Of a stretch of 64,000 bases of DNA, positions 1 through 64,000 are shown in pieces. Both the position numbers and the translations under genes were made by a program. Origin of the DNA: an uncultured Actinobacillus sp. (GTDB lineage: Bacteria > Pseudomonadota > Gammaproteobacteria > Enterobacterales > Pasteurellaceae); NCBI RefSeq assembly GCF_945915845.1, contig NZ_CAMEFX010000001.1, positions 62,001 to 126,000 on the forward strand, read 5' to 3'. A model generated the notes under the pieces. It was not told the DNA's origin, ran no database searches, and saw only the letters and a list, made by a program, of their open reading frames with translations. Position 1 is the stretch's first letter; each line of letters starts with the position of its first letter.

Positions 1-141
1 AACAGGCAACGCCACATCCGCTTCAAGCAATGCCATACGCACTTCGCGCAAGGTATCTTTAATATTATCTTCAGTTAAACGGCCTTTCCCCGTGATATTG
101 CGTAGGGTTTTCGATAGGCGATCGGATAAATTCTCAAACAT
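1..141 (-). CDS. ffh: Signal recognition particle protein Ffh, N-terminal 47 codons (partial)
   Basis: This is the GTPase subunit of the signal recognition particle, which binds 4.5S RNA and delivers inner-membrane proteins co-translationally to FtsY. Only the start is in the window: the protein begins MFENLSDRLSKTLRNITGKG and runs off the left edge within the N-domain helical bundle (RLTEDNIKDTLREVRMALLEAD), which matches the family closely. The G and M domains lie outside. It is divergent from ypjD, the same neighbour as in E. coli (ffh-ypjD-yfjD), which supports the call. Confidence 0.95.
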   Translation of the reverse strand, partial: MFENLSDRLSKTLRNITGKGRLTEDNIKDTLREVRMALLEADVALPV

Positions 142-251
142 AACATTCTCATTTCTAAATGGAAAAATTGCGCTGATTATACCTGAATTCTTCCCCTATT
201 TGAATTTTTAACTTAGAATAGCTCTCAATAAGATAAATGAAGGATCTATAA

Positions 252-1025
252 ATGTCATACGCCATTTTTTCTATGCTTTGCTATTGTGTCAGTATTTTAC
301 TGATTGCGCCTTCTTTGGCACAGGGTCAAACGGTACAAATTAATAAAATTTGGGTTTTATTGACCGCACTTGCCGGGATTGCGTTGCACTATTTGAGCCT
401 GCATTATTGGGAAGATAGCACGCCCAATGGTACAAGTATGACCTTACTGGAAATCAGCTCCTTGCTCAGTCTATTTATCGCCATTTTAGCCAGCTTTCCC
501 CTTTGCTTAAAAGTGCGCACCATTTCCTTTTTGCTACCGATTGCTTATGGGTTTGCGGTGATCAATTTAATTATGGCAGAATTTATTCCAAGCCAAATGG
601 TGCAATTACATCATCAAGTTTTTGCCCATATTGTCTTATCTATGGTGGCCTATTCTGTTTGCTTTATTGCGATGCTTTACAGTATTCAAATTGCGTGGTT
701 GGACAATAATTTGAAGCAGAAAAAAATCATGCCATCCCCTGCGGTTCCGCCGTTAATGTTAGTAGAACGCCATTTTTTCCGCGTGTTATTAAGTGGGGAA
801 ATCTTGCTAACCATTACCCTTATTTCAGGAATGTTCTACTTGCTAGATGCCCTTGAACCCACCAATATACATAAAGCCCTCTTCTCATTTTTTGCTTGGG
901 TGGTGTTTGGTGTGTTGCTATTTGGGCACTGGAAATGGCATTGGCGCGGAAAAAGAATGATCATTTTCACAATTTCAGGTATGATTTTGCTCACCATTGC
1001 TTATTTTGGTAGCAAAATTCTTTAA
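252..1025 (+). CDS. ypjD: Inner-membrane protein YpjD (CcsA/cytochrome c assembly-like)
   Basis: A 257-residue, very hydrophobic protein with about eight predicted membrane spans, resembling E. coli YpjD along its whole length, including the WRGKR turn and a C-terminal ILLTIAYFGSKIL that matches E. coli LTLAYFGSRIV. The family shares the CcsA/CcmF-type fold with heme-handling cytochrome c assembly factors, but YpjD's own role is poorly defined. The start ATG follows AAGGATC at a good distance. It is followed by corB behind a hairpin terminator. The gene order ffh/ypjD/corB is conserved with Enterobacteria. The assignment to family is firm; a biochemical role is not claimed. Confidence 0.9.
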   Translation: MSYAIFSMLCYCVSILLIAPSLAQGQTVQINKIWVLLTALAGIALHYLSLHYWEDSTPNGTSMTLLEISSLLSLFIAILASFPLCLKVRTISFLLPIAYGFAVINLIMAEFIPSQMVQLHHQVFAHIVLSMVAYSVCFIAMLYSIQIAWLDNNLKQKKIMPSPAVPPLMLVERHFFRVLLSGEILLTITLISGMFYLLDALEPTNIHKALFSFFAWVVFGVLLFGHWKWHWRGKRMIIFTISGMILLTIAYFGSKIL

Positions 1026-1034
1026 TATTTAGCG

Positions 1035-1069
1035 AGTTGGCTCAGGGAAAGCCCTAGCCCAACTTTTTT
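1035..1069 (+). terminator. Intrinsic terminator after ypjD
   Basis: An interrupted stem AGTTGG...AGGG/CCCT...CCAACT with an AAAG loop, followed by a T run, just after the ypjD stop codon. Confidence 0.75.
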
Positions 1070-1093
1070 ATCAACAAACAAAAGGATCCGATT

Positions 1094-2353
1094 TTGGACA
1101 GTATCCCCCTTAGTACATTAGTCATCTCTCTCATTATCTGTTTAGTTCTCTCCGCCTATTTTTCAGGCTCAGAAACCGGTCTTCTCTCCGCAAACCGTTA
1201 CCGTATGCGCCATTTAGCAGAAAAAGGTCATCGCGGGGCACGTAAAGCAGAAAACTTATTAAAAAAGACAGATAAATTACTCAGCCTTATTCTTATTTGT
1301 AACAACCTTGTCAACATTACCGCCTCTGCCATTGCCACGATTATTGGTATGCGTTTGTATGGTGATGCCGGGGTTGCCATTGCAACAGGTGTGCTAACCT
1401 TTGTCATGTTAGTCTTTTCTGAGATTTATCCTAAAACAGTTGCCGCACTTTACCCTGAAAAAGTCGCGTTTTTATCGAGCCATTTCTTGTCATTGCTGAT
1501 GAAGATTTGTTCGCCATTAGTTTTCTTAATGAACGTTATTATCAAATTAATGATCAAAATAACCGGATTAAAAACAGAAACTAAAACCAATCATTTAAGC
1601 CCTGAAGAACTGCGTTCCATTGTTAACGAAAGCGGCAAATTTATTCCTTCCGCCCACCAAGAAATGCTGTTATCCATTTTGGATTTAGAAGAAGTTACCG
1701 TAGACGATATTATGGTACCGCGTAATGATATCTCAGGCATTGATATTGAAGATGACTGGAAAGCCATTATGCGCCAGCTGAACCACGCGCCGCACGGTCG
1801 GGTCTTGCTGTACAAAAATAGCATTGATAACAATGTGTTAGGTTTTTTACGCGTACGCGAAGCCTATCGTTTAATGCTAGACAAAAATGAATTCACCAAA
1901 GAAACCTTAATTCGCGCGGTAGATGAAATTTACTTTATTCCTGAAGGTACGCCACTCAACGCCCAATTGGTCAATTTCCGCAATAACAAAGAACGTATCG
2001 GATTGGTCGTGGACGAATACGGCGATATTAAAGGCTTGGTCACCCTTGAAGATATTTTGGAAGAAATTGTGGGGGAATTTACTACCTCAACCACGCCATC
2101 CATTGATGAAGAAATCGTGCCACAATCAGACGGCTCAGTGATTATTGATGGATTAACCAATATTCGTGATATCAATAAGTTATACGACTGGAATTTAGAT
2201 ACAGAAGAAGCACGCACCTTCAACGGGCTGATTTTGGAAACCTTAGAAGATATTCCTGACGAAGGCACAGAGTTTGAACTCAACGGACTTAAAATCACCA
2301 TCCTAGAAGTGGCGGATAATATGGTTAAACAGGCAAAAGTAGAAAAATGTTAG
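1094..2353 (+). CDS. corB: CNNM/CorC-HlyC family membrane protein (CorB/YfjD)
   Basis: A 419-residue protein of the CNNM/CorB family, implicated in Mg2+ (divalent cation) transport. Order of domains: DUF21/CNNM membrane domain (about residues 5-190, with the SGSETGLLSANRYRMRHLA signature), a CBS pair (about 200-320, DIMVPR and VTLEDILEEIVGEF), then a C-terminal CorC_HlyC domain (about 335-415). E. coli YfjD matches throughout (GMRLYGDAGVAIATGVLTFV is identical in both). The start is a TTG, chosen because AAAGGATC precedes it at proper spacing and the homologue begins there. corA is also in this window, at 12 kb. Confidence 0.92.
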   Translation: MDSIPLSTLVISLIICLVLSAYFSGSETGLLSANRYRMRHLAEKGHRGARKAENLLKKTDKLLSLILICNNLVNITASAIATIIGMRLYGDAGVAIATGVLTFVMLVFSEIYPKTVAALYPEKVAFLSSHFLSLLMKICSPLVFLMNVIIKLMIKITGLKTETKTNHLSPEELRSIVNESGKFIPSAHQEMLLSILDLEEVTVDDIMVPRNDISGIDIEDDWKAIMRQLNHAPHGRVLLYKNSIDNNVLGFLRVREAYRLMLDKNEFTKETLIRAVDEIYFIPEGTPLNAQLVNFRNNKERIGLVVDEYGDIKGLVTLEDILEEIVGEFTTSTTPSIDEEIVPQSDGSVIIDGLTNIRDINKLYDWNLDTEEARTFNGLILETLEDIPDEGTEFELNGLKITILEVADNMVKQAKVEKC

Positions 2354-2356
2354 AAA

Positions 2357-2390
2357 AAATGACCGCGCTTTAAAGTGCGGTCATTTATTT
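2357..2390. terminator. Bidirectional terminator built from an uptake-signal inverted pair
   Basis: AAATGACCGCGCTT and its near-complement AAGTGCGGTCATTT face each other between the convergent corB and MFS genes. The right arm is a perfect uptake signal (AAGTGCGGT) and the left arm has one mismatch. Confidence 0.75.
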
Positions 2391-2392
2391 TC

Positions 2393-3598
2393 CTATTCTA
2401 ACGCTTTCCCTTTCAATTCAGGGATTAAGAAAATCGTTGCAAGCATATCAAGCACATAGATTGTGGCTAAGAATGCAATGGCGATTTGGAATGAATAGGC
2501 AGAAACAATTGCCCCGACAACCACAGGTCCAAAACCGCCTACAGCTCGACCTAAGTTGAATAAGACATTTTGCGCTGTCGCACGAGCTTCCGTTGGATAG
2601 GCTTCTGACATTAAAGCCCCATAACCGCCCATCATCCCGTTTACAAATGCCCCTAACGCCGCACCTGCAAATAACATGGCGGTTGGGTTAGTCAATTGTG
2701 AATAGGCAATGATGCTGATGACTGCACCGGCTTGGAAAATTAAGAAACTCGGTTTGCGCCCAATTTTATCCGCTAAACGCCCAAAAATCCAAATACCCGC
2801 CATCATGCCACAAATGGTAACTGCCGTCCATAAACCTGATTTGGTTAAACTAAAACCTAATTGTTTCGACAAAAAGTTAGGTAACCAAATCATAATGCCG
2901 TAATAGCCGAAGTTTTGTACTGACGTTAAAACAACAATCCCTGCGCTCACTTTGGCGGTTTTGCTGTCATTAATCAATAATTTGAAAGGCGATTGTTTCG
3001 GTTTTTCCCTTTCTAATTTGCGGGTAAAGACTTCCGGCTCATGTAAACGCGCGCGTAAAAACCACGCCACAAAAGCGGGGAAAATCCCCACCACAAACAT
3101 TCCACGCCAGCCAATCACAGGAAGCAATAATGGCGTTAATAAGGCAGCAGCTAATACCCCCACTTGCCACCCCAGCGCCACATAAGATGACGCTTTGGCA
3201 CGATGACGTGCCGGCCAAGCTTCGGCGGCTAACGCCATCCCGATACCAAATTCACCACCTAAACCGATACCTGCAATAGTGCGATAAATCAGTAAATCCC
3301 AATAACCTTGTGCGATAGCACATAAGCCTGTGAAGACGGCAAAGAGAACGATTGTCCAAGTTAATACGCGGACGCGCCCATATTTATCGCTTAATGCGCC
3401 GAAAATAATCCCACCCGCCACAGCACCAATTAAGGTCCAAGTCACTAATGAGCCACCTTGCGCAGGGGTTAAACCAAGATCAGCGGAAATAGCAGTTAAC
3501 ATAAAACCAAGGATAAGTAAGTCAAACCCATCCATTGCGTAACCTACGGCTGAGCCTAATAGGGCTTTCCAGCCATAATTATCAACTTTGTGTGTCAT
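2393..3598 (-). CDS. Major facilitator superfamily transporter (sugar/aromatic-acid symporter type)
   Basis: A 401-residue inner-membrane carrier with twelve predicted spans. Visible MFS signatures are GALSDKYGRVR (about residue 67) in the loop between helices 2 and 3, the equivalent GRLADKIGRKPS between helices 8 and 9, and the helix-1 motif GYAMDGFDLLILGFML, where the Asp after Met-Asp-Gly is typical of the aromatic acid:H+ symporter and NanT-like subfamilies. The substrate cannot be read from sequence. It is transcribed alone; its leader contains a perfect inverted repeat that could be an operator. Confidence 0.85.
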   Translation of the reverse strand: MTHKVDNYGWKALLGSAVGYAMDGFDLLILGFMLTAISADLGLTPAQGGSLVTWTLIGAVAGGIIFGALSDKYGRVRVLTWTIVLFAVFTGLCAIAQGYWDLLIYRTIAGIGLGGEFGIGMALAAEAWPARHRAKASSYVALGWQVGVLAAALLTPLLLPVIGWRGMFVVGIFPAFVAWFLRARLHEPEVFTRKLEREKPKQSPFKLLINDSKTAKVSAGIVVLTSVQNFGYYGIMIWLPNFLSKQLGFSLTKSGLWTAVTICGMMAGIWIFGRLADKIGRKPSFLIFQAGAVISIIAYSQLTNPTAMLFAGAALGAFVNGMMGGYGALMSEAYPTEARATAQNVLFNLGRAVGGFGPVVVGAIVSAYSFQIAIAFLATIYVLDMLATIFLIPELKGKALE

Positions 3599-3652
3599 TT
3601 TGATGTCCTTTTGTTGCTCACAGGCAACCTTTTAAAGATAAAGAAGGGAACC

Positions 3653-3671
3653 GTTTTTGTTAAACAAAAAC
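3653..3671. promoter_or_regulatory. Perfect 9-bp inverted repeat upstream of the MFS gene
   Basis: GTTTTTGTT-a-AACAAAAAC lies 55-73 bp upstream of the MFS start codon. Its compact symmetry with a 1-bp centre suits a dimeric repressor's operator rather than an RNA hairpin. The regulator is unknown. Confidence 0.35.
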
Positions 3672-3810
3672 TTGCGGCGTAGTGTAGTATTTTTTAGGAA
3701 AATGGCAAGGAAATTTATCGTAAAGTATATTCCACAATCAAACTATTCTCTTGAATAAATATAACTCAAAGGTTATTATAAGGGTAAATCACAGCCGGTA
3801 TATAACTTAT

Positions 3811-4145
3811 ATGTTTGAATTATTGTTTCATCCACAAGCATTTGCTGAGATAGAATCACTCAATGATGTTATGAAAGCAAAATTGTTAGCAAAATTAGAT
3901 AATTAGAACTGCTGGGCAATGAGCTTCGTTTTCCCGATACGCGCCCCATTCAACAGGGATTATTTGAATTACGTGTCGGGAAAAAGGATATCACACGAAC
4001 GTTTTTCGCCTTTGCTATTGGTCGGAAAATTTATATTTTGCGTACCTTTGCGAAGAAAACCCAAAAAACACCACAATCTGAAATAGATATTGCACTAAGT
4101 CGTTTACAGGAGCTAACTGATGAAAATCCAACCTATCTCATATAA
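3811..4145 (+). pseudogene. HigB/RelE-type toxin (Gp49 family), disrupted by a one-base deletion
   Basis: The first frame reads 31 codons (from MFELLFHPQAFAEIESL) and stops at TAG 3904-3906. The next frame continues at once with LELLGNELRFPDTRPIQQG, then FELRVGKKDITRTFFAF and IYILRTFAKKTQKTPQSEI. Those are hallmarks of HigB-like mRNA-cleaving toxins (the KKTQKTP motif, then A..R). Reinserting one T near 3903 (GAT AAT TTA GAA) restores a continuous protein of about 111 residues, so this looks like a recent single-base loss. The 3' end overlaps the antitoxin gene by 26 bp, the usual toxin-first layout. As written the toxin should be inactive unless the ribosome slips. Confidence 0.85.
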
Positions 4146-4407
4146 AGCCGTCAAAGAAAAATTACTCGCTGATGAAAATGTAAAAGCTCTTTATCTTGAA
4201 GAAAAAGCAGCTGAAGATGCGGCATCACTACTTTATGATATGCGAAGTAAAGCAGGCTTAACATCATCTCAAGTTGCTGAAAGAATGGGGGTCTCACAAC
4301 CTGCTATATCGAAATTGGAACGAAATGCGAATAAAGCCACCCTATCAAGTCTTATTCGCTATGCCAGAGCTTGTGGTATGGAATTACAACTTTCTGCGCA
4401 CTCTTAA
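4120..4407 (+). CDS. HigA-like XRE family antitoxin
   Basis: A 95-residue protein with a helix-turn-helix at about residues 47-68 (LTSSQVAERMGVSQPAISKLER), typical of the XRE antitoxins that neutralise HigB-type toxins and repress their own operon. It overlaps the end of the disrupted toxin gene by 26 bp, as in translationally coupled higBA pairs. The frame is intact while the toxin is not, so this may now be an orphan antitoxin or DNA-binding regulator. The 3' end faces glmS convergently. Confidence 0.85.
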   Translation: MKIQPISYKAVKEKLLADENVKALYLEEKAAEDAASLLYDMRSKAGLTSSQVAERMGVSQPAISKLERNANKATLSSLIRYARACGMELQLSAHS

Positions 4408-4427
4408 TGGTATCCAAAAGCGCGGTC

Positions 4428-4451
4428 AAAAAAGGCAGGTAAATACCTGCC
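4428..4451 (-). terminator. Rho-independent terminator of glmS
   Basis: On the minus strand GGCAGGTA-tt-TACCTGCC is followed by six Ts, 20 bp after the glmS stop codon. Confidence 0.85.
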
Positions 4452-4470
4452 TATGTCTGAAAAAATATAT

Positions 4471-6303
4471 TTACTCTACCGTTACCGCTTTCGCAAGATT
4501 GCGAGGTTGGTCAACGTCTGTCCCTTTAATTAAAGCAATGTGATATGACAATAATTGTAACGGTACGGTGTAGAAAATTGGTGCCGTAATTTCATCCACT
4601 TTCGGTAATACGATAGTTTTAAAGCCTGTGGCTTCTTCGAAACCGGCTTCATGATCAGCAAATACATATAACTGACCACCGCGCGCGCGAACTTCTTCGA
4701 TGTTAGATTTGACTTTCTCTAACAAATCATTTTCAGGCGCAACGACCACGACCGGCATTTCACTATCGATTAATGCTAACGGACCATGTTTCAACTCACC
4801 TGCCGCATAGGCTTCTGCATGGATATATGAAATTTCTTTTAATTTCAATGCAGATTCCATCGCGATTGGGTAGTATTCACCACGACCTAAGAATAAGGTG
4901 TGATGTTTTTCTGCGAAGTCTTCCGATAATTTCTCAATTTGTTTATCGAACACTAATGCACTTTCAATTTGTGCCGGTAAACGTTGTAACGCTTGAATAA
5001 TGTGATGTTCTTGTTCATCGCTTAAATTGCCTTTTAAACGACCAATCGCAGCATTTAACAGCAACATACAGGTTAATTGCGTAGTAAAGGCTTTCGTTGA
5101 TGCTACGCCAATTTCCACACCGGCTTTGGTCATAAAGGCGAAATCGGATTCACGCACTAATGACGAGCTTGCCACGTTACAAATTGTCATGGCTGACATA
5201 TAACCTGATTCTTTCGCCAAACGAAGTGCGGCTAACGTATCCGCCGTTTCACCTGATTGAGAAAGGGTGATTAACAAGCTATTTGGACGTGTCACAAATT
5301 TACGGTAACGGAATTCTGACGCAATTTCCACATCACAGCTTACACCTGCAATGGCTTCAAACCAGTAACGCGCCACCATACCTGCGTTATATGATGTACC
5401 GCAAGCCACGATTTGTACGTGTTCCACTTTGCTTAAAATTTCTGCTGCATTTGGCGCAATCGCTTCAATGTTCACGCGACCATCTTTGATACGACCATCA
5501 AGGGTATTCATAATTGCCACTGGCTGTTCAAAGATTTCTTTTTGCATATAGTGACGATATGGACCTTTATCGGCCGCATCGTTTTCATAGTTACCTTCGT
5601 GAATTTCACGGGTCACTTTATTGCCTGCGCGATCGTAAATATCTACGGTAGTACGTGTAATTTCAGCTACATCGCCTTCTTCAAGGTAAGTAAAACGGCG
5701 AGTGACGCTTAACAACGCCAATGGATCTGAGGCTAAGAAGTTTTCGCCAATACCATAACCAATCACTAACGGCGAACCAGAACGTGCCACGATTAAACGA
5801 GAAGGATCTTCTTCATTCATCACCACCGTACCATAAGCACCACGTAATTGAACCACGGTTTTTTGCACTGCTTCTAATAAGGTTTTCGCAGTGCGGAATT
5901 CCCATTCCACCAAGTGTGCGATAACTTCAGTGTCTGTTTGTGATTGGAATACATAACCACGTTCTTGTAAAACCACTTTTAATTCTTCGTAGTTTTCGAT
6001 AATACCATTGTGAACCACCGCAATTTTGCCTGAGCGATGTGGGTGCGCATTGGTTTCAGAAGGTTCACCATGGGTTGCCCAACGAGTATGAGCAATCCCT
6101 GTTCCGCCTAATAATGGGCTCGCTTCTAACGCATCATCTAAGGCTTTCACTTTACCCACACGGCGCACAATGTGCATTTGTTTGTCTTGACCCAGTACAG
6201 CAACGCCCGCAGAGTCGTAACCACGATATTCTAAACGGTGTAAGCCGTCCACCAAAATTGCTGCTACATTACGTTCTGCTACTGCACCAACGATTCCACA
6301 CAT
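4471..6303 (-). CDS. glmS: Glutamine--fructose-6-phosphate aminotransferase (isomerising)
   Basis: GlmS makes glucosamine-6-phosphate from fructose-6-phosphate and glutamine, the first step to UDP-GlcNAc for peptidoglycan and lipid A. It is 610 residues long, as in E. coli. The N-terminal glutaminase begins MCGIVGAV with the catalytic Cys2 and contains HTRWATHG. Two SIS isomerase domains follow ([27 protein letters not shown], then [20 protein letters not shown]). The C-terminus [11 protein letters not shown] is the conserved region recognised by Tn7 in other bacteria. No Tn7 ends are visible, but a broken toxin-antitoxin pair sits directly downstream. A DeoR-type regulator lies 32 bp upstream. 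Confidence 0.98.
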
Positions 6304-6335
6304 AATTTTTTCCTTTTTCAGTTAATTTAATACAT

Positions 6336-7109
6336 TTACTTGGCAATAATCACTTCAACATTCTGTTGTTCAATCATTGCTTTATCTTGTTCCGTCAACA
6401 AATCATCGGTAATTAACACATCAATCTGCTGCCAGTTTAATTCTAAATTTGGCATTTTCCGCCCAATTTTTTGGCTTTCCACCATCACAATCACTTCGCG
6501 GCTCACATCTGCCATGACCTGACTGAGACCAATCAATTCATTAAACGTTGTGGTGCCACGTTCCAAATCCACGCCATCGGCACCAATAAATAATTGGTCG
6601 AAATCATAAGAACGCAAAACCTGTTCCGCCACTTTTCCTTGGAAAGATTCCGATCGGGTATCCCAAGTGCCACCGGTCATTAAAAGCGTAGGTTCATTTT
6701 CCAAGGAACGTAATTCAGTCGCCACAGACAAGGAATTGGTCATCACAATCAACCCTTGCTTTCCGTTAAGTTGTTTGATTAAGGCGGCGGTTGTGCTGCC
6801 ACTATCAACAATAATACGATTATGATCACGAATACGTTCGGCTGCCGCCTTGGCTATGACAATCTTTCGTTCCGAAAGTTCTTCTTGCTCATCTTCAATA
6901 ATGTCTTGCGGCATCAAAATGGCACCGCCATATCGGCGCAATAAAAAACCATTGGCCTCAAGTGCGGTTAAATCTTTGCGAATAGTCACTTCTGACGTAT
7001 CAAAAAGTTGCACTAATTGGTCAACGCTCACTTCACCTTGTTCTTGCAAAATCTGCATAATCCGATGACGGCGTTGTTGTGTGTTGCGTTGATTTAAATT
7101 TCGTTTCAT
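6336..7109 (-). CDS. DeoR/GlpR-family transcriptional regulator next to glmS
   Basis: A 257-residue regulator: N-terminal DeoR helix-turn-helix (about residues 25-60, VSVDQLVQLFDTSEVTIRKDL) and a C-terminal DeoRC sugar-phosphate sensor (about 90-250; DSGSTTAALIKQL, MTNSLSVATEL, FIGADGVD). It is similar to SrlR/GlpR-type repressors. It directly precedes glmS on the same strand with 32 bp between them. In some pseudomonads a DeoR protein named GlmR sits beside glmS and controls it, so control of amino-sugar synthesis is a reasonable inference, but the ligand is not shown by sequence. The Shine-Dalgarno is weak. Confidence 0.82.
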   Translation of the reverse strand: MKRNLNQRNTQQRRHRIMQILQEQGEVSVDQLVQLFDTSEVTIRKDLTALEANGFLLRRYGGAILMPQDIIEDEQEELSERKIVIAKAAAERIRDHNRIIVDSGSTTAALIKQLNGKQGLIVMTNSLSVATELRSLENEPTLLMTGGTWDTRSESFQGKVAEQVLRSYDFDQLFIGADGVDLERGTTTFNELIGLSQVMADVSREVIVMVESQKIGRKMPNLELNWQQIDVLITDDLLTEQDKAMIEQQNVEVIIAK

Positions 7110-7194
7110 TATCCAAACCCAGCCCTAAGTTTCGTTTCGGAATTATATAAGTAAAAAAAAGAAAGGCAAGATGATTTTAAAAGAAATGATAAAA

Positions 7195-7225
7195 AATAAA
7201 AAACCCTGCCACATCCATGGCAGGG
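7195..7225 (-). terminator. Rho-independent terminator of hupA
   Basis: The arms CCCTGCCA and TGGCAGGG flank a 6-base loop; on the minus strand they are followed by a T-rich run, 23 bp past the hupA stop. Confidence 0.85.
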
Positions 7226-7247
7226 CTTAGATTTTGAAATATTAAAA

Positions 7248-7523
7248 TTACGCGTTTACAGCGTCTTTTAATGCTTTACCCGCAACGAACGCAGGTGCTT
7301 TTGACGCAGCGATTTTGATTTCTGCACCAGTTTGTGGGTTACGACCGGTACGTTCTTTGCGCGCGTTTACTTTGAATGTACCGAAACCGATTAACTGCAC
7401 AGCGTCCCCTTTTTTCAAGCTATCAGAGATCGCATCTAAAGTGGCTTCTAATGCCGCTTTTGCGTCTTTTTTAGTTAAACCAGCTTGTGCTGCGATTGCA
7501 TCGATTAAATCCGTTTTGTTCAT
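7248..7523 (-). CDS. hupA: DNA-binding protein HU
   Basis: A 91-residue nucleoid protein that bends and wraps DNA as a dimer. The start is [20 protein letters not shown]; the beta-arm that clamps the minor groove is at about residues 55-71 with the family signature [21 protein letters not shown]. Length and sequence fit HU-alpha/HupA closely. It is in the conserved hupA-yjaG-hemE-nudC neighbourhood also seen in E. coli, here ahead of the DeoR gene and glmS, and has its own terminator. Confidence 0.97.
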
Positions 7524-7688
7524 AATATAATTACCTATTTCTTTAAATTTAAAGATTGTTTATTTGTATTAGGAAAAATTCCTAGCACATTGACTGTGAA
7601 ACAGCACTGTAAAGGATAATCGAAGTTCAGCGTTAAGCCAATAGCTAGAAATGCAAATTTTTGTAAATTTCGTGATGCCGGTCACATT

Positions 7689-8276
7689 TTACACAATTTC
7701 TATCCCAATATTGGATAAACGCGCTTCACGTAATTCATTTTTTAGGTCTAAGATCAGACCAGTATCACGCTCTTCACATTCATTTAATATCCGATAAATT
7801 AGCCATTGCACATCTAATTCTTCTTGAATTTCTACCGCACTTTTAAGCTCATTTTCCGACAATTCGCGTTCCTGTTCCGTTTCTAAAACAGTGGCCACGG
7901 TTTGCATCGACAGTTGGCTAATTTTAATGGCTTGCTCTAAGCTTTCCCCGGCAATAATGGCGTGCAACAATTCAGACAACCCTTCGCAAGCATCAAGCGC
8001 CGGCACAACACCAAAGAAATCATAGTCATTCACATCAGGGATAAGGTTTTCCAACTTTTCAAGCTGATTTTCAAAATTGATTTTCGCCCCTTTTACCGTT
8101 AAATGTTCCCACACTAAATTGAGAATATTTTGGTAAAGTTTGGCATGCTCAGGTTGTTCAGTGACATCACAAAACAACTTGAAATTCGGGTACATGCGCT
8201 CACACAGGCACGCCATAAAAGTCAGGTTTTGCCAGGTTTCAAAGCGTTCAATACGTTTATGAATTGGGTTTCTCAT
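7689..8276 (-). CDS. yjaG: DUF416 family protein YjaG
   Basis: A 195-residue soluble protein of the DUF416 family. It matches E. coli YjaG across its length, e.g. FMACLCERMYPN, LTVKGAKINFENQLEK, ECEERDTGLI and the C-terminal LREARLSNIGIEIV. No catalytic motif can be recognised and the function is unknown. Its conserved place between hupA and hemE is ancestral gene order and not evidence of a heme role. Confidence 0.9.
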   Translation of the reverse strand: MRNPIHKRIERFETWQNLTFMACLCERMYPNFKLFCDVTEQPEHAKLYQNILNLVWEHLTVKGAKINFENQLEKLENLIPDVNDYDFFGVVPALDACEGLSELLHAIIAGESLEQAIKISQLSMQTVATVLETEQERELSENELKSAVEIQEELDVQWLIYRILNECEERDTGLILDLKNELREARLSNIGIEIV

Positions 8277-8330
8277 AATATTTTCCTGTAAGGGGTTAAT
8301 TAGATTAACCCCGATTCACGTTTATTTGTG

Positions 8331-9395
8331 TTATTTATGATAGGGTTTGGAATATTGATGAATGGCATCAACAAACACTTTCGGACTTTCAACAGGCACA
8401 TCTTGATGAATACCGTGTCCCAAATTGAACACATGACCCGAACCTTCGCCAAAATCCGCTAAAATTGACCGCACTTCTTGCTCAATACGCTCAGGAGAAG
8501 CGTATAACACGGAAGGATCCATATTGCCTTGCAACGCCACTTTATGCCCAACTTGCGCGCGTGCTTGTGCGATGTTTGTCGTCCAGTCTAAGCCAATGGC
8601 ATCACAGCCGGTATTGGCAATGTGTTCCAACCACAAACCGCCGCCTTTGGTAAATAAGGTGATCGGTACTTTACGCCCGTCATATTCACGAATTAAGCCA
8701 TCCACAATTTTGTGCATATATTGCAAAGAAAAATCCAGATAATCACGGTGCGCCAATACGCCGCCCCAAGTGTCAAACACCATCACTGCTTGCGCGCCGG
8801 CTTTGATTTGTGCATTTAAGTACAAAATCACGCTGTCTGCCACTTTGTCCAACAGAGCGTGCAATAATTCTGGCTCCGCGTAGAGCATTTTTTTGATTTT
8901 GGTAAACGCCTTGCTCGAACCGCCTTCCACCATATAAGTCGCCAACGTCCAAGGACTGCCGCTAAAACCGATAAGTGGCACTTCGCCCTTTAATTCACGG
9001 CGAATCGTGCGCACGGCGTTCATCACATACTGTAATTCCACTTCAGGATCAGGAATCGGTAAATTTTCCACCGCACTTTTGCTTTCGATAGGGCGAGCAA
9101 ATTTCGGGCCCTCCCCTGCACCAAAACTTAAGTCCAAGCCCATAGCATCAGGCACCGTTAAAATATCAGAAAATAAAATTGCCGCATCTAAATCATAACG
9201 GCGCAAAGGTTGAAGGGTCACTTCGCAAGCCAAATCCGCATTACGGCACAAGGACATAAAATCCCCTGCTTGCGCACGTGTGGCTTTGTATTCCGGCAAA
9301 TAACGCCCCGCTTGACGCATCATCCACACAGGTGTGCAATCTACAGGTTCACGCAACAGCGCGCGAAGATAACGATCATTTTTCAATTGATTCAT
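8331..9395 (-). CDS. hemE: Uroporphyrinogen decarboxylase
   Basis: HemE removes four carboxyl groups from uroporphyrinogen III to give coproporphyrinogen III, a cytoplasmic step of heme synthesis. The protein is 354 residues, identical to the E. coli length. Active-site motifs are [16 protein letters not shown] (residues 21-36, binding Arg residues), [12 protein letters not shown] (catalytic Asp) and the C-terminal [13 protein letters not shown] frame extends 16 codons upstream, but the start at 9395 is preferred: GGGAG lies 7 bp before it and homologues begin [14 protein letters not shown]. Heme-requiring Haemophilus is generally held to lack this gene, so it is a useful marker of a heme-independent species. 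Confidence 0.97.
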
Positions 9396-9412
9396 AAAAA
9401 CTCCCAAAAAGA

Positions 9413-9440
9413 AACCGCACTTTGACGGTGAATGTGCGGT
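9413..9440. terminator. Uptake-signal inverted pair between nudC and hemE
   Basis: ACCGCACTT and ATGTGCGGT face each other in the 64-bp gap. On the minus strand this can attenuate or terminate nudC before hemE. The second copy deviates from the uptake core by one base. Confidence 0.5.
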
Positions 9441-9459
9441 CATTATAAAGGGAATTTTG

Positions 9460-10248
9460 TTATTTGTCTTTAGCGCGACAGATTTCCAAGGTAGCGTTGA
9501 TTAAGGCTAAAGCAATCGTTCCTTGTGGCGGCAAAATTGGTAACGGTTCATCACAATGGAACCATTTGGCATCGGCAATTTCCGGTTCCTGCAAACGAAT
9601 ATCGCCGCTGTCATATTCCGCTAAAAAGCCCACCATTTGCGAATTCGGAAATGCCCAAGGTTGGCTGCCAAAATACTGAATATTTTTCACCCGAACTCCG
9701 GTTTCTTCCCAAACTTCACGCTCGACCGCTTGTTCAAAGGTTTCCCCTACTTCCACAAAACCCGCTAATGTGGTGTAGATTTTTTTCTCTTTGTGGCGAT
9801 GATGGTGAGCGAGTAAAATCTCTTTACCACGGCGCACGGCGACAATAATAGACGGACAAATCACAGGATAAGCCCGATAACCACAATGTTCGTTTTGGCA
9901 TTGTACCGCCCATTCATCCGCAGTATGGGCTGTTTTTGAACCGCACTTACCACAGAATTGATGGGTTTTATAAAAATGATTAAGCTCAATACCGCGATTA
10001 AGCAAATGAAATTGTGCCGCAGGCAATGTGAGTAAATCATACAAATACGTCCACTCTCGAGCGTCATTTGCCATTTCCGCCACTAAAAATAACGGCTGAT
10101 TTTCCCATTCTCCGATGAGCAACGCATCATGTTGCTGCAAACCTAACGCTTCCGCTGTGCCAAAGGGTAAATTTTGGTTCGGGAAATACACATTGGAACC
10201 TTGCGTCATAAGCCAAAATCCGCGATCTTGTGGCTGAACTTTTTTCAT
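9460..10248 (-). CDS. nudC: NAD(H) pyrophosphatase / NAD-RNA decapping hydrolase NudC
   Basis: NudC cleaves NADH to NMNH and AMP and removes the NAD cap from RNA. It has 262 residues. A zinc ribbon with Cys99, Cys102, Cys117 and Cys122 precedes the Nudix box ([20 protein letters not shown], from residue 163) and the NADH-specific signature, which reads SQPWAFPNS at 195-203 instead of the usual SQPWPFPxS. The P-to-A change is conservative but worth noting. The position upstream of hemE is as in E. coli. NAD salvage is unusual in this family (see pnuC), so NAD turnover enzymes have special relevance. Confidence 0.95.
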
Positions 10249-10407
10249 AAAAACTCCTTGAGAATAAACCGCACTTTAATACTGTTCTCAATATTATAAG
10301 CCCGTTTAGATAATTTATTGAAATACCGCGTGCGTTAGATTTAAAAAAATATTACAATTGTTAAAAATTTGTTGAATTCGTTAAATTTAAACTTCATAGG
10401 AACTTTT

Positions 10408-11739
10408 ATGAAAAATATCGTTGTTGTTGGCGGTGGCGCGGGCGGTTTAGAACTGGCGACCTTTTTAGGGAACAAGTTAGGGCGTAAAAAACGCGCCAAT
10501 GTGACGCTTGTTGACCGCAATCAAACTCACCTTTGGAAACCCTTGTTACATGAAGTTGCCACCGGGGTATTAGACGCGGAAACCGATGCGGTAAGCTATC
10601 GTGCTCATGCCTTTAATCACGGCTTCCATTTTGAACAAGGCTCGATCGCGCGTATTGACCGCACCAATAAATATGTGGAACTTGAACCTATTATTGGGCA
10701 AGAAGGACAACAAATTGTGGTGGCGCGCCGTATTCCTTATGACTACCTGGTTATTGCTATCGGTAGCCGTTCCAATGACTTTAATACGAAAGGGGTGAAA
10801 GATCATTGTATTTTCTTGGACGCACCCGACCAAGCATTGCGCTTCCAAAATCGAATGTTAGAGTTGTTCTTAACCTTTGCAGAAAACAACGCTTTATCCG
10901 AAATCGGCGAAGATGAAAGCAGACAAAAATTAGTGGAAGACGACAAGGTCAATATTGCCATTGTGGGCGGTGGCGCAACGGGGGTAGAACTTTCGGCGGA
11001 ATTATTCAATGCGGCGCAACATTTATCTTCTTACGGCTACGGCAAAATTAAAGACGGACATTTGAATGTGACCTTAATTGAAGCGGGGGATCGCCTGTTG
11101 CCTGCCTTGCCTGAGCGCATTTCTGATTCGGTGAAAAAAGAGTTGGAAGAATTAGGGGTTAACGTCAAAACGCAAACCATGATCACGGAAGCGACACAAA
11201 ATAGCTTAATCACCAAAGACGGCAGCGAAATTAAAGCCGACTTAATGGTGTGGGCGGCCGGGATTTGCGTATCACCAATTACGCAGCAATTTGATGGTTT
11301 AGAGCTAAACCGCATTAACCAAATCCATATTAAAGATACCCTACAAACTACCGTAGATGACAGTATTTTTGCCATTGGTGATTGCGCATTCTTGTTGCAA
11401 AAAGACGGTAAACCGGTACCGCCACGCGGTCAAGCCGCCAACCAAATGGCAACGGTGTGCGGACAAAATATCTTGGCGTTATTCGACAATAAGCCATTGA
11501 AAAACTTTAGCTATTTAGATAAAGGGTCTTTAGTTTCATTGTCAAAATTCACCGCACTTGGCAATATTACTACAGGTAAGAAAACCTCTATGACCATTGA
11601 AGGGCGACTTGCGCGCTTAGCCTATATTTCCCTTTATCGCTTGCACCAACAAAAACTGCACGGTTGTTTTAAAACGGGTTTGATTATCTTAATCGGTCGT
11701 TTAAATCGTTTTATTCGTCCATCCTTGAAGTTGTATTAA
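10408..11739 (+). CDS. ndh: Type II NADH:quinone oxidoreductase
   Basis: Ndh is a single-subunit, non-proton-pumping membrane-associated flavoenzyme that passes electrons from NADH to quinone. It has 443 residues with two dinucleotide-binding folds: [11 protein letters not shown] near the N-terminus for FAD and [16 protein letters not shown] near residue 185 for [12 protein letters not shown] is the second FAD contact. It aligns with E. coli Ndh to the end (the C-terminus INRVIRPRLKLH there is [11 protein letters not shown] here). The ATG at 10408 is preferred over an upstream in-frame ATG because AGGAAC precedes it and the Rossmann motif should start within a few residues. Confidence 0.96.
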
Positions 11740-11770
11740 ACTCATTCGATATTCTTGACGAAACCCCATT

Positions 11771-11798
11771 TCGAGCGTATTATGCGCTCGATTTTTTT
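11771..11798 (+). terminator. Rho-independent terminator of ndh
   Basis: TCGAGCG and CGCTCGA form a 7-bp stem with a 7-base loop, followed by seven Ts, 31 bp after ndh. Confidence 0.9.
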
Positions 11799-11818
11799 AC
11801 TTGAGGACACACACTTTG

Positions 11819-11897
11819 GACAGTCATAGTCGATACCGACTTTCACTTTAAACTGTCGCCTGTCTTTTGACTTATCGGCGACACGTTCGCGGATAAG
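11819..11897 (+). promoter_or_regulatory. Structured 5' leader of corA (two hairpins)
   Basis: Hairpin A: outer arms GACAGT (11819-11824) and ACTGTC (11852-11857) enclose an inner AGTCG-atac-CGACT (11828-11841). Hairpin B: CTTATC (11871-11876) with GATAAG (11892-11897), enclosing GCGA-cacgt-TCGC. Both are on the corA sense strand between the ndh terminator and the gene. In Salmonella corA has a regulated leader with a short reading frame (corL). I do not recognise this structure as a named riboswitch. Confidence 0.45.
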
Positions 11898-11953
11898 TTA
11901 TCTCCGCCTTAATTGGTATCAAAAATACACGCAATTTTGACCGCACTTTTGCC

Positions 11954-12001
11954 ATGGTTTGCGTAATGTTCATCTTGTTTGTTCATACTAACGGAGTATG
12001 A
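11954..12001 (+). CDS. Possible corA leader peptide, 15 codons
   Basis: ATG at 11954 opens a 15-codon frame ([15 protein letters not shown]) that stops at TGA 11999-12001, spanning the corA Shine-Dalgarno and ending five bases before the corA start. Translation through it could expose or mask the ribosome site. It has no clear ribosome site of its own (an uptake signal sits just upstream), so it is tentative. Confidence 0.25.
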
Positions 12002-12005
12002 AACA

Positions 12006-12953
12006 ATGATTAACGCATTTGCACTAGAAAACGCTCGTCTTACACGCTTAGACGAAGAACAAGCCGAACTCGATACCGCAATTTGGCTTGATCTTATTGA
12101 ACCTACGGAAGAAGAACGTACAGAATTACAAGAAGGGTTAGGGCAAAGTCTCGCCTCGTTCTTGGAATTGGAAGACATCGAAGCATCCGCCCGTTTCTTT
12201 GAAGACGAAGACGGTTTGCACTTACACTCATTCTTTTATTGCGAAGACGAAGATGACTACGCAGATTTGGCTTCTGTGGCGTTTACCATTCGTGACGGTC
12301 GTCTATTTACCTTGCGTGATCGTGAATTGCCTGCGTTCCGTTTATATCGTATGCGTTCACGCTATCAACGTTTAGAAGAATGTAATGCCTATGAAGTGTT
12401 GCTTGACTTATTTGAAACTAAAATCGAGCAATTAGCGGATGTGATTGAAACAGGCTATTCTGAATTGGAAAAATTAAGCCGGGTTATTTTGGACGGCAAA
12501 CAAGGGGAAGCCTTTAATGATGCCTTAAGTACCTTAACCGAACAAGAAGATAACAGCTCCAAAGTGCGGATGTGTTTGATGGACACGCAACGCGCCTTAA
12601 GTTTTTTAGTGCGCAAAACCCGCTTGCCCGCCAACCAGTTAGAACAGGCACGCGAAATTTTGCGAGATATTGAGTCCTTGCAACCGCACAATGAATCCTT
12701 GTTCCAAAAAGTAAACTTTTTAATGCAAGCGGCAATGGGTTATATCAACATTGAGCAGAATAAAATTATGAAATTCTTCTCGGTGGTATCGGTGATGTTC
12801 CTACCGGCAACGTTAGTGGCATCCACCTACGGTATGAACTTTGAATTTATGCCGGAACTTCATTTTAAATATGGCTACCCAATGGCAATCGGTTTGATGA
12901 TCGCCGCCGCGCTGACGCCTTATATTTACTTCAAACGTAAAGGTTGGTTGTAA
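12006..12953 (+). CDS. corA: Magnesium/cobalt transporter CorA
   Basis: CorA is the pentameric Mg2+ channel of the inner membrane. The protein is 315 residues (E. coli 316): a large acidic cytoplasmic domain, then two C-terminal membrane helices with the signature [10 protein letters not shown] in the loop between them and the basic tail YFKRKGWL. It is nearly co-linear with E. coli CorA ([33 protein letters not shown]). The start at 12006 has GGAG nine bases upstream and gives [15 protein letters not shown], matching the homologue; a TTG nine codons upstream is in frame but less likely. Confidence 0.97.
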
Positions 12954-12965
12954 CAATAAATAATG

Positions 12966-13010
12966 GCGCAAAAGGTTTCTAGCAATGTAACGAACCTTTT
13001 GCGCCTTTCC
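12966..13010 (+). terminator. Inverted repeat after corA, probable terminator
   Basis: GCGCAAAAGGTT and AACCTTTTGCGC, a perfect 12-bp stem with a 15-base loop, start 13 bp after the corA stop. The following bases are only moderately T-rich. Confidence 0.6.
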
Positions 13011-13073
13011 CTTGAATTTTCCCCGCATTACCCTTATCTTAAAACCAACTTTTTCTTATCAAGGAACAATCTA

Positions 13074-13649
13074 ATGAGCTTTAACTCGATTCAATATCTC
13101 GCTTTCACCATTATCAATGTCTATAGCTTAATTTTGATGTTGCGTATGTGGTTACAATACAGCAAAGCGGACTTTTATAATCCCATTTCCCAAGCGGTTG
13201 TACGCGCTACCGATCCGGCATTAAAACCTTTACGCAAAGCTCTCAAACCGATTAAAGGTGTAGATCTTGCCGCGCTGACATTGGTTTTTATTTTAGGTTG
13301 CGCCAAAGTTCCTGCAATGTGGTTTCTAGGTGGTGTGGGATCCTTTGAAAGCATCGTCACTAACCTGATTGAAATTGCGCTGATTGGCGTATTGAGTATT
13401 CTCAGCAATTTTGGGCAAATGATTTTATACGTCATTTTTATCGGTGCCATTTTAAGCTGGTTCCGCCGTGGAAATGATGCACTAAGCTACTTACTTTACC
13501 AACTCAGCGAACCTGTGTTGCGCCCAATTCGCCGCTTTTTACCTCAAACAGGCATGATCGATTTCTCGCCAATGATCTTAGCCTTTGCCTTATTTTGGCT
13601 CAATCGCGTAATGTATGATTTATTCCCAACCCTTTGGTCTTGGGCATAA
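13074..13649 (+). CDS. yggT: YggT family inner-membrane protein
   Basis: A 191-residue membrane protein made of two tandem YGGT repeats, each with a membrane pair and a P-x-x-P-[LI]-R-x basic stretch: [14 protein letters not shown] in the first half and [14 protein letters not shown] in the second, followed by [14 protein letters not shown]. The family is linked by context to cell envelope or division in several bacteria, but its function is unsettled. A longer in-frame reading starts 37 codons upstream inside the corA terminator; the ATG at 13074 with AAGGA upstream is preferred. The TAA stop overlaps an uptake signal (TAAGTGCGGT). Confidence 0.9.
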
Positions 13650-13675
13650 GTGCGGTGAAAATAGCGAGAGATTTT

Positions 13676-13963
13676 ATGGCTGCCGTAGAAAAAACACACG
13701 AAGGTATTCGCTTACGGATATTCTTACAACCCAAAGCCAGCAAAGATGCCTTTGTTGGCTTGCATGATGATGAACTCAAAATCAGCATCACCGCTCCGCC
13801 CATTGATGGTGCGGCAAATGCGCATTTATTGAAATACCTTAGTAAGGCGTTTAAAGTACCTAAAAGTGCAATTATTTTAGAGAAAGGCGAACTCAATCGA
13901 CATAAACAGGTATTTATTCCGGCACCGAAATTAGTGCCTGAGGAAGTGTTAAGGTTGTTGTGA
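13676..13963 (+). CDS. yggU: DUF167 family protein YggU
   Basis: A 95-residue soluble protein matching E. coli Ygg[61 protein letters not shown]167 is a small alpha/beta fold of unknown function. It follows yggT by 26 bp, and yggT-yggU is a conserved pair across gamma-proteobacteria, so they are likely co-transcribed. An in-frame start 14 codons earlier would overlap yggT; the internal ATG preceded by GAGAG gives the family's normal length. Confidence 0.88.
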
Positions 13964-14045
13964 TATGGCTATCTAGGCGTGCAGGGTTCACATTTCAATA
14001 AACTCAAGGGCCGCTGCGCGCACAACCGAATAAAATGAATCGCTT

Positions 14046-14480
14046 TTACAAACTCAATTCAAACATCGCTTTTTTAGGATTTAATCGGAATCCCTCCGAT
14101 TCCAAAATTGCGCGTTGTTGCATATCTTGTTCCACAGTCAAACGTGTAGATTGCGTAAAGGCAACAAATTCTTTGGCTTTTTCAATCAATGCCTTATAAA
14201 TCTCGTTCCGATATTTTCCCTCTTGCACAAAAATATCTGTCAGCTGCCAATAACGTTGTAATTGAAGAGATGAAAGACGGGGATACAATTGAATAAAACC
14301 GACTGCTTTTTCATTTTCATCCATCACAATAAAAAAAATACTTTCACCAAAACGAATACGATTGCTCAAAAACGTTAAAGTGCGGTCAGGGTTTTCTGAC
14401 ATGCCGTGGGCTAAACGATATTCTTCAAAAAGCGGCAAAAGGGCGGCTACATTCCATTGTTCGGCTTTGAAAATACGCAT
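14046..14480 (-). CDS. GNAT-family N-acetyltransferase (predicted)
   Basis: A 144-residue protein with the layout of GNAT acetyltransferases: N-terminal helices, the beta strand pair FFIVMDENEKAVGFIQLYPRL, a strand QRYWQLTDIFVQEGKYRN (motif A position) and a late AILESEGFRLNPKKAMFEL, the usual end where the acetyl-CoA site closes. The classical Q/RxxGxG/A pyrophosphate loop is not obvious (EGKYRN stands there), so activity is uncertain. A GTG four codons upstream could also serve as start; neither has a strong ribosome site. Substrate unknown. Confidence 0.65.
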   Translation of the reverse strand: MRIFKAEQWNVAALLPLFEEYRLAHGMSENPDRTLTFLSNRIRFGESIFFIVMDENEKAVGFIQLYPRLSSLQLQRYWQLTDIFVQEGKYRNEIYKALIEKAKEFVAFTQSTRLTVEQDMQQRAILESEGFRLNPKKAMFELSL

Positions 14481-14658
14481 AATTCGGTTCACTTAGTTAA
14501 AATTGATTAAAAAATAACAAAACTATACAGTAAATTGTAACCGCTAAAACTAAATTTAGCACTACTTAGATCAAAAAATAGTGAAAAAAGCCAAAATTAC
14601 CCCCAAATTTTTGGTATATTAAGCACGTCTGTTTTTTACTAAATATGGAGAAAATAAA

Positions 14659-15429
14659 ATGGCAGCTCGTAAACCATTAGTGATGGGAAACTGGAAATTA
14701 AACGGTAGCAAAGCGTTTACTAAAGAGTTAATCGAAGGTTTAAAAGCAGAATTAGCAGGCGTTAACGGTTGTGATGTCGCAATTGCACCACCTGTAATGT
14801 ATCTTGCAGAAGCCGAAGCCGCCCTTGCAGGTAGCCAAATTGCCTTAGGTTCACAAAACGTGGATGTCAATGTACAAGGTGCATTCACAGGCGATATTTC
14901 AACAGCGATGTTAAAAGATTTCGGTGCGAAATATATCATCATCGGTCACTCAGAACGCCGTACTTACCACAAAGAAAGCGATGAATTTATCGCGAAAAAA
15001 TTCGGTGCGTTAAAAGAAGCCGGTTTAGTGCCGGTATTATGTATCGGTGAATCTGAAGCAGAAAATGAAGCGGGCAAAACCGAAGAAGTTTGCGCACGTC
15101 AAATTGATGCGGTAATCAACGCATTAGGCGTGGAAGCATTCAACGGCGCGGTGATCGCGTACGAACCAATTTGGGCAATCGGTACAGGCAAATCTGCTAC
15201 TCCGGCACAAGCACAAGCCGTTCACGCATTCATCCGTGGTCATATCGCAGCAAAATCACAAGCCGTCGCGGATCAAGTTATCATCCAATACGGTGGTTCT
15301 GTAAATGACGCTAACGCAGCAGAATTATTCACACAACCGGATATCGATGGTGCATTAGTAGGCGGCGCATCATTAAAAGCCCCTGCATTTGCAGTGATTG
15401 TGAAAGCAGCGGCAGCCGCAAAAGCGTAG
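14659..15429 (+). CDS. tpiA: Triosephosphate isomerase
   Basis: TpiA interconverts dihydroxyacetone phosphate and glyceraldehyde-3-phosphate in glycolysis. The protein is 256 residues with all catalytic residues visible: Asn11 and Lys13 in GNWKLNG, His97 in IIGHSERR, Glu169 in [11 protein letters not shown], and the phosphate-binding YGGSVN and GGASL. The ATG follows TATGGAG. Codon use is that of a highly expressed gene. It is followed by an extraordinary run of hairpins before waaA. Confidence 0.98.
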
Positions 15430-15442
15430 TTTTTGCTAACAC

Positions 15443-15551
15443 ACCTAGCACGAGCCGTGCTAGGTTCCTTAAGCCCAGCTCCGCTGGGGCTGAAAACAAG
15501 AGCCGCAGAGCGGCTCAGATTAAAGAACCCTATACGGCTCGTATAGGGTTC
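15443..15551. repeat. Four tandem micro-hairpins downstream of tpiA
   Basis: Four short hairpins with 3-base loops follow each other: 15443-15465 (10-bp stem from ACCTAGCACG, loop AGC), 15472-15491 (AGCCCAGC, loop TCC, GCTGGGGCT, one bulge), 15500-15516 (GAGCCGC, loop AGA, GCGGCTC) and 15525-15551 (12-bp stem from GAACCCTATACG, loop GCT). The stems differ, but the central nine bases of the first (ACGAGCCGT) are related to those of the last (ACGGCTCGT): same flanks, complementary loops. The first could terminate tpiA. Confidence 0.8.
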
Positions 15552-15562
15552 GTCAAAGGTCG

Positions 15563-15593
15563 AAAGTGCGGTTAAAATTGACCGCACTTTTTT
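15563..15593 (+). terminator. Uptake-signal inverted pair, terminator-like
   Basis: AAAGTGCGGT and ACCGCACTTT form a perfect stem followed by a T run. It is the fifth hairpin after tpiA and the one with the best terminator shape. Confidence 0.7.
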
Positions 15594-15615
15594 ATTTCTA
15601 CGGTATGATGTGGCA

Positions 15616-15712
15616 GTTGCACAAGACGGTCGTTGAGCTTGTCGAAACGTAAGTCTTGTGCAACCGCTGAAATGTCTTATAGTTCGACAGGCTCACTAAC
15701 CGCCATTTCAGC
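15616..15712. repeat. Two inverted copies of a palindromic module with GAGCYTGTCGAA loop
   Basis: Copy 1: arms GTTGCACAAGAC (15616-15627) and GTCTTGTGCAAC (15653-15664) enclose CGGTCGTTGAGCTTGTCGAA. Copy 2, inverted: arms GCTGAAATG (15666-15674) and CATTTCAGC (15704-15712) enclose the complement of CGGTTAGTGAGCCTGTCGAA. The loops are about 80% alike while the stems share nothing. TGAGCTTGTCGAA-type motifs recur as intergenic repeats in many bacterial genomes. Confidence 0.75.
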
Positions 15713-15768
15713 TTTGTGTAATTACTACATCGTATTTTAACGTAATGAAATCCATATGGGGATTGATG

Positions 15769-17046
15769 ATGTGGCGTTTAATTTATACCCTGTTAATGTA
15801 CATTTTACAGCCGTTTATTTTGCTATTTATGCTATTTCGTAGCCTAAAAGCCCCGAAATATCGCTCACGGTTGAAAGAACGCTATGGTTTTTATGGCACA
15901 ATGTTGGCACCAAAACCCCGGGGTATAATGGTCCACGCCGCCTCAGTCGGCGAAGTCATTGCCGCCACGCCATTTATTCAAGCCATTCAAGCAAAATATC
16001 CCGAATTGGCGATAACCGTTACGACAATGACCCCCACAGGTTCTGAGCGTGTGAAATCTGCTTTTGGCAATCGTGTCACCCACGTATTTCTGCCCTATGA
16101 TTTACCTTGTGCCGTGCGCCGTTTTATTAATTTTGTGCAACCTAAAGTTTGTATTGTGATAGAAACCGAACTTTGGGCAAACTTAATTCATGGCTTACAT
16201 CAGAAACAAATTCCCTTTATTATTGCCAATGCGCGCTTATCCGAACGCTCAGCATGCCGTTATGGCAAAGTCAAAAACTGCCTAAAGGAAATGCTCAGCG
16301 AAATTGAGTTAATAGCCCCACAAGATAACTTTAGTGGCGCACGTTACCAACAAATTGGCTATCAAGGTAAATTAAGTCTCACGGGCAATATCAAATACGA
16401 TTTGCATATCAGTGATGAATTGACCCAAAAAATGACTGAATTCAAAACAGCTCTCGGCAATCGCCCGATTTGGATTGCCGCCAGTACGCACGCCGGCGAA
16501 GAAGAAATCATCTTAAAATCGCACCGCACTTTACTGGCGACCTATCCGGATTTATTGCTGATTTTAGTACCGCGTCATCCCGAACATTTTAATGGGGTGG
16601 CAGAGCTGATTGAACAAGGCAATTTCAGCTATATCCGCCGTTCTACAGGAAAATTGCCCCATAAAGAAACTCAAATTCTGCTCGGTGATACCATGGGGGA
16701 ATTGCTGTTAATGTATGGTGTGTCCGATGTGGCGTTTGTGGGCGGAAGTCTGATCAAACGTGGCGGACACAATCCCCTTGAACCGCTGGCGTTTAAATGC
16801 CCTGTTATTAGCGGCAAACACACCTTTAACTTCCCCGAAGTGTTTGCTAAATTAAAACAAGTGAATGGAATGATTGAAATTGACGCAAACCCCACCGCAC
16901 TTTCACAAGCCGTTCACTCTTGTTTAGAGAACAAAACCTTACGCGAAAAACTTGGTCATGCCGGTTTCAGCGTATTAATGGAAAACCGCGGTGCATTACA
17001 ACGTTTAATGGACTTATTAACACCTTATTTAGAGAAAACATCATGA
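15769..17046 (+). CDS. waaA: 3-deoxy-D-manno-octulosonic acid (Kdo) transferase
   Basis: WaaA adds Kdo from CMP-Kdo to lipid IVA at the cytoplasmic face of the inner membrane. It is a 425-residue GT-B enzyme with an N-terminal membrane helix ([19 protein letters not shown]), [50 protein letters not shown] and [17 protein letters not shown]. The ATG at 15769 is chosen because GGGGA lies six bases before it; an ATG eight codons upstream is possible. Haemophilus WaaA is monofunctional (adds one Kdo); the presence of kdkA 3 kb away fits that. The TGA stop overlaps the coaD ATG, so the two are coupled. Confidence 0.96.
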
Positions 17047-17516
17047 CCACCGTCATTTACCCCGGCACATTCGACCCCATTACCAACGGGCATTTAGATA
17101 TTATTGAACGCAGCGCAAAATTATTCGACAACGTGATTGTTGCCGTTGCCGCCAGCCCAAGCAAAAAACCTTTGTTTGAGTTGGAAGAACGCGTTCAATT
17201 AGTGGAAAAATCCTGCGCGCACGTAGCCAATGTCCGCGTCATTGGTTTTTCTGATTTACTCGCCAATGTGGTCAATCAATTAGAAATTACCGCCATTATC
17301 CGCGGAATGCGTACCACAATGGACTTTGAATATGAACTTCAACTAGCCCATTTAAACCGCACCCTTACCCAAGGCGTTGAAAGCTTATTTCTCCCCACCA
17401 CCGAACAATGGTCTTACGTTTCCTCCACCATTGTGCGCGAAATTTTCTTGCACGGCGGCGATGTGAGCCAGTTTGTGCCACAGGCAGTGTTGGAAGGATT
17501 AAAGAAAAAATCTTAG
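17043..17516 (+). CDS. coaD: Phosphopantetheine adenylyltransferase
   Basis: CoaD transfers AMP from ATP to 4'-phosphopantetheine, making dephospho-CoA, the penultimate step of coenzyme A synthesis. It is 157 residues. The nucleotidyltransferase motif is [13 protein letters not shown] (the H in the TNGH position binds ATP), with [20 protein letters not shown] and the C-terminal SSTIVREI loop. It overlaps the waaA stop by 4 bp (ATGA). The waaA-coaD pair was formerly called kdtA-kdtB because of this neighbourhood. It is followed at once by a REP/inverted-REP element. Confidence 0.97.
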
Positions 17517-17517
17517 A

Positions 17518-17594
17518 GTAGGGACGCCACGCTTGGCGTCCATTGTAAAAACGAAGCGTAATTTAATTATGGACGCCAAGCGTGGCGTCCCTAC
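17518..17594. repeat. REP/inverted-REP (BIME-like) element
   Basis: Two copies of a 26-bp unit face each other, 17518-17543 and 17569-17594, separated by 25 bp. Each unit starts with the tetranucleotide GTAG and then a hairpin GGACGCCA-cgct-TGGCGTCC. The inverted repeat is perfect. GTAG foot plus imperfect palindrome in opposed pairs is the structure of REP doublets mobilised by TnpA-REP (RAYT) enzymes. Confidence 0.8.
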
Positions 17595-17641
17595 AAATGA
17601 TTTATACGGTAAATAAAATTGATGTATTAAATAAAGAATAA

Positions 17642-17896
17642 AAAAGTAAAAACAAAAAACGTAAAACATCGGTTGAATTAGACCGCTTACTTTCAGCATC
17701 TTGTGATCCTCTGATCGATCAAGATCCTACCGCAATCTATTCACGAATAGTCGCCTATTCAAAAGGAAATCTCAGCGTTTTACCTGCCTTGTGGGAAAGA
17801 AATATCAGCTATGTGATAGACAATTTTGTGCGTAAAAAGTTTTCCGCAGGGGTTGATTTTTTTTTTTTTTACAATAGGGAAGTTTTTATTTTTTAG
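17642..17896 (+). pseudogene. Open frame without start, probable 5'-truncated gene remnant
   Basis: An 84-codon open frame with no ATG, following a TAA at 17639-17641. It reads KRKTSVELDRLLSASCDPL, then IDQDPTAIYSRIVAYSKGN, then LPALWERNISYVIDNFVRK and an out-of-character FFFFYN run translated from a 14-base T tract, stopping at 17894. Base composition is less AT-rich than the genes that follow. The sequence looks protein-like up to about 17850, then degenerate. It could be the tail of a gene truncated when the neighbouring repeat arrived. I do not recognise the family. Confidence 0.4.
17853..17875 (+). promoter_or_regulatory. Homopolymeric T14 tract between -35-like and -10-like hexamers
   Basis: Fourteen Ts (17857-17870) separate TTGA from ACAAT, giving TTGATT at 17853-17858 and TACAAT at 17870-17875 with only 11 bases between. 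The -10 is good (5/6), the spacing is now poor, and slippage of the tract would change it. It lies 37 bp before the start of the 132-residue membrane gene. Confidence 0.4.
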
Positions 17897-17911
17897 AATG
17901 AGGCTTCAATT

Positions 17912-18310
17912 ATGGATTTTATCTTATCTCTTTTAAATTATCTAGCTATTATTGTTTATATAGTAGCAATATTAATTTTTGGAATTCTTTATTTTCTTTC
18001 CTATAAATGTAAATCAAAAATCTGGTTTATTATAGTGCTATTAACATTAATAGTTATATCTTCCGTAATTAACATAGATTTAAAAGAAATAGGTCGTTTA
18101 TATGGTATGGAAAAACCACCTAGCACAGTAGAAATTTTGATAGAAAGTTTTAATTTAAATGGTTTTATACAAACCTTGGTTACAGCTATTTTTTTACCTG
18201 TTTTTCTTGTTAGAGTACTAAAAATAGAAGAGGAAAAAAATAAGGAAAATAAAATGGAAGGTGGCAAGGAAAGTAATAAAAAAGGTTGGTGGGAAAAAAT
18301 AATAAAGTGA
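17912..18310 (+). CDS. Hypothetical AT-rich membrane protein, 132 residues
   Basis: I do not recognise this protein. Three hydrophobic segments are visible: about residues 8-29 (AIIVYIVAILIFGILYFLSY), 36-54 (IWFIIVLLTLIVISSVINI) and 82-101 (GFIQTLVTAIFLPVFLVRVL). The tail is lysine- and glutamate-rich and ends KKGWWEKIIK. The ATG is preceded by GAGG at good spacing. The gene is far more AT-rich than coaD or kdkA, carries no uptake signal and belongs to an island of unknown genes. A T14 tract in the promoter region suggests phase-variable expression. Confidence 0.65.
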   Translation: MDFILSLLNYLAIIVYIVAILIFGILYFLSYKCKSKIWFIIVLLTLIVISSVINIDLKEIGRLYGMEKPPSTVEILIESFNLNGFIQTLVTAIFLPVFLVRVLKIEEEKNKENKMEGGKESNKKGWWEKIIK

Positions 18311-18365
18311 AAACTAAGGGGTAAAATGTTTGGATAGCCCCCACATAACTATGTAGCAAAAGCAC

Positions 18366-18407
18366 AAAGGCAAAATCTCACTCCAAATTGAGTAAAATTT
18401 TGCCTTT
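18366..18407. terminator. Inverted repeat after the membrane ORFan
   Basis: AAAGGCAAAAT and ATTTTGCCTTT with an inner CACTC/GAGT stem; terminator-like, 56 bp after the 132-residue gene and before the next gene on the same strand. Confidence 0.6.
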
Positions 18408-18471
18408 AAATTAAAAAAATCGCGGACAACTTATTTTTACTAAGGTAGTATAAAATAAAAAGGAAATTAAA

Positions 18472-18810
18472 ATGAAAAAAACATTAGTTTTATTATTAGG
18501 GATAATTGGTTTATCTTTTTCAACCAATATACTAGCAAATGACAAAGATTTTTATGCTGGCTGGGAAGAATTAGAATTACATGCAGCAGATGTAGTAAAT
18601 TTTAGAATTGAGCATAATGGAGCAGAATTATTACATAAACATGTTATGTTCTATACAGATAATACTTGTACTAAAGATAAAAAATTGGATATAAAATATT
18701 ATGAAACTCCTTATGATGAAAGACAAAAAATTCCATATAGATTAGTTTATACCTTTAAACATCAAGGTAAAGAAAAATTATATGTTGAAAGAAATTTATG
18801 TATCAAATAA
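18472..18810 (+). CDS. Hypothetical small exported protein, 112 residues
   Basis: It begins with a clear Sec signal peptide (MKKTLVLLLGIIGLSFSTNI, cleavage likely after LA at residue 22). The mature part is about 90 residues, with two cysteines (in DNTCTKD and at the very C-terminal CIK) that could form a disulfide in the periplasm. Strong AAAGGAAATT precedes the ATG and a TATAAAAT box lies about 30 bp upstream. No similarity to a named family was recognised. It is AT-rich like its neighbours and converges on the 438-residue gene through a shared palindromic terminator. An exported role is inferred only from the signal peptide. Confidence 0.65.
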   Translation: MKKTLVLLLGIIGLSFSTNILANDKDFYAGWEELELHAADVVNFRIEHNGAELLHKHVMFYTDNTCTKDKKLDIKYYETPYDERQKIPYRLVYTFKHQGKEKLYVERNLCIK

Positions 18811-18811
18811 A

Positions 18812-18835
18812 TAATAGGGCTTTAAAGCCCTATTA
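18812..18835. terminator. Perfect palindromic bidirectional terminator
   Basis: Arms TAATAGGGCTTT and AAAGCCCTATTA are immediately adjacent (24-base perfect palindrome) between the convergent 112-residue and 438-residue genes. Confidence 0.8.
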
Positions 18836-18837
18836 AT

Positions 18838-20154
18838 TTAGCCTAGTTTAAAACTTACTTTATTGTCATTGTTATCCACATTAGATTCACTAGGATTAAA
18901 TTTTTCTCCTACATTGGGATGCTGATCTATAGTTGATGATAATTCACCATGGTTTGTCACTTCATCAATATATTCTTTTGGTGTTGAAGAGCTATTTTCC
19001 TTATTATCAATATTAGTACCATACTTCTTCTGACTCTTAATTATTTCCTCATCAATATCAATTCCATATTCTCCTAATTTATCTTTTATTTCAGGGTGAT
19101 TATCTAAAATAGATTGGAGATTTTTTACCTTATTTCCACCATTTGTTAGTTCTGTAATAAACTTTTCTTTTAAACTTGGATCTTTCATGATTTCATCTAA
19201 AACAGCTTGATTTTCATTAAATAAAGTTTTAATAACCTCAATGGTGCTTAGGCTTGGGTTTTCTAGATGTAAAGCTCCTAACATATATGTAATATGCTCT
19301 GGATTTATCTTTTCCTGATTTTTTACACTCTGGCTAATTGAGTATAAGTGTTGAACAGCATCAGTTTCCAAAGCCCAATTTTCTTTCATCATCTTTTTTT
19401 GCCCATCATTTAATGATGGGTTATTATCAATTAATTCAGAATATTCTTTTCTTATCTGAGAAATTTCTTCTAAATCTTGAATTTTACTGATGTCTTTGTA
19501 TTTTGTTAGAGTATTAAATAATTTTTGTTGAAGTTCTTCAATTTTCTTTTTAAATTCTTCATCTGAAAGTTTATTGTGCTGATTAGCAATAGCAGCAGAT
19601 TGAATTTCAGCCTGAGTATTTTTAGCTTCTTCTTTATCTTGATTATTCAAGTTAGGAAATAGTTTCTCATTTTCAACAAATTCAGAAAATTTCTCTATAC
19701 CTATTTTGAAATTTTGTTTTTCTTGATGGGATAAATCATTCCAGCTCATCCCAAATTGGTTAAATAACTTGTCATATAATAAATAATTATGCTGATAAGA
19801 TGAATTTTCTTTTAAACTGTTCTCTTTGTTTTGTTTTTCTTCTTGCTTTTTAGTTTGAAGATTTTGATAAGCATTTACTTCTTTGTTTTGATATACAGCT
19901 TTAAAATATTGTTTCTCTTTGGCTTCTTCTTTGATTTCCTTCTCAATAACATCAGACTTTAAATAAGTTTGATAATGTGGGTTTTCTTGAAGTCTGTTAT
20001 TAATTTTTAAAGCAGTAAATCTGTGCTGTGGATTAGATGAATTCATTAATTCATTAGCAAAGTTTTCTAACTCCGGAAATAAATTAACATCATTAATAGC
20101 AGATAAATTAATATTATTTATCATCTCTAATATAGAATCTTTATTAATAGCCAT
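18838..20154 (-). CDS. Hypothetical 438-residue charged, Asn/Lys/Glu-rich protein
   Basis: I do not recognise this protein. There is no signal peptide and no membrane span. It is rich in N, K, E and Q, with helical coiled-coil-like stretches at about residues 68-115 (KEIKEEAKEKQYFK..., QTKKQEEKQNKENSLKE) and 165-230 (EEFKKKIEELQQKLFNTLTK). The C-terminal third has repeated Leu/Asp-His-Pro phrases (ILDNHPEIKDKL, TIDQHPNVGEKF) and a disordered Asn/Asp/Ser-rich tail ending VSFKLG. No Shine-Dalgarno is evident (AATCAAAAA precedes ATG). AT content and absence of uptake signals suggest recent acquisition. A structural or secreted-effector role cannot be separated on sequence. Confidence 0.6.
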   Translation of the reverse strand: MAINKDSILEMINNINLSAINDVNLFPELENFANELMNSSNPQHRFTALKINNRLQENPHYQTYLKSDVIEKEIKEEAKEKQYFKAVYQNKEVNAYQNLQTKKQEEKQNKENSLKENSSYQHNYLLYDKLFNQFGMSWNDLSHQEKQNFKIGIEKFSEFVENEKLFPNLNNQDKEEAKNTQAEIQSAAIANQHNKLSDEEFKKKIEELQQKLFNTLTKYKDISKIQDLEEISQIRKEYSELIDNNPSLNDGQKKMMKENWALETDAVQHLYSISQSVKNQEKINPEHITYMLGALHLENPSLSTIEVIKTLFNENQAVLDEIMKDPSLKEKFITELTNGGNKVKNLQSILDNHPEIKDKLGEYGIDIDEEIIKSQKKYGTNIDNKENSSSTPKEYIDEVTNHGELSSTIDQHPNVGEKFNPSESNVDNNDNKVSFKLG

Positions 20155-20263
20155 TTTTTGATTAAAAAGTAAAATAAAACTAACTAATTTTATTATAATA
20201 AAAAAAGCTAATTAAATAGCAAAAACACACCAAATGAATCAAAATTTCATGTTTGTGCTTTTC

Positions 20264-20998
20264 CTACATAGTGATGGGGAAACCATACCCTGCCATTAAC
20301 CAATCCCAATTTTCATCTGTAAAGCTAATCCCCATGCGTTCCACTTCTTTTAAAAATGAGCGTTTTAAACGTTCAAGATTGCCCTGTTTCCAAGAATTGC
20401 CCGATTTTTCACCGCACTTATCGAAATCCAATAGCCAAACTTTTTGCTCGTTATTTTGCTGTTGCACCAAAATATTATGGGCGTTTAAATCCGTGTGGCA
20501 GATGCCTAAATCGTGCATTTTTCGGATCATATTGCCAATAGCTTGCCAGCTCGCTTTAGGTAAGGTTTCTTGTTGTAAAAGCGCGGTTAAATCACGGGCA
20601 TTTTCCACTTTTTCCGTTAAAATATCCGCACGATAGCAACAAAATCCTGTTTTTTCTACTTTTGCCGCAATGGGTTTAGGCACATTTAAACCCGCTTGAT
20701 ACAAGCGTTCAAGCAAATGAAATTCGGCAAAACTTCGTGTTTGTTCAAGGGTAGAAAAATAATAACGATCCCGATTTAATTTGCCGTATAGCCCACCACG
20801 ATAATAATGGCGCAATGCGGTATTGACCCCAAACAGATCTTGCGATTGAATAAACCACGTGGTGCCTCGCCCTTTTGCTGAGCCTAAAATACGATGTTGT
20901 GCTTGCCAAAAGTCCGGCGAAAAGAACCGCACTTGATCGGTATGCGCTCCCTCAAAATTAAATAAGTAAAAACAATTTTTCTCTTGGATTTGTAGCAT
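20264..20998 (-). CDS. kdkA: 3-deoxy-D-manno-octulosonic acid kinase
   Basis: KdkA phosphorylates the 4-OH of the single Kdo on lipid A in Haemophilus-type lipopolysaccharide. It is 244 residues, aminoglycoside-kinase-like, closely related to H. influenzae KdkA: GSAKGRGTTWFIQ, ALRHYYRGGLYGKLNRDRY, LHDLxxC-like MHDLGICHTDLNAHNIL (catalytic Asp in HTDLNAHN) and LLDFDKCGEKSG (metal-binding Asp). It is divergent from opsX with 74 bp between starts, a conserved pair. It marks the right border of the AT-rich island and carries uptake signals, unlike the island. Confidence 0.94.
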   Translation of the reverse strand: MLQIQEKNCFYLFNFEGAHTDQVRFFSPDFWQAQHRILGSAKGRGTTWFIQSQDLFGVNTALRHYYRGGLYGKLNRDRYYFSTLEQTRSFAEFHLLERLYQAGLNVPKPIAAKVEKTGFCCYRADILTEKVENARDLTALLQQETLPKASWQAIGNMIRKMHDLGICHTDLNAHNILVQQQNNEQKVWLLDFDKCGEKSGNSWKQGNLERLKRSFLKEVERMGISFTDENWDWLMAGYGFPITM

Positions 20999-21072
20999 TT
21001 TTTCTATCCTTTCTAGCGTACAACGGCATTCTACTCTAAAATACCGCCAATCCGCAAAATTAGGAACCTAAA

Positions 21073-22119
21073 ATGACAACTTTATTTACCCCACAAAATC
21101 CCCCGAAATCCCTTTGTATTCTTCGCTTATCTGCCATTGGCGATGTGACCCATGCCTTGGCTGTGGTGCAAGAAATTCAGCGTTTTTACCCTGAATGTCA
21201 AATTACGTGGATTGTAGGCAAAGCAGAATTTGGGCTTTTATCCGCAGTCACGGATTTAAACTTGGTGGCTTACGATAAAAAAGCAGGATTGAAAGGTATG
21301 CTCGCGCTTTGGAAACGGCTGTCAAATCAACGTTTTGATGCCTTGTTAAATATGCAAACCGCCTTGCGTGCTTCTTTGCTTTCTTTGGGAATCAAAGCGA
21401 AATATAAAATTGGCTTTGGCGAAAAGCGAGCTCGGGAAGGACAAACGTTTTTTGTTAACCAACGGGTTCAAGATCCCGAAAATCCGCATGTCATGGACGG
21501 TTTTATGGCGTTTGCCGCAAAAATCGGTGTGCCTGCCTTTCGTCCGCAATGGTCGCTCAAGTTGCCGGAAAATATTGCACAAAAATTCAATTTACCGGCT
21601 CAATACGTGGTGATTTCCCCTTGTTCAAGCAAAGCGGAAAAAGACTGGGTGTTAGAACGCTACGCCGAAGTGGCAACCCGATTAAATGCACAAGGGCATA
21701 ATGTGGTGCTTTGTGGTTCACCTGCGCCACGAGAAATGGAAATTTGCCAAAAAATCACCGCACTTTGCGCCTTTGATGTGATCAATTTATGTGGAAAAAC
21801 CCGTTTAGATGAGCTTTGTGCGGTGATAAAAAATGCAGACTTGGTTATCGCGCCGGATAGTGGCCCTGCGCATATTGCCACCATGGTTGGTACGCCTGTG
21901 ATCGGGCTTTATGCCTATCACAACCCTTGGCGCACAGGCCCTTATCACAATCTTAATAACGTGGTTTCGGTTTATGAACAAAATGCCTTGAAAGAGTTTG
22001 GCAAACCGTCTTCAGCATTGCCTTGGGCAACGAAACTCAAAGGCAAAAATTTAATGGCACAAATTGAAGTCAAAGCGGTATTAGCACAAATTTCGCTTAT
22101 TTTGCCATCCATTAAGTAA
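21073..22119 (+). CDS. opsX: Lipopolysaccharide heptosyltransferase I (OpsX type)
   Basis: A 348-residue GT9-family enzyme that adds the first L-glycero-D-manno-heptose to Kdo. In Haemophilus OpsX prefers phosphorylated Kdo, which fits its pairing with kdkA. Visible: SLCILRLSAIGDVTHALAVV at the N-terminal Rossmann fold, ALLNMQTALRASLLS, VVISPCSSKAEKDW, and the ADP-heptose-binding APDSGPAHIATMVGTPVIGLY. It resembles WaaC/WaaF but is closer to OpsX. With waaA nearby the window encodes the Kdo-P-heptose stem. It ends before an uptake-signal terminator shared with rluA. Confidence 0.92.
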   Translation: MTTLFTPQNPPKSLCILRLSAIGDVTHALAVVQEIQRFYPECQITWIVGKAEFGLLSAVTDLNLVAYDKKAGLKGMLALWKRLSNQRFDALLNMQTALRASLLSLGIKAKYKIGFGEKRAREGQTFFVNQRVQDPENPHVMDGFMAFAAKIGVPAFRPQWSLKLPENIAQKFNLPAQYVVISPCSSKAEKDWVLERYAEVATRLNAQGHNVVLCGSPAPREMEICQKITALCAFDVINLCGKTRLDELCAVIKNADLVIAPDSGPAHIATMVGTPVIGLYAYHNPWRTGPYHNLNNVVSVYEQNALKEFGKPSSALPWATKLKGKNLMAQIEVKAVLAQISLILPSIK

Positions 22120-22173
22120 TTCCCATTTCTCTCAATTTGCACTATCACGCCATTGTTCAACATTAAAATCATA

Positions 22174-22235
22174 AAAAAATTGACCGCACTTGTTTAACTC
22201 TACTCGTTTGACTGTACTTGTGCGGTCAATTTTTT
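22174..22235. terminator. Uptake-signal inverted pair between opsX and rluA
   Basis: A 16-bp stem, AAAAAATTGACCGCAC with GTGCGGTCAATTTTTT, separated by a 30-base loop; it serves both convergent genes and its right arm overlaps the rluA stop codon. Confidence 0.8.
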
Positions 22236-22893
22236 AAAACTCAGGCTGACATTCAAAGGTCATTTTTTCCCCTGTTATCGGATGTTTAATGGTTAAACTT
22301 TCCGCATGTAAACATAATCGCGGCGACATGGCTTTGGCTTGTGGGTGAGAATAGAATTTGTCGCCTAGAATGGGGTGTCCCAGTGCAAGCATATGTAAAC
22401 GCAATTGATGTGAACGCCCTGTAATCGGGGTTAATTTGACGCGAGTGCTGTTATTCGGTAGGCGTTCTAACACGTCATATTCCGTGACTGCACGCTTTCC
22501 TACGATGTAATCAATGCGTTGACGTGGGCGGTTTTCCCAATCACAGATCAATGGCATATTCACCACGCCACGATCCTGTTTCAACCATCCCCAAACAATG
22601 GCTTGATAATGTTTTTCCGTTTCACGCTCGCGAAACTGGCGTTTTAGTTCACTGTCTGCGGCTTTGCTCATGGCAAATAACAAAATGCCACTTGTCGCCA
22701 TATCTAAACGATGAGCAGGTTCGCAAAAGCCGTATTTTTCTTTCACGCGGCTCATGGCACTGTCGTAATATTGCGGTTGATTTCCCGGTACAGACAATAA
22801 ACCACTGGGTTTATTTACCACGAGAATATGATTATCGTGATAAACCACGTCAAGATAAGGTTCTAAAGGGGGAAAATATTCAATAAGTGCCAT
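22234..22893 (-). CDS. rluA: Dual-specificity pseudouridine synthase RluA (23S rRNA/tRNA)
   Basis: RluA makes pseudouridine 746 in 23S rRNA and position 32 in several tRNAs. It is 219 residues, the same length as E. coli RluA and very similar: VVNKPSGLLSVPG, the catalytic HRLDMATSG with Asp64, RQFRERETEKHY, PITGRSHQLRLHMLALGHPILGD and LCLHAESL. No S4 domain is present, as expected for RluA (as opposed to RluC/D). Confidence 0.95.
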   Translation of the reverse strand: MALIEYFPPLEPYLDVVYHDNHILVVNKPSGLLSVPGNQPQYYDSAMSRVKEKYGFCEPAHRLDMATSGILLFAMSKAADSELKRQFRERETEKHYQAIVWGWLKQDRGVVNMPLICDWENRPRQRIDYIVGKRAVTEYDVLERLPNNSTRVKLTPITGRSHQLRLHMLALGHPILGDKFYSHPQAKAMSPRLCLHAESLTIKHPITGEKMTFECQPEF

Positions 22894-22912
22894 AATAGAA
22901 TGAAGTGGTAAT

Positions 22913-22953
22913 AAAAAAACAGAGGTGTAGTTTATACGAACCTCCGTTTTTTT
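22913..22953 (-). terminator. Terminator after the UspA-like gene
   Basis: GAGGT and ACCTC arms flanked by complementary A and T runs lie between rluA and the upstream UspA-like gene on the minus strand, giving a long stem with a T tail. Confidence 0.7.
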
Positions 22954-22965
22954 GCATTATTTTCT

Positions 22966-23391
22966 CTAACGCAGCACCAAAATCGGTTTATTGCAATTGC
23001 GTGCAACTTTAACGGTATTTGAGCTCAATCCCTTGGCGTGAGGTTTGCTACTGGCGAGCATCACAATTAAATCTACTGCCTTTTCTTCCGCCAACCGATT
23101 GATTTCTTCATAAATCGTTCCGTGTGCCACAATATGCTGAACTTTAGCATGCGCCGGGAATGTCGCTTTAGTGAACTCGTGCAAAGTTCGATTCGCTTCT
23201 TCGATAAGAGATTTATCAAAATTCTTCGGTAAAAAAGCGGAAATAAAACTATCATCCATGGGTTCTAATATGGTGACCACTCGATAAACCGCCTCGGGAT
23301 TATTGGCTGTAAGCTTTAAGCAAGTATCCACCACATATTTCGCGCTTTCTAAGTTACTCAAATCAATAGCAATTAATAATTTGTTGTACAT
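22966..23391 (-). CDS. Universal stress protein (UspA) family, TRAP-associated
   Basis: A 141-residue Usp-fold protein (YNKLLIAIDLSNLESAKYV at the N-terminus; DLIVMLASSKPHAKGLSSNTVKV; KPILVLR at the C-terminus). The ATP-binding consensus G-x2-G-x9-G-[ST] is not intact here (SSKPHAKGLSSN), so nucleotide binding is doubtful. It follows the TRAP permease gene on the same strand with a 51-bp gap. A Usp protein, TeaD, is encoded with and regulates the TeaABC TRAP ectoine transporter in Halomonas, so a modulatory role on the adjacent TRAP carrier is a reasonable inference. Confidence 0.85.
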   Translation of the reverse strand: MYNKLLIAIDLSNLESAKYVVDTCLKLTANNPEAVYRVVTILEPMDDSFISAFLPKNFDKSLIEEANRTLHEFTKATFPAHAKVQHIVAHGTIYEEINRLAEEKAVDLIVMLASSKPHAKGLSSNTVKVARNCNKPILVLR

Positions 23392-23442
23392 AATAAACTC
23401 CGTTTTATCAAGCTAGGAAGAGACGCCGCCTAACTTGACCTA

Positions 23443-26076
23443 TTATTTATTCCGACGACGCTGATTCCATGCTATGCCAAAAATCATTAATACGGCCGGG
23501 ATAAACATTAACTCTTTGGGTAAAGATACTTTTGGTAAAGACACATCCAATAAAGTTTGATCCCAGTTTAACCCTGCTTTGGCAGCAGGTGAATCTAATT
23601 CAACGTTATCAATAATAATTTTGGCCGTTTCCTTGCCGTTAACTTCAATGTTGTCACCTGTCTCCAATAAAGTTAAGCCAAGGGCATTTAGGCGTGCTTC
23701 GCCGCTTTCCCCCTCCGGCACCTCAAGTTGAGAATAAAACTCGACAGGTTTGCCATAAGGGTTGATACCTGCCACTTTAAGCATTAACTTCTGTCCAACC
23801 GGGGTGTGAGCAATTTCTTGAGCCAAATGAACAGGCTCTATGTTATAAGCTGTTGGCGAAATTCGATCCATCACAAAGCCCGGTCGAAACAATAAGAAAG
23901 CCGCTAAAATAAGCACCGCACTTTCCCACCATTTATTTTTCGCAAAGAACCAGCCCATGGTTGCTGCTGTAAAGGCAAAGATGCCGATAATCGCGGTAAT
24001 TAAAACCAATATCCCTTTTGCCCACCCTACATCAATCAGCAATAAATCTGTATTGAAAATGAATAAGAACGGTAAAATAGCGGTTCTTAAACTGTAATAG
24101 AACGCATCAACACCTGTACGAATCGGACTTCCCCCTGAAATCGCCGCAGCGGCAAAAGACGCTAATCCGACAGGCGGTGTCACATCCGCCATAATACCGA
24201 AGTAAAATACAAATAAATGCACGGCAATAAGAGGAACAATTAACCCGTTTTGTTTACCCACCTCAATGATCACTAATGCCATTAACGAAGAAACGACGAT
24301 GTAGTTTGCGGTAGTTGGCAATCCCATCCCCAGAATAAGGCTGAAAATCGCCACTAAAATAAGCATTAATAAAATATTGCCCATAGAAAGCATTTCTATA
24401 ATGCCGGCAAGTTGAACACCAAAACCGGTTAAAGATACTGAACCGACAATAATCCCTGCAGTTGCCGTCGCAATACCGATCCCAATCATATTACGCGCAC
24501 CGGTTTCTAAGCCTTCTACGAGTTCTTGCAGACCTTGTTTGGCGAGGGGGAATTTCGCGCTAGATTCGCCGCGGAAAAAACTTAATAAAGGACGTTGCGT
24601 AATTAAAATTGCGCCCAGCACAAGGGTTCCCCAAAAGGCGGAAAGCCCGGGTGACATACGTTCAATCATCAAACACCACATTAATACCACAACAGGCAAT
24701 AAATAATGTAACCCTGCATTTACGGTGGGTTTCACCGAAGGTAACGTGGCGATTTCTTGGTCGGGATCATCAGGTTCAAGATCGGGAAATGCCGCAACGC
24801 GACGAATTAAAAGCAAATAAACCGCACTTAATAACGCCAATACGATAATAAAAGCTTCATTTGGCGCAACGGTTTTAATCCAACCTAAACTCAATTTTAA
24901 GGCAAAATACAGCAAACAAATTGCCAAAAAAGTGGCTAAAGCGCGCATTAATGTCACCAAAATCGGATTGGCCGGATCGGTACGTGGCAATCCTTTCAGC
25001 CCCATTTTGCAGGCTTCCAGATGAACGATATAAACTAAAGCAATGTACGAAATAAACGCGGGTAGAAAGGCGTGAGTGATTAATTGACTGTAAGGCATAT
25101 TGACATATTCAATCATCAAAAATGCCGCCGCCCCCATAACCGGTGGCATAATTTGCCCATTCACTGAAGAGGCAACTTCAATCGCGCCGGCTTTTTCAGG
25201 GCTTAACCCCACACGTTTCATCATAGGAATAGTGAATGTCCCTGTGGTTACCACATTAGCAATAGAGGATCCTGAAACCAAGCCGGTTAATGCAGAAGAC
25301 ACCACTGCCGCTTTGCCCGGGCCGCCTTTTAAATGTCCTAAATACGCAAAGGCCGTTTTAATGAAATAGTTACCTGCACCGGCTTTATCCAGCAATGCGC
25401 CAAACAACACAAAAAGGAAAACGTATTTTGTAGAAACGCCTAAAGCCACGCCAAATACCCCTTCTGTGGTGATCCATTGTTGGTTGACAATTTGTGCTAA
25501 AGAACCTGAACGATGGCTGATAATCCAATCTGTCGGTAAGAATTGACCAAAATAATTATAGAGCAAAAACACAAGGGCAATAATAACCAAAGGCAAGCCT
25601 AAACTTCGGCGTGTAGCTTCCAGTAAAAGCAAAATACCTGCACAACCTGCAATAATATCCTGTAAATTTGGTGCGCCAAATCGCGTCACTAATCCTTCAT
25701 AAAAAAACAAATAATACGCACCAAGAAAGGCACCTAAAATTGCAAAAATCCAATCTTGTAAAGGAATACGATGTTTAGGCGAGAAAGCAAAAGCAGGAAA
25801 AGAGAGATAGGCTAAAAATAGAGCAAAAGCTAAGTGAATTGACCGCGCTTTGGTATCATCCACCACCACATTAAGATCGATATTGGCACGCGTTAATACT
25901 TCTTGCAACCAAAAAGACAGTGGAGATGTGTAATAAAGTTGGAAAACCGACCACAAAATTGCCGTGATGACAATGAGCTTTTTGGCAAATCCCGTTGGTG
26001 TTCGTCCACCCGCATCATTGGATGCCACCATATCTTGCAGATCGTCATAATCCAGAGTTTTTGATTGTGCTGACAT
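23443..26076 (-). CDS. TAXI-type TRAP transporter, fused membrane subunits (4TM-12TM) with DUF3394
   Basis: An 877-residue inner-membrane protein that fuses the small and large TRAP permease subunits, as is typical with TAXI binding proteins. The N-terminal third holds the small-subunit helices; the DctM-like core includes SSALTGLVSGSSIANVVTTG (residues about 255-275), GAIEVASSVNGQIMPPVMGAAAFLM, LILGMGLPTTANYIV and IMADVTPPVGLASFAAAAISGG. A C-terminal DUF3394 domain (about 690-860) is seen in these fusions. Transport is driven by ion gradients, often Na+. The substrate is unknown. A strong GGGGGG ribosome site precedes the ATG. It follows the binding protein gene, and an uptake-signal hairpin lies in the gap. 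Confidence 0.92.
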   Translation of the reverse strand: MSAQSKTLDYDDLQDMVASNDAGGRTPTGFAKKLIVITAILWSVFQLYYTSPLSFWLQEVLTRANIDLNVVVDDTKARSIHLAFALFLAYLSFPAFAFSPKHRIPLQDWIFAILGAFLGAYYLFFYEGLVTRFGAPNLQDIIAGCAGILLLLEATRRSLGLPLVIIALVFLLYNYFGQFLPTDWIISHRSGSLAQIVNQQWITTEGVFGVALGVSTKYVFLFVLFGALLDKAGAGNYFIKTAFAYLGHLKGGPGKAAVVSSALTGLVSGSSIANVVTTGTFTIPMMKRVGLSPEKAGAIEVASSVNGQIMPPVMGAAAFLMIEYVNMPYSQLITHAFLPAFISYIALVYIVHLEACKMGLKGLPRTDPANPILVTLMRALATFLAICLLYFALKLSLGWIKTVAPNEAFIIVLALLSAVYLLLIRRVAAFPDLEPDDPDQEIATLPSVKPTVNAGLHYLLPVVVLMWCLMIERMSPGLSAFWGTLVLGAILITQRPLLSFFRGESSAKFPLAKQGLQELVEGLETGARNMIGIGIATATAGIIVGSVSLTGFGVQLAGIIEMLSMGNILLMLILVAIFSLILGMGLPTTANYIVVSSLMALVIIEVGKQNGLIVPLIAVHLFVFYFGIMADVTPPVGLASFAAAAISGGSPIRTGVDAFYYSLRTAILPFLFIFNTDLLLIDVGWAKGILVLITAIIGIFAFTAATMGWFFAKNKWWESAVLILAAFLLFRPGFVMDRISPTAYNIEPVHLAQEIAHTPVGQKLMLKVAGINPYGKPVEFYSQLEVPEGESGEARLNALGLTLLETGDNIEVNGKETAKIIIDNVELDSPAAKAGLNWDQTLLDVSLPKVSLPKELMFIPAVLMIFGIAWNQRRRNK

Positions 26077-26110
26077 AAGCCCCCCGAGTTATTCAAATAA
26101 CAAACAAAAC

Positions 26111-26147
26111 CACCGCACTTTAAGGATGTTACCTTAAAAGTGCGGTG
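26111..26147 (-). terminator. Uptake-signal hairpin between TRAP binding protein and permease genes
   Basis: CACCGCACTTTAAGG and CCTTAAAAGTGCGGTG (one bulged base) flank six bases. On the minus strand it lies between the binding-protein gene and its permease, where it may attenuate the downstream gene or protect the upstream mRNA. Confidence 0.55.
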
Positions 26148-26161
26148 AAATTTAACGGTGT

Positions 26162-27127
26162 TTATTTAATCCAACCGCGTTCTTTATAATAACGAACTGC
26201 GCCTTCATGTAATGGGGCTGAGAGTGCATTTTTGATCATTTCTTCTTCTTTCAAATTTGCAAAAGCAGGATGCAAACGTTTAAAACGATCAAAATTATCG
26301 AACACCGCTTTAACCACCGCATAGACTTTATCCGCCTCTACATCCGCTGAAGTGACCAGAGTGGCATAAACACCAAAGGTTTCCACCGGTTTATCAGATC
26401 CTTTATATAAACCGGCCGGAATAGTGGCTTTCGCATAATAACTGTGATCAGCCACTAATTTATCAATTTCAGGACCTGTCACAGGCACTAAATGCGCATT
26501 ACAAGAAGCAGCAGCTTCTTTAAGTGCGCCGTTTGGGTGTCCTACATTATAGGTAATCGCATCTAAGTTGTTATCACACATCACCGATGCCATTTCCGCC
26601 GGTTTTAATTCCGAAGCGACTTTGAAATCTTTGTCTGTCCATTTCTTCGCAGCTAAAATCACATTCATTGTCGCACGTGTACCTGAACCGGGATCGCCCA
26701 CATTCACACGCTTACCTTTCAAATCATCAAAAGAATTAACGCCTGAATCATCGCGCGCCATCACAGTAAATGGTTCCGGATGTAAAGAGAACACTGCGCG
26801 AATTTTGTCATTTTTCTTATTTTCAAATAAGCTGGAACCATTATAAGCATGATATTGCCAATCAGACTGCGCAATCCCCATATCTTGTTCTTTGGCAGCA
26901 ATCGCATTTAAATTCGCCACCGAAGCCCCCGTTGAAGGTGCGTTACATTTAACGTGCGTTTTGGCGGTATCACGATTAACCAATTGGCAAATGGACTGCC
27001 CAACCACATAATACACCCCGGTTTGACCGCCTGTTCCAATGGTAATAAATTTATCTTCTGCTGCTTGTGCCGTGAACGCGCCTAACGCCACGCCTGCAAT
27101 CACTGAAAGTTTAAGCATTTTTCTCAT
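26162..27127 (-). CDS. TAXI-family TRAP transporter solute-binding protein
   Basis: A 321-residue periplasmic binding protein of the TAXI family. The signal peptide (MRKMLKLSVIAGVALGAFTA, cleaved after QA near residue 22) is followed by FITIGTGGQTGVYYVVGQSIC, the TAXI hallmark, and DLKGKRVNVGDPGSGTRATM. The start at 27127 has AGGAG upstream; an in-frame ATG nine codons earlier is less likely. Cysteines occur in the mature part (CQLVN, VKCNAP, VMCDNN, ASCNAH). The ligand cannot be deduced: TAXI proteins have been linked to glutamate/glutamine and other acids. The gene heads the operon with the fused permease and Usp protein, and a PurR-type palindrome lies 84 bp upstream. Confidence 0.93.
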   Translation of the reverse strand: MRKMLKLSVIAGVALGAFTAQAAEDKFITIGTGGQTGVYYVVGQSICQLVNRDTAKTHVKCNAPSTGASVANLNAIAAKEQDMGIAQSDWQYHAYNGSSLFENKKNDKIRAVFSLHPEPFTVMARDDSGVNSFDDLKGKRVNVGDPGSGTRATMNVILAAKKWTDKDFKVASELKPAEMASVMCDNNLDAITYNVGHPNGALKEAAASCNAHLVPVTGPEIDKLVADHSYYAKATIPAGLYKGSDKPVETFGVYATLVTSADVEADKVYAVVKAVFDNFDRFKRLHPAFANLKEEEMIKNALSAPLHEGAVRYYKERGWIK

Positions 27128-27171
27128 GGTCTTTTCTCCTTGCGCATAGTGCATATTGGTTTATGTTGTGT

Positions 27172-27190
27172 ACTCGATTTAAAGTCGAGT
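27172..27190. promoter_or_regulatory. Imperfect palindrome between PurR-like box and TAXI gene
   Basis: ACTCGA and TCGAGT flank TTTAAAG (19 bp, one mismatched pair). It lacks a T run, so it is more likely an operator or an RNA hairpin in the TAXI 5' leader than the rapA terminator. Confidence 0.3.
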
Positions 27191-27210
27191 GCTTTACATA
27201 TACAAGATTA

Positions 27211-27224
27211 TGCAAACGTTTGCA
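27211..27224 (-). promoter_or_regulatory. PurR/LacI-type operator upstream of the TAXI-TRAP operon
   Basis: TGCAAACGTTTGCA is a perfect 14-bp palindrome and matches the core of the PurR box (GCAAACGTTTNC). It lies 84-97 bp upstream of the TAXI gene start, beyond the rapA stop codon. Other LacI-family repressors bind similar sites. Confidence 0.55.
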
Positions 27225-27228
27225 AGTA

Positions 27229-30129
27229 TTAAGCATTATTCGTGACCAACACGCGCAAACTATCTAAACGCCAATTTGCTTTATCTAACTCAAGCTGAGA
27301 TTGTTGCGCGATATGTTCTAATGTTTCAATTTCGTCCTGACGGATATTTTTATTCACACTTTTTAGCGCATTCAAACGTGCCAGCTCATTATCTAATACT
27401 TGACTCGCTTGCTGTTTGGCTTGCGCAATAATCTCACCTGCCTGTTCGGCGATATGACTTTCTCCTTGTTTCAATAGTGCTTCAATATTTAACCGCACTT
27501 TTTTCACAATTTGTGTCGCCAAGGCTTTGCCCATGGGTTTAAGCTGTTTTTCCAATACATTGAATGCCACTTTTTCCGCTAAATTGTTGCCTTTAACATC
27601 CAACAATAAACGCACCGGGGTTGGGGGTAAGAAACGGTTGAGTTGTAATTCTTTTGGTGATTGAGTTTCCACCACATAAATCAACTCAAGCAATAATGTC
27701 CTTGCAGGAAGATTTTTGTTAATCAGCATACAAGCAGCGGTTTTGCCAATATCGCTCGATAACACCAAGTCCATCCCATTGTTTAACATTGGATGATCCC
27801 AAGTCAAAAATTCTACGTCTTCGCGTGCCAGTGCAAGGGAACGATCAAAGGTCACCGTCACGCCCTCTTCTTTTAACCCGGGAAAATCAGGCACTAACAT
27901 GGTTCCTGTTGGCGTAATCACAATGGATTTTTCGCCTAAATCATCCTGTTCTACCCCAATAATATCAAATAAATTCAGGGTGAAATCCACTAATTCTGTA
28001 TGACCATCTTCATCAGCAATAGCATTTGCCAACGCTTGTGCGGCTTCACCACCATTGGAATTTAATTCCAATAAACGATCTCGCCCTTTTTCAAGCTCGG
28101 CTTTAAGCTGATTTCGTTGCTTCGCCGTTTCTTTGACAAAAAGATCAAAATCCTCAAGTGCGGTCGGTTTTTGAAGAAATTCTTGTAATTTTTCACCGCA
28201 CTTTTCAAAAACCGCCATACCCATCGGGCAAGTTTCTTCAAAAGCGTTTAGTCCTTGGTGATACCAATCCGCCAACACTGCTTGTGCCGTTTGGCTAAAA
28301 CTTGGTACATGGATTTGAATATCTCGCGCTTGCCCAATACGATCTAAACGCCCGATACATTGTTCTAATAAATCAGGATTATCGGGCAAATTAAACAGCA
28401 CCAAATTCGCGGCAAATTGGAAATTACGCCCTTCTGAGCCAATGCTTGAACTTAATAATACCTGCGCACCTTGTTCTGTGTCCGCAAAATAAGCCGCCGC
28501 ACGATCTCGTTCAATAATGGACATATTTTCGTGGAATACCGCCGCACGAATACCTTCTTTTTCACGTAATGCCTGTTCTAACTGAATGGCTGTGGTCGCA
28601 TAACGGCAAATCACCAACACTTTTTCTTGGCGATGCATTTTTAAGAAATTCACTAACCATTCCACGCGTGGATCAAATTCCCACCATTTCGCCTCTGGAT
28701 TGAGTTGTTGGAAAATTTGTTCGGGATAAAAAAGATCTTGTGTTTTCAGCTCCCCCAACATGGTCAACACATTAATCGCATTTTGGTATTGCTTCGGCAA
28801 GGCAACATTGACCTGATGATAAACACGATGAGGAAACCCTTTTACCCCTTGACGCGTATTTCTGAACAACAAACGACTCGTGCCGTGTCGGTCAATGAGG
28901 TTGGCAATCAACTCTTGGCGAACGGCTGTTTTCTCCTCTTCATTGGCACTATCCAACACTTTCAGTAACGGCTCAACATCTTGCTCTTCCAACAAATCAG
29001 AAATCGCATTTTTTTCCACCGCACTTAATGCTTTGCCGGATAGTAAGGTTTGTACCGCATTGGCAACAGGTTGATAATTTTTTTGCTCCGCTAAAAAGGC
29101 ATCATAATCATAAAAACGATCCCTATCCAATAATTTTAAACGAGCAAAATGGCTCTCTTGCCCTAGTTGTTCAGGGGTGGCTGTCAACAATAATACGGAT
29201 GGAATTTGTTTACTTAAGCTTTCAACTAACACATATTCAGGACTGCTCTCTTCAGGCGACCAAGCCAAATGATGGGCTTCATCCACAATCAACATATCAA
29301 ATTGAGCGGCTAAGGCTTGTTTGGCTCGAGAGGGGTGTGTTACTAACCAATTGAGAGAACAAATAATCAGGTTTTCGCTTTCAAAAGGATTGCGTTCCTC
29401 GCTGTCTTCCGTTGGTGCAAAATCGGCTGCACGTTCTTCATCAAAAAGCGAGAAGTGCAAATTAAAACGGCGTAGCATTTCTACTAACCATTGATGTTGT
29501 AGGGTTTCCGGTACAATTATCAATACACGATTCACACGCCCGGCAAAAATTTGCTGTTGTAAAATCATACCCGCTTCAATGGTTTTTCCGAGCCCCACTT
29601 CATCCGCCAACAAAACGCGCGGATGAATACGGCGACCGGCTTCGTTAGCAATATGCAATTGGTGCGGAATAAGCCCCGCTCGAATACCGCGCAACCCACG
29701 TAACGGCGATTGAAATTGTGCCTGTTGATGTTGTAAAGCACGATAACGCAGCGCAAAGCGATCGCTACGATCAATTTGAGCGGTAAACAAACGATCTTGT
29801 GGCTTGCTGAAGGTAATTTGATGGGCAAGCTCAATTTCTTTCATCACGCACTCTTCGCCATTATCCAAACGTTTAACCAAATAAAGTGCGGTTAAATTAT
29901 TCATCATTTTGTCAACCACTTGCGCTTTCCAGCCTTCAACATGCGTTACCGTATCTTGCACTGAAAACAGCACGCGAGTTAATGATGCTTCGCTCATTGA
30001 ATACATCCGTGTTTCATCGGCGGCGGGGAAATAAATTTGTACCACGCGCGTATTAACCTCGGTGATAATCCCCAAACCTAATTCATTTTCACTATGACTA
30101 ATCCAACGTTGTCCAACTGCATATTCCAC
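27229..30129 (-). CDS. rapA: RNA polymerase-associated ATPase RapA (HepA)
   Basis: RapA is a Swi2/Snf2-type ATPase that recycles RNA polymerase after termination. It is 966 residues (E. coli 968). An N-terminal tandem Tudor-like domain (residues 1-105, [21 protein letters not shown]) precedes the helicase lobes: Walker [13 protein letters not shown] near residue 175, DEAHHL near 283, LLLTATPEQ, motif [15 protein letters not shown] and motif [13 protein letters not shown]. The RapA-specific C-terminal domains follow. It is transcribed alone, divergent from pnuC. Confidence 0.96.
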
Positions 30130-30258
30130 TTAATCTTCTCTCCCATCTAAACTCAAAAGCGCGCTATTCTACCGATTTATTGACAATAATGCTATGTATC
30201 AAATATTTTACAAATTTGAGATCTAAATCACATTTTTCAGCTTAAATGTAATTTATCC

Positions 30259-30286
30259 TTGACTTGATAAAAGTGCGGTGTAAAAA
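30259..30286 (+). promoter_or_regulatory. Predicted sigma-70 promoter of pnuC with an uptake signal in the spacer
   Basis: TTGACT (30259-30264) and TAAAAA (30281-30286) are 16 bp apart and 31 bp before the pnuC ATG. The spacer contains AAGTGCGGT. The -10 is only a fair match. Confidence 0.45.
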
Positions 30287-30316
30287 TCAAACAAATTTTT
30301 TATAGAAGGATGTACT

Positions 30317-30997
30317 ATGACTCTTGTAAACAAACTCAAAGACGAATTTTTAGGCGGTTGGAAACCCTTTGAATTAGCTTGGCTATTTCTCTTTTTAGCG
30401 GCACAAATCTTCGCTTATATTCAAGCACCGGATTCTTTATTGGCAATGATTTCAGGGATTGCCGGGATTTTATGTGTGGTCTTTGTGGGTAAAGGCAAAA
30501 TTAGTAACTACTTATTTGGCTTAATTTTTGCATACACCTATTTTTATGTTGCCTTAGACAATAAGTTCTACGGTGAAATGACTACGACACTTTATGTGTA
30601 CATTCCTGCGCAATTTATTGGCTATTTTCTTTGGAAACAAAATATGCAAAGCCAAGATAAAGTGGAAGTGGTCACTGCGAAATTTCTTAATGCAAAAGGT
30701 TGGCTCTCCTTAATCAGCGCCGCTGTAATCGGCTCTCTTGCTTTTATCAGTATTTTGAAAACCACCGATGGGCAATCCATCAGTTTAGATGGGGTAACAA
30801 CAGTTCTTGTCGTTGCCGCACAACTTCTCATGATTTTACGTTATAGCGAACAATGGATTTTATGGATTGTTATCAACATTCTTTCTATTTGGCTTTGGGC
30901 TGAAACCCCGGCAATGTATTTAATGTATGGGGCTTATTTACTGAATTCTGTTTATGGCTATTACAACTGGACGAAGTTAGCGAGGAAAACCGTTTAG
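30317..30997 (+). CDS. pnuC: Nicotinamide riboside transporter PnuC
   Basis: PnuC is the inner-membrane facilitator for nicotinamide riboside, the entry route for the NAD precursor (V factor) in Pasteurellaceae. The 226-residue protein has seven predicted spans and the PnuC motifs GKISNYLFGLIFAYTYFYVA, FYGEMTTTLYVYIPAQFIGYFLW and an end segment LILRYSEQWILWIVINILSIW. AAGGATGTACT precedes the ATG. It is divergent from rapA and stands alone. In this family imported NR is converted to NAD by NadR, which is not in the window. Confidence 0.95.
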   Translation: MTLVNKLKDEFLGGWKPFELAWLFLFLAAQIFAYIQAPDSLLAMISGIAGILCVVFVGKGKISNYLFGLIFAYTYFYVALDNKFYGEMTTTLYVYIPAQFIGYFLWKQNMQSQDKVEVVTAKFLNAKGWLSLISAAVIGSLAFISILKTTDGQSISLDGVTTVLVVAAQLLMILRYSEQWILWIVINILSIWLWAETPAMYLMYGAYLLNSVYGYYNWTKLARKTV

Positions 30998-31048
30998 GGT
31001 GATAACATAACCTATTCTAGGAGCAAAATATTTTGGCTACTATGCCCC

Positions 31049-31090
31049 AAAAAAACAGGCATAATAACTCACTATCATGCCTGTTTTCCT
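31049..31090. terminator. Bidirectional terminator between pnuC and yajQ
   Basis: AAAACAGGCAT and ATGCCTGTTTT, 11-bp arms with flanking A and T runs, between convergent genes. Confidence 0.85.
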
Positions 31091-31105
31091 TTATGTATAT
31101 TCTAA

Positions 31106-31597
31106 CTAATCACGGAAGTTTTCAAATTGGAACGGTTGACCTAAATCCGCACCTTTAACTAATTGAATTGCGGCTTGTAAATCATCTCGCGATTTTCCTG
31201 TTACGCGAACTTGCTCCCCTTGAATTTGGGTTTGTACTTTCAATTTGCTGTCTTTAATCAATTTAGTGATTTTCTTCGCCATATCAGTTTCGATACCTTG
31301 TTTCAATTTAATCTCTTTTGAATACAATTTACCGTGATGCTCACTTTCTGCCGGCACATCTAAAGACGTACTTTCAATACCACGTTTAATGCAAGAGCCT
31401 AACAAAATTTCATAAAGTTGCTCTAATTGGAAATCTGATTCTGAGGTAATTTTAATGCTTTCGTTTTTTTCATTCAGCTCAATCACCGCTTCTACACCAC
31501 GGAAATCATAACGTGAGCTTAATACGCGGTTTGCATTTTCTACCGCATTACGCACTTCGTGCATCGTTAATTCTGAAACAATATCAAAAGACGGCAT
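31106..31597 (-). CDS. yajQ: YajQ family nucleotide-binding protein
   Basis: A 163-residue protein made of two ferredoxin-like subdomains. The N-terminus [20 protein letters not shown] and the stretches [15 protein letters not shown] and [17 protein letters not shown] are highly conserved in the family. YajQ homologues bind nucleotides including cyclic di-GMP in some bacteria. A frame extends 15 codons upstream but the ATG at 31597 has AAGGAG at ideal distance. The gap to the upstream serB stop is a single base, so the two are translationally linked. Confidence 0.95.
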
Positions 31598-31598
31598 G

Positions 31599-32552
31599 TT
31601 ATTTCTCCTTATTTTTAATTTGTTGAACTCGATCATTGGCACTTAATAAACAAATCAAGCCCGTTAAGTCGGCAAAGTTTACCACAACTTTTGCCTGTTG
31701 TTGTACTTTTGGTTTCGCGTGAAAAGCCGCTCCCAGATCCGCCACCGCCATCATCGCTAAATCATTGGCACCATCGCCAATGGCAACGGTATTTTCCAAC
31801 GGAATAGCAAACTCCTGCGCCAAGCGTTTTAATGTCTCAGCTTTATATTGAGCGTGTACAATATCCCCTTTCACATTACCTGTTAGCGTTCCATCGATAA
31901 TTTCAAATTGGTTTGAAACTGCCGCATCTAAACCTAAGGTTTCTTTCAAATAATCCGCAAAATAAGTGAACCCACCCGAAGCAATGGCAGTTTTCCAACC
32001 ATATTTTTTCAATTCAGCCAAGGTATCCTGCAATCCTTCCATTAAAGGAAGGTTTTCTCGAACTTGTGCTAAAATGCTTTCTGGCGAACCTTTTAATGTC
32101 CCCACACGGCAGCGTAAACTCTGTTCAAAATCTAATTCGCCACGCATGGCTGCCGCGGTAATCGCTGAAACTTCTTCCCCAGTCCCCGCTAATTTTGCAA
32201 TTTCATCAATACATTCAATTTTAATCGCTGTACTATCCATATCCATCACAAGTAAGCCGGCTTGGTTTAGACATGCATTAAAATCAATCACGGCAGCATC
32301 TAATTGTAAATCATGAGCAATAGCAATGTATTCCTTAGAAAAAGCCCCATTAAATAACACAACCACATTATTTATCGCTTGCCAACAAGCTAAAATTTCA
32401 AAATTTTGACCGCACTTTGTTTGGAAATCAGCTAATTTCTCTGCATTTAACGCAACGCCAAAAAGAATAGAATAGCCTTTTGTTGCCATAACAGGTTGAT
32501 CAGGTAAAAGTGCGGTGGGAAATTGAGGATATTGTTGAAGAATACTATGCAT
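31599..32552 (-). CDS. serB: Phosphoserine phosphatase
   Basis: SerB catalyses the last step of serine synthesis. The 317-residue protein has an N-terminal regulatory extension and a C-terminal HAD domain with the nucleophile motif [11 protein letters not shown] (Asp104 nucleophile, Asp106), then [12 protein letters not shown], and [25 protein letters not shown]. The start at 32552 has AAGGATC upstream; a longer in-frame reading exists but overlaps the divergent promoter region of smp. It is divergent from smp, as in E. coli, and followed by yajQ. Confidence 0.96.
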
Positions 32553-32617
32553 AGATGATCCTTTTATAAAAATAATGCTACAATCATACATCATTCTCAT
32601 TAAGTTAGGAAAAGAAC

Positions 32618-33283
32618 TTGCAAATTCCGCATGAAAAAATCAAGAAATCCGCGCTGTTTGCCACGATTATTGTGTTATGTCTCGCCGCGCTTGGGGTCAT
32701 TTTATTTGGCGTAAAGCAATTTCATATTGGTTCACAGCTAGCGAGCCTTAACCAAGTAGCTAATTTGTCACATTTATTAGTTCGACAGCAAACGAATTTA
32801 TTGGCAATGCTCTTATTGAATAATGCCAAAACTGAAAAACTCACGGAAACCTTAGATAATCTTGCACAAGAAAGTTTTGTGATTGATGCCGCTTTATATA
32901 ATGGGAACGGCGAATTAATCGCCCAAAGCCATGGAAGCCAAAGTCTTAGAGCGCAATTAGGGTTGGATGACAATACGGCAGCACGGCACCAACAAATTGT
33001 TGAGCCTATTTACTCCAAAAATGGGGTAGAAGGATTTCTACGCATTACATTTAATAGTCAATATGGGCAAACGACACAAAGTAAAACAAGCCAATTATTT
33101 AAACAGCTTTACGGTGAATTTATTGTCATTTTCTTAGTGGGAATTCTCTTAGCCAGTTCAGTTCATTACTTCCTTAGTCACTACCGCCGCGCGCATCGGA
33201 GACAAGATACGCCCATTAAAATAACTCGAAAACGCCTTGGTAGTAATGCATTGAGCTATCATCGCCGCCGCAGACGTCTATAA
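32618..33283 (+). CDS. smp: Smp/YtjB family membrane protein
   Basis: A 221-residue inner-membrane protein: one N-terminal span (residues 11-32), a periplasmic domain with QESFVIDAALYNGNGELIAQS and IVEPIYSKNGVEGFLRITF, a second span (about 170-188) and a very basic tail (HYRRAHRRQ, YHRRRRRL). E. coli Smp (YtjB) has the same layout and also lies divergent from serB. The start is TTG at 32618, with AGGA upstream. Its physiological role is unknown. The arginine-rich C-terminus is stronger here than in E. coli. Confidence 0.85.
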   Translation: MQIPHEKIKKSALFATIIVLCLAALGVILFGVKQFHIGSQLASLNQVANLSHLLVRQQTNLLAMLLLNNAKTEKLTETLDNLAQESFVIDAALYNGNGELIAQSHGSQSLRAQLGLDDNTAARHQQIVEPIYSKNGVEGFLRITFNSQYGQTTQSKTSQLFKQLYGEFIVIFLVGILLASSVHYFLSHYRRAHRRQDTPIKITRKRLGSNALSYHRRRRRL

Positions 33284-33303
33284 TCCCACCCAATTATTGC
33301 CAT

Positions 33304-33331
33304 AAAAAAACCGCACTTTGATGTGCGGTTT
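33304..33331 (-). terminator. Uptake-signal terminator of rpsT
   Basis: AAACCGCAC and GTGCGGTTT flank six bases. On the minus strand the hairpin is followed by a seven-T run, 23 bp after the rpsT stop. Confidence 0.85.
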
Positions 33332-33353
33332 ATCTTCAATATTAGAAGCTAAA

Positions 33354-33617
33354 TTATGCTAATTTTTTGATTTGCGCAGATAATTTAGATTTATGGTTTG
33401 CAGCTTTATTGGCGTGAATTAAGCCTTTAGATGCCATACGATCCACGACTTTTTGCATTTCTACGAATGCGGCTTCAGCGGCTGCTTTTTCGCCTGCTGC
33501 GACTGCTGCATAAACTTTTTTGATGTAAGTACGCATCATTGAGCGTTGACTTGCGTTGTGTTGACGGCGTTTTTCAGATTGAACCGCACGTTTTTTTGCT
33601 GACTTGATATTAGCCAA
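33354..33617 (-). CDS. rpsT: 30S ribosomal protein S20
   Basis: S20 is an 87-residue basic helical protein binding the 5' domain of 16S rRNA. Sequence: [20 protein letters not shown] at the start and [19 protein letters not shown] near the end. Two TTG codons lie at the start; the second (33617) is preferred because AGGAG is eight bases upstream and it yields the canonical N-terminus [10 protein letters not shown] non-ATG (UUG) start is also used by E. coli rpsT, where it is needed for autoregulation, so this is a conserved control feature. Confidence 0.96.
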
Positions 33618-33835
33618 GGTCAAACTCCTAAAATTTTTAGTTAACTAATTGATAAATATGTTGATTTTCGGTGAGACACAACCGAATGTTACCACCGTTT
33701 TAAGGTGCCGCATTAAGCCATTCGCGACGAGATCAACGATGTGGGCGAGATTTTAGCAGTTTTTTTCGTTAGAATATAGCGCAAATATGAAATTTCTATA
33801 AAATTAACGCAATTTTTTACTAATGGATCTTAATT

Positions 33836-35407
33836 TTGAGTAAACGACTTCTAAAATCAGGCATTATTGTCAGTACAATGACCTTACTTTCTCGCGTACT
33901 GGGTTTAGTCCGTGACGTAGTTATCGCCAACATTATTGGTGCTGGTGCGGCAGCAGACGTTTTTTTATTTGCTAACCGCATTCCTAACTTTCTACGGCGT
34001 TTATTTGCAGAAGGGGCGTTTTCTCAAGCTTTCGTACCTGTTTTAGCGGAATACCAAAAATCAGGTGACATCAATAAAACTCGTGAGTTTATCGGGAAAG
34101 TTTCGGGAACCTTAGGAGGGTTAGTCACTATTGTTACATTGCTGGCAATGATCGGTTCCCCTGTTGTCGCAGCAATTTTTGGTACAGGGTGGTTTATGGA
34201 CTGGCTGCATGATGGTGAAAATGCACATAAGTTTGAACAAGCCTCATTGCTACTCAAAATTACGTTCCCTTATTTGTGGTTTATCACATTTGTTGCCTTA
34301 TCCGGTGCAATATTAAATACCTTGGGAAAATTTGGTGTGATGTCTTTTTCCCCTGTATTGCTCAATATTGCTATGATTGCCACCGCACTTTTGCTTGCAC
34401 CACAACTGGATAACCCTGATTTAGCTTTAGCCATAGGTATTTTTGTCGGTGGGTTATTACAATTCTTATTCCAAATTCCTTTTTTAAAAAAAGCAGGATT
34501 GTTGGTTAAACCGAAATGGGCGTGGCATGATGAAGGCGTAAAAAAAATTCGTACACTCATGATACCTGCCTTATTTGGTGTTTCCGTCAGTCAAATCAAC
34601 CTCTTGCTCGACACCTTTATTGCATCCTTTTTAATGACAGGATCAATCAGCTGGCTTTATTATTCCGACCGTTTACTAGAATTTCCTTTGGGGTTATTCG
34701 GCATTGCAATTTCAACGGTGATTTTGCCCACTCTTGCACGCCAACACGTGAACAAAACCGATAATCCTCAAAGCGCAGAAGATTTCCGCCGTACGATGGA
34801 TTGGGGGGTGAGAATGATTTTATTGCTTGGCGTACCGGCAATGATGGGAATTGCCGTACTTGCCAAACCCATGTTACTGACTTTATTTATGCGCGGTGAA
34901 TTCCGTTTAACGGATGTACAAGCTGCCGCACTTTCCCTTTGGGCATTTAATGCTGGCTTGCTCAGCTTTATGCTCATCAAAATTTTGGCCAACGGTTATT
35001 ACGCTCGCCAAGATACGAAAACCCCTGTAAAAATCGGGATTATTGCTATGGTAAGCAACATGGGCTTTAATATTTTGGCATTTTGGTTTAGCTATGTTGG
35101 ACTGGCAATGGCCTCAGCAATGTCCGCAACATTGAATGCATTCTTACTGTATCGTGGTTTAGCGAAAACAGATGTCTACCATTTCAGTCGCCAAAGTGCG
35201 GTGTTTTTTGTGAAAGTTCTCATTGCGGCCTGTTTGATGGGAGGCTTAGTTTGGTATTTTTGCCCAAGTTTAGAAACTTGGAATAACATGACATTCTTAA
35301 AACGTGTTCATTGGTTAGCCTGGTTAATTGCCATTGCCGCGATAAGTTATTTAGGTTCCTTAGTAGTTTTAGGTATTCGCAAAGAACATTTATTAGCAAG
35401 AAAATAA
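33836..35407 (+). CDS. murJ: Lipid II flippase MurJ
   Basis: MurJ flips undecaprenyl-linked peptidoglycan precursor across the inner membrane. It is a MOP-superfamily protein of 523 residues with 14 predicted spans. Conserved segments: SRVLGLVRDVVIANIIGAGAAADVFLFANRIPNFLRRLFAEGAFSQ starts at about residue 21 (shown here only by name of its short parts: RDVVIANIIG, PNFLRRLFAEGAFS), YYSDRLLEFPLGLFGIAI and NGYYARQDTKTPVKI. The start is TTG with GGATCTT upstream. It is divergent from rpsT, the common gene order. Confidence 0.95.
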   Translation: MSKRLLKSGIIVSTMTLLSRVLGLVRDVVIANIIGAGAAADVFLFANRIPNFLRRLFAEGAFSQAFVPVLAEYQKSGDINKTREFIGKVSGTLGGLVTIVTLLAMIGSPVVAAIFGTGWFMDWLHDGENAHKFEQASLLLKITFPYLWFITFVALSGAILNTLGKFGVMSFSPVLLNIAMIATALLLAPQLDNPDLALAIGIFVGGLLQFLFQIPFLKKAGLLVKPKWAWHDEGVKKIRTLMIPALFGVSVSQINLLLDTFIASFLMTGSISWLYYSDRLLEFPLGLFGIAISTVILPTLARQHVNKTDNPQSAEDFRRTMDWGVRMILLLGVPAMMGIAVLAKPMLLTLFMRGEFRLTDVQAAALSLWAFNAGLLSFMLIKILANGYYARQDTKTPVKIGIIAMVSNMGFNILAFWFSYVGLAMASAMSATLNAFLLYRGLAKTDVYHFSRQSAVFFVKVLIAACLMGGLVWYFCPSLETWNNMTFLKRVHWLAWLIAIAAISYLGSLVVLGIRKEHLLARK

Positions 35408-35412
35408 AAGAC

Positions 35413-35441
35413 AAAATCCCACGGCTTAACGTGGGATTTTT
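35413..35441. terminator. Bidirectional terminator between murJ and mnmE
   Basis: AAAATCCCACG and CGTGGGATTTTT with a 6-base loop, between convergent genes. Confidence 0.88.
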
Positions 35442-35446
35442 CTTGA

Positions 35447-36817
35447 TTATTTTCCAATACAAAATGAACTGAAAATATTACCGAGCAAATCATCGGAAGT
35501 AAATTGCCCTGTAATTTCGCTCAAATGGCTTTGTACTAAGCGCAATTCTTCCGCTAATAATTCCCCGGCATAAAATTGCGTTAATTGAATATGGCCTGTC
35601 TGCAAATGCTCAGCAGCTTTTTCCAACGCTTCCAAATGACGGCGGCGTGCTAAAAAGCCTCCTTCTGTCCCGGTTTGGTAGCCCATCGACTGCTTCAGAT
35701 GTTCACGTAAAAAATCTACGCCTTGTTGAGTTTGTGCCGACAAACGGATAATAGTGTAGCCATTTTCTTCCTGAATGCTTTCCCCTTCACCACTTAAATC
35801 CGTTTTGTTGCGAATAATGGTCACGGGCAAATTCGCTGGCAATTTTGCCAAAAATTCTGACCGCACTTTTTCAAGATCGAGACTATCAGGATCGCTAGTG
35901 TCTAACATCAATAACACACGATCCGCTTGCTCAATTTCATTCCAAGCACGCGTAATCCCAATGCGCTCAACCTCATCCGTAGCATCACGCAACCCTGCCG
36001 TATCAATAATATGCAACGGCATACCGTCAATATGAATATGCTCTCGCAGCACATCTCGGGTTGTTCCGGCAATATCCGTCACAATCGCCGCTTCTCGCCC
36101 TGCAAGCGCATTCAGTAAGCTGGATTTCCCTGCATTTGGACGACCCGCAATTACAACTTTCATTCCTTCGCGTAAAATTGAACCTTGACGCGCCTCGCGA
36201 CGTACGTGGTCGAGTTGCGTCATAATATCTGTCAAATGCCCTTCAATTTTTCCGTCCGCCAAGAAATCAATCTCTTCATCAGGAAAATCAATTGCGGCCT
36301 CCACATAGGTGCGCAAGTAAATCACTTGGTCAACTAACTGATTGACTTTATTGGAAAATTCACCTTGTAAGGATTTTAAGGCTGAACGTGCCGCTTGTTC
36401 AGAACTGGCATCAATTAAATCCGCAATCGCCTCTGCTTGGGCTAAATCCAGTTTATCGTTTAAAAAAGCCTGTTCAGAAAATTCACCAGGTTTGGCTAAA
36501 CGCACACCTTTCACTTGCAAAATGCGTTTCAATAATAAATCCAACACCACCTGACCGCCGTGACCTTGCAGTTCAAGCACATCTTCGCCAGTAAAAGAAT
36601 TTGGCGCTTTAAAGAATAAAGCAATACCTTGATCGAGTGTTGTGCCGTCAATGTCTTGAAAAGGCAAATAATTGGCTAAACGCGGTTTTAATTCTTTTCC
36701 CACAACGGCTTTTGCCACTTCTGTGGCTAAAGGTCCTGACACGCGCAAAATGCCTACACCACCACGTCCAATTGGCGTTGCTTGCGCGACAATGGTGTCT
36801 TTTTGAAAATCTGTCAT
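35447..36817 (-). CDS. mnmE: tRNA uridine-5-carboxymethylaminomethyl modification GTPase MnmE
   Basis: MnmE works with MnmG to modify the wobble uridine (U34) of several tRNAs. It is 456 residues: an N-terminal tetrahydrofolate-binding domain ([25 protein letters not shown]), a helical domain, and an inserted G domain with [12 protein letters not shown] (about 223-234), [15 protein letters not shown] and NKTD. The C-terminus FCIGK carries the catalytic cysteine. In most gamma-proteobacteria it directly follows yidC; here a foreign-looking gene on the opposite strand is inserted between them. Confidence 0.97.
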
Positions 36818-36926
36818 AAAATAATCCTAAAATTGACCACACTTTAGCCTACGAAGTGATAAAAGTGCGGTGAAAAATTTGTGCGGAATTATAGCATAGC
36901 ATTACATATAAATTTTTATTTGCTTA

Positions 36927-36957
36927 TTGACAAGAGCCATTTTTTTTTTTGAATAAT
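36927..36957 (+). promoter_or_regulatory. Putative phase-variable promoter: TTGACA - T11 tract - AATAAT
   Basis: A perfect -35 hexamer TTGACA (36927-36932) is followed by a run of 11 Ts (36940-36950) and AATAAT (36952-36957, 5/6 to TATAAT) with a 19-bp spacer. Loss of two Ts would give the optimal 17. It lies 28 bp before the orphan membrane gene's ATG. Confidence 0.5.
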
Positions 36958-36984
36958 AGGGTTAAAAATAACAAGGAGTAATTT

Positions 36985-37407
36985 ATGCAAAAAACTTATC
37001 GAAAATCGTGGTTCCCTTACATTCTTCCAGTAATTATATTACTGCTTACTCTTTTCGGGACTTATGTTGTTATTGTATCAGCGGCACATCAATGGTGGCT
37101 ATTAATACTAATTCTTACGGTATATTCAATAATAGCCATATTGAGATTAAGAGCATTTAAGCTAATTATTGATGAAGATGGCATATGGTGTAGCAGTGGT
37201 ATTTTCCCTTGGGAGAAGAAAACTAACGGCTTACATTGGCGAGATATCAATGGGGCTAATTACACCACAGGATTCATTAGTTGGATTAGCAATTCATACG
37301 AGGTTTATTACTTGAGAAAACCTAACGGAATTTCAAATTACTATAGCCACATTTATAATGGAAAAAAATTTGTTGACGATGTAAATCAAATCGTTAATCA
37401 AAAATAA
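36985..37407 (+). CDS. Orphan membrane protein with PH-like domain, 140 residues
   Basis: Two hydrophobic segments (about residues 12-31, YILPVIILLLTLFGTYVVIV, and 35-53, HQWWLLILILTVYSIIAIL) precede a soluble beta-rich part: LIIDEDGIWCSSGIFPWEKK, LHWRDINGANYTTGF, then SYEVYYLRKPNG. The pattern of DGI..., a Trp and HWRDI resembles small bacterial PH (DUF304-like) membrane proteins, but this is weak. AAGGAG stands before the ATG. The gene is AT-rich and splits the otherwise conserved mnmE-yidC neighbourhood on the opposite strand. A T11 tract in its promoter suggests on/off expression. Function unknown. Confidence 0.6.
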   Translation: MQKTYRKSWFPYILPVIILLLTLFGTYVVIVSAAHQWWLLILILTVYSIIAILRLRAFKLIIDEDGIWCSSGIFPWEKKTNGLHWRDINGANYTTGFISWISNSYEVYYLRKPNGISNYYSHIYNGKKFVDDVNQIVNQK

Positions 37408-37412
37408 AAAGC

Positions 37413-37445
37413 AAAAAGGCATCATCACGATGCCTTTTCTTTTTA
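37413..37445. terminator. Bidirectional terminator between orphan gene and yidC
   Basis: AAAAGGCATC and GATGCCTTTT with a 5-base loop, between convergent genes. Confidence 0.88.
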
Positions 37446-37452
37446 TTTAATT

Positions 37453-39069
37453 TTATTTCTTACGGCTATGCAAGCCTTTTTTCTCTAATCCACGATAGAT
37501 TAATTGTTGTTGGATAATGGTAATTAAGTTTGATACTAACCAGTACAATACAAGACCTGCAGGGAACCATAAGAAGAATACGGTAAAGATCACTGGCATA
37601 AAGTTCATGACTTTTTGTTGCACTGGATCAGCCACAGGGGTTGGCGACATTTTTTGCAACAAGAACATTGAACCACCCATTAATAATGGCAGAATGTAGT
37701 AAGGATCTTGCGCAGATAAGTCTTGGATCCAACCAAAGAATGGGGCATGACGTAATTCGACCGCTTCCATAAATGTCCAATATAATGCGATGAAAATTGG
37801 CATTTGAATTAATAACGGTAAGCAACCACCTAATGGATTCACTTTTTCTTCTTTATAAAGTTTCATCATTTCTTGGCTCATACGTTGACGATCATCGCCA
37901 AAACGTTCACGCATTTCTTGCAATTTTGGCTGCAGCATACGCATTTTCGCCATAGACGTGTATTGTGCTTTAGTTAATGGGTAAAGAATGGCTTTAACCA
38001 CTAAGGTGACACCGATAATCGCTAAGCCCCAGTTGCCAACAAGGCTTTGAATAAGAGTTAACAATTTAAATAATGGTTTCGCAATAAACCACGCCCAACC
38101 GTAGTCAACAGTTAAATCTAAGTGGTTTGCCACTTCGCCCATTTGCTCTTGTAATTTAGGTCCGGTCCATAATGAGCTATTGATCGTTTTAGTTTCGCCT
38201 GCTTGAATCGCTGTAACCGGACCGCGATAACCGATAAAGCCCATACCATTGTTCGTTGTGGTATAAAGTTGGTTATCCGCATCTTGATTTGGAATCCACG
38301 CCGAAACGAAATAATGTTGTAATACGGCTACCCAACCTGCTTTGGTGTTGATAGACAGGTTGCTACTTTTCATTTCATCAAAGCTATATTTTTTATAGTT
38401 TGTTTCTGATGAAGAATAAGCACCACCCGTATAGGTTGGCATTGCCATACTGCCTGAACTTTCCACTAAAGTATGTTTTAATTGACCGTAAGGCTGCACT
38501 TCAATCGCTGCTGCACTGTTATTTTGAATTTCATAGTTAACCGCAACATCATAAGAACCACGTTTCAGTACAAAGACTTTGTTGAAGATGACACCGTCTT
38601 TTTCTAAGGTTAAAGGTACGCGTAATTCATCTTGACCATCGGCTAATTTAAATTCATCGCCTTCAACACGATATTGAGCACGACCTGCTGCCGTATCAAT
38701 ACCGTTTTTACCCACTAAGCCACTTTGTGCCACATAGGTTTTTCCGTCTTTATTTTCTAGTAAAGCAAAACGCTCTTCACCGTTTAACTCTTTTGCGTAA
38801 GCCAATAAATCGCTTTCTACAACATCACCACCAAGGGTGTCGATTTTTAATTGGAAAACATCATTTGAGACAGTGATGATACGCCCTTGGGCTTGGCTAT
38901 CAACAGCGTTTGACGCGCCTGTTGCGCTTGTTGGCGTATCAGTTGTTGATTGAGCAACACTTGTTTGTGCAACGACAGGTTTTGGTGCTTTATCCATTTC
39001 CCATTGTTGATAAACAAGGAACGAGATGAAAAGTAAAGCGAGTGCTAATAAGCCACGATTTGAATTCAT
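37453..39069 (-). CDS. yidC: Membrane protein insertase YidC
   Basis: YidC inserts and folds inner-membrane proteins with or without SecYEG. It is 538 residues: an N-terminal anchor (residues 5-22), a variable linker rich in Thr/Ser/Ala, the large periplasmic P1 domain (about 60-330) and five further spans with the conserved [38 protein letters not shown] and [20 protein letters not shown]. The first codons overlap the yidD stop by 4 bp, so it is coupled to rpmH-rnpA-yidD. Ends in a basic tail (KKGLHSRKK). Confidence 0.97.
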
Positions 39070-39329
39070 TGGTTGTTCTCTTTATGGTTATTGTTTTTTG
39101 GCGGTACAGGATCGTATCCACCCTGATGTAAAGGGTGACATTTTAATACACGTTTAAGCGTAAGCCAACTACCTTTTAACGCGCCATGCGTTTTTATGGC
39201 TTCTAATCCATAACAAGAGCAAGTTGGAACAAAGCGACAGCGTGGTGCCATCATTGGACTGATGAAAATTTGGTAGCCGCGAATAATCTTAATTAAGATT
39301 TTTTCGCCAAGCGAATGTGACGTTGCCAT
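39066..39329 (-). CDS. yidD: Membrane protein insertion efficiency factor YidD
   Basis: An 87-residue small protein of the Haemolytic/UPF0161 family that assists YidC-dependent insertion. It shows the conserved [31 protein letters not shown] with three clustered cysteines, then [24 protein letters not shown], matching E. coli YidD closely. It overlaps the end of rnpA by 37 bp and the start of yidC by 4 bp, the usual compact arrangement. Confidence 0.95.
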
Positions 39330-39658
39330 AGTTTGCTAAGCGTTTGGCTGAAAGTTTGATTGTCTAACTTACCAATCCCTGCTTTTGCCACAATCACAAA
39401 ATCATAGTGAGGTAATTCATGTTGCAATAAACGAAAACTTTCACGACATAAACGTTTAATACGATTACGTTCATGAGCACGTTTTACATGTTTTTTGGCA
39501 ACAGTTAATCCTAAGCGAGGATTATCGAGGGAATTAGGGCGAGCGAGAATCGTGACTTCAGGCGTGCTAGCACGCGCCGGGTCTTGGAAGACGTATCTGA
39601 AATGCTCAGGGGCTAACAAACGTAGCCCCCGATGAAAAGTTAAGTCTTGCTTAATCAC
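39293..39658 (-). CDS. rnpA: Ribonuclease P protein component
   Basis: RnpA is the protein cofactor of RNase P, which matures tRNA 5' ends. It is 121 residues, with the RNA-binding signature [20 protein letters not shown] at about residues 55-75 and [16 protein letters not shown] near the start. The start codon is GTG (protein [15 protein letters not shown]); rpmH ends 14 bp upstream. It overlaps yidD downstream. RNase P RNA (rnpB) is not in the window. Confidence 0.95.
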
Positions 39659-39672
39659 GTTAAAGTGAAAAA

Positions 39673-39807
39673 TTAAGCTGATAAACTTTTACGACCTTTA
39701 GCACGACGACGAGCTAAAACTTGACGGCCGTTTTTAGTTGCCATACGAGCACGGAAACCGTGAGTACGGCTACGTTTTAATACAGATGGTTGAAATGTAC
39801 GTTTCAT
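39673..39807 (-). CDS. rpmH: 50S ribosomal protein L34
   Basis: A 44-residue, highly basic ribosomal protein, [20 protein letters not shown] onward to [12 protein letters not shown], essentially the universal L34 sequence. A frame continues 23 codons upstream, but the ATG at 39807 is the canonical start. First gene of the rpmH-rnpA-yidD-yidC cluster, divergent from dnaA. Confidence 0.98.
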
Positions 39808-40137
39808 GTTAAATCTACCTAAATCAAAAGTGTTTGTATTGATCGCTTTATTCGCACTGAGAATCAAAGCGAACAAAACATATTACTTGAAAACAAGGTT
39901 ATTCAAAAATAGGAACGGAATTTTACTGTTAAAATGCCCGTTCGTCAAATTAGAAATAGAAGAATTTTCTCTTTATCTCAATTAGCGCGGCGAATTATAC
40001 GTTTTTCGGGGAAAATCTCAAGTCATTTTTTTGATCTTTGAGAGAAGATCTTTTCTTGATTTTATTGTAAAATCTCCCCTATATTCGACCGCACTTTTAT
40101 GTGCCATTTTCTATAACTCACTTATAATAAAGCTAAA
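39808..40137. other. 330-bp rpmH-dnaA divergent intergenic region
   Basis: AT-rich; it must contain promoters for both rpmH and dnaA. One uptake signal (ACCGCACTT near 40088) is present. Only degenerate DnaA-box-like sequences are seen (for example TTATTCGCA near 39849), so no chromosomal origin is called here. The dnaA start has no good Shine-Dalgarno (AAAGCTAAA). Confidence 0.6.
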
Positions 40138-41514
40138 ATGGAACACCAACTTTCATCTCTTTGGGCAAATTGTTTATCAATACTACAAGATCAAGTGTCT
40201 GCCAATGATCTCAACATGTGGCTACGTCCGCTACAAGCTGATGTCAATAATACAAACCAAATTACACTATATGCATCAAATATATTTGTAAAAAATTGGG
40301 TAGAGAAACACTTCTTAGATAAAATTATCAAAACCGCACAAGAATTGAGTCAAAATCCTCATTTAGTTATTAAATTAGTGGAAGGCGTAAAACCTGCCGC
40401 CCCTAAAGTGCCGACAACACCTGTACAAGAGCAACCATCACCGACACAAAGTGCGGTCAATACAAGCCAAGATTTAGAGCAAACAGAGTTTCGTACAAAC
40501 TTAAATCCAAATTATGTTTTCGACAACTTTGTGGGCGGAAAATCCAATCAATTAGCACGCTCGGCAGGTTTAAAAGTCGCTAAAAACCCAGGCGATACTA
40601 TGGCTAATCCATTATTTTTATACGGCAGTTCGGGGTTGGGTAAAACCCACTTACTCCATGCTATTGGCAATGCGATTTTAGCGGATAATCCCAACACACG
40701 TATTGTTTACATTCACTCCGAACGTTATGTACAACAAATGGTAAAAGCATTACGCAGCGAACGCATTGAACAGTTTAAAAAATTCTATCGTTCCCTCGAT
40801 GTATTACTGATTGATGATATTCAATTTTTTGCAGGCAAAGACGGAACACAAGAAGAATTTTTTCATACTTTCAATTCCTTATTTGAAGGTGGACGTCAGA
40901 TTATTTTAACCTCGGACAAATTACCGAAGGCTATTGATAACTTTACAGAACGCTTAACCTCTCGTTTTGGTGTTGGCCTAACCTTGCAAATTGAACCGCC
41001 TGAATTAGAAACGCGTGTGGCAATTTTGATGAAAAAAGCCGAAGAACGCCAAATAAATCTACCGGAAGAAGTGGCTTTCTTTATTGGACAAAAATTACGT
41101 GCTAACGTACGTGAATTGGAAGGCGCGCTCAATCGTGTTCATGCTAATGCTGAATTTACAGGCCGACCAATCACTTTAGATTTTGCTCGTGAAACATTAA
41201 AGGATATGCTTGCCTTACAAGAAAAATTAGTCACTATCGAAAATATTCAAAAAGTGGTTGCCGAATACTATCGAATTAAAGTCTCTGATTTAAAATCAAA
41301 AAGCCGACTGCGTTCATTGGCTCGTCCACGCCAAGTAGCGATGGCGTTAGCGAAAGAATTAACGAACCGTAGTTTCCCTGAAATTGGCAAGAATTTTGGT
41401 GATCGGGATCATACCACAGTGATGTATGCCTGTGATAAAATTGCAGAACTTCGTGAAGAAGATACTAATTTACAAGAAGATTGGTCTAACTTAGTCCGTA
41501 CTTTATCAGCATAA
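40138..41514 (+). CDS. dnaA: Chromosomal replication initiator DnaA
   Basis: DnaA binds oriC boxes and melts the origin. The 458-residue protein shows domain I ([25 protein letters not shown]), a Pro/Gln/Thr-rich linker (about 85-120, containing an uptake signal in the DNA), the AAA+ domain III with Walker [10 protein letters not shown] (about 164-172) and Walker [10 protein letters not shown] (about 222), and domain IV with the DnaA signature [15 protein letters not shown]. It is followed by dnaN after 9 bp and recF, the ancestral order. Confidence 0.98.
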
Positions 41515-41523
41515 GGAAATACT

Positions 41524-42624
41524 ATGCAGCTTATCGTTTCAAAAGAAAATCTGTTAAAACCATTACAGCAAGTTTGTGGCGTGTTAAGCAACCGCCCCAA
41601 TATTCCTGTGCTCAATAATGTGTTACTGCAAATTCGTGGTAATCAACTCACTATTACCGGTACAGATTTAGAGGTTGAACTTTCGACCACAGCGCAATTA
41701 GATAATGAAGCCAACGGTGATGTCACCATTCCTGCTAAAAAATTCTTAGATATTTGTCGTAGTTTACACGAAAATGCCATTATTAATGTGGATTTTGAAG
41801 AAGATCGCGCCATTATTCGTTCTGAACGCACCAAATTTAATTTGGCGACTTTTCCTGCCGAAGAATATCCGAACTTAACGGATTGGCAATCGGAAGTGGA
41901 TTTCACTGTGTCACAAGCCAATTTACGCCGTTTAATTGACGCCACGCAATTTTCCATGGCAAACAATGACGCGCGCTATTTCTTAAACGGAATGAAGTTT
42001 GAGACAGAAGGTAATCTATTGCGAACGGTAGCGACAGATGGTCACCGTCTTGCAGTTTGTACCATTGAATTAGAGCAAGATCTGCAAAATTATTCTGTTA
42101 TTTTGCCAAGAAAAGGCGTGTTGGAATTAGCTCGATTACTTGATCCAAGTAGTGAGATCCCTGCTCGTGTACAAATTGGTACAAATAATCTACGTGTTCA
42201 ATTAGGCTCTGTTATCTTCACCTCTAAATTAATTGATGGACGCTTCCCTGATTATAGACGCGTTCTACCACGCAATGCGGATCGGATTTTAGAAGCGGAT
42301 TGGGAAAGCTTAAAACAAGCTTTTGTCCGCGCCTCCATTTTATCCAGTGAAAAAGTCCGCACTGTGCGTTTAGAGTTAGCCAATAATCAGCTCAAAATCA
42401 CAGCGCGCAACCCTGAACAGGAAGAAGTGGAAGAAATGATTGATGTTGCCTACACGAGCGAACCAATGGAAATCGGCTTTAATGTGAGCTATGTCTTAGA
42501 TGTGCTAAATGCGATTAAGTCACAACGTGTACGTGTTCGTTTAACGGATGCTTCATCAAGTTGTTTGGTGGAAGATATTGCAGACAACAGTGCAGAATAT
42601 GTAATTATGCCGATGAAATTATAA
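41524..42624 (+). CDS. dnaN: DNA polymerase III beta sliding clamp
   Basis: The ring-shaped processivity clamp for DNA polymerases. It has 366 residues (the E. coli length) in three repeated clamp domains. Characteristic pieces: MQLIVSKENLLKPLQQVCGV, ATDGHRLAVC near the middle, FPDYRRVLPRN, and the C-terminal EDIADNSAEYVIMPMKL that helps form the protein-binding pocket. AAGGAAATACT precedes the ATG nine bases after the dnaA stop; co-transcribed with dnaA and recF. Confidence 0.98.
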   Translation: MQLIVSKENLLKPLQQVCGVLSNRPNIPVLNNVLLQIRGNQLTITGTDLEVELSTTAQLDNEANGDVTIPAKKFLDICRSLHENAIINVDFEEDRAIIRSERTKFNLATFPAEEYPNLTDWQSEVDFTVSQANLRRLIDATQFSMANNDARYFLNGMKFETEGNLLRTVATDGHRLAVCTIELEQDLQNYSVILPRKGVLELARLLDPSSEIPARVQIGTNNLRVQLGSVIFTSKLIDGRFPDYRRVLPRNADRILEADWESLKQAFVRASILSSEKVRTVRLELANNQLKITARNPEQEEVEEMIDVAYTSEPMEIGFNVSYVLDVLNAIKSQRVRVRLTDASSSCLVEDIADNSAEYVIMPMKL

Positions 42625-42649
42625 ATCTCAGACAATTTCACCGCACTTT

Positions 42650-43732
42650 ATGGCAATTTCCCGTTTAATTATCGAACACTTCCGAAATCTCACCGCCGTG
42701 GATCTTGAATTTGACCACGGCTTTAACTTTTTGGTGGGAAATAATGGCAGTGGCAAAACCAGTTTGTTAGAAAGTATTTTCTACCTTGGGCATGGGCGTT
42801 CATTCAAAAGTGCAGTTACTACGCGCATTATTTCTTACGATCAACCACATTTTACCCTACACGGACGAATTCAAGAGCAACAACATCAATGGTCTGTGGG
42901 ATTGCAAAAACAACGGAAAGAAGGCAATACTCTCGTAAAAATTAACGGAGAAGAGGGAAATAAAATTTCTGATCTTGCCCATTTGCTGCCCATGCAAATC
43001 ATTACACCGGAAGGTTTAACCCTACTCAATGGCGGCCCAAGCTACCGCCGTGCTTTCCTAGATTGGGGATTATTCCACCACCAGCCCGCTTTTCATGCCG
43101 CTTGGTCGTCACTCAATCGTTTATTAAAACAGCGTAATGCGGCACTCCATCAAACCTTTGACTACAATCAGCTAAAAATTTGGGATGTAGAACTCGCTAA
43201 ATTAGCACACCAAGTCAGCCATTGGCGTGCTCAATATGCGGAAGCATTACGATCTGATATTGAGCGTACCTGTCAGCTTTTCCTGCCTGAACTAGAAATC
43301 AATGTGAGTTTTCATCAAGGTTGGGATAAAAATACCGATTATATGGATTTATTACGTGATAACTTTGAACGAGATAAGCATCTAGGTTACACTTTTGCCG
43401 GCCCACAAAAAGCAGATTTTCGCTTTAAAGCCAATGGGTTGCCTGTTGAAGATGTATTATCACGGGGGCAATTAAAACTGCTAATGTGTGCATTACGCTT
43501 AGCTCAGGGAGAACATTTAATGCAAGAAAAAGAACGCTCTTGTATTTTTCTCATCGATGATTTTGCCTCTGAGCTAGATGAAACCAAACGTGCTTTACTC
43601 GCCGAGCGATTACAACAAAGCCATTCACAGGTTTTTGTGACTGCCATTACACCGGAACAGCTGAAACAAATGCAGCCTGAAAAGCATCGTCTCTTTTCCG
43701 TCAACAATGGCTTCATTAAGCCTATCAGTTAG
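42650..43732 (+). CDS. recF: DNA replication/repair protein RecF
   Basis: RecF is an SMC-like ATPase of the RecFOR pathway that loads RecA at gaps. It has 360 residues: Walker A GNNGSGKTSLLES (residues about 31-43), the ABC signature DVLSRGQLKLLMCALRLAQG and Walker B CIFLIDDFASELDE. The 11 bases before the ATG are CACCGCACTTT, an uptake signal, where a Shine-Dalgarno would be expected, so initiation is probably weak or dependent on dnaN translation (gap 25 bp). Confidence 0.97.
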   Translation: MAISRLIIEHFRNLTAVDLEFDHGFNFLVGNNGSGKTSLLESIFYLGHGRSFKSAVTTRIISYDQPHFTLHGRIQEQQHQWSVGLQKQRKEGNTLVKINGEEGNKISDLAHLLPMQIITPEGLTLLNGGPSYRRAFLDWGLFHHQPAFHAAWSSLNRLLKQRNAALHQTFDYNQLKIWDVELAKLAHQVSHWRAQYAEALRSDIERTCQLFLPELEINVSFHQGWDKNTDYMDLLRDNFERDKHLGYTFAGPQKADFRFKANGLPVEDVLSRGQLKLLMCALRLAQGEHLMQEKERSCIFLIDDFASELDETKRALLAERLQQSHSQVFVTAITPEQLKQMQPEKHRLFSVNNGFIKPIS

Positions 43733-43745
43733 GGCTATATTTCAC

Positions 43746-43788
43746 GAAAAAAGTGCGGTCAATCTCGTAAGAATTTGACCGCACTTTT
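43746..43788. terminator. Uptake-signal terminator between recF and crp
   Basis: GAAAAAAGTGCGGTCAA and TTTGACCGCACTTTTC flank an 11-base loop between convergent genes; both arms contain a perfect uptake core. Confidence 0.85.
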
Positions 43789-43809
43789 CTGTTTGAGCAC
43801 AAACCGTGA

Positions 43810-44475
43810 CTAACGTGTTCCGAATACCACAATTGTTTTCCCATGCGCTGCAATGAGATTTTGATCTTCTAACATTTTCAGAATTCTACCTACTGTTTCA
43901 CGCGAACAACCCACCATCTGACCAATCTCTTGGCGTGTAATTTTAATTTGCATACCGTCTGGATGGGTCATAGCATCAGGCATTTTTGATAAGTTAATCA
44001 AAGTCTGGGCAATGCGGCCTGCTACATCCAAAAATGCCAAATTAGTCACTTGACGCGAAGTGTTTTGTAAACGATGAGATAACTGTGCCGTTAAATGCAT
44101 CAAAATCTCAGGGTTGACCTGAATTAATTGACGGAATTTTTTATAAGATACTTCCGCAATTTCACAGGTTGTGCGTGCTTTTACTGAGGCCGAGCGTGTT
44201 TGGTTTTCTTCAAACAGCCCAACTTCACCAAAAAATTCTCCTTCATTTAAGTAAGACAAAATCATTTCTTTGCCTTCCTCATCTTTTACCATAACAATGG
44301 CCGAACCTTTAACCAGATAATAAAGTGTATCAGCTTTCTCACCTGCATGAATCAACGTAGTTTTCGTTGGATATTTATGAATATGACAGTGAGAAATAAA
44401 CCAATCAATTGTTGGATCAATGAACGTGGAAATTGACTGCTCTTCCATTGATCTCATCATTTCTAAATCTTGCAT
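43810..44475 (-). CDS. crp: cAMP receptor protein
   Basis: Crp is the global catabolite regulator; in H. influenzae it is also required for competence. The protein is 221 residues: cyclic-nucleotide domain with [28 protein letters not shown] (here broken to its key parts FFGEVGLF and [15 protein letters not shown]), the hinge helix [16 protein letters not shown] and the recognition helix [24 protein letters not shown] three codons upstream abuts the Shine-Dalgarno, so the ATG at 44475, with GGAG eight bases before, is preferred. The N-terminal 20 residues differ from other Pasteurellaceae Crp. Confidence 0.96.
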
Positions 44476-44507
44476 TGATAACACTCCATTATAATATGCA
44501 ATCGTTC

Positions 44508-44732
44508 TTAGTATTTCCCTAAGAAGTCATCTTTGTTTTTTATATCAATTGTTTCATGCAACTCAGACCAAACGATAACTGCAGTTCCATTGCGGATTAA
44601 CGTTAGCAATCGTTGCACTTTTTGCTCCAAAGAAAGCTCTTCAAAGCCGTAATCAGTCCCTTCACGTAAAACCACACTTTCTACGATATTACGTAAAGTG
44701 TCCTGATCTAATTCTTGCCAAGGAATAATCAT
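44508..44732 (-). CDS. yheU: YheU family protein (DUF270)
   Basis: A 74-residue protein matching E. coli Yhe[51 protein letters not shown]. Function unknown. Its stop lies 32 bp before crp and its start overlaps the slmA stop by 4 bp, so slmA, yheU and crp may share a transcript. In E. coli yheU also lies near crp. Confidence 0.9.
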
Positions 44733-45385
44733 TGAAATAACAGCTCAATCAGTTTCCATTGCTGTTCAAAGCTTTGGTTTGGCGTACGGCGGAAATTGGT
44801 GCGCACATAACGCATAAATTGCCCTTCACATAGAGTAACCAAATAAGTTGCCAAGGTTTTCTCATCCATAGCAAATGTTCGCCCTTCTCGCAATTTACTC
44901 ATTTGTAGAATATTCACAAATTGCAATTCTAAACGATCAAAAAACTGAGCGACTCGCGCTTGCAATTTGGCATCTTCAAACATCAACGCATGTCCTGTTA
45001 ATACTCGCGTTAAACCCGGATTTTTACGCGCAAAGTCTAAAATCATCTGCATAATATCACGCACGCGATTTACCGTATTGGTTTCCATTCTGATGGATTG
45101 AGAAATTCGCGTAAACAAATTCTGCTCAATATTATCAAGCAACGCTTCAAACATTTTCGTTTTGCTTGGGAAATAACGATAAAGCGCCGCTTCAGAAACA
45201 CCAACGGCTTCTGCAAGGCGTGCTGTCGTCATACGTTCCATACCATTTTCAGAATGAAGCATGCTGGTCAACACCGCTAACACTTGTTGACGGCGTTCAT
45301 TCACACTTCGTTTCTCGATTTTAGGTGCTTTCGTTTCTAAAGGCGCTGGTTCAATAACCGCAATTTCAAGTTGTTCTTCTACCAT
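44729..45385 (-). CDS. slmA: Nucleoid occlusion factor SlmA
   Basis: SlmA is a TetR-family protein that binds DNA sites and blocks FtsZ ring assembly over the nucleoid. It has 218 residues: helix-turn-helix at about 45-75 ([32 protein letters not shown] contains it), [20 protein letters not shown] before it, and the typical C-terminus [20 protein letters not shown]. It lies six bp after dut, as in E. coli (coaBC-dut-slmA), and overlaps yheU. Confidence 0.96.
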
Positions 45386-45391
45386 GAATTC

Positions 45392-45847
45392 TTATTTCTT
45401 ACCCGAATGACCAAAACCACCTTCACCACGATCGGTTTGCTCAAAATCTTCAACAATATTAAATTCTGCTTGTACAACAGGCACAAAAACTAATTGAGCA
45501 ATACGATCACCAATTTCCACACGAAACGGCTCTTGACCACGATTCCATATAGAGACCATTAACGGCCCTTGATAATCGCTATCAATCAAGCCCACTAAGT
45601 TCCCCAATACAATCCCATTTTTATGACCTAAACCCGAGCGGGGCAAAATAACTGCCGCTAAATTCGGATCAGCGATATAAATCGATAACCCTGTTGGGAT
45701 CAATTTTGTTTCACCCGGTTGAATTTCAAATCCTTCTTCAACTAAAGCGCGTAAATCCAACCCTGCAGACCCTGTAGTGGCATAAGTGGGTAAAGGAAAT
45801 TCATTGCCAATACGGCTATCTAAAATTTTAACGTCAATTTTTTTCAT
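45392..45847 (-). CDS. dut: dUTP pyrophosphatase
   Basis: Dut hydrolyses dUTP to dUMP, keeping uracil out of DNA. It is a 151-residue trimeric-type dUTPase with all five motifs visible: [11 protein letters not shown] (1), [11 protein letters not shown] (2), [11 protein letters not shown] (3), [12 protein letters not shown] (4) and the C-terminal P-loop-like [12 protein letters not shown] (5). It follows coaBC by 15 bp and precedes slmA. Confidence 0.98.
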
Positions 45848-45862
45848 TTCTTCTTTGTTCTC

Positions 45863-47071
45863 TTATCGGGTTATAAATCGTTCAACAATTTCTTGTACTA
45901 AGCCTTGCGCCAATTTGGTTTTTGAGCAAGTTGGCAATAATTTCTCACCATCTTTCCAAAATAAATGTAAAGCATTCTGATCTTCACCAAAGACCGCACC
46001 GCCCGCCACACTATTGGCACAAATCATATCTAAATTTTTTCGCTGCAATTTGTCCTTCGCATATGCTTCCACATTTTGTGTTTCCGCTGCAAAACCTACC
46101 ACAAATGGACGCTGTTCATCAAGTGCGGCGACACTCGCAATAATGTCAGGATTTTTAACCAAACGTAAAGTCAGTTCATCATTATCGCCGGTTTTCTTGA
46201 TTTTTTGTGTCGAAATTTCCGCCATTCGATAATCCGCCACCGCAGCACAACCAATAAATAGCTGATTTTTCACCGCACTTTCCATAGCAACTTGCCACAT
46301 TTCTTGGGCGGAAATCACATTGATACGATTCACATGCGCTGGCGTTGGTAAATTAACCGGTCCACTAATTAGGGTTACTTCCGCACCACGTTCCGCAAAA
46401 GCTTGTGCAATCGCATAGCCCATTTTCCCTGAGCTATGATTGCTAATATAGCGAACCGGGTCAATGGCTTCTTGCGTTGGGCCCGCCGTAATGGCTACCG
46501 TTAATCCCAGCAAATCTTTTTGAGTGCTGAAATATTCACAAAGTGCGGTAAAAATTTCAGCCGGTTCGGACATACGCCCTGCGCCCACATCACCACAAGC
46601 TTGCGCCCCTGAATTCGGGCCAATAAATTTCACGCCACGTTGAATCAGCTTAGCAATATTTTCTTGTGTCACCGTTTGTGCATACATTTGTTGATTCATC
46701 GCAGGCGCAAGCAGAATCGGTGCAGCGGCGGCTAGGCAAAGGGTTGATAATAAATCATTTGCCATCCCCACAGTCATACGCGCAATAAAATCCGCCGTTG
46801 CGGGGGCAACCACAACAATATCCGCCCATTTTGCGAGCTCAATATGCCCCATGGATAATTCTGCAGATGGATCTAATAAAGATTGTGAAACGGGATTTCC
46901 TGAAATGGCTTGCAACGTTAAAGGTGTTACAAATTCCGCTGCAGCGGGGGTTAATACGACCCGCACTTCTGCGTCTGCCTTACGTAATAAACGAATTAAC
47001 TCAATGGTTTTATAGGCAGCAATTCCGCCTGTAATACCGACAACCACTCGTTTCCCTTGCAAATCTGACAT
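45863..47071 (-). CDS. coaBC: Bifunctional phosphopantothenoylcysteine decarboxylase/phosphopantothenate--cysteine ligase
   Basis: CoaBC performs two successive steps of coenzyme A synthesis; coaD, a later step, is also in this window. It is 402 residues. The N-terminal flavoprotein decarboxylase (CoaC, about 1-190) has [18 protein letters not shown], the active-site [21 protein letters not shown] (His) and PAMNQQMY. The C-terminal ligase (CoaB) has [25 protein letters not shown], split here as its parts [11 protein letters not shown] and NHSSGKMG, and VKNPDI. The start at 47071 has AAGGAC upstream; a frame extends 12 codons further. Confidence 0.97.
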
Positions 47072-47278
47072 TGTTAGTCCTTTTTCACTTCTTACTGAAC
47101 TGACCATTGTACTTTAATTTTTATCAAGAAAACATTTAATTTTGTGATCTTAATTCCAAATTTTCTGCCACGCTCTCGCCTTTCTTTTTCCGTTTATTTA
47201 TCTTGCATAAAGAACGAGTGGCGGTTTATCTTTCAATAAAAAAGCCGCCTCCAACATATTAATATATTAGGAATTTTT

Positions 47279-47941
47279 ATGACAAATCCCTCTTTGATGC
47301 CTAGGGAAAAATTGCTGCAATATGGCGCCAATTCCCTTGCTGATCACGAATTACTCGCCATATTTTTGCGCACAGGCATAAAAAATTGCCCCGTGATGCA
47401 ACTCTCTCAAAATGTCCTTGAACATTTTGGATCATTACGAGGTTTAATTACTTCATCCCAAAAAGAATTTTGCACATTTAAAGGTATTGGGATTACACAA
47501 TATATCCAACTACAAGCCTGCACAGAAATGACAAAGCGTTATTTACTTGACGAATTAAAATTTGCCCATGAATTTACCGATCCCAATACCGCAAGAATGT
47601 ATTTGCAAACTGAATTGGAACATCGAGAAAGGGAAGTGTTTCTGGTATTGTTTTTAGATAATCAACATCGCTTAATCAAAACAGAAGAAATGTTCCTTGG
47701 CACCATTAATGCCGCCGGCGTTTATCCGCGTGAAATCATTAAAACCGCCCTTTATTGCAACGCTGCCGCATTAATTCTTGCGCATAATCATCCCTCTGGT
47801 TTAGCCGAGCCAAGTCGTTCAGATCAACAGATTACCGAAAAGATCAAAAATGCGGCTGAACTAATGGAAATCCGCATCTTAGATCATTTTGTCATCGGTA
47901 AAGGCAGCTACTTTTCCTTTGCAGAACAGGGTTGGTTATAA
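47279..47941 (+). CDS. radC: RadC family protein
   Basis: A 220-residue protein of the RadC family: N-terminal helix-hairpin-helix-like part (MPREKLLQYGANSLADHELLAIFLRTG, broken here as MPREKLLQYGA and LADHELLAIFLRTG) and a C-terminal MPN/JAB metallo-domain with the motif HNHPSGLAEPSRSD (His residues and Asp bind zinc). Despite its name a repair role is disputed; in naturally competent bacteria RadC is often co-regulated with competence. Divergent from coaBC and upstream of rpmB, the usual order. Confidence 0.95.
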   Translation: MTNPSLMPREKLLQYGANSLADHELLAIFLRTGIKNCPVMQLSQNVLEHFGSLRGLITSSQKEFCTFKGIGITQYIQLQACTEMTKRYLLDELKFAHEFTDPNTARMYLQTELEHREREVFLVLFLDNQHRLIKTEEMFLGTINAAGVYPREIIKTALYCNAAALILAHNHPSGLAEPSRSDQQITEKIKNAAELMEIRILDHFVIGKGSYFSFAEQGWL

Positions 47942-48009
47942 GAATTGTTGGATCTTCATGCGTTTTCGTGTAAAATTTCGCGGTTTTTAATGGAAAAGCT
48001 ATTTTCCCC

Positions 48010-48038
48010 TTGAGAAAACAGAATAAAGCAAGTATAAT
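48010..48038 (+). promoter_or_regulatory. Sigma-70 promoter of rpmB-rpmG
   Basis: TTGAGA (48010-48015) and a perfect TATAAT (48033-48038) are 17 bp apart, about 125 bp before the rpmB start, which leaves a leader of roughly 118 nt. Confidence 0.8.
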
Positions 48039-48062
48039 TTGCGACCTTTAATATAGTAAGCG

Positions 48063-48140
48063 GGTCGGCGACTAGCGACCTGACGAGGTGGCTCTCAAGG
48101 CTTTCCTTGAACTTGTATCCGAACCGTAAGCTCGAGCTTA
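48063..48140 (+). promoter_or_regulatory. Structured leader of rpmB-rpmG (three hairpins)
   Basis: GGTCG/CGACC (48063-48080), TCAAGG/CCTTGA (48095-48110) and the palindrome TAAGCTCGAGCTTA (48127-48140) follow the promoter and precede the rpmB ribosome site. This is the shape of an autogenous ribosomal-protein leader, but I do not recognise it as a named family. Confidence 0.5.
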
Positions 48141-48162
48141 TATTTAATTATTGGAGATTATT

Positions 48163-48399
48163 ATGTCTAGAGTCTGTCAAGTAACAGGCAAGCGTCCAGC
48201 AGTTGGTAACAACCGTTCACACGCAATGAATGCGACTAAACGTCGTTTTCTTCCAAACCTTCACACTCACCGTTTCTGGGTTGAGAGCGAAAACCGTTTC
48301 GTAACTTTACGCTTAACAGCGAAAGGTATGCGTATTATTGATAAAAAAGGCATTGATGCAGTATTAGCTGAAATCCGTGCTCGTGGCGAAAAAATCTAA
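48163..48399 (+). CDS. rpmB: 50S ribosomal protein L28
   Basis: A 78-residue basic ribosomal protein: [20 protein letters not shown] at the start, [16 protein letters not shown], and [16 protein letters not shown]. The ATG at 48163 has TTGGAGATT upstream; an in-frame ATG four codons earlier would overlap the ribosome site. rpmG follows after 11 bp in one operon. Confidence 0.98.
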
Positions 48400-48410
48400 G
48401 GAGCTAAGAA

Positions 48411-48581
48411 ATGGCAGCTAAAGGCGCTCGTGAGAAAATCCGTTTAGTTTCTTCAGCAGAAACCGGTCACTTCTACACAACAGATAAAAACAAACGTAAT
48501 ATGCCGGAAAAAATGGAAATCAAAAAATTTGATCCGGTTGTGCGTAAACACGTTATCTATCGTGAAGCTAAAATCAAATAA
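48411..48581 (+). CDS. rpmG: 50S ribosomal protein L33
   Basis: A 56-residue protein, [40 protein letters not shown] and [12 protein letters not shown]. It is the cysteine-free (zinc-independent) form of L33, as in E. coli. AAGGAGCTAAGAA precedes the ATG. Co-transcribed with rpmB and terminated 25 bp downstream. Confidence 0.98.
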
Positions 48582-48605
48582 TTTAGTTTTAAACGAATTA
48601 AGAAG

Positions 48606-48629
48606 CCCGAATGTAAATTCGGGTTTTTT
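48606..48629 (+). terminator. Terminator of rpmB-rpmG
   Basis: CCCGAAT and ATTCGGG with a short loop followed by TTTTTT. Confidence 0.9.
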
Positions 48630-48653
48630 ATTATCTACTCGCTAGGAAAAGTT

Positions 48654-49466
48654 ATGCCAGAATTACCCGAAGTCGAAACGGCAAAAAATGGAATTGCCCC
48701 TTATCTCAAAGATTTTTTCATCGAAAAAATTATCATTAGGCAGCCTAAATTACGTTGGGACGTTAGCCCTGAATTAGCTCAAATTTCTCACCAAAAAGTG
48801 ACCGCACTTTCACGCCGAGCTAAATATCTCATTATTCACACAGAAAAAGGATTTATCATCGGCCACTTAGGCATGTCAGGCTCTGTACGCATTGTGACAG
48901 CCTCCACGCCTATAGAAAAGCACGATCACCTTGATATAGTGATGAATAATGGAAAAATCATGCGTTATAACGATCCTAGACGCTTTGGCGCATGGTTATG
49001 GACAACAAATTTGGATACCTTTCATCTGTTTGCCAAACTTGGCCCTGAGCCACTTTCTGATAAATTTAATGCAGAATATCTGTTCAAAAAATCGCGACAA
49101 AAATCCACCGCACTTAAATCATTTCTAATGGATAACGCGGTGGTAGTCGGTGTTGGTAATATTTACGCTAACGAAGTCTTATTTTACTGTGGACTTCACC
49201 CTGAAAAACCAGCTGGAAAAATAACCAAGCAAGACGCAGAAGCATTAGCACAGACCATCAAAACTGAACTCACTCGAGCCATTCAACAAGGTGGCACAAC
49301 ATTAAAAGATTTTCTACAACCAGATGGGAAACCTGGGTATTTTGCGCAAGAATTACAAATTTATGGCAAGAAAGGTGAACCTTGCCCGAAGTGCGGTCAT
49401 AAAATTGAAAGTTTAGTGATTGGGCAACGGAATAGCTATATTTGCCCGAAATGCCAAAAGAAATAA
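48654..49466 (+). CDS. mutM: Formamidopyrimidine-DNA glycosylase (8-oxoguanine repair)
   Basis: MutM/Fpg excises 8-oxoguanine and formamidopyrimidines and cleaves the abasic site. It is 270 residues. The N-terminal [13 protein letters not shown] provides the catalytic Pro2 and Glu3, Lys in LSRRAKYL is conserved, LGMSGSVRI and NDPRRFGAW follow, and the C-terminal zinc finger has [10 protein letters not shown]...SYICPKCQK. The conserved order rpmB-rpmG-mutM is as in Enterobacteria. Confidence 0.97.
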
Positions 49467-49482
49467 ATTTCTTTCTTCAATA

Positions 49483-49517
49483 AAAAATCCCCTGAAATCA
49501 AATTTCAGGGGATTTTA
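49483..49517. terminator. Bidirectional terminator between mutM and rpoC
   Basis: ATCCCCTGAAAT and ATTTCAGGGGAT with a 3-base loop, flanked by A and T runs; serves mutM and the rplJL-rpoBC operon. Confidence 0.92.
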
Positions 49518-49530
49518 TTAGCTTTTATGA

Positions 49531-52500
49531 TTACTCATCGTCAGCCATATTAAGCATTTCTGCTAGGCTTGCTGTTGGATCATCTTCAGCAATGATGTTG
49601 AACTCTGCTTCAATTTCAGCTTCATCTGCCGCTGAGAATTTCACTTCAGGTTCTTCATGCGCTTCAAATCCTGCAGCACGGTTTTTAATACGGTTTTGGT
49701 GATACGCAAAACCTGTACCTGCCGGGATTAAACGACCTACAATCACGTTCTCTTTTAAGCCACGTAATTCATCGCGTTTACCTGCAACGGCTGCTTCGGT
49801 AAGAACACGTGTGGTTTCTTGGAACGATGCCGCTGAGATAAATGACTCAGTTGCCAATGATGCTTTGGTAATACCAAGCAATTCACGTTCGAATTCAACC
49901 AACGGTTTGCCTTCCGCAGCACGTTTACGGTTAACAATTTTAATACGTGCTACTTCCACTTGCTCACCTTCTAAGAATTCAGAATCGTAAGCATTGGTAA
50001 TGACCGCTTTACGTAACATTTGACGAACGATTACTTCGATGTGCTTATCATTAATTTTTACCCCTTGTAAGCGGTAAACTTCTTGCACTTCGTTAACGAT
50101 GTATTCCGTTACAGCGTGAACACCACGTAAGCGTAAGATATCATGCGGTGCTTCTGCACCATCAGAGATCAAGTCGCCACGTTGTACCATTTCGCCTTCG
50201 AATACGTTGAGCTGACGCCATTTTGGAATCATTTCTTCGTAAGTTTCGCCACCATCTGTTGGGGTAATTAATAGACGGCGTTTACCTTTGGTTTCTTTAC
50301 CGAATGACACGATACCTGAAATTTCCGCTAAGATTGCCGGCTCTTTCGGTTTACGTGCTTCGAATAAGTCTGCTACGCGTGGAAGACCACCGGTAATATC
50401 TTTTGTTCCCACAGATTCTTGTGGAATACGTGCAAGTGGATCACCCACTTTGATTTCCGCACCATCATCTAAAGTAACAATGGCTTTACCCGGTAAGAAG
50501 TATTGAGCAACTACGTCTGTGCCTGCGATTAAAATATCGTTGCCTTTAGCGTCAACTAATTTGATCGCCGGACGTAAGTCTTTACCTGCTGTCGCACGTT
50601 CACCCACATCTTGGACTAAGATTGATGATAAACCTGTTAATTCATCTGTTTGACGGCTTACTGTTAAACCATCAATAATATCAACAAATTTCACGAAACC
50701 TGCAACTTCAGAAACCACCGGCATTGTATGCGGATCCCAGTTTGCAACAGTTTCACCCGCATTGACTTCTGCACCATCAACTTTGTTTAACGTTGCACCA
50801 TAAGGTAATTTATAGTGTTCTTTTGTACGACCGAATGCATCGATAACGGTTAATTCTGTATTACGAGACGTTAAAACTAATTTACCTTCGTGGTTGGTCA
50901 CCGATTTAATATTCGCTAAACGAATTGTACCGTTGTTTTTCACCTGTACGCTTGATTCTTTCGCTGCCGCAGATGCCGCACCACCGATATGGAACGTACG
51001 CATGGTTAACTGTGTACCCGGTTCACCGATAGATTGTGCCGCAATAACACCCACTGCTTCACCTTGGTTAATCAAGTGACCGCGTGCCAAGTCACGACCG
51101 TAACATTTCGCACACACACCAAAGTCTGTGTCACAAGTAACCACTGAACGCACCTTGATGCTATCTACTGAGTTTTCATCAATGATGTTACACCAGTTTT
51201 CGTCAATCAATGTGTTACGTGGAATTAAGACTTCTTCCGTACCCGGTTTGAAGACATCTTCAGCAACCACGCGACCTAATACTAATTCACGTAATGGTAC
51301 TTTTTCATCGCCACCTTCAATTAATGGCATCATTTGAATACCTTCGTGTGTACCACAGTCGTCTTCTGTAATCACTAAGTCTTGTGCTACGTCAACTAAA
51401 CGGCGTGTTAAGTAACCTGAGTTCGCTGTTTTTAACGCGGTATCCGCCAAACCTTTACGCGCACCGTGGGTTGAAATAAAGTACTGTAATACGTTCAAAC
51501 CTTCACGGAAGTTCGCAGTAATTGGGGTTTCGATAATCGAACCGTCCGGACGTGCCATCAAACCACGCATACCGGCTAACTGACGAATCTGTGCCGCAGA
51601 ACCACGCGCACCCGAGTCTGCCATCATAAAGATACTGTTGAATGACGCTTGTTTTTCAGGGTTACCTTCACGGTTGAGCACTTCTTCCGTTGAAAGGTTT
51701 TCCATCATCACTTTCGCTACGCGTTCATTTGCCGCAGCCCAAATATCGATGACTTTGTTATAACGCTCACCGGCGGTTACAAGACCTGATTGGAACTGTT
51801 CTTGAATCTCTGCCACTTCAGCTTCTGCTGCAGAAATAATTTCATATTTCTTCTCAGGAATCACCATATCATCGATACCAACAGATGAACCTGAACGTGC
51901 CGCGTAAGCAAAACCGGTGTACATAATATGGTCTGCGAACATCACGCTTTCTTTCATTCCTAAGCGGCGATAGCATTCATTGATTAATTTTGAAATCGCT
52001 TTTTTGCCTAAGGTTTGGTTAAACAAGCTAAATGGCATCCCTTTTGGTGCGATCATCCATAAAATAGCTCGACCAACAGTCGTATCCGTTAAAGTTGTTT
52101 TTGCAACCCATTCACCGGCTTCGTTTTTCTCGTGTTCGGTAATACGAACTTTAACGCGAGAATGTAATTCCGCTTGACCTGTACGATAGGCTTTTTCTGC
52201 TTCACGTGGGTCTTGTAACAACATACCTTCGCCTTTACCGTTCACTTTATCGCGTGTCATATAGTAAAGACCTAATACCACGTCTTGTGAAGGCACGATA
52301 ATCGGCTCACCACTTGCCGGTGATAAAATGTTGTTGGTTGACATCATTAATGCACGCGCTTCTAATTGCGCTTCTAATGTCAACGGAACGTGAACCGCCA
52401 TTTGGTCACCATCGAAGTCCGCGTTAAACGCCGCACAAACAAGCGGGTGTAACTGGATCGCTTTACCTTCAATTAAGATTGGCTCAAAGGCTTGGATACC

Positions 52501-53799
52501 TAAACGGTGCAAGGTTGGCGCACGGTTTAATAAAATTGGATGTTCACGAATTACATCCGCAAGAATATCCCATACGATAGCGTCTTCACGCTCAACCATT
52601 TTCTTCGCCGCTTTAATGGTTGTTGCATAACCACGGCTTTCTAATTTCGCATAGATAAACGGACGGAATAATTCCAACGCCATTTTTTTCGGTAAACCAC
52701 ATTGGTGTAGGTGTAAGTATGGACCTACGGTGATTACAGAACGACCGGAATAGTCAACACGTTTACCTAATAAGTTTTGACGGAAACGACCTTGTTTACC
52801 TTTGATCATATCCGCAAGTGATTTTAATGGACGGCGATTTGAACCGGTGATCGCACGACCGCGGCGACCGTTATCTAACAACGCATCCACAGATTCTTGT
52901 AACATACGTTTTTCGTTACGTACGATAATATCCGGCGCGATTAAGTCTAGAAGACGTTTTAAACGGTTGTTACGGTTAATTACACGGCGATATAAATCAT
53001 TCAAATCTGAAGTGGCAAAACGACCACCGTCCAATGGGACTAACGGACGTAAATCCGGTGGAAGAACCGGTAATACGGTCATTACCATCCATTCCGGTTT
53101 GTTACCGGATTGAATGAAAGCTTCTAATAATTTCAAACGTTTGGTGATTTTCTTACGTTTCGTTTCTGAGTTGGTTTCTTGTAACTCTTCACGTAAGGTT
53201 TCACATTCATGCTCTAAATCCATATTGCGTAAAATGGCTTGGATAGCTTCCGCCCCCATTTTCGCATCGAATTCATCTGCCCAACGTTCTTCAGCGTCTA
53301 AATATTGCTCTTCGGTTAATAACTGACCTTTTTCTAAATCAGTCATACCCGGCTCGATCACAATATATGATTCAAAATAAAGCACACGCTCAATATCACG
53401 TAATGGCATATCTAATAATAAGCCGATACGGGACGGAAGTGATTTTAAGAACCAAATGTGTGCAACCGGAGAGGCTAATTCAATATGCCCCATACGCTCA
53501 CGGCGGACTTTAGTTTGTGTAACTTCAACACCACATTTTTCACAGATCACACCACGGTGTTTTAAACGTTTATATTTACCACATAAACATTCGTAATCTT
53601 TTACCGGCCCGAAAATACGCGCACAGAAAAGACCGTCACGTTCTGGTTTAAATGTACGGTAGTTAATGGTTTCCGGTTTTTTCACTTCACCAAATGACCA
53701 TGAACGGATCATATCTGGTGAGGCTAAACCGATTTTAATCACATCAAAATCTTCAGCTGTTTTTGATTGCGCTTTTAAAAAATTAACTAAATCTTTCAC
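49531..53799 (-). CDS. rpoC: DNA-directed RNA polymerase subunit beta'
   Basis: The beta' subunit of RNA polymerase, 1422 residues (E. coli 1407). N-terminal zinc site [20 protein letters not shown] (about residues 71-90), the catalytic Mg2+ triad [12 protein letters not shown] near residue 461, the lid/rudder region, the bridge-helix/trigger-loop region ([16 protein letters not shown]), and the second zinc site CDTDF...CAKCYGRD. Ends with an acidic tail (MLNMADDE). It follows rpoB by 100 bp, with an uptake-signal hairpin in the gap. The sequence contains no exact internal uptake signal. Confidence 0.99.
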
Positions 53800-53830
53800 A
53801 GATTTTGCTCCACTCGGAGTTAAAGATATT

Positions 53831-53873
53831 CAAAGTGCGGTTGAAAAAATACAAGATTTTTGACCGCACTTTG
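53831..53873 (-). terminator. Uptake-signal inverted pair in the rpoB-rpoC gap
   Basis: CAAAGTGCGGT and ACCGCACTTTG (11-bp arms, 21-base loop) lie inside the 100-bp rpoB-rpoC gap of one essential operon. It lacks a long T run on the minus strand, so an mRNA-stability or processing role is more likely than full termination. Confidence 0.55.
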
Positions 53874-53899
53874 CGCGGATTTGTCGCTATTGACGAAAA

Positions 53900-56800
53900 T
53901 TACTCTTCGTCTAAGTCAATGTTAAGACCAAGCGAGCGAATTTCTTTCATAATTACATTGAAAGACTCTGGCGTACCTGGTTCCATATAGTGGGTACCGC
54001 CCACGATGTTTTTATACATCTTCGTACGGCCGTTCACGTCATCGGATTTCACGGTTAACATTTCTTGTAATGTGTATGCAGCACCGTATGCTTCTAATGC
54101 CCACACCTCCATCTCACCGAAACGTTGACCACCGAATTGCGCTTTACCACCCAATGGTTGTTGTGTAACAAGACTATAAGAACCTGTTGAACGAGCATGC
54201 ATTTTGTCGTCAACTAAGTGGTTCAATTTGAGCATATACATATAACCTACGGTTACCGGACGCTCGAATTTCTCACCTGTACGACCATCGTACAAGGTAA
54301 TTTGACCCGAAGTCGGTAATCCACCCAGTTTTAATAGCTCTTTAATTTCGCTTTCGTGCGCACCATCAAATACTGGTGTTGCAAGCGGTAAACCTTTACG
54401 CAAGTTTTCAGCTAAGCGCATTACTTCTTCGTCTGTAAATGTGCTTAGATCTACTTTTTGTGAACCGCCACCTAAGTCGTAAGCTTTTTGGATATATTCA
54501 CGCAATTTCGCCACAGATTGTTGCTGTTTGATCATTGCGTTAATTTGGTCACCGATACCTTTCGCCGCTAAACCTAAGTGCGTTTCAAGGATCTGACCGA
54601 TGTTCATACGTGAAGGTACGCCCAGTGGGTTCAACACGATTTCAACAGGTTGACCGTTTTCATCGTATGGCATATCTTCAACCGGGTTAATTTTTGAGAT
54701 AACACCTTTGTTACCATGGCGACCCGCCATTTTATCCCCAGGTTGAATTTGACGTTTCACCGCCAAGTACACTTTCACCACTTTTTGAACGCCTGGTGCT
54801 AAATCATCCCCTTGGATAATTTTACCGCGTTTCACTTCAAGTTTATGCTCGAAGTCTTTGCGTAACTCTTCGTATTGCTCTGCAAGTTGTTCTAATTGGT
54901 TTTGTTTCGCTTCATCACTTAAGGTTTGTTCTAACCATTTAGTGCGGTCTAATTTATCCAATTCTTTCTCATTAATACCGCCTTCCACTAATAAGTGGCG
55001 AACGCGTGAGAATAAACCTGCTTCTAAAATTTCTAATTCTTCAACAAGGTCTTTTTTCGCTTGTTTTAATTGCATTTCTTCAATTTCAAGCGCACGTTTG
55101 TCTTTCTCTACGCCATCGCGCGTAAAGACTTGAACGTCAATAACTGTACCTGAAGTACCGTTAGGCACGCGTAATGAAGAATCTTTAACATCGGAGGCTT
55201 TTTCACCAAAGATCGCGCGTAAAAGTTTCTCTTCCGGTGTTAATTGGGTTTCACCTTTCGGTGTTACTTTACCTACTAAGATGTCGCCACCTTTTACTTC
55301 AGCACCCACATAAACAATACCTGATTCATCCAATTTGCTTAACGCGGATTCACCCACATTCGGAATATCTGCAGTAATTTCTTCTGCGCCTAATTTTGTA
55401 TCACGCGCCACGCAAGATAATTCTTGAATATGGATTGTTGTGAAACGATCTTGTTGAACAACACGTTCAGACACTAACATTGAGTCTTCAAAGTTATAAC
55501 CGTTCCAAGGCATGAATGCCACACGGATATTTTGACCTAATGCTAATTCACCTAAATCTGTTGACGGACCATCTGCCAAGATCTCACCACGACCAACAGG
55601 TTCACCCAAGTTCACACAAGGAATTTGGTTAATACAAGTGTTTTGGTTTGAACGGGTGTATTTAATCAGGTTATAAATATCGATACCTGCTTCACCCGGG
55701 ATGGTTTCATCTTCGTTTACTTTTACCACGATACGTGAAGCATCAACGTATTGAATGACACCACCACGTTTTGCAATCACCGCAACACCGGAGTCAAGGG
55801 CGATTGGTTTTTCCATCCCTGTACCCACTAACGGTTTATCCGCACGTAATGTTGGTACTGCTTGACGTTGCATGTTTGCACCCATTAACGCACGGTTCGC
55901 ATCGTCATGCTCAAGGAATGGGATTAAGGCTGCCGCTACAGAAACTACTTGTTGTGTAGAAACGTCCATATAGTGAATTTCTTCAGGGCGATATAAACCT
56001 GATTCACCGTGTTCGCCACGCGCGGTAACATAAGCATCGGTAAAACGGAAGTTTTCATCTAAGTTTGAGTTAGCCTGCGCAATGACATATTTACCTTCTT
56101 CAATCGCAGATAAATATTCGATTTCTTCAGTTACTTGCCCATCAACCACTTTACGATATGGTGTTTCTAAGAAACCATAATCATTGGTACGTGCATAAAC
56201 AGACAATGAGTTAATCAAACCGATATTTGGACCCTCAGGGGTTTCGATTGGACACACACGACCGTAGTGCGTAGTGTGTACGTCACGTACTTCAAAGCCA
56301 GCGCGTTCACGCGTTAAACCGCCCGGACCCAATGCAGAAATACGGCGTTTATGCGTAACTTCTGATAATGGGTTATTTTGGTCCATAAATTGTGATAATT
56401 GTGATGAACCGAAGAATTCACGTACAGCCGCTGAAATTGGTTTTGCGTTGATTAAATCTTGTGGTGTCACTGCATCTAAGTCACCTAAAGAAAGACGCTC
56501 TTTCACCGCACGTTCAACACGTACTAAACCAATACGGAATTGGTTTTCAGCCATTTCACCCACTGAACGGATACGGCGGTTACCTAAGTGGTCAATATCA
56601 TCCACTTCACCACGACCGTTACGAATGTCGATTAATTTTTTCATCACGCTAACGATGTCTTCTTTGCTTAATACACCGCTGCCTGTTTCTTCTTCAACAC
56701 CAATTGAACGGTTGAATTTCATACGACCTACTGCGGATAAGTCATAACGTTCTTGAGAGAAGAATAGGTTGTCAAACAAACCTTCTGCCGCTTCTTTTGT

Positions 56801-57928
56801 TGGCGGCTCACCCGGACGCATCATACGATAAATCTCAACCAATGCCGTTAAACGGTCGTGAGATGGATCTACGCGCAAGGTTTCTGAAATATATGGACCG
56901 AAATCTAAATCGTTAGTAAATAAGGTTTCGATAGTTGTGTAACCGGCTTGCGCTAATTTGGCTAATAACTCTAAGCTAATTTCCATATTAGCAGGACAAA
57001 TGATTTCGCCTGTTTCAAGATCAACATAATCTTTCGCTGCCACTTTGCCAATGATGTAATCTGTTGGCACTTCAACTTGCGTGATATTGTCTTTTTCTAA
57101 GGCACGAATGTGACGAGCCGTAATACGGCGACCACGTTCAACATAAACTTTACCATTGGCTTCAATGTCAAAAGTCGCTGTTTCGCCACGTAAACGTTCC
57201 GGTACAAGCGCCATTAAAAGTTTGTTGTCTTGGATTTCAAATACAACTTTATCGAAGAATAAATCTAAGATTTCTTCTGTGCTATAGTTTAATGCACGCA
57301 AAATGATAGTCGCCGGTAATTTACGGCGGCGGTCAATACGAGCAAATAAGTTGTCTTTCGGGTCAAACTCAAAATCTAACCAAGAACCACGGTAAGGAAT
57401 AATACGTGCGTTATAAAGCACTTTACCTGATGAATGAGTTTTACCTTTATCTGAATCAAAGAACACACCCGGACTACGGTGTAATTGCGAAACGATAACA
57501 CGTTCAGTACCATTAATCACAAAAGTACCGTTTTCGGTCATCAATGGGATTTCGCCCATATAAACATCTTGTTCTTTGATGTCTTTAATCGTGCCTGGAG
57601 CAGCGTCTTTATCATAGCTCACAAGGCGTAATTTAACGCGAAGTGGCGCGGCAAAAGTTGTGCCACGGATTTGACATTCACGCACGTCAAATACAGGCTC
57701 GCCTAATTTATAGCTCACATATTGCAATTCTGTTGAACCATTATTGCTCACAATTGGGAACACAGAACGGAATGCGGCTTCTAAACCTTGCTGACCTTCC
57801 GGATCGCGTTGAATAAATTTGTCGAATGAATCTAATTGAATCGTTAATAAATAAGGTACGTTTAAAACTTGCGGACGTTTACCGAAGTCTTTACGAATAC
57901 GTTTTTTCTCAGTATAAGAGTAACCCAT
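53900..57928 (-). CDS. rpoB: DNA-directed RNA polymerase subunit beta
   Basis: The beta subunit of RNA polymerase, 1342 residues, identical in length to E. coli. Clear landmarks: the rifampicin pocket [20 protein letters not shown] followed by [11 protein letters not shown], all matching the sensitive E. coli sequence; [20 protein letters not shown], where E. coli has DVHPTHYGR (cluster II position 564); [13 protein letters not shown]; and the C-terminal [19 protein letters not shown]. It is transcribed after rplJL through an attenuator. Confidence 0.99.
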
Positions 57929-58322
57929 TGGTTTTCCCTGTAATTTTTAGTGAGACCGAGTTGAAATGAAAAATACTACCGACATGCAAGTGCGGTTAAA
58001 ATCTTATGTATTTTTCAAATCAATGTTTGAACCCGTTTCCAGATCCCGCACTCTGAACCTTACTTCTGATGAGCGGATTGCATTAAGCTAACAGACTGAT
58101 TTAACTTAATTTTTATGCAATAAAACGGTGAGTATTTTTGTATTGCTAAACAACACAAAAAGCTGACAGATTTTCACTGCCAGCTGCATTTTTTAAAAAT
58201 GGTTGTGTATTATAGTATTTTGTGAGGACTTTGGCAATCATTCCTTAGGCATTATATAAACAAAAACCCCGATGTTACCATCGGGGTCTCTTGAACTTCG
58301 AAAAGTGGGTTCAAAATCAAAA
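57929..58322 (-). other. 394-bp rplL-rpoB intergenic region with attenuator hairpins
   Basis: No gene is supported. It holds the hairpin at 58261-58287, an interrupted hairpin with AGCTG/CAGCT arms at about 58158-58190, and one uptake signal near 57988. In E. coli the corresponding gap has an attenuator and an RNase III site that set the rplL:rpoB ratio; the two hairpins fit that plan. Confidence 0.65.
58261..58287 (-). terminator. Attenuator/terminator after rplL
   Basis: ACCCCGATG and CATCGGGGT flank a 4-base loop; on the minus strand a TTTTTG run follows, 36 bp after the rplL stop. It is probably a partial terminator reducing rpoBC transcription. Confidence 0.8.
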
Positions 58323-58691
58323 TTATTTGATTTCTACTTTCGCGCCAGCTTCTTCTAATTCTTTTTTCAATGCTTCAGCTTCAGCTTTAGAGATGCCTTC
58401 TTTTAAGTTAGCCGGAGCAGATTCAACTAAGTCTTTAGCTTCTTTTAAGCCTAAACCTGTTGCACCACGTACTGCTTTGATTACAGCTACTTTGTTCGCA
58501 CCAGCGTCTGCTAATACTACATCGAATTCAGTTTTTTCTTCTGCTGCCGCTGCGCCTGCTGCCGGAGCTGCTGCTACTGCTGCCGCTGCTGAAACGCCGA
58601 ATTTTTCTTCCATCGCTGCGATTAATTCAACGATTTCTGATACTGATTTAGAAGCAATCGCTTCGATAAGTTGTTCGTTAGTTAATGACAT
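58323..58691 (-). CDS. rplL: 50S ribosomal protein L7/L12
   Basis: The stalk protein that recruits translation GTPases, 122 residues. N-terminal dimerisation domain [20 protein letters not shown], an Ala-rich hinge (residues about 38-52), and the C-terminal domain with [20 protein letters not shown] and [11 protein letters not shown]. The ATG at 58691 is used (AGGAATT upstream); three further codons upstream are open but lack spacing. It follows rplJ by 57 bp. Confidence 0.98.
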
Positions 58692-58748
58692 AACAATCAA
58701 TTCCTAATGTAAATAAAGTTAAACGAGTTAAGAAGTTCTTGCTTGAAA

Positions 58749-59240
58749 TTAAGCCGCTTCTTGTAATTTGTCGCGTAATGCTGCAAAAGTGCGAACAAGT
58801 TTGCCTGCCGCAGCTTCTTTCATTGTACCCATTAAACGTGCAATCGCTTCTTCGTAAGTTGGTAACGTTGCCAAGAATGCAACATCTTGGATTTTACCTT
58901 CAAAGGCTGCACCTTTAATTTCAAACTCTTTGTTTGCTTTTGCGAACTCAGTGAACAAACGTGCTGCTGCACCTGGATGTTCATTTGAGAATGCAATAAG
59001 AGTTGGACCGGTAAACGTATCTTTTAAGCATTCGAATTCTGTACCTTCAACTGCACGGCGTAATAAAGTATTACGAACAACACGCATTGAAACACCAGCT
59101 TCACGAGCTGCTTTACGTAAATCAGTCATTTTATCAACTGTTACACCACGTGAATCCGCGATTACAGCTGAAAGGGCACCTTTGGCTGCTTCATTTACTT
59201 CAGCAACAATTGCTTGTTTGTCTTGAAGATTTAATGCCAT
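58749..59240 (-). CDS. rplJ: 50S ribosomal protein L10
   Basis: The stalk base protein that anchors L7/L12, 163 residues, beginning [20 protein letters not shown] and with [34 protein letters not shown] and [20 protein letters not shown]10 with L12 represses its own operon by binding the leader, which is present upstream. rplK-rplA, which often precede this gene, are not adjacent here. Confidence 0.98.
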
Positions 59241-59475
59241 TGGCTTTTAGCTCCTGAATACACTCCGATTTCTCGGAATTAAATTACCTAATACAAACGG
59301 CGTACTAGGACGACTTCGGTGTACAGAAGCAGAAAATTCTTTTTCTGTTCACCATCTACGTAGGTGATTAAGAAAATTTTGTCATTTCTGACCGCACTCT
59401 CGTGCATTTTCCCCTACGGTCTTGGACGGGGCTTGATTGGCAAGCACCATCAGATTTGTGGTTGCCCACAAAATA
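59241..59475 (-). promoter_or_regulatory. L10 leader (autogenous control region of rplJL-rpoBC)
   Basis: About 235 nt between the promoter and rplJ contain several potential helices, including TCACCTACGTAG and the GGTGAACAGAAAAAG segment, and GACCGTAGGGG, in the position and style of the L10 leader. CACCTACG could pair with CGTAGGGG-type sequence, and CCGAGAAATCGG forms a hairpin close to the rplJ ribosome site. The known mechanism is repression of translation by the L10-L12 complex. An uptake core variant (GAGTGCGGT) lies in its middle. Confidence 0.65.
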
Positions 59476-59482
59476 GGCCGGT

Positions 59483-59511
59483 ATAATACTGACTTTGACT
59501 ATCATTGTAAA
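59483..59511 (-). promoter_or_regulatory. Sigma-70 promoter of rplJL-rpoBC
   Basis: On the minus strand TTTACA (59511-59506) and TATTAT (59488-59483) are 17 bp apart, about 245 bp upstream of rplJ. Confidence 0.8.
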
Positions 59512-59650
59512 GCAAAATATCATTTTTTATTCAATTTAAGTTTGTCTTTCGAGAAAATATAAACTGCCCTTGTCATCACATTCATGATTTTCAGTATTTT
59601 TATGGTACAATCCAATAATATTTTTAATAACCTACTTTTATTGAACCATT

Positions 59651-60214
59651 ATGTCTAGACAAAAAAAATCACGCCGTCTTACAGATATCATGCCTGCTCG
59701 TAAGGCTGATAAGAAACCTGAAAGCAAACCGCTTTCGGGCAAGAAACTCTCTCGTTATGAGCTTGATGCCAAGGCGCGAGAAGAAAAGCGTAAACGTAAA
59801 CACAAAGGCTTAGCTTCAGGCTCTCGCCACAGCGTAAGCGATACACAAAATAATGCCCAGCAAACAGAGAAAAAAGATCCACGTATTGGTAGCCGTAAAA
59901 AAGTGCCTTTAATCGTTGAATTTGTGAATAAACCCGAAAAAGGACAATTTATTCAACCCGTTAAATTGGACACAAAACCAACCGCACTTTCACCTGAATT
60001 AGAACTTGAACAACTAGAAAATAATGAGTGCTTAAATGACTTGTTGGATCAGCTTGATGCAGGTAAAACCATCAGTGTCGCAGATCAGAAATTTGTGGAC
60101 GAATGCCTAGATCGCATTGCTGAATTAATGGATGAACTGGGTATTGAAGAGGAAGATAGCGAAGACGATTTACTGAACACTTTCGAAAAAATTGATATTA
60201 ACCAATTTAGATAA
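59651..60214 (+). CDS. yihI: Der GTPase-activating protein YihI
   Basis: YihI activates the ribosome-assembly GTPase Der. The 187-residue protein has a very basic, disordered N-terminal half ([55 protein letters not shown]) and an acidic C-terminal domain with [47 protein letters not shown] (given by its parts [12 protein letters not shown] and MDELGI). This matches E. coli YihI. It overlaps the next gene by one base (TAATG). Confidence 0.92.
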
Positions 60215-60651
60215 TGCTTATGTGGACGACAGTTTTACTCATTTTTGGTATTGCGATCATTGTCTTAATGGGTGCATATTCTATTTATTTGTTTGCCAAG
60301 TTACGCCAACAAAAACAGTTGTTTGAACAAGCCAAACAAGCACGCATTACGCGTATTAAAGAAAGTATCGAAATTATTGCACGAGCCATGCATAGCAATG
60401 AATGCAATCATTCAGAGGGCGTTATTCGTTTACGAATGTTACTTGAACCACTGGGACAAAAACGTTTGCAGGACTATCCTGCTATGTGGGCATTATATGA
60501 AGTCGTACGAAATATGCCTACACATGAAGAACGCAAGGCTTTAAAGAAAAATGAACGAATGAAACTCGACTTAGCACGCGAAAGCAAAGAAGTTGAGTTA
60601 GAAGAAAAAATTAAAGAAGAAGTTTTACAACTGTTAAAAGAAATTACCTAA
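60214..60651 (+). CDS. DUF2489 family membrane-anchored protein
   Basis: A 145-residue protein with one N-terminal membrane helix (residues 4-28, TTVLLIFGIAIIVLMGAYSI) followed by a basic stretch and a cytoplasmic helical domain (ESIEIIARAMHSNECNHSEG, VIRLRMLLEPLG), ending in a long charged coiled-coil segment (ERMKLDLARESKEVELEEKI). It belongs to DUF2489, commonly encoded between yihI and hemN. Function unknown. The ATG shares a base with the yihI stop. Confidence 0.85.
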   Translation: MLMWTTVLLIFGIAIIVLMGAYSIYLFAKLRQQKQLFEQAKQARITRIKESIEIIARAMHSNECNHSEGVIRLRMLLEPLGQKRLQDYPAMWALYEVVRNMPTHEERKALKKNERMKLDLARESKEVELEEKIKEEVLQLLKEIT

Positions 60652-60732
60652 CACATATCATGGGGATAAATAAAAAACTATCCCCAAACCAAATTCTAAA
60701 AATCTTGACCGCATTTCGTTAAATAGAAAACC

Positions 60733-62100
60733 ATGAACAACATCACTTTCGACCTAAACTTAATCCAAAAATACAATCAATCCGGACCAAGATATACCTC
60801 TTATCCTACCGCATTAGAATTTCACGAAAACTATACAGATAAAGATTTCCACGCTGCGGCATTGCGTTATCCTGAACGCCCATTATCACTTTATGTACAT
60901 ATTCCTTTTTGCCATAAACTTTGCTATTTCTGTGGCTGTAACAAAGTCATCACACGCCACCAACATAAAGCGGATATTTATTTGGATTTTTTAGAGAAAG
61001 AAGTGAGCCATCGTGCGCCACTCTTCAAAAATCGAACCGTTACGCAGATTCACTGGGGCGGCGGCACTCCCACTTATTTATCAGAAACTCAGTCTGCTCG
61101 CTTAATGAAAATACTCCGGCAGCATTTTGAAATTGCCCCCAATGCAGAAATTTCTATTGAAATGGATCCGCGCGAAATTGAGCTTTCTATGCTAAGCCAT
61201 CTGAAAAACATTGGTTTTAATCGCATTAGCATGGGTGTTCAAGATTTCAATAAAGAGGTGCAGAAAGCAGTAAACCGTGAACAAGATGAAGATTTTATTC
61301 GTCAACTTCTTGTTCATGCACGAGAGCTTGGCTTTCAATCTACGAACTTAGATTTAATCTATGGATTACCGTTACAAAATGTAGAAAGTTTTATGTTTAC
61401 CTTGCAAAAGGTTATTGAACTTAATCCGGATCGTTTAAGCGTGTTCAATTATGCCCACCTACCAAGTCGTTTTGCTGGTCAGGCAAAAATAAAAGAGGAA
61501 CAATTACCGGCACCAGAAACAAAACTCACCATTTTAGAGAAAACTATCGAAACCTTAGGCAAAGCCGGTTATAAATTTATCGGCATGGATCATTTCGCCA
61601 AACCTGATGATGAACTGGCCATTGCACAAGATAAGGGCGTATTACACCGTAATTTTCAAGGTTACACCACTCAAGAAGAATGCGATTTACTCGGTTTAGG
61701 CGTATCTGCGATTAGTTTATTAGGTGATACCTATGCTCAAAATCAAAAAGAATTAAAGCACTATTATGCAGATGTGGACAGTCGTGGCACAGCATTACAC
61801 AAAGGACTTGCGCTCACTCAAGAAGATTGCTTGCGCCGTGATGTGATTAAGGCGTTAATTTGCAACTTTAAATTGGATTTCAATTCAATTGAAAAACAAT
61901 ATAACATTCACTTCAAATCCTATTTCGCAGAAGATTTAGACTTGCTCCGCCCTTTAGCTGAAGACGGTCTATTAGAAATAAATGATGAAGGAATTATTGT
62001 CTCGCCAACAGGACGGTTATTAATTCGTAATATTTGTTTGTGTTTTGACACTTACTCAAGACAAGCGGCGCGCAGACAACAATTTTCAAGAATTATTTAA
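60733..62100 (+). CDS. hemN: Oxygen-independent coproporphyrinogen III oxidase
   Basis: HemN is a radical-SAM enzyme that oxidatively decarboxylates coproporphyrinogen III to protoporphyrinogen IX without oxygen, in the cytoplasm. It is 455 residues. The cluster motif is HIPFCHKLCYFCGC with Cys60, Cys64 and Cys67 (plus Cys69), followed by WGGGTPTYLS, SIEMDPREI and GVQDFNKEVQKAVNR. The N-terminal trip-wire region YNQSGPRYTSYPTA is present. With hemE in the same window it supports a working heme pathway. Homologues that lack the fourth Cys (HemW) are ruled out. Confidence 0.96.
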   Translation: MNNITFDLNLIQKYNQSGPRYTSYPTALEFHENYTDKDFHAAALRYPERPLSLYVHIPFCHKLCYFCGCNKVITRHQHKADIYLDFLEKEVSHRAPLFKNRTVTQIHWGGGTPTYLSETQSARLMKILRQHFEIAPNAEISIEMDPREIELSMLSHLKNIGFNRISMGVQDFNKEVQKAVNREQDEDFIRQLLVHARELGFQSTNLDLIYGLPLQNVESFMFTLQKVIELNPDRLSVFNYAHLPSRFAGQAKIKEEQLPAPETKLTILEKTIETLGKAGYKFIGMDHFAKPDDELAIAQDKGVLHRNFQGYTTQEECDLLGLGVSAISLLGDTYAQNQKELKHYYADVDSRGTALHKGLALTQEDCLRRDVIKALICNFKLDFNSIEKQYNIHFKSYFAEDLDLLRPLAEDGLLEINDEGIIVSPTGRLLIRNICLCFDTYSRQAARRQQFSRII

Positions 62101-62101
62101 T

Positions 62102-62146
62102 AAAAAATAACCGCACTTTTAGCTTAATAAAAGTGCGGTTATTTTT
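62102..62146. terminator. Uptake-signal terminator between hemN and purT
   Basis: AAAATAACCGCACTTTT and AAAAGTGCGGTTATTTT flank an 8-base loop between convergent genes. Confidence 0.88.
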
Positions 62147-62157
62147 TGAATCGTTTT

Positions 62158-63339
62158 TTAAAGCGTAATCTCTAACTTATCATAAGCTCGAAGGGCTTTT
62201 TCTAGGGCTTTTTCTACAGAAATATCACGACTTAAAATCACTGCCATACGGCGATGGCCATCCACCTCACCTTTGCCAAAAATACGCAAATCTGTATTAG
62301 GTTCTGCTAAAACTTCAGCTAGATTACCAAATTGCACTTGGTTTGACTTACCTTCCACAACCACGGCTTTACTTGCCGCTGGGCTAATTAAATTAATTGT
62401 TGGGATCGGCAACCCTAAAATAGCACGGGCATGTAAAGCAAATTCAGAGAGTTCTTGGGAAATTAAGGTGACCATACCTGTATCATGCGGACGTGGTGAG
62501 ACTTCGTTGAAAATCACCTCATCACCGCGTACAAACATTTCTACCCCAAAAATACCGCGTCCGCCTAATGCAGTTGTAATTTTTTCTGCGATCTCTTGGG
62601 CTTTTTTCAATGCTACTTCAGACATTGCTTGCGGTTGCCATGATTCGCGATAATCGCCATTTTCTTGACGATGACCAATTGGCGCAAGGAATGAGGTTCC
62701 GCCAATATGACGCACGGTCAGCAAGGTAATTTCATAATCAAATTTGACAAACCCTTCCACAATAACGCGACCTGCCCCTGCGCGACCACCCTCTTGTGCA
62801 TAATCCCATGCTTTTTGAATCTCATCAAAAGACTTAATCACCGATTGTCCATGACCTGATGAGGACATAATGGGTTTCACCACACAAGGAACGCCAATTT
62901 TTTTCACCGCACTTTCAAAGCCGGCAAAATCCGCTACAAATTCATAGTTAGAAGTGGGCAACCCCAACTCTTCGGCGGCTAAGCGGCGAATACCTTCTCG
63001 GTTCATGGTTAATTTCGTGGCTTTTGCCGTTGGTACAACGGTAAAACCTTCTTGTTCTAATTCAACCAAAGTCTCGGTAGCAATAGCTTCTACTTCAGGC
63101 ACAATATAATCAGGTTTTTCCTCTTCCACCAATGCGCGTAATGCATTTCCGTCTAACATAGAAATGGTATAAGCGCGATGCGCAACCTGTTGTGCCGGTG
63201 CGTTTTCATAACGATCTACCGCAATCACTTCAACGCCTAATCGCATTAATTCAATTGCCACTTCTTTACCTAATTCCCCAGAACCAAGCAACATCACTTT
63301 TGTTGCTTTTGATGTCAGAGCTGTACCGATTTTTGTCAT
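62158..63339 (-). CDS. purT: Formate-dependent phosphoribosylglycinamide formyltransferase
   Basis: PurT formylates GAR with formate and ATP in purine synthesis, an alternative to folate-dependent PurN. It is a 393-residue ATP-grasp enzyme: [53 protein letters not shown] (ATP-binding loop), [26 protein letters not shown] (given by its parts GVEMFVRGD and [14 protein letters not shown]). It follows luxS by 11 bp on the same strand and is probably co-transcribed. No PurR box is seen before luxS in the window. Confidence 0.97.
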
Positions 63340-63350
63340 GTCTTGCTTCC

Positions 63351-63854
63351 TTATTTAAGTAGAGATTCGTCTAAAGTTAACTCTTCATTTTTATTAATTC
63401 CAACGCCACGCGCCAACACATTTTTAGCAGTAGCATGAGCATCTTCAAGAGAATGTTCCGTATAAGTGCCGCATTGGTAAAGATTCAGCTCAGGAATAGC
63501 ATTTTGATCTTTTACTGCCAGTACATCGTGCATAGAGGCCATCCATGCATCCGCTACCTGTTGCTCGCTCGGTGCGCCAATCAAAGACATATAAAAACCG
63601 GTTCGACAGCCCATTGGTGAAATATCAATGATTTCTACGGTATCGCTATTTAAGTGCTCACGCATAAACCCTGCAAATAAATGTTCAAGAGTATGAATCC
63701 CTTTTGGAGATAGAATTTCTTTATTCGGTATGCAAAAACGCAAGTCAAAAATGGTTAATAAATCCCCTTTTGGTGTTGTCATTGTTTTGGCAATGCGTAC
63801 TGCCGGGGCAGTCATTTTTGTGTGATCAACTTTGAAACTATCAAGTAATGGCAT
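63351..63854 (-). CDS. luxS: S-ribosylhomocysteine lyase LuxS
   Basis: LuxS splits S-ribosylhomocysteine to homocysteine and DPD, the precursor of autoinducer-2. It is 167 residues. The metal ligands and catalytic residues are all present: His54, Glu57 and His58 in HTLEHLF, Cys83 in [10 protein letters not shown], and Cys128 in [16 protein letters not shown] precedes the ATG. AI-2 uptake and signalling are well known in Aggregatibacter. It sits upstream of purT. Confidence 0.98.
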
Positions 63855-63867
63855 AAAAATTCCTTAA

Positions 63868-64000
63868 AAAAATGAAATTATTTTTGAACTTTCCCAAGAT
63901 AAGCAAGTCTTAGAATACAAGCAACTTGCTGTTGCAATTAATAATAAAAAAATTGGTTCCTTAGGTTATATTTATCGCCCTTGTTTCAGCAGAAATAGGG
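63868..64000 (+). other. Open frame at the right edge, no visible start
   Basis: After TAA at 63865-63867 one plus-strand frame stays open for 44 codons to the window end (ELSQDKQVLEYKQLAVAIN, then NKKIGSLGYIYRPCFSRNR). There is no ATG, GTG or TTG in that frame. The phrase AVAINNKKIGSLGYI faintly recalls HIRAN-type domains but this is too short to call. An ATG in the adjacent frame at 63872 stops after 13 codons, so a frameshifted gene start is possible. Confidence 0.2.

Follow-up and report, generated by a model that had tools for sequence, protein, structure and literature searches.

A T-tract in a promoter spacer as a candidate phase-variation switch for a plasmid-related membrane protein gene in Actinobacillus

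Introduction

Between mnmE and yidC of an uncultured Actinobacillus sp., a run of 11 Ts (T11) lies in the spacer of a strong-looking promoter in front of a small membrane protein gene, which raises the question of whether this tract switches the gene by phase variation. The locus is part of a window of 64,000 nucleotides, by which we mean the whole stretch of DNA that was analyzed. Phase variation by simple sequence repeats (SSRs) in promoter spacers is known at a small number of Haemophilus and Neisseria loci, such as the TA repeats of hif in Haemophilus and the poly-G tracts of fetA and porA in Neisseria. Other Haemophilus switches act on the coding frame through tetranucleotides, namely CCAA in hgp and CAAT in lic. 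The locus studied here resembles the hif/fetA type in that a simple repeat lies between -35 and -10 and determines their spacing by its length. Nevertheless, its repeat is a mononucleotide T-tract abutting the -10, and the promoter is a variant of a family-wide class that shares the downstream consensus NGGGAAGTTTT and stands before many unrelated genes; moreover, hif and fetA repeats drive surface genes, whereas the window gene encodes no known surface antigen.

Promoter architecture

The elements upstream of the membrane protein gene, all on the + strand, are the following:

36927-36932, +, -35 hexamer TTGACA, read from the sequence and kept in the module copies of G043 and G034
36940-36950, +, T11 tract in the -35/-10 spacer, candidate slippage switch, read from the sequence (the G043 copy also has T11, the G034 copy has T10, and the wider class spans T7-T24)
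36952-36957, +, -10 hexamer AATAAT, with a spacing of 19 bp to the -35 and at a distance from the downstream AGGG that fits the class
36949-36954, +, alternative -10-like hexamer TTGAAT, 16 bp from TTGACA
36958-36964, +, AGGGTTA, predicted transcript start, kept in the module copies (TATAGGGTTAAAAAT upstream of the G130 homologue)
36973-36978, +, Shine-Dalgarno sequence AAGGAG, read from the sequence

The first-pass annotation had described TTGACA and AATAAT flanking T11 at a spacing of 19 bp, and re-reading the sequence located every one of these elements as described, with a spacer composed of AGAGCCA, T11 and G. The same holds for AAGGAG directly before the ATG at 36985. Since TTGAAT at 16 bp is also a possible -10, the value of 19 bp applies only if AATAAT is used.

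Neither T-runs nor hexamer pairs can carry the case for a promoter switch, because both occur at chance frequency: T10 matches in the 64-kb window number 7 against 7.1 expected, and sigma-70-like hexamer pairs of comparable strength are frequent in DNA as AT-rich as this. T-run length by itself was rejected as evidence on the same grounds. For the composite GCCA-T11-GAATAATAGGGTTA, 0 matches are expected in shuffled windows, and this arrangement is far beyond chance.

Recurrence of the module in other genomes

We searched 140 Pasteurellaceae genomes for the promoter module, using the reversed pattern as control, and found it in two of them, the window genome and one congener (G043), with 0 control matches; a third, diverged copy occurs in another genus (G034). 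The G043 copy is a 65-bp stretch, 84% identical, with the arrangement TTGACA-N7-T11-GAATAATAGGG, and lies upstream of an unrelated lipoprotein gene adjoining a ribonucleotide reductase gene. The G034 copy, TTGACAGGAACCG-T10-GAATAATTAGGTTA, stands ahead of an EexN-family entry-exclusion lipoprotein gene (NF033894 score of 38 bits, cut-off 33), itself alone on the chromosome between rph/pyrE-like genes and a yicC-like gene (names assigned by eye). Each of the three genomes thus has the module before a different, unrelated gene, with T11, T11 and T10.

A family-wide promoter class

The module is a variant of a broader layout, in which a -35-like TTGNNN is followed by T7-T24 and then by A[CGT]AAT-NGGGAAGTTTT. 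A census with the pattern T9-24, TANAAT and NGGGAAGTTTT, allowing at most one mismatch, returned 74 sites in 38 of the 140 family genomes, compared to 2 matches of the reversed control. In a sample of 369 gammaproteobacterial genomes, the only match was in the window's own genome, with 0 in the ~367 outside the family, a contrast that is indicative only, since base composition differs among families. A scan of viral contigs with the pattern gave no match. The T11 site itself is not matched by the rule of TANAAT plus NGGNAAG behind T9 or longer, as it carries GAATAATAGGGTTA and not ANAATNGGGAAGTTTT; it fits the looser traits of the class, a TTGNNN-like -35 upstream and GGG just downstream of the -10, and is treated as a variant.

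The downstream products that could be identified by eye from translations are mostly pili, adhesins, and lipoproteins. They include Flp pilin, fimbrial subunits, trimeric autotransporters with the MNSIYKIVFNKATQTFTAVSELAKG signal, BapA-like products, TbpB-like lipoproteins, and Sel1-repeat and TerC-family proteins. Among these, the pilin, fimbrial, trimeric adhesin, and TbpB-like genes are of the kind typical of contingency loci. It appears that the whole family reuses one recognizable promoter design, which stands before genes for pili, adhesins, and lipoproteins as well as before apparent small RNAs and a mobile gene related to plasmids. Genomes could be searched for this design to find the set of switchable genes in Pasteurellaceae.

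In Glaesserella parasuis, many vtaA trimeric autotransporter genes are described as standing under one highly similar promoter (PMC6211672, citing Pina et al.), and that article proposes no T-tract switching for them. Genomes G112 and G113 likewise have many adhesin copies behind a highly similar upstream promoter. Our survey of the open-access literature found no account of this T-tract promoter class or of phase-variable exclusion.

Besides the T11 variant, the window's own genome has two class sites, one on contig 11 and one in the window:

17857-17870, +, second T-tract promoter, TTGA-T14-ACAATAGGGAAGTTTT, 0 mismatches to the class, before a small membrane ORF (17912-18310)

The contig 11 site (L174, about position 32847) reads TTGACAATACCA-T10-ACAATTAGCAAGTTTA and lies before a gene for a 119-residue lipoprotein.

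A gene inserted between mnmE and yidC

The T11 promoter and its gene form a single unit:

36897-37412, +, inserted unit of promoter and one gene, ~0.5 kb, boundaries +/- about 10 bp, missing from the five other species of the genus
36985-37407, +, ORF of a 140-residue membrane protein with an N-terminal two-helix hairpin and a conserved C-terminal domain, with homologues in conjugative plasmids and two other Pasteurellaceae
37414-37438, no strand assigned, terminator hairpin shared with the convergent yidC, present at the empty site too

In the congener G042, the equivalents of window positions ~36896 and ~37402 are contiguous, forming an empty site, and in G043 the two conserved flanks are only about 60 bp apart. 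These empty sites bear out the earlier proposal that the gene interrupts the conserved mnmE-yidC neighborhood, and they indicate that the ~0.5-kb unit brought its own promoter and one gene. The protein is missing from 5/5 other genomes of the genus, and the gene is apparently a rare, recent insertion, adjoining the bidirectional yidC terminator. The Haemophilus-type DNA uptake sequence AAGTGCGGT is abundant in the window, in keeping with its place in the Pasteurellaceae, with 55 copies against 0.4 expected, one of them at 36863, just upstream of and outside the insert.

The membrane protein and its plasmid homologues

The first-pass annotation had considered the product an unrecognized membrane protein. 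Its membrane nature holds, given the two helices, whereas the label unrecognized does not, since plasmid homologues exist. The protein gave nothing above cut-off against Pfam, NCBIfam, and PADLOC, and a profile search of solved structures gave no match. Matches to RseC_MucC were dismissed as membrane-helix noise. A single-sequence structure model is confident for the N-terminal helices only and models the C-terminal domain without confidence; that this domain looks PH-like is an impression only.

Protein searches of genome contigs and phage proteins found no homologue. Homologues occur on 137 plasmid records and on no phages; they share ~30-40% identity across nearly the full length and 22 invariant residues. 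With the motif DxxG-W-G-PW-G-WRD-A-TGF-SW-SY and the N-terminal helices present, the window protein fits this unnamed plasmid transfer-region family. On several MPF_T plasmids, the homologue gene is flanked by trbM or mpfL on one side and by the relaxase/MobC genes on the other, and on others it lies in an accessory region, once near anti-CRISPR genes. PromA-type and related MPF_T plasmids (e.g., pSN0729-70 and pK1219-2) likewise encode a hypothetical membrane protein, its gene adjoining mpfL/trbM and the relaxase gene. Unlike these, the window gene is chromosomal and solitary, with no mating-pair, relaxase, or conjugation gene adjoining.

Within Pasteurellaceae, there are only two homologues (G086 and G130, 37-40% identity), each elsewhere on the chromosome. 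Directly after their start codons, they carry tetranucleotide arrays (13 ACCA units; 6 CCAA-type units), and in both assemblies the start codon and the gene body are in different frames. These CCAA/ACCA runs at the start codon are of the Haemophilus coding-frame type, whereas the window copy has no coding repeat and a promoter T-tract in its place. The G130 homologue is preceded by the stretch TATAGGGTTAAAAAT, which resembles AATAGGGTTAAAAAT of the window, but lacks a T-tract. Three copies of one gene family within Pasteurellaceae carry SSRs, by two mechanisms, and we consider this the strongest argument for phase-variable expression of the window gene.

The transfer-region homologues and the EexN gene that follows another module copy make a role in plasmid exclusion a reasonable but unproven guess for the window protein. 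The chromosomal EexN gene of G034 sits behind the same module, with T10. The window protein itself is a two-helix membrane protein of another family than EexN: it lacks the combination of an NF033894 match and a lipobox, having no NCBIfam match, and only the module-linked gene of G034 matches.

Tract length and the case for a switch

For the comparison of tract lengths, sites were grouped by flank similarity, and two further copies were added. In one genome, six adhesin copies whose flanks are near-identical carry T17, 9, 17, 9, 11, and 12, and in another genome, three adhesin copies carry T16, 18, and 17. The promoters compared have T9, 19, 19, and 24 for Flp, T19, 17, 17, 17, and 14 for fimbriae, T13, 16, and 17 for TbpB-like lipoproteins, and T12, 13, and 11 for TerC; by gene type, the ranges are T9-24 (Flp pilins), T14-19 (fimbriae), T9-18 (trimeric adhesins), and T13-17 (TbpB-like). 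Among pairs with conserved flanks, the focal tract differs in 35 of 42, compared to 2 of 8 among control runs of at least 8 and 12 of 63 among those of 6-7 (the latter mostly substitutions), figures to be read with the caveat that control runs are shorter than focal tracts and that draft assemblies miscount homopolymers.

Class spacers extend from about 9 to 20 bp with the number of Ts, and the -35 is fixed. As the -35 stays in place, the number of Ts sets the spacer, and promoter strength must change with it, as expected from established promoter biology. With T-runs that readily change length, promoters of the class probably turn their genes on and off at random. Nevertheless, any T-run of 9 or more slips to some degree, so that length variation alone is no proof of a selected switch.

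One alternative is that the T-tract is a fixed structural feature, providing A-tract curvature or spacer flexibility for promoter strength or for the response to supercoiling, and that its length differences between species are neutral drift, with no selected switching. The T11 found in both congeneric module copies, those of the window genome and of G043, fits this explanation and speaks against switching; the presence of the class before non-surface genes (the TerC family and apparent small RNAs) fits it too. Nevertheless, we find a fixed feature unlikely, because the six adhesin copies shift the spacing by up to 8 bp, which should be intolerable for a promoter of fixed strength, and because in two genera the same gene has an SSR switch of another kind.

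The T-tract might instead indicate where a mobile element ends, or a hot spot of insertion, with promoter function secondary. The second T-tract promoter of the window lends itself to such a reading, as it ends a stretch of ~250 bp (within 17600-17912) that is >90% identical to sequence in G042 and Actinobacillus minor, both with T18, precedes a different small gene in each of the three genomes, and loses similarity just past the -10 region; the site apparently reflects the replacement of genes downstream of a shared promoter. The unit between mnmE and yidC is itself inserted. Yet its left boundary is about 30 bp upstream of the -35, away from the T-tract, neither target duplication nor terminal repeat is seen, and the class retains its -35, its -10 and the spacing from the start site to the ORFs, all of which makes this explanation very doubtful. 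At 17521-17600, the window has an inverted repeat, GGGACGCCACGCTTGGCGTCC ... GGACGCCAAGCGTGGCGTCCC, which is also found beside the Actinobacillus minor copy of the ~250-bp sequence and resembles a small transposon-like element.

A chance placement of T11 between promoter-like hexamers in AT-rich intergenic DNA, for which only the chance-level frequencies of T10-or-longer runs and hexamer pairs in the window speak, is highly improbable, being already contradicted by the 84% identical 65-bp stretch at an unrelated congener locus, the third copy in another genus and the 0 reversed-control matches in 140 genomes.

The reading that we prefer, with good though not full confidence, is that T11 is a slippage-prone SSR in the spacer of the gene's own promoter and switches its expression. 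The first-pass annotation had put forward such a switch by SSR length between -35 and -10 as a candidate, and this proposal gains support from three independent comparisons, namely the recurrence of the module, the variation of tracts within the class and the SSRs of the homologues, so that phase variation appears well supported by comparison. Replication slippage would add or remove Ts and change the distance from TTGACA to the -10, and expression of the inserted membrane protein would then differ from cell to cell, from strong through weak to none, in a heritable and reversible manner. If AATAAT serves as the -10, the 19 bp given by T11 would leave the promoter weak or OFF in the sequenced clone, with an optimum at about T9; with TTGAAT at 16 bp, T11 or T12 would be better. 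We infer the slippage (its rate and reversibility), its effect on transcription, the ON/OFF state, and the benefit. The count of 11 Ts is to be taken with caution, as the assembly that holds the window is a draft in 85 contigs, and errors are frequent in homopolymers.

Candidate small RNAs and wider implications

Several T-tract promoter sites are not followed by an ORF: L046, L048, L063 (two), L089, L098, L108, L113, L117 (two), L118, L127, L128, L137, and L155 (three). They have the appearance of small RNAs of ~90-115 nt, with a start at GGGAAGUUUU, a 5' hairpin, a conserved (U)UUUAUUCAU that is antisense to AUGAAUAAA start contexts, and a Rho-independent terminator. An Rfam search of these sites gave no match, and RNAalifold on the small-RNA alignment recovered the terminator stem only, because the 5' hairpins differ. 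A strict small-RNA pattern matched 3 sites in the 140 genomes (control 0), and is too strict for a family count. These sites might represent a phase-variable small-RNA family.

The promoter class allows the phase variability of plasmid uptake or of small-RNA regulation to be tested. In the boldest reading, which we offer as speculation and think is more probably wrong than right, Pasteurellaceae chromosomes would carry single, horizontally spread, plasmid-derived conjugation-exclusion genes (the window protein and the EexN of G034), controlled by a portable slippery-T promoter or by CCAA repeats, and a population would thereby toggle at random how open it is to incoming conjugative plasmids; the same class would also toggle small RNAs, amounting to phase-variable trans-regulation.

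Some of the ORF-less sites are in tandem, and several lie just upstream of what appears to be a cmoB-like gene. At L155, three tandem T-tract units (T14, T13, and T13), about 230-260 bp apart, lie upstream of a cmoB-like gene.
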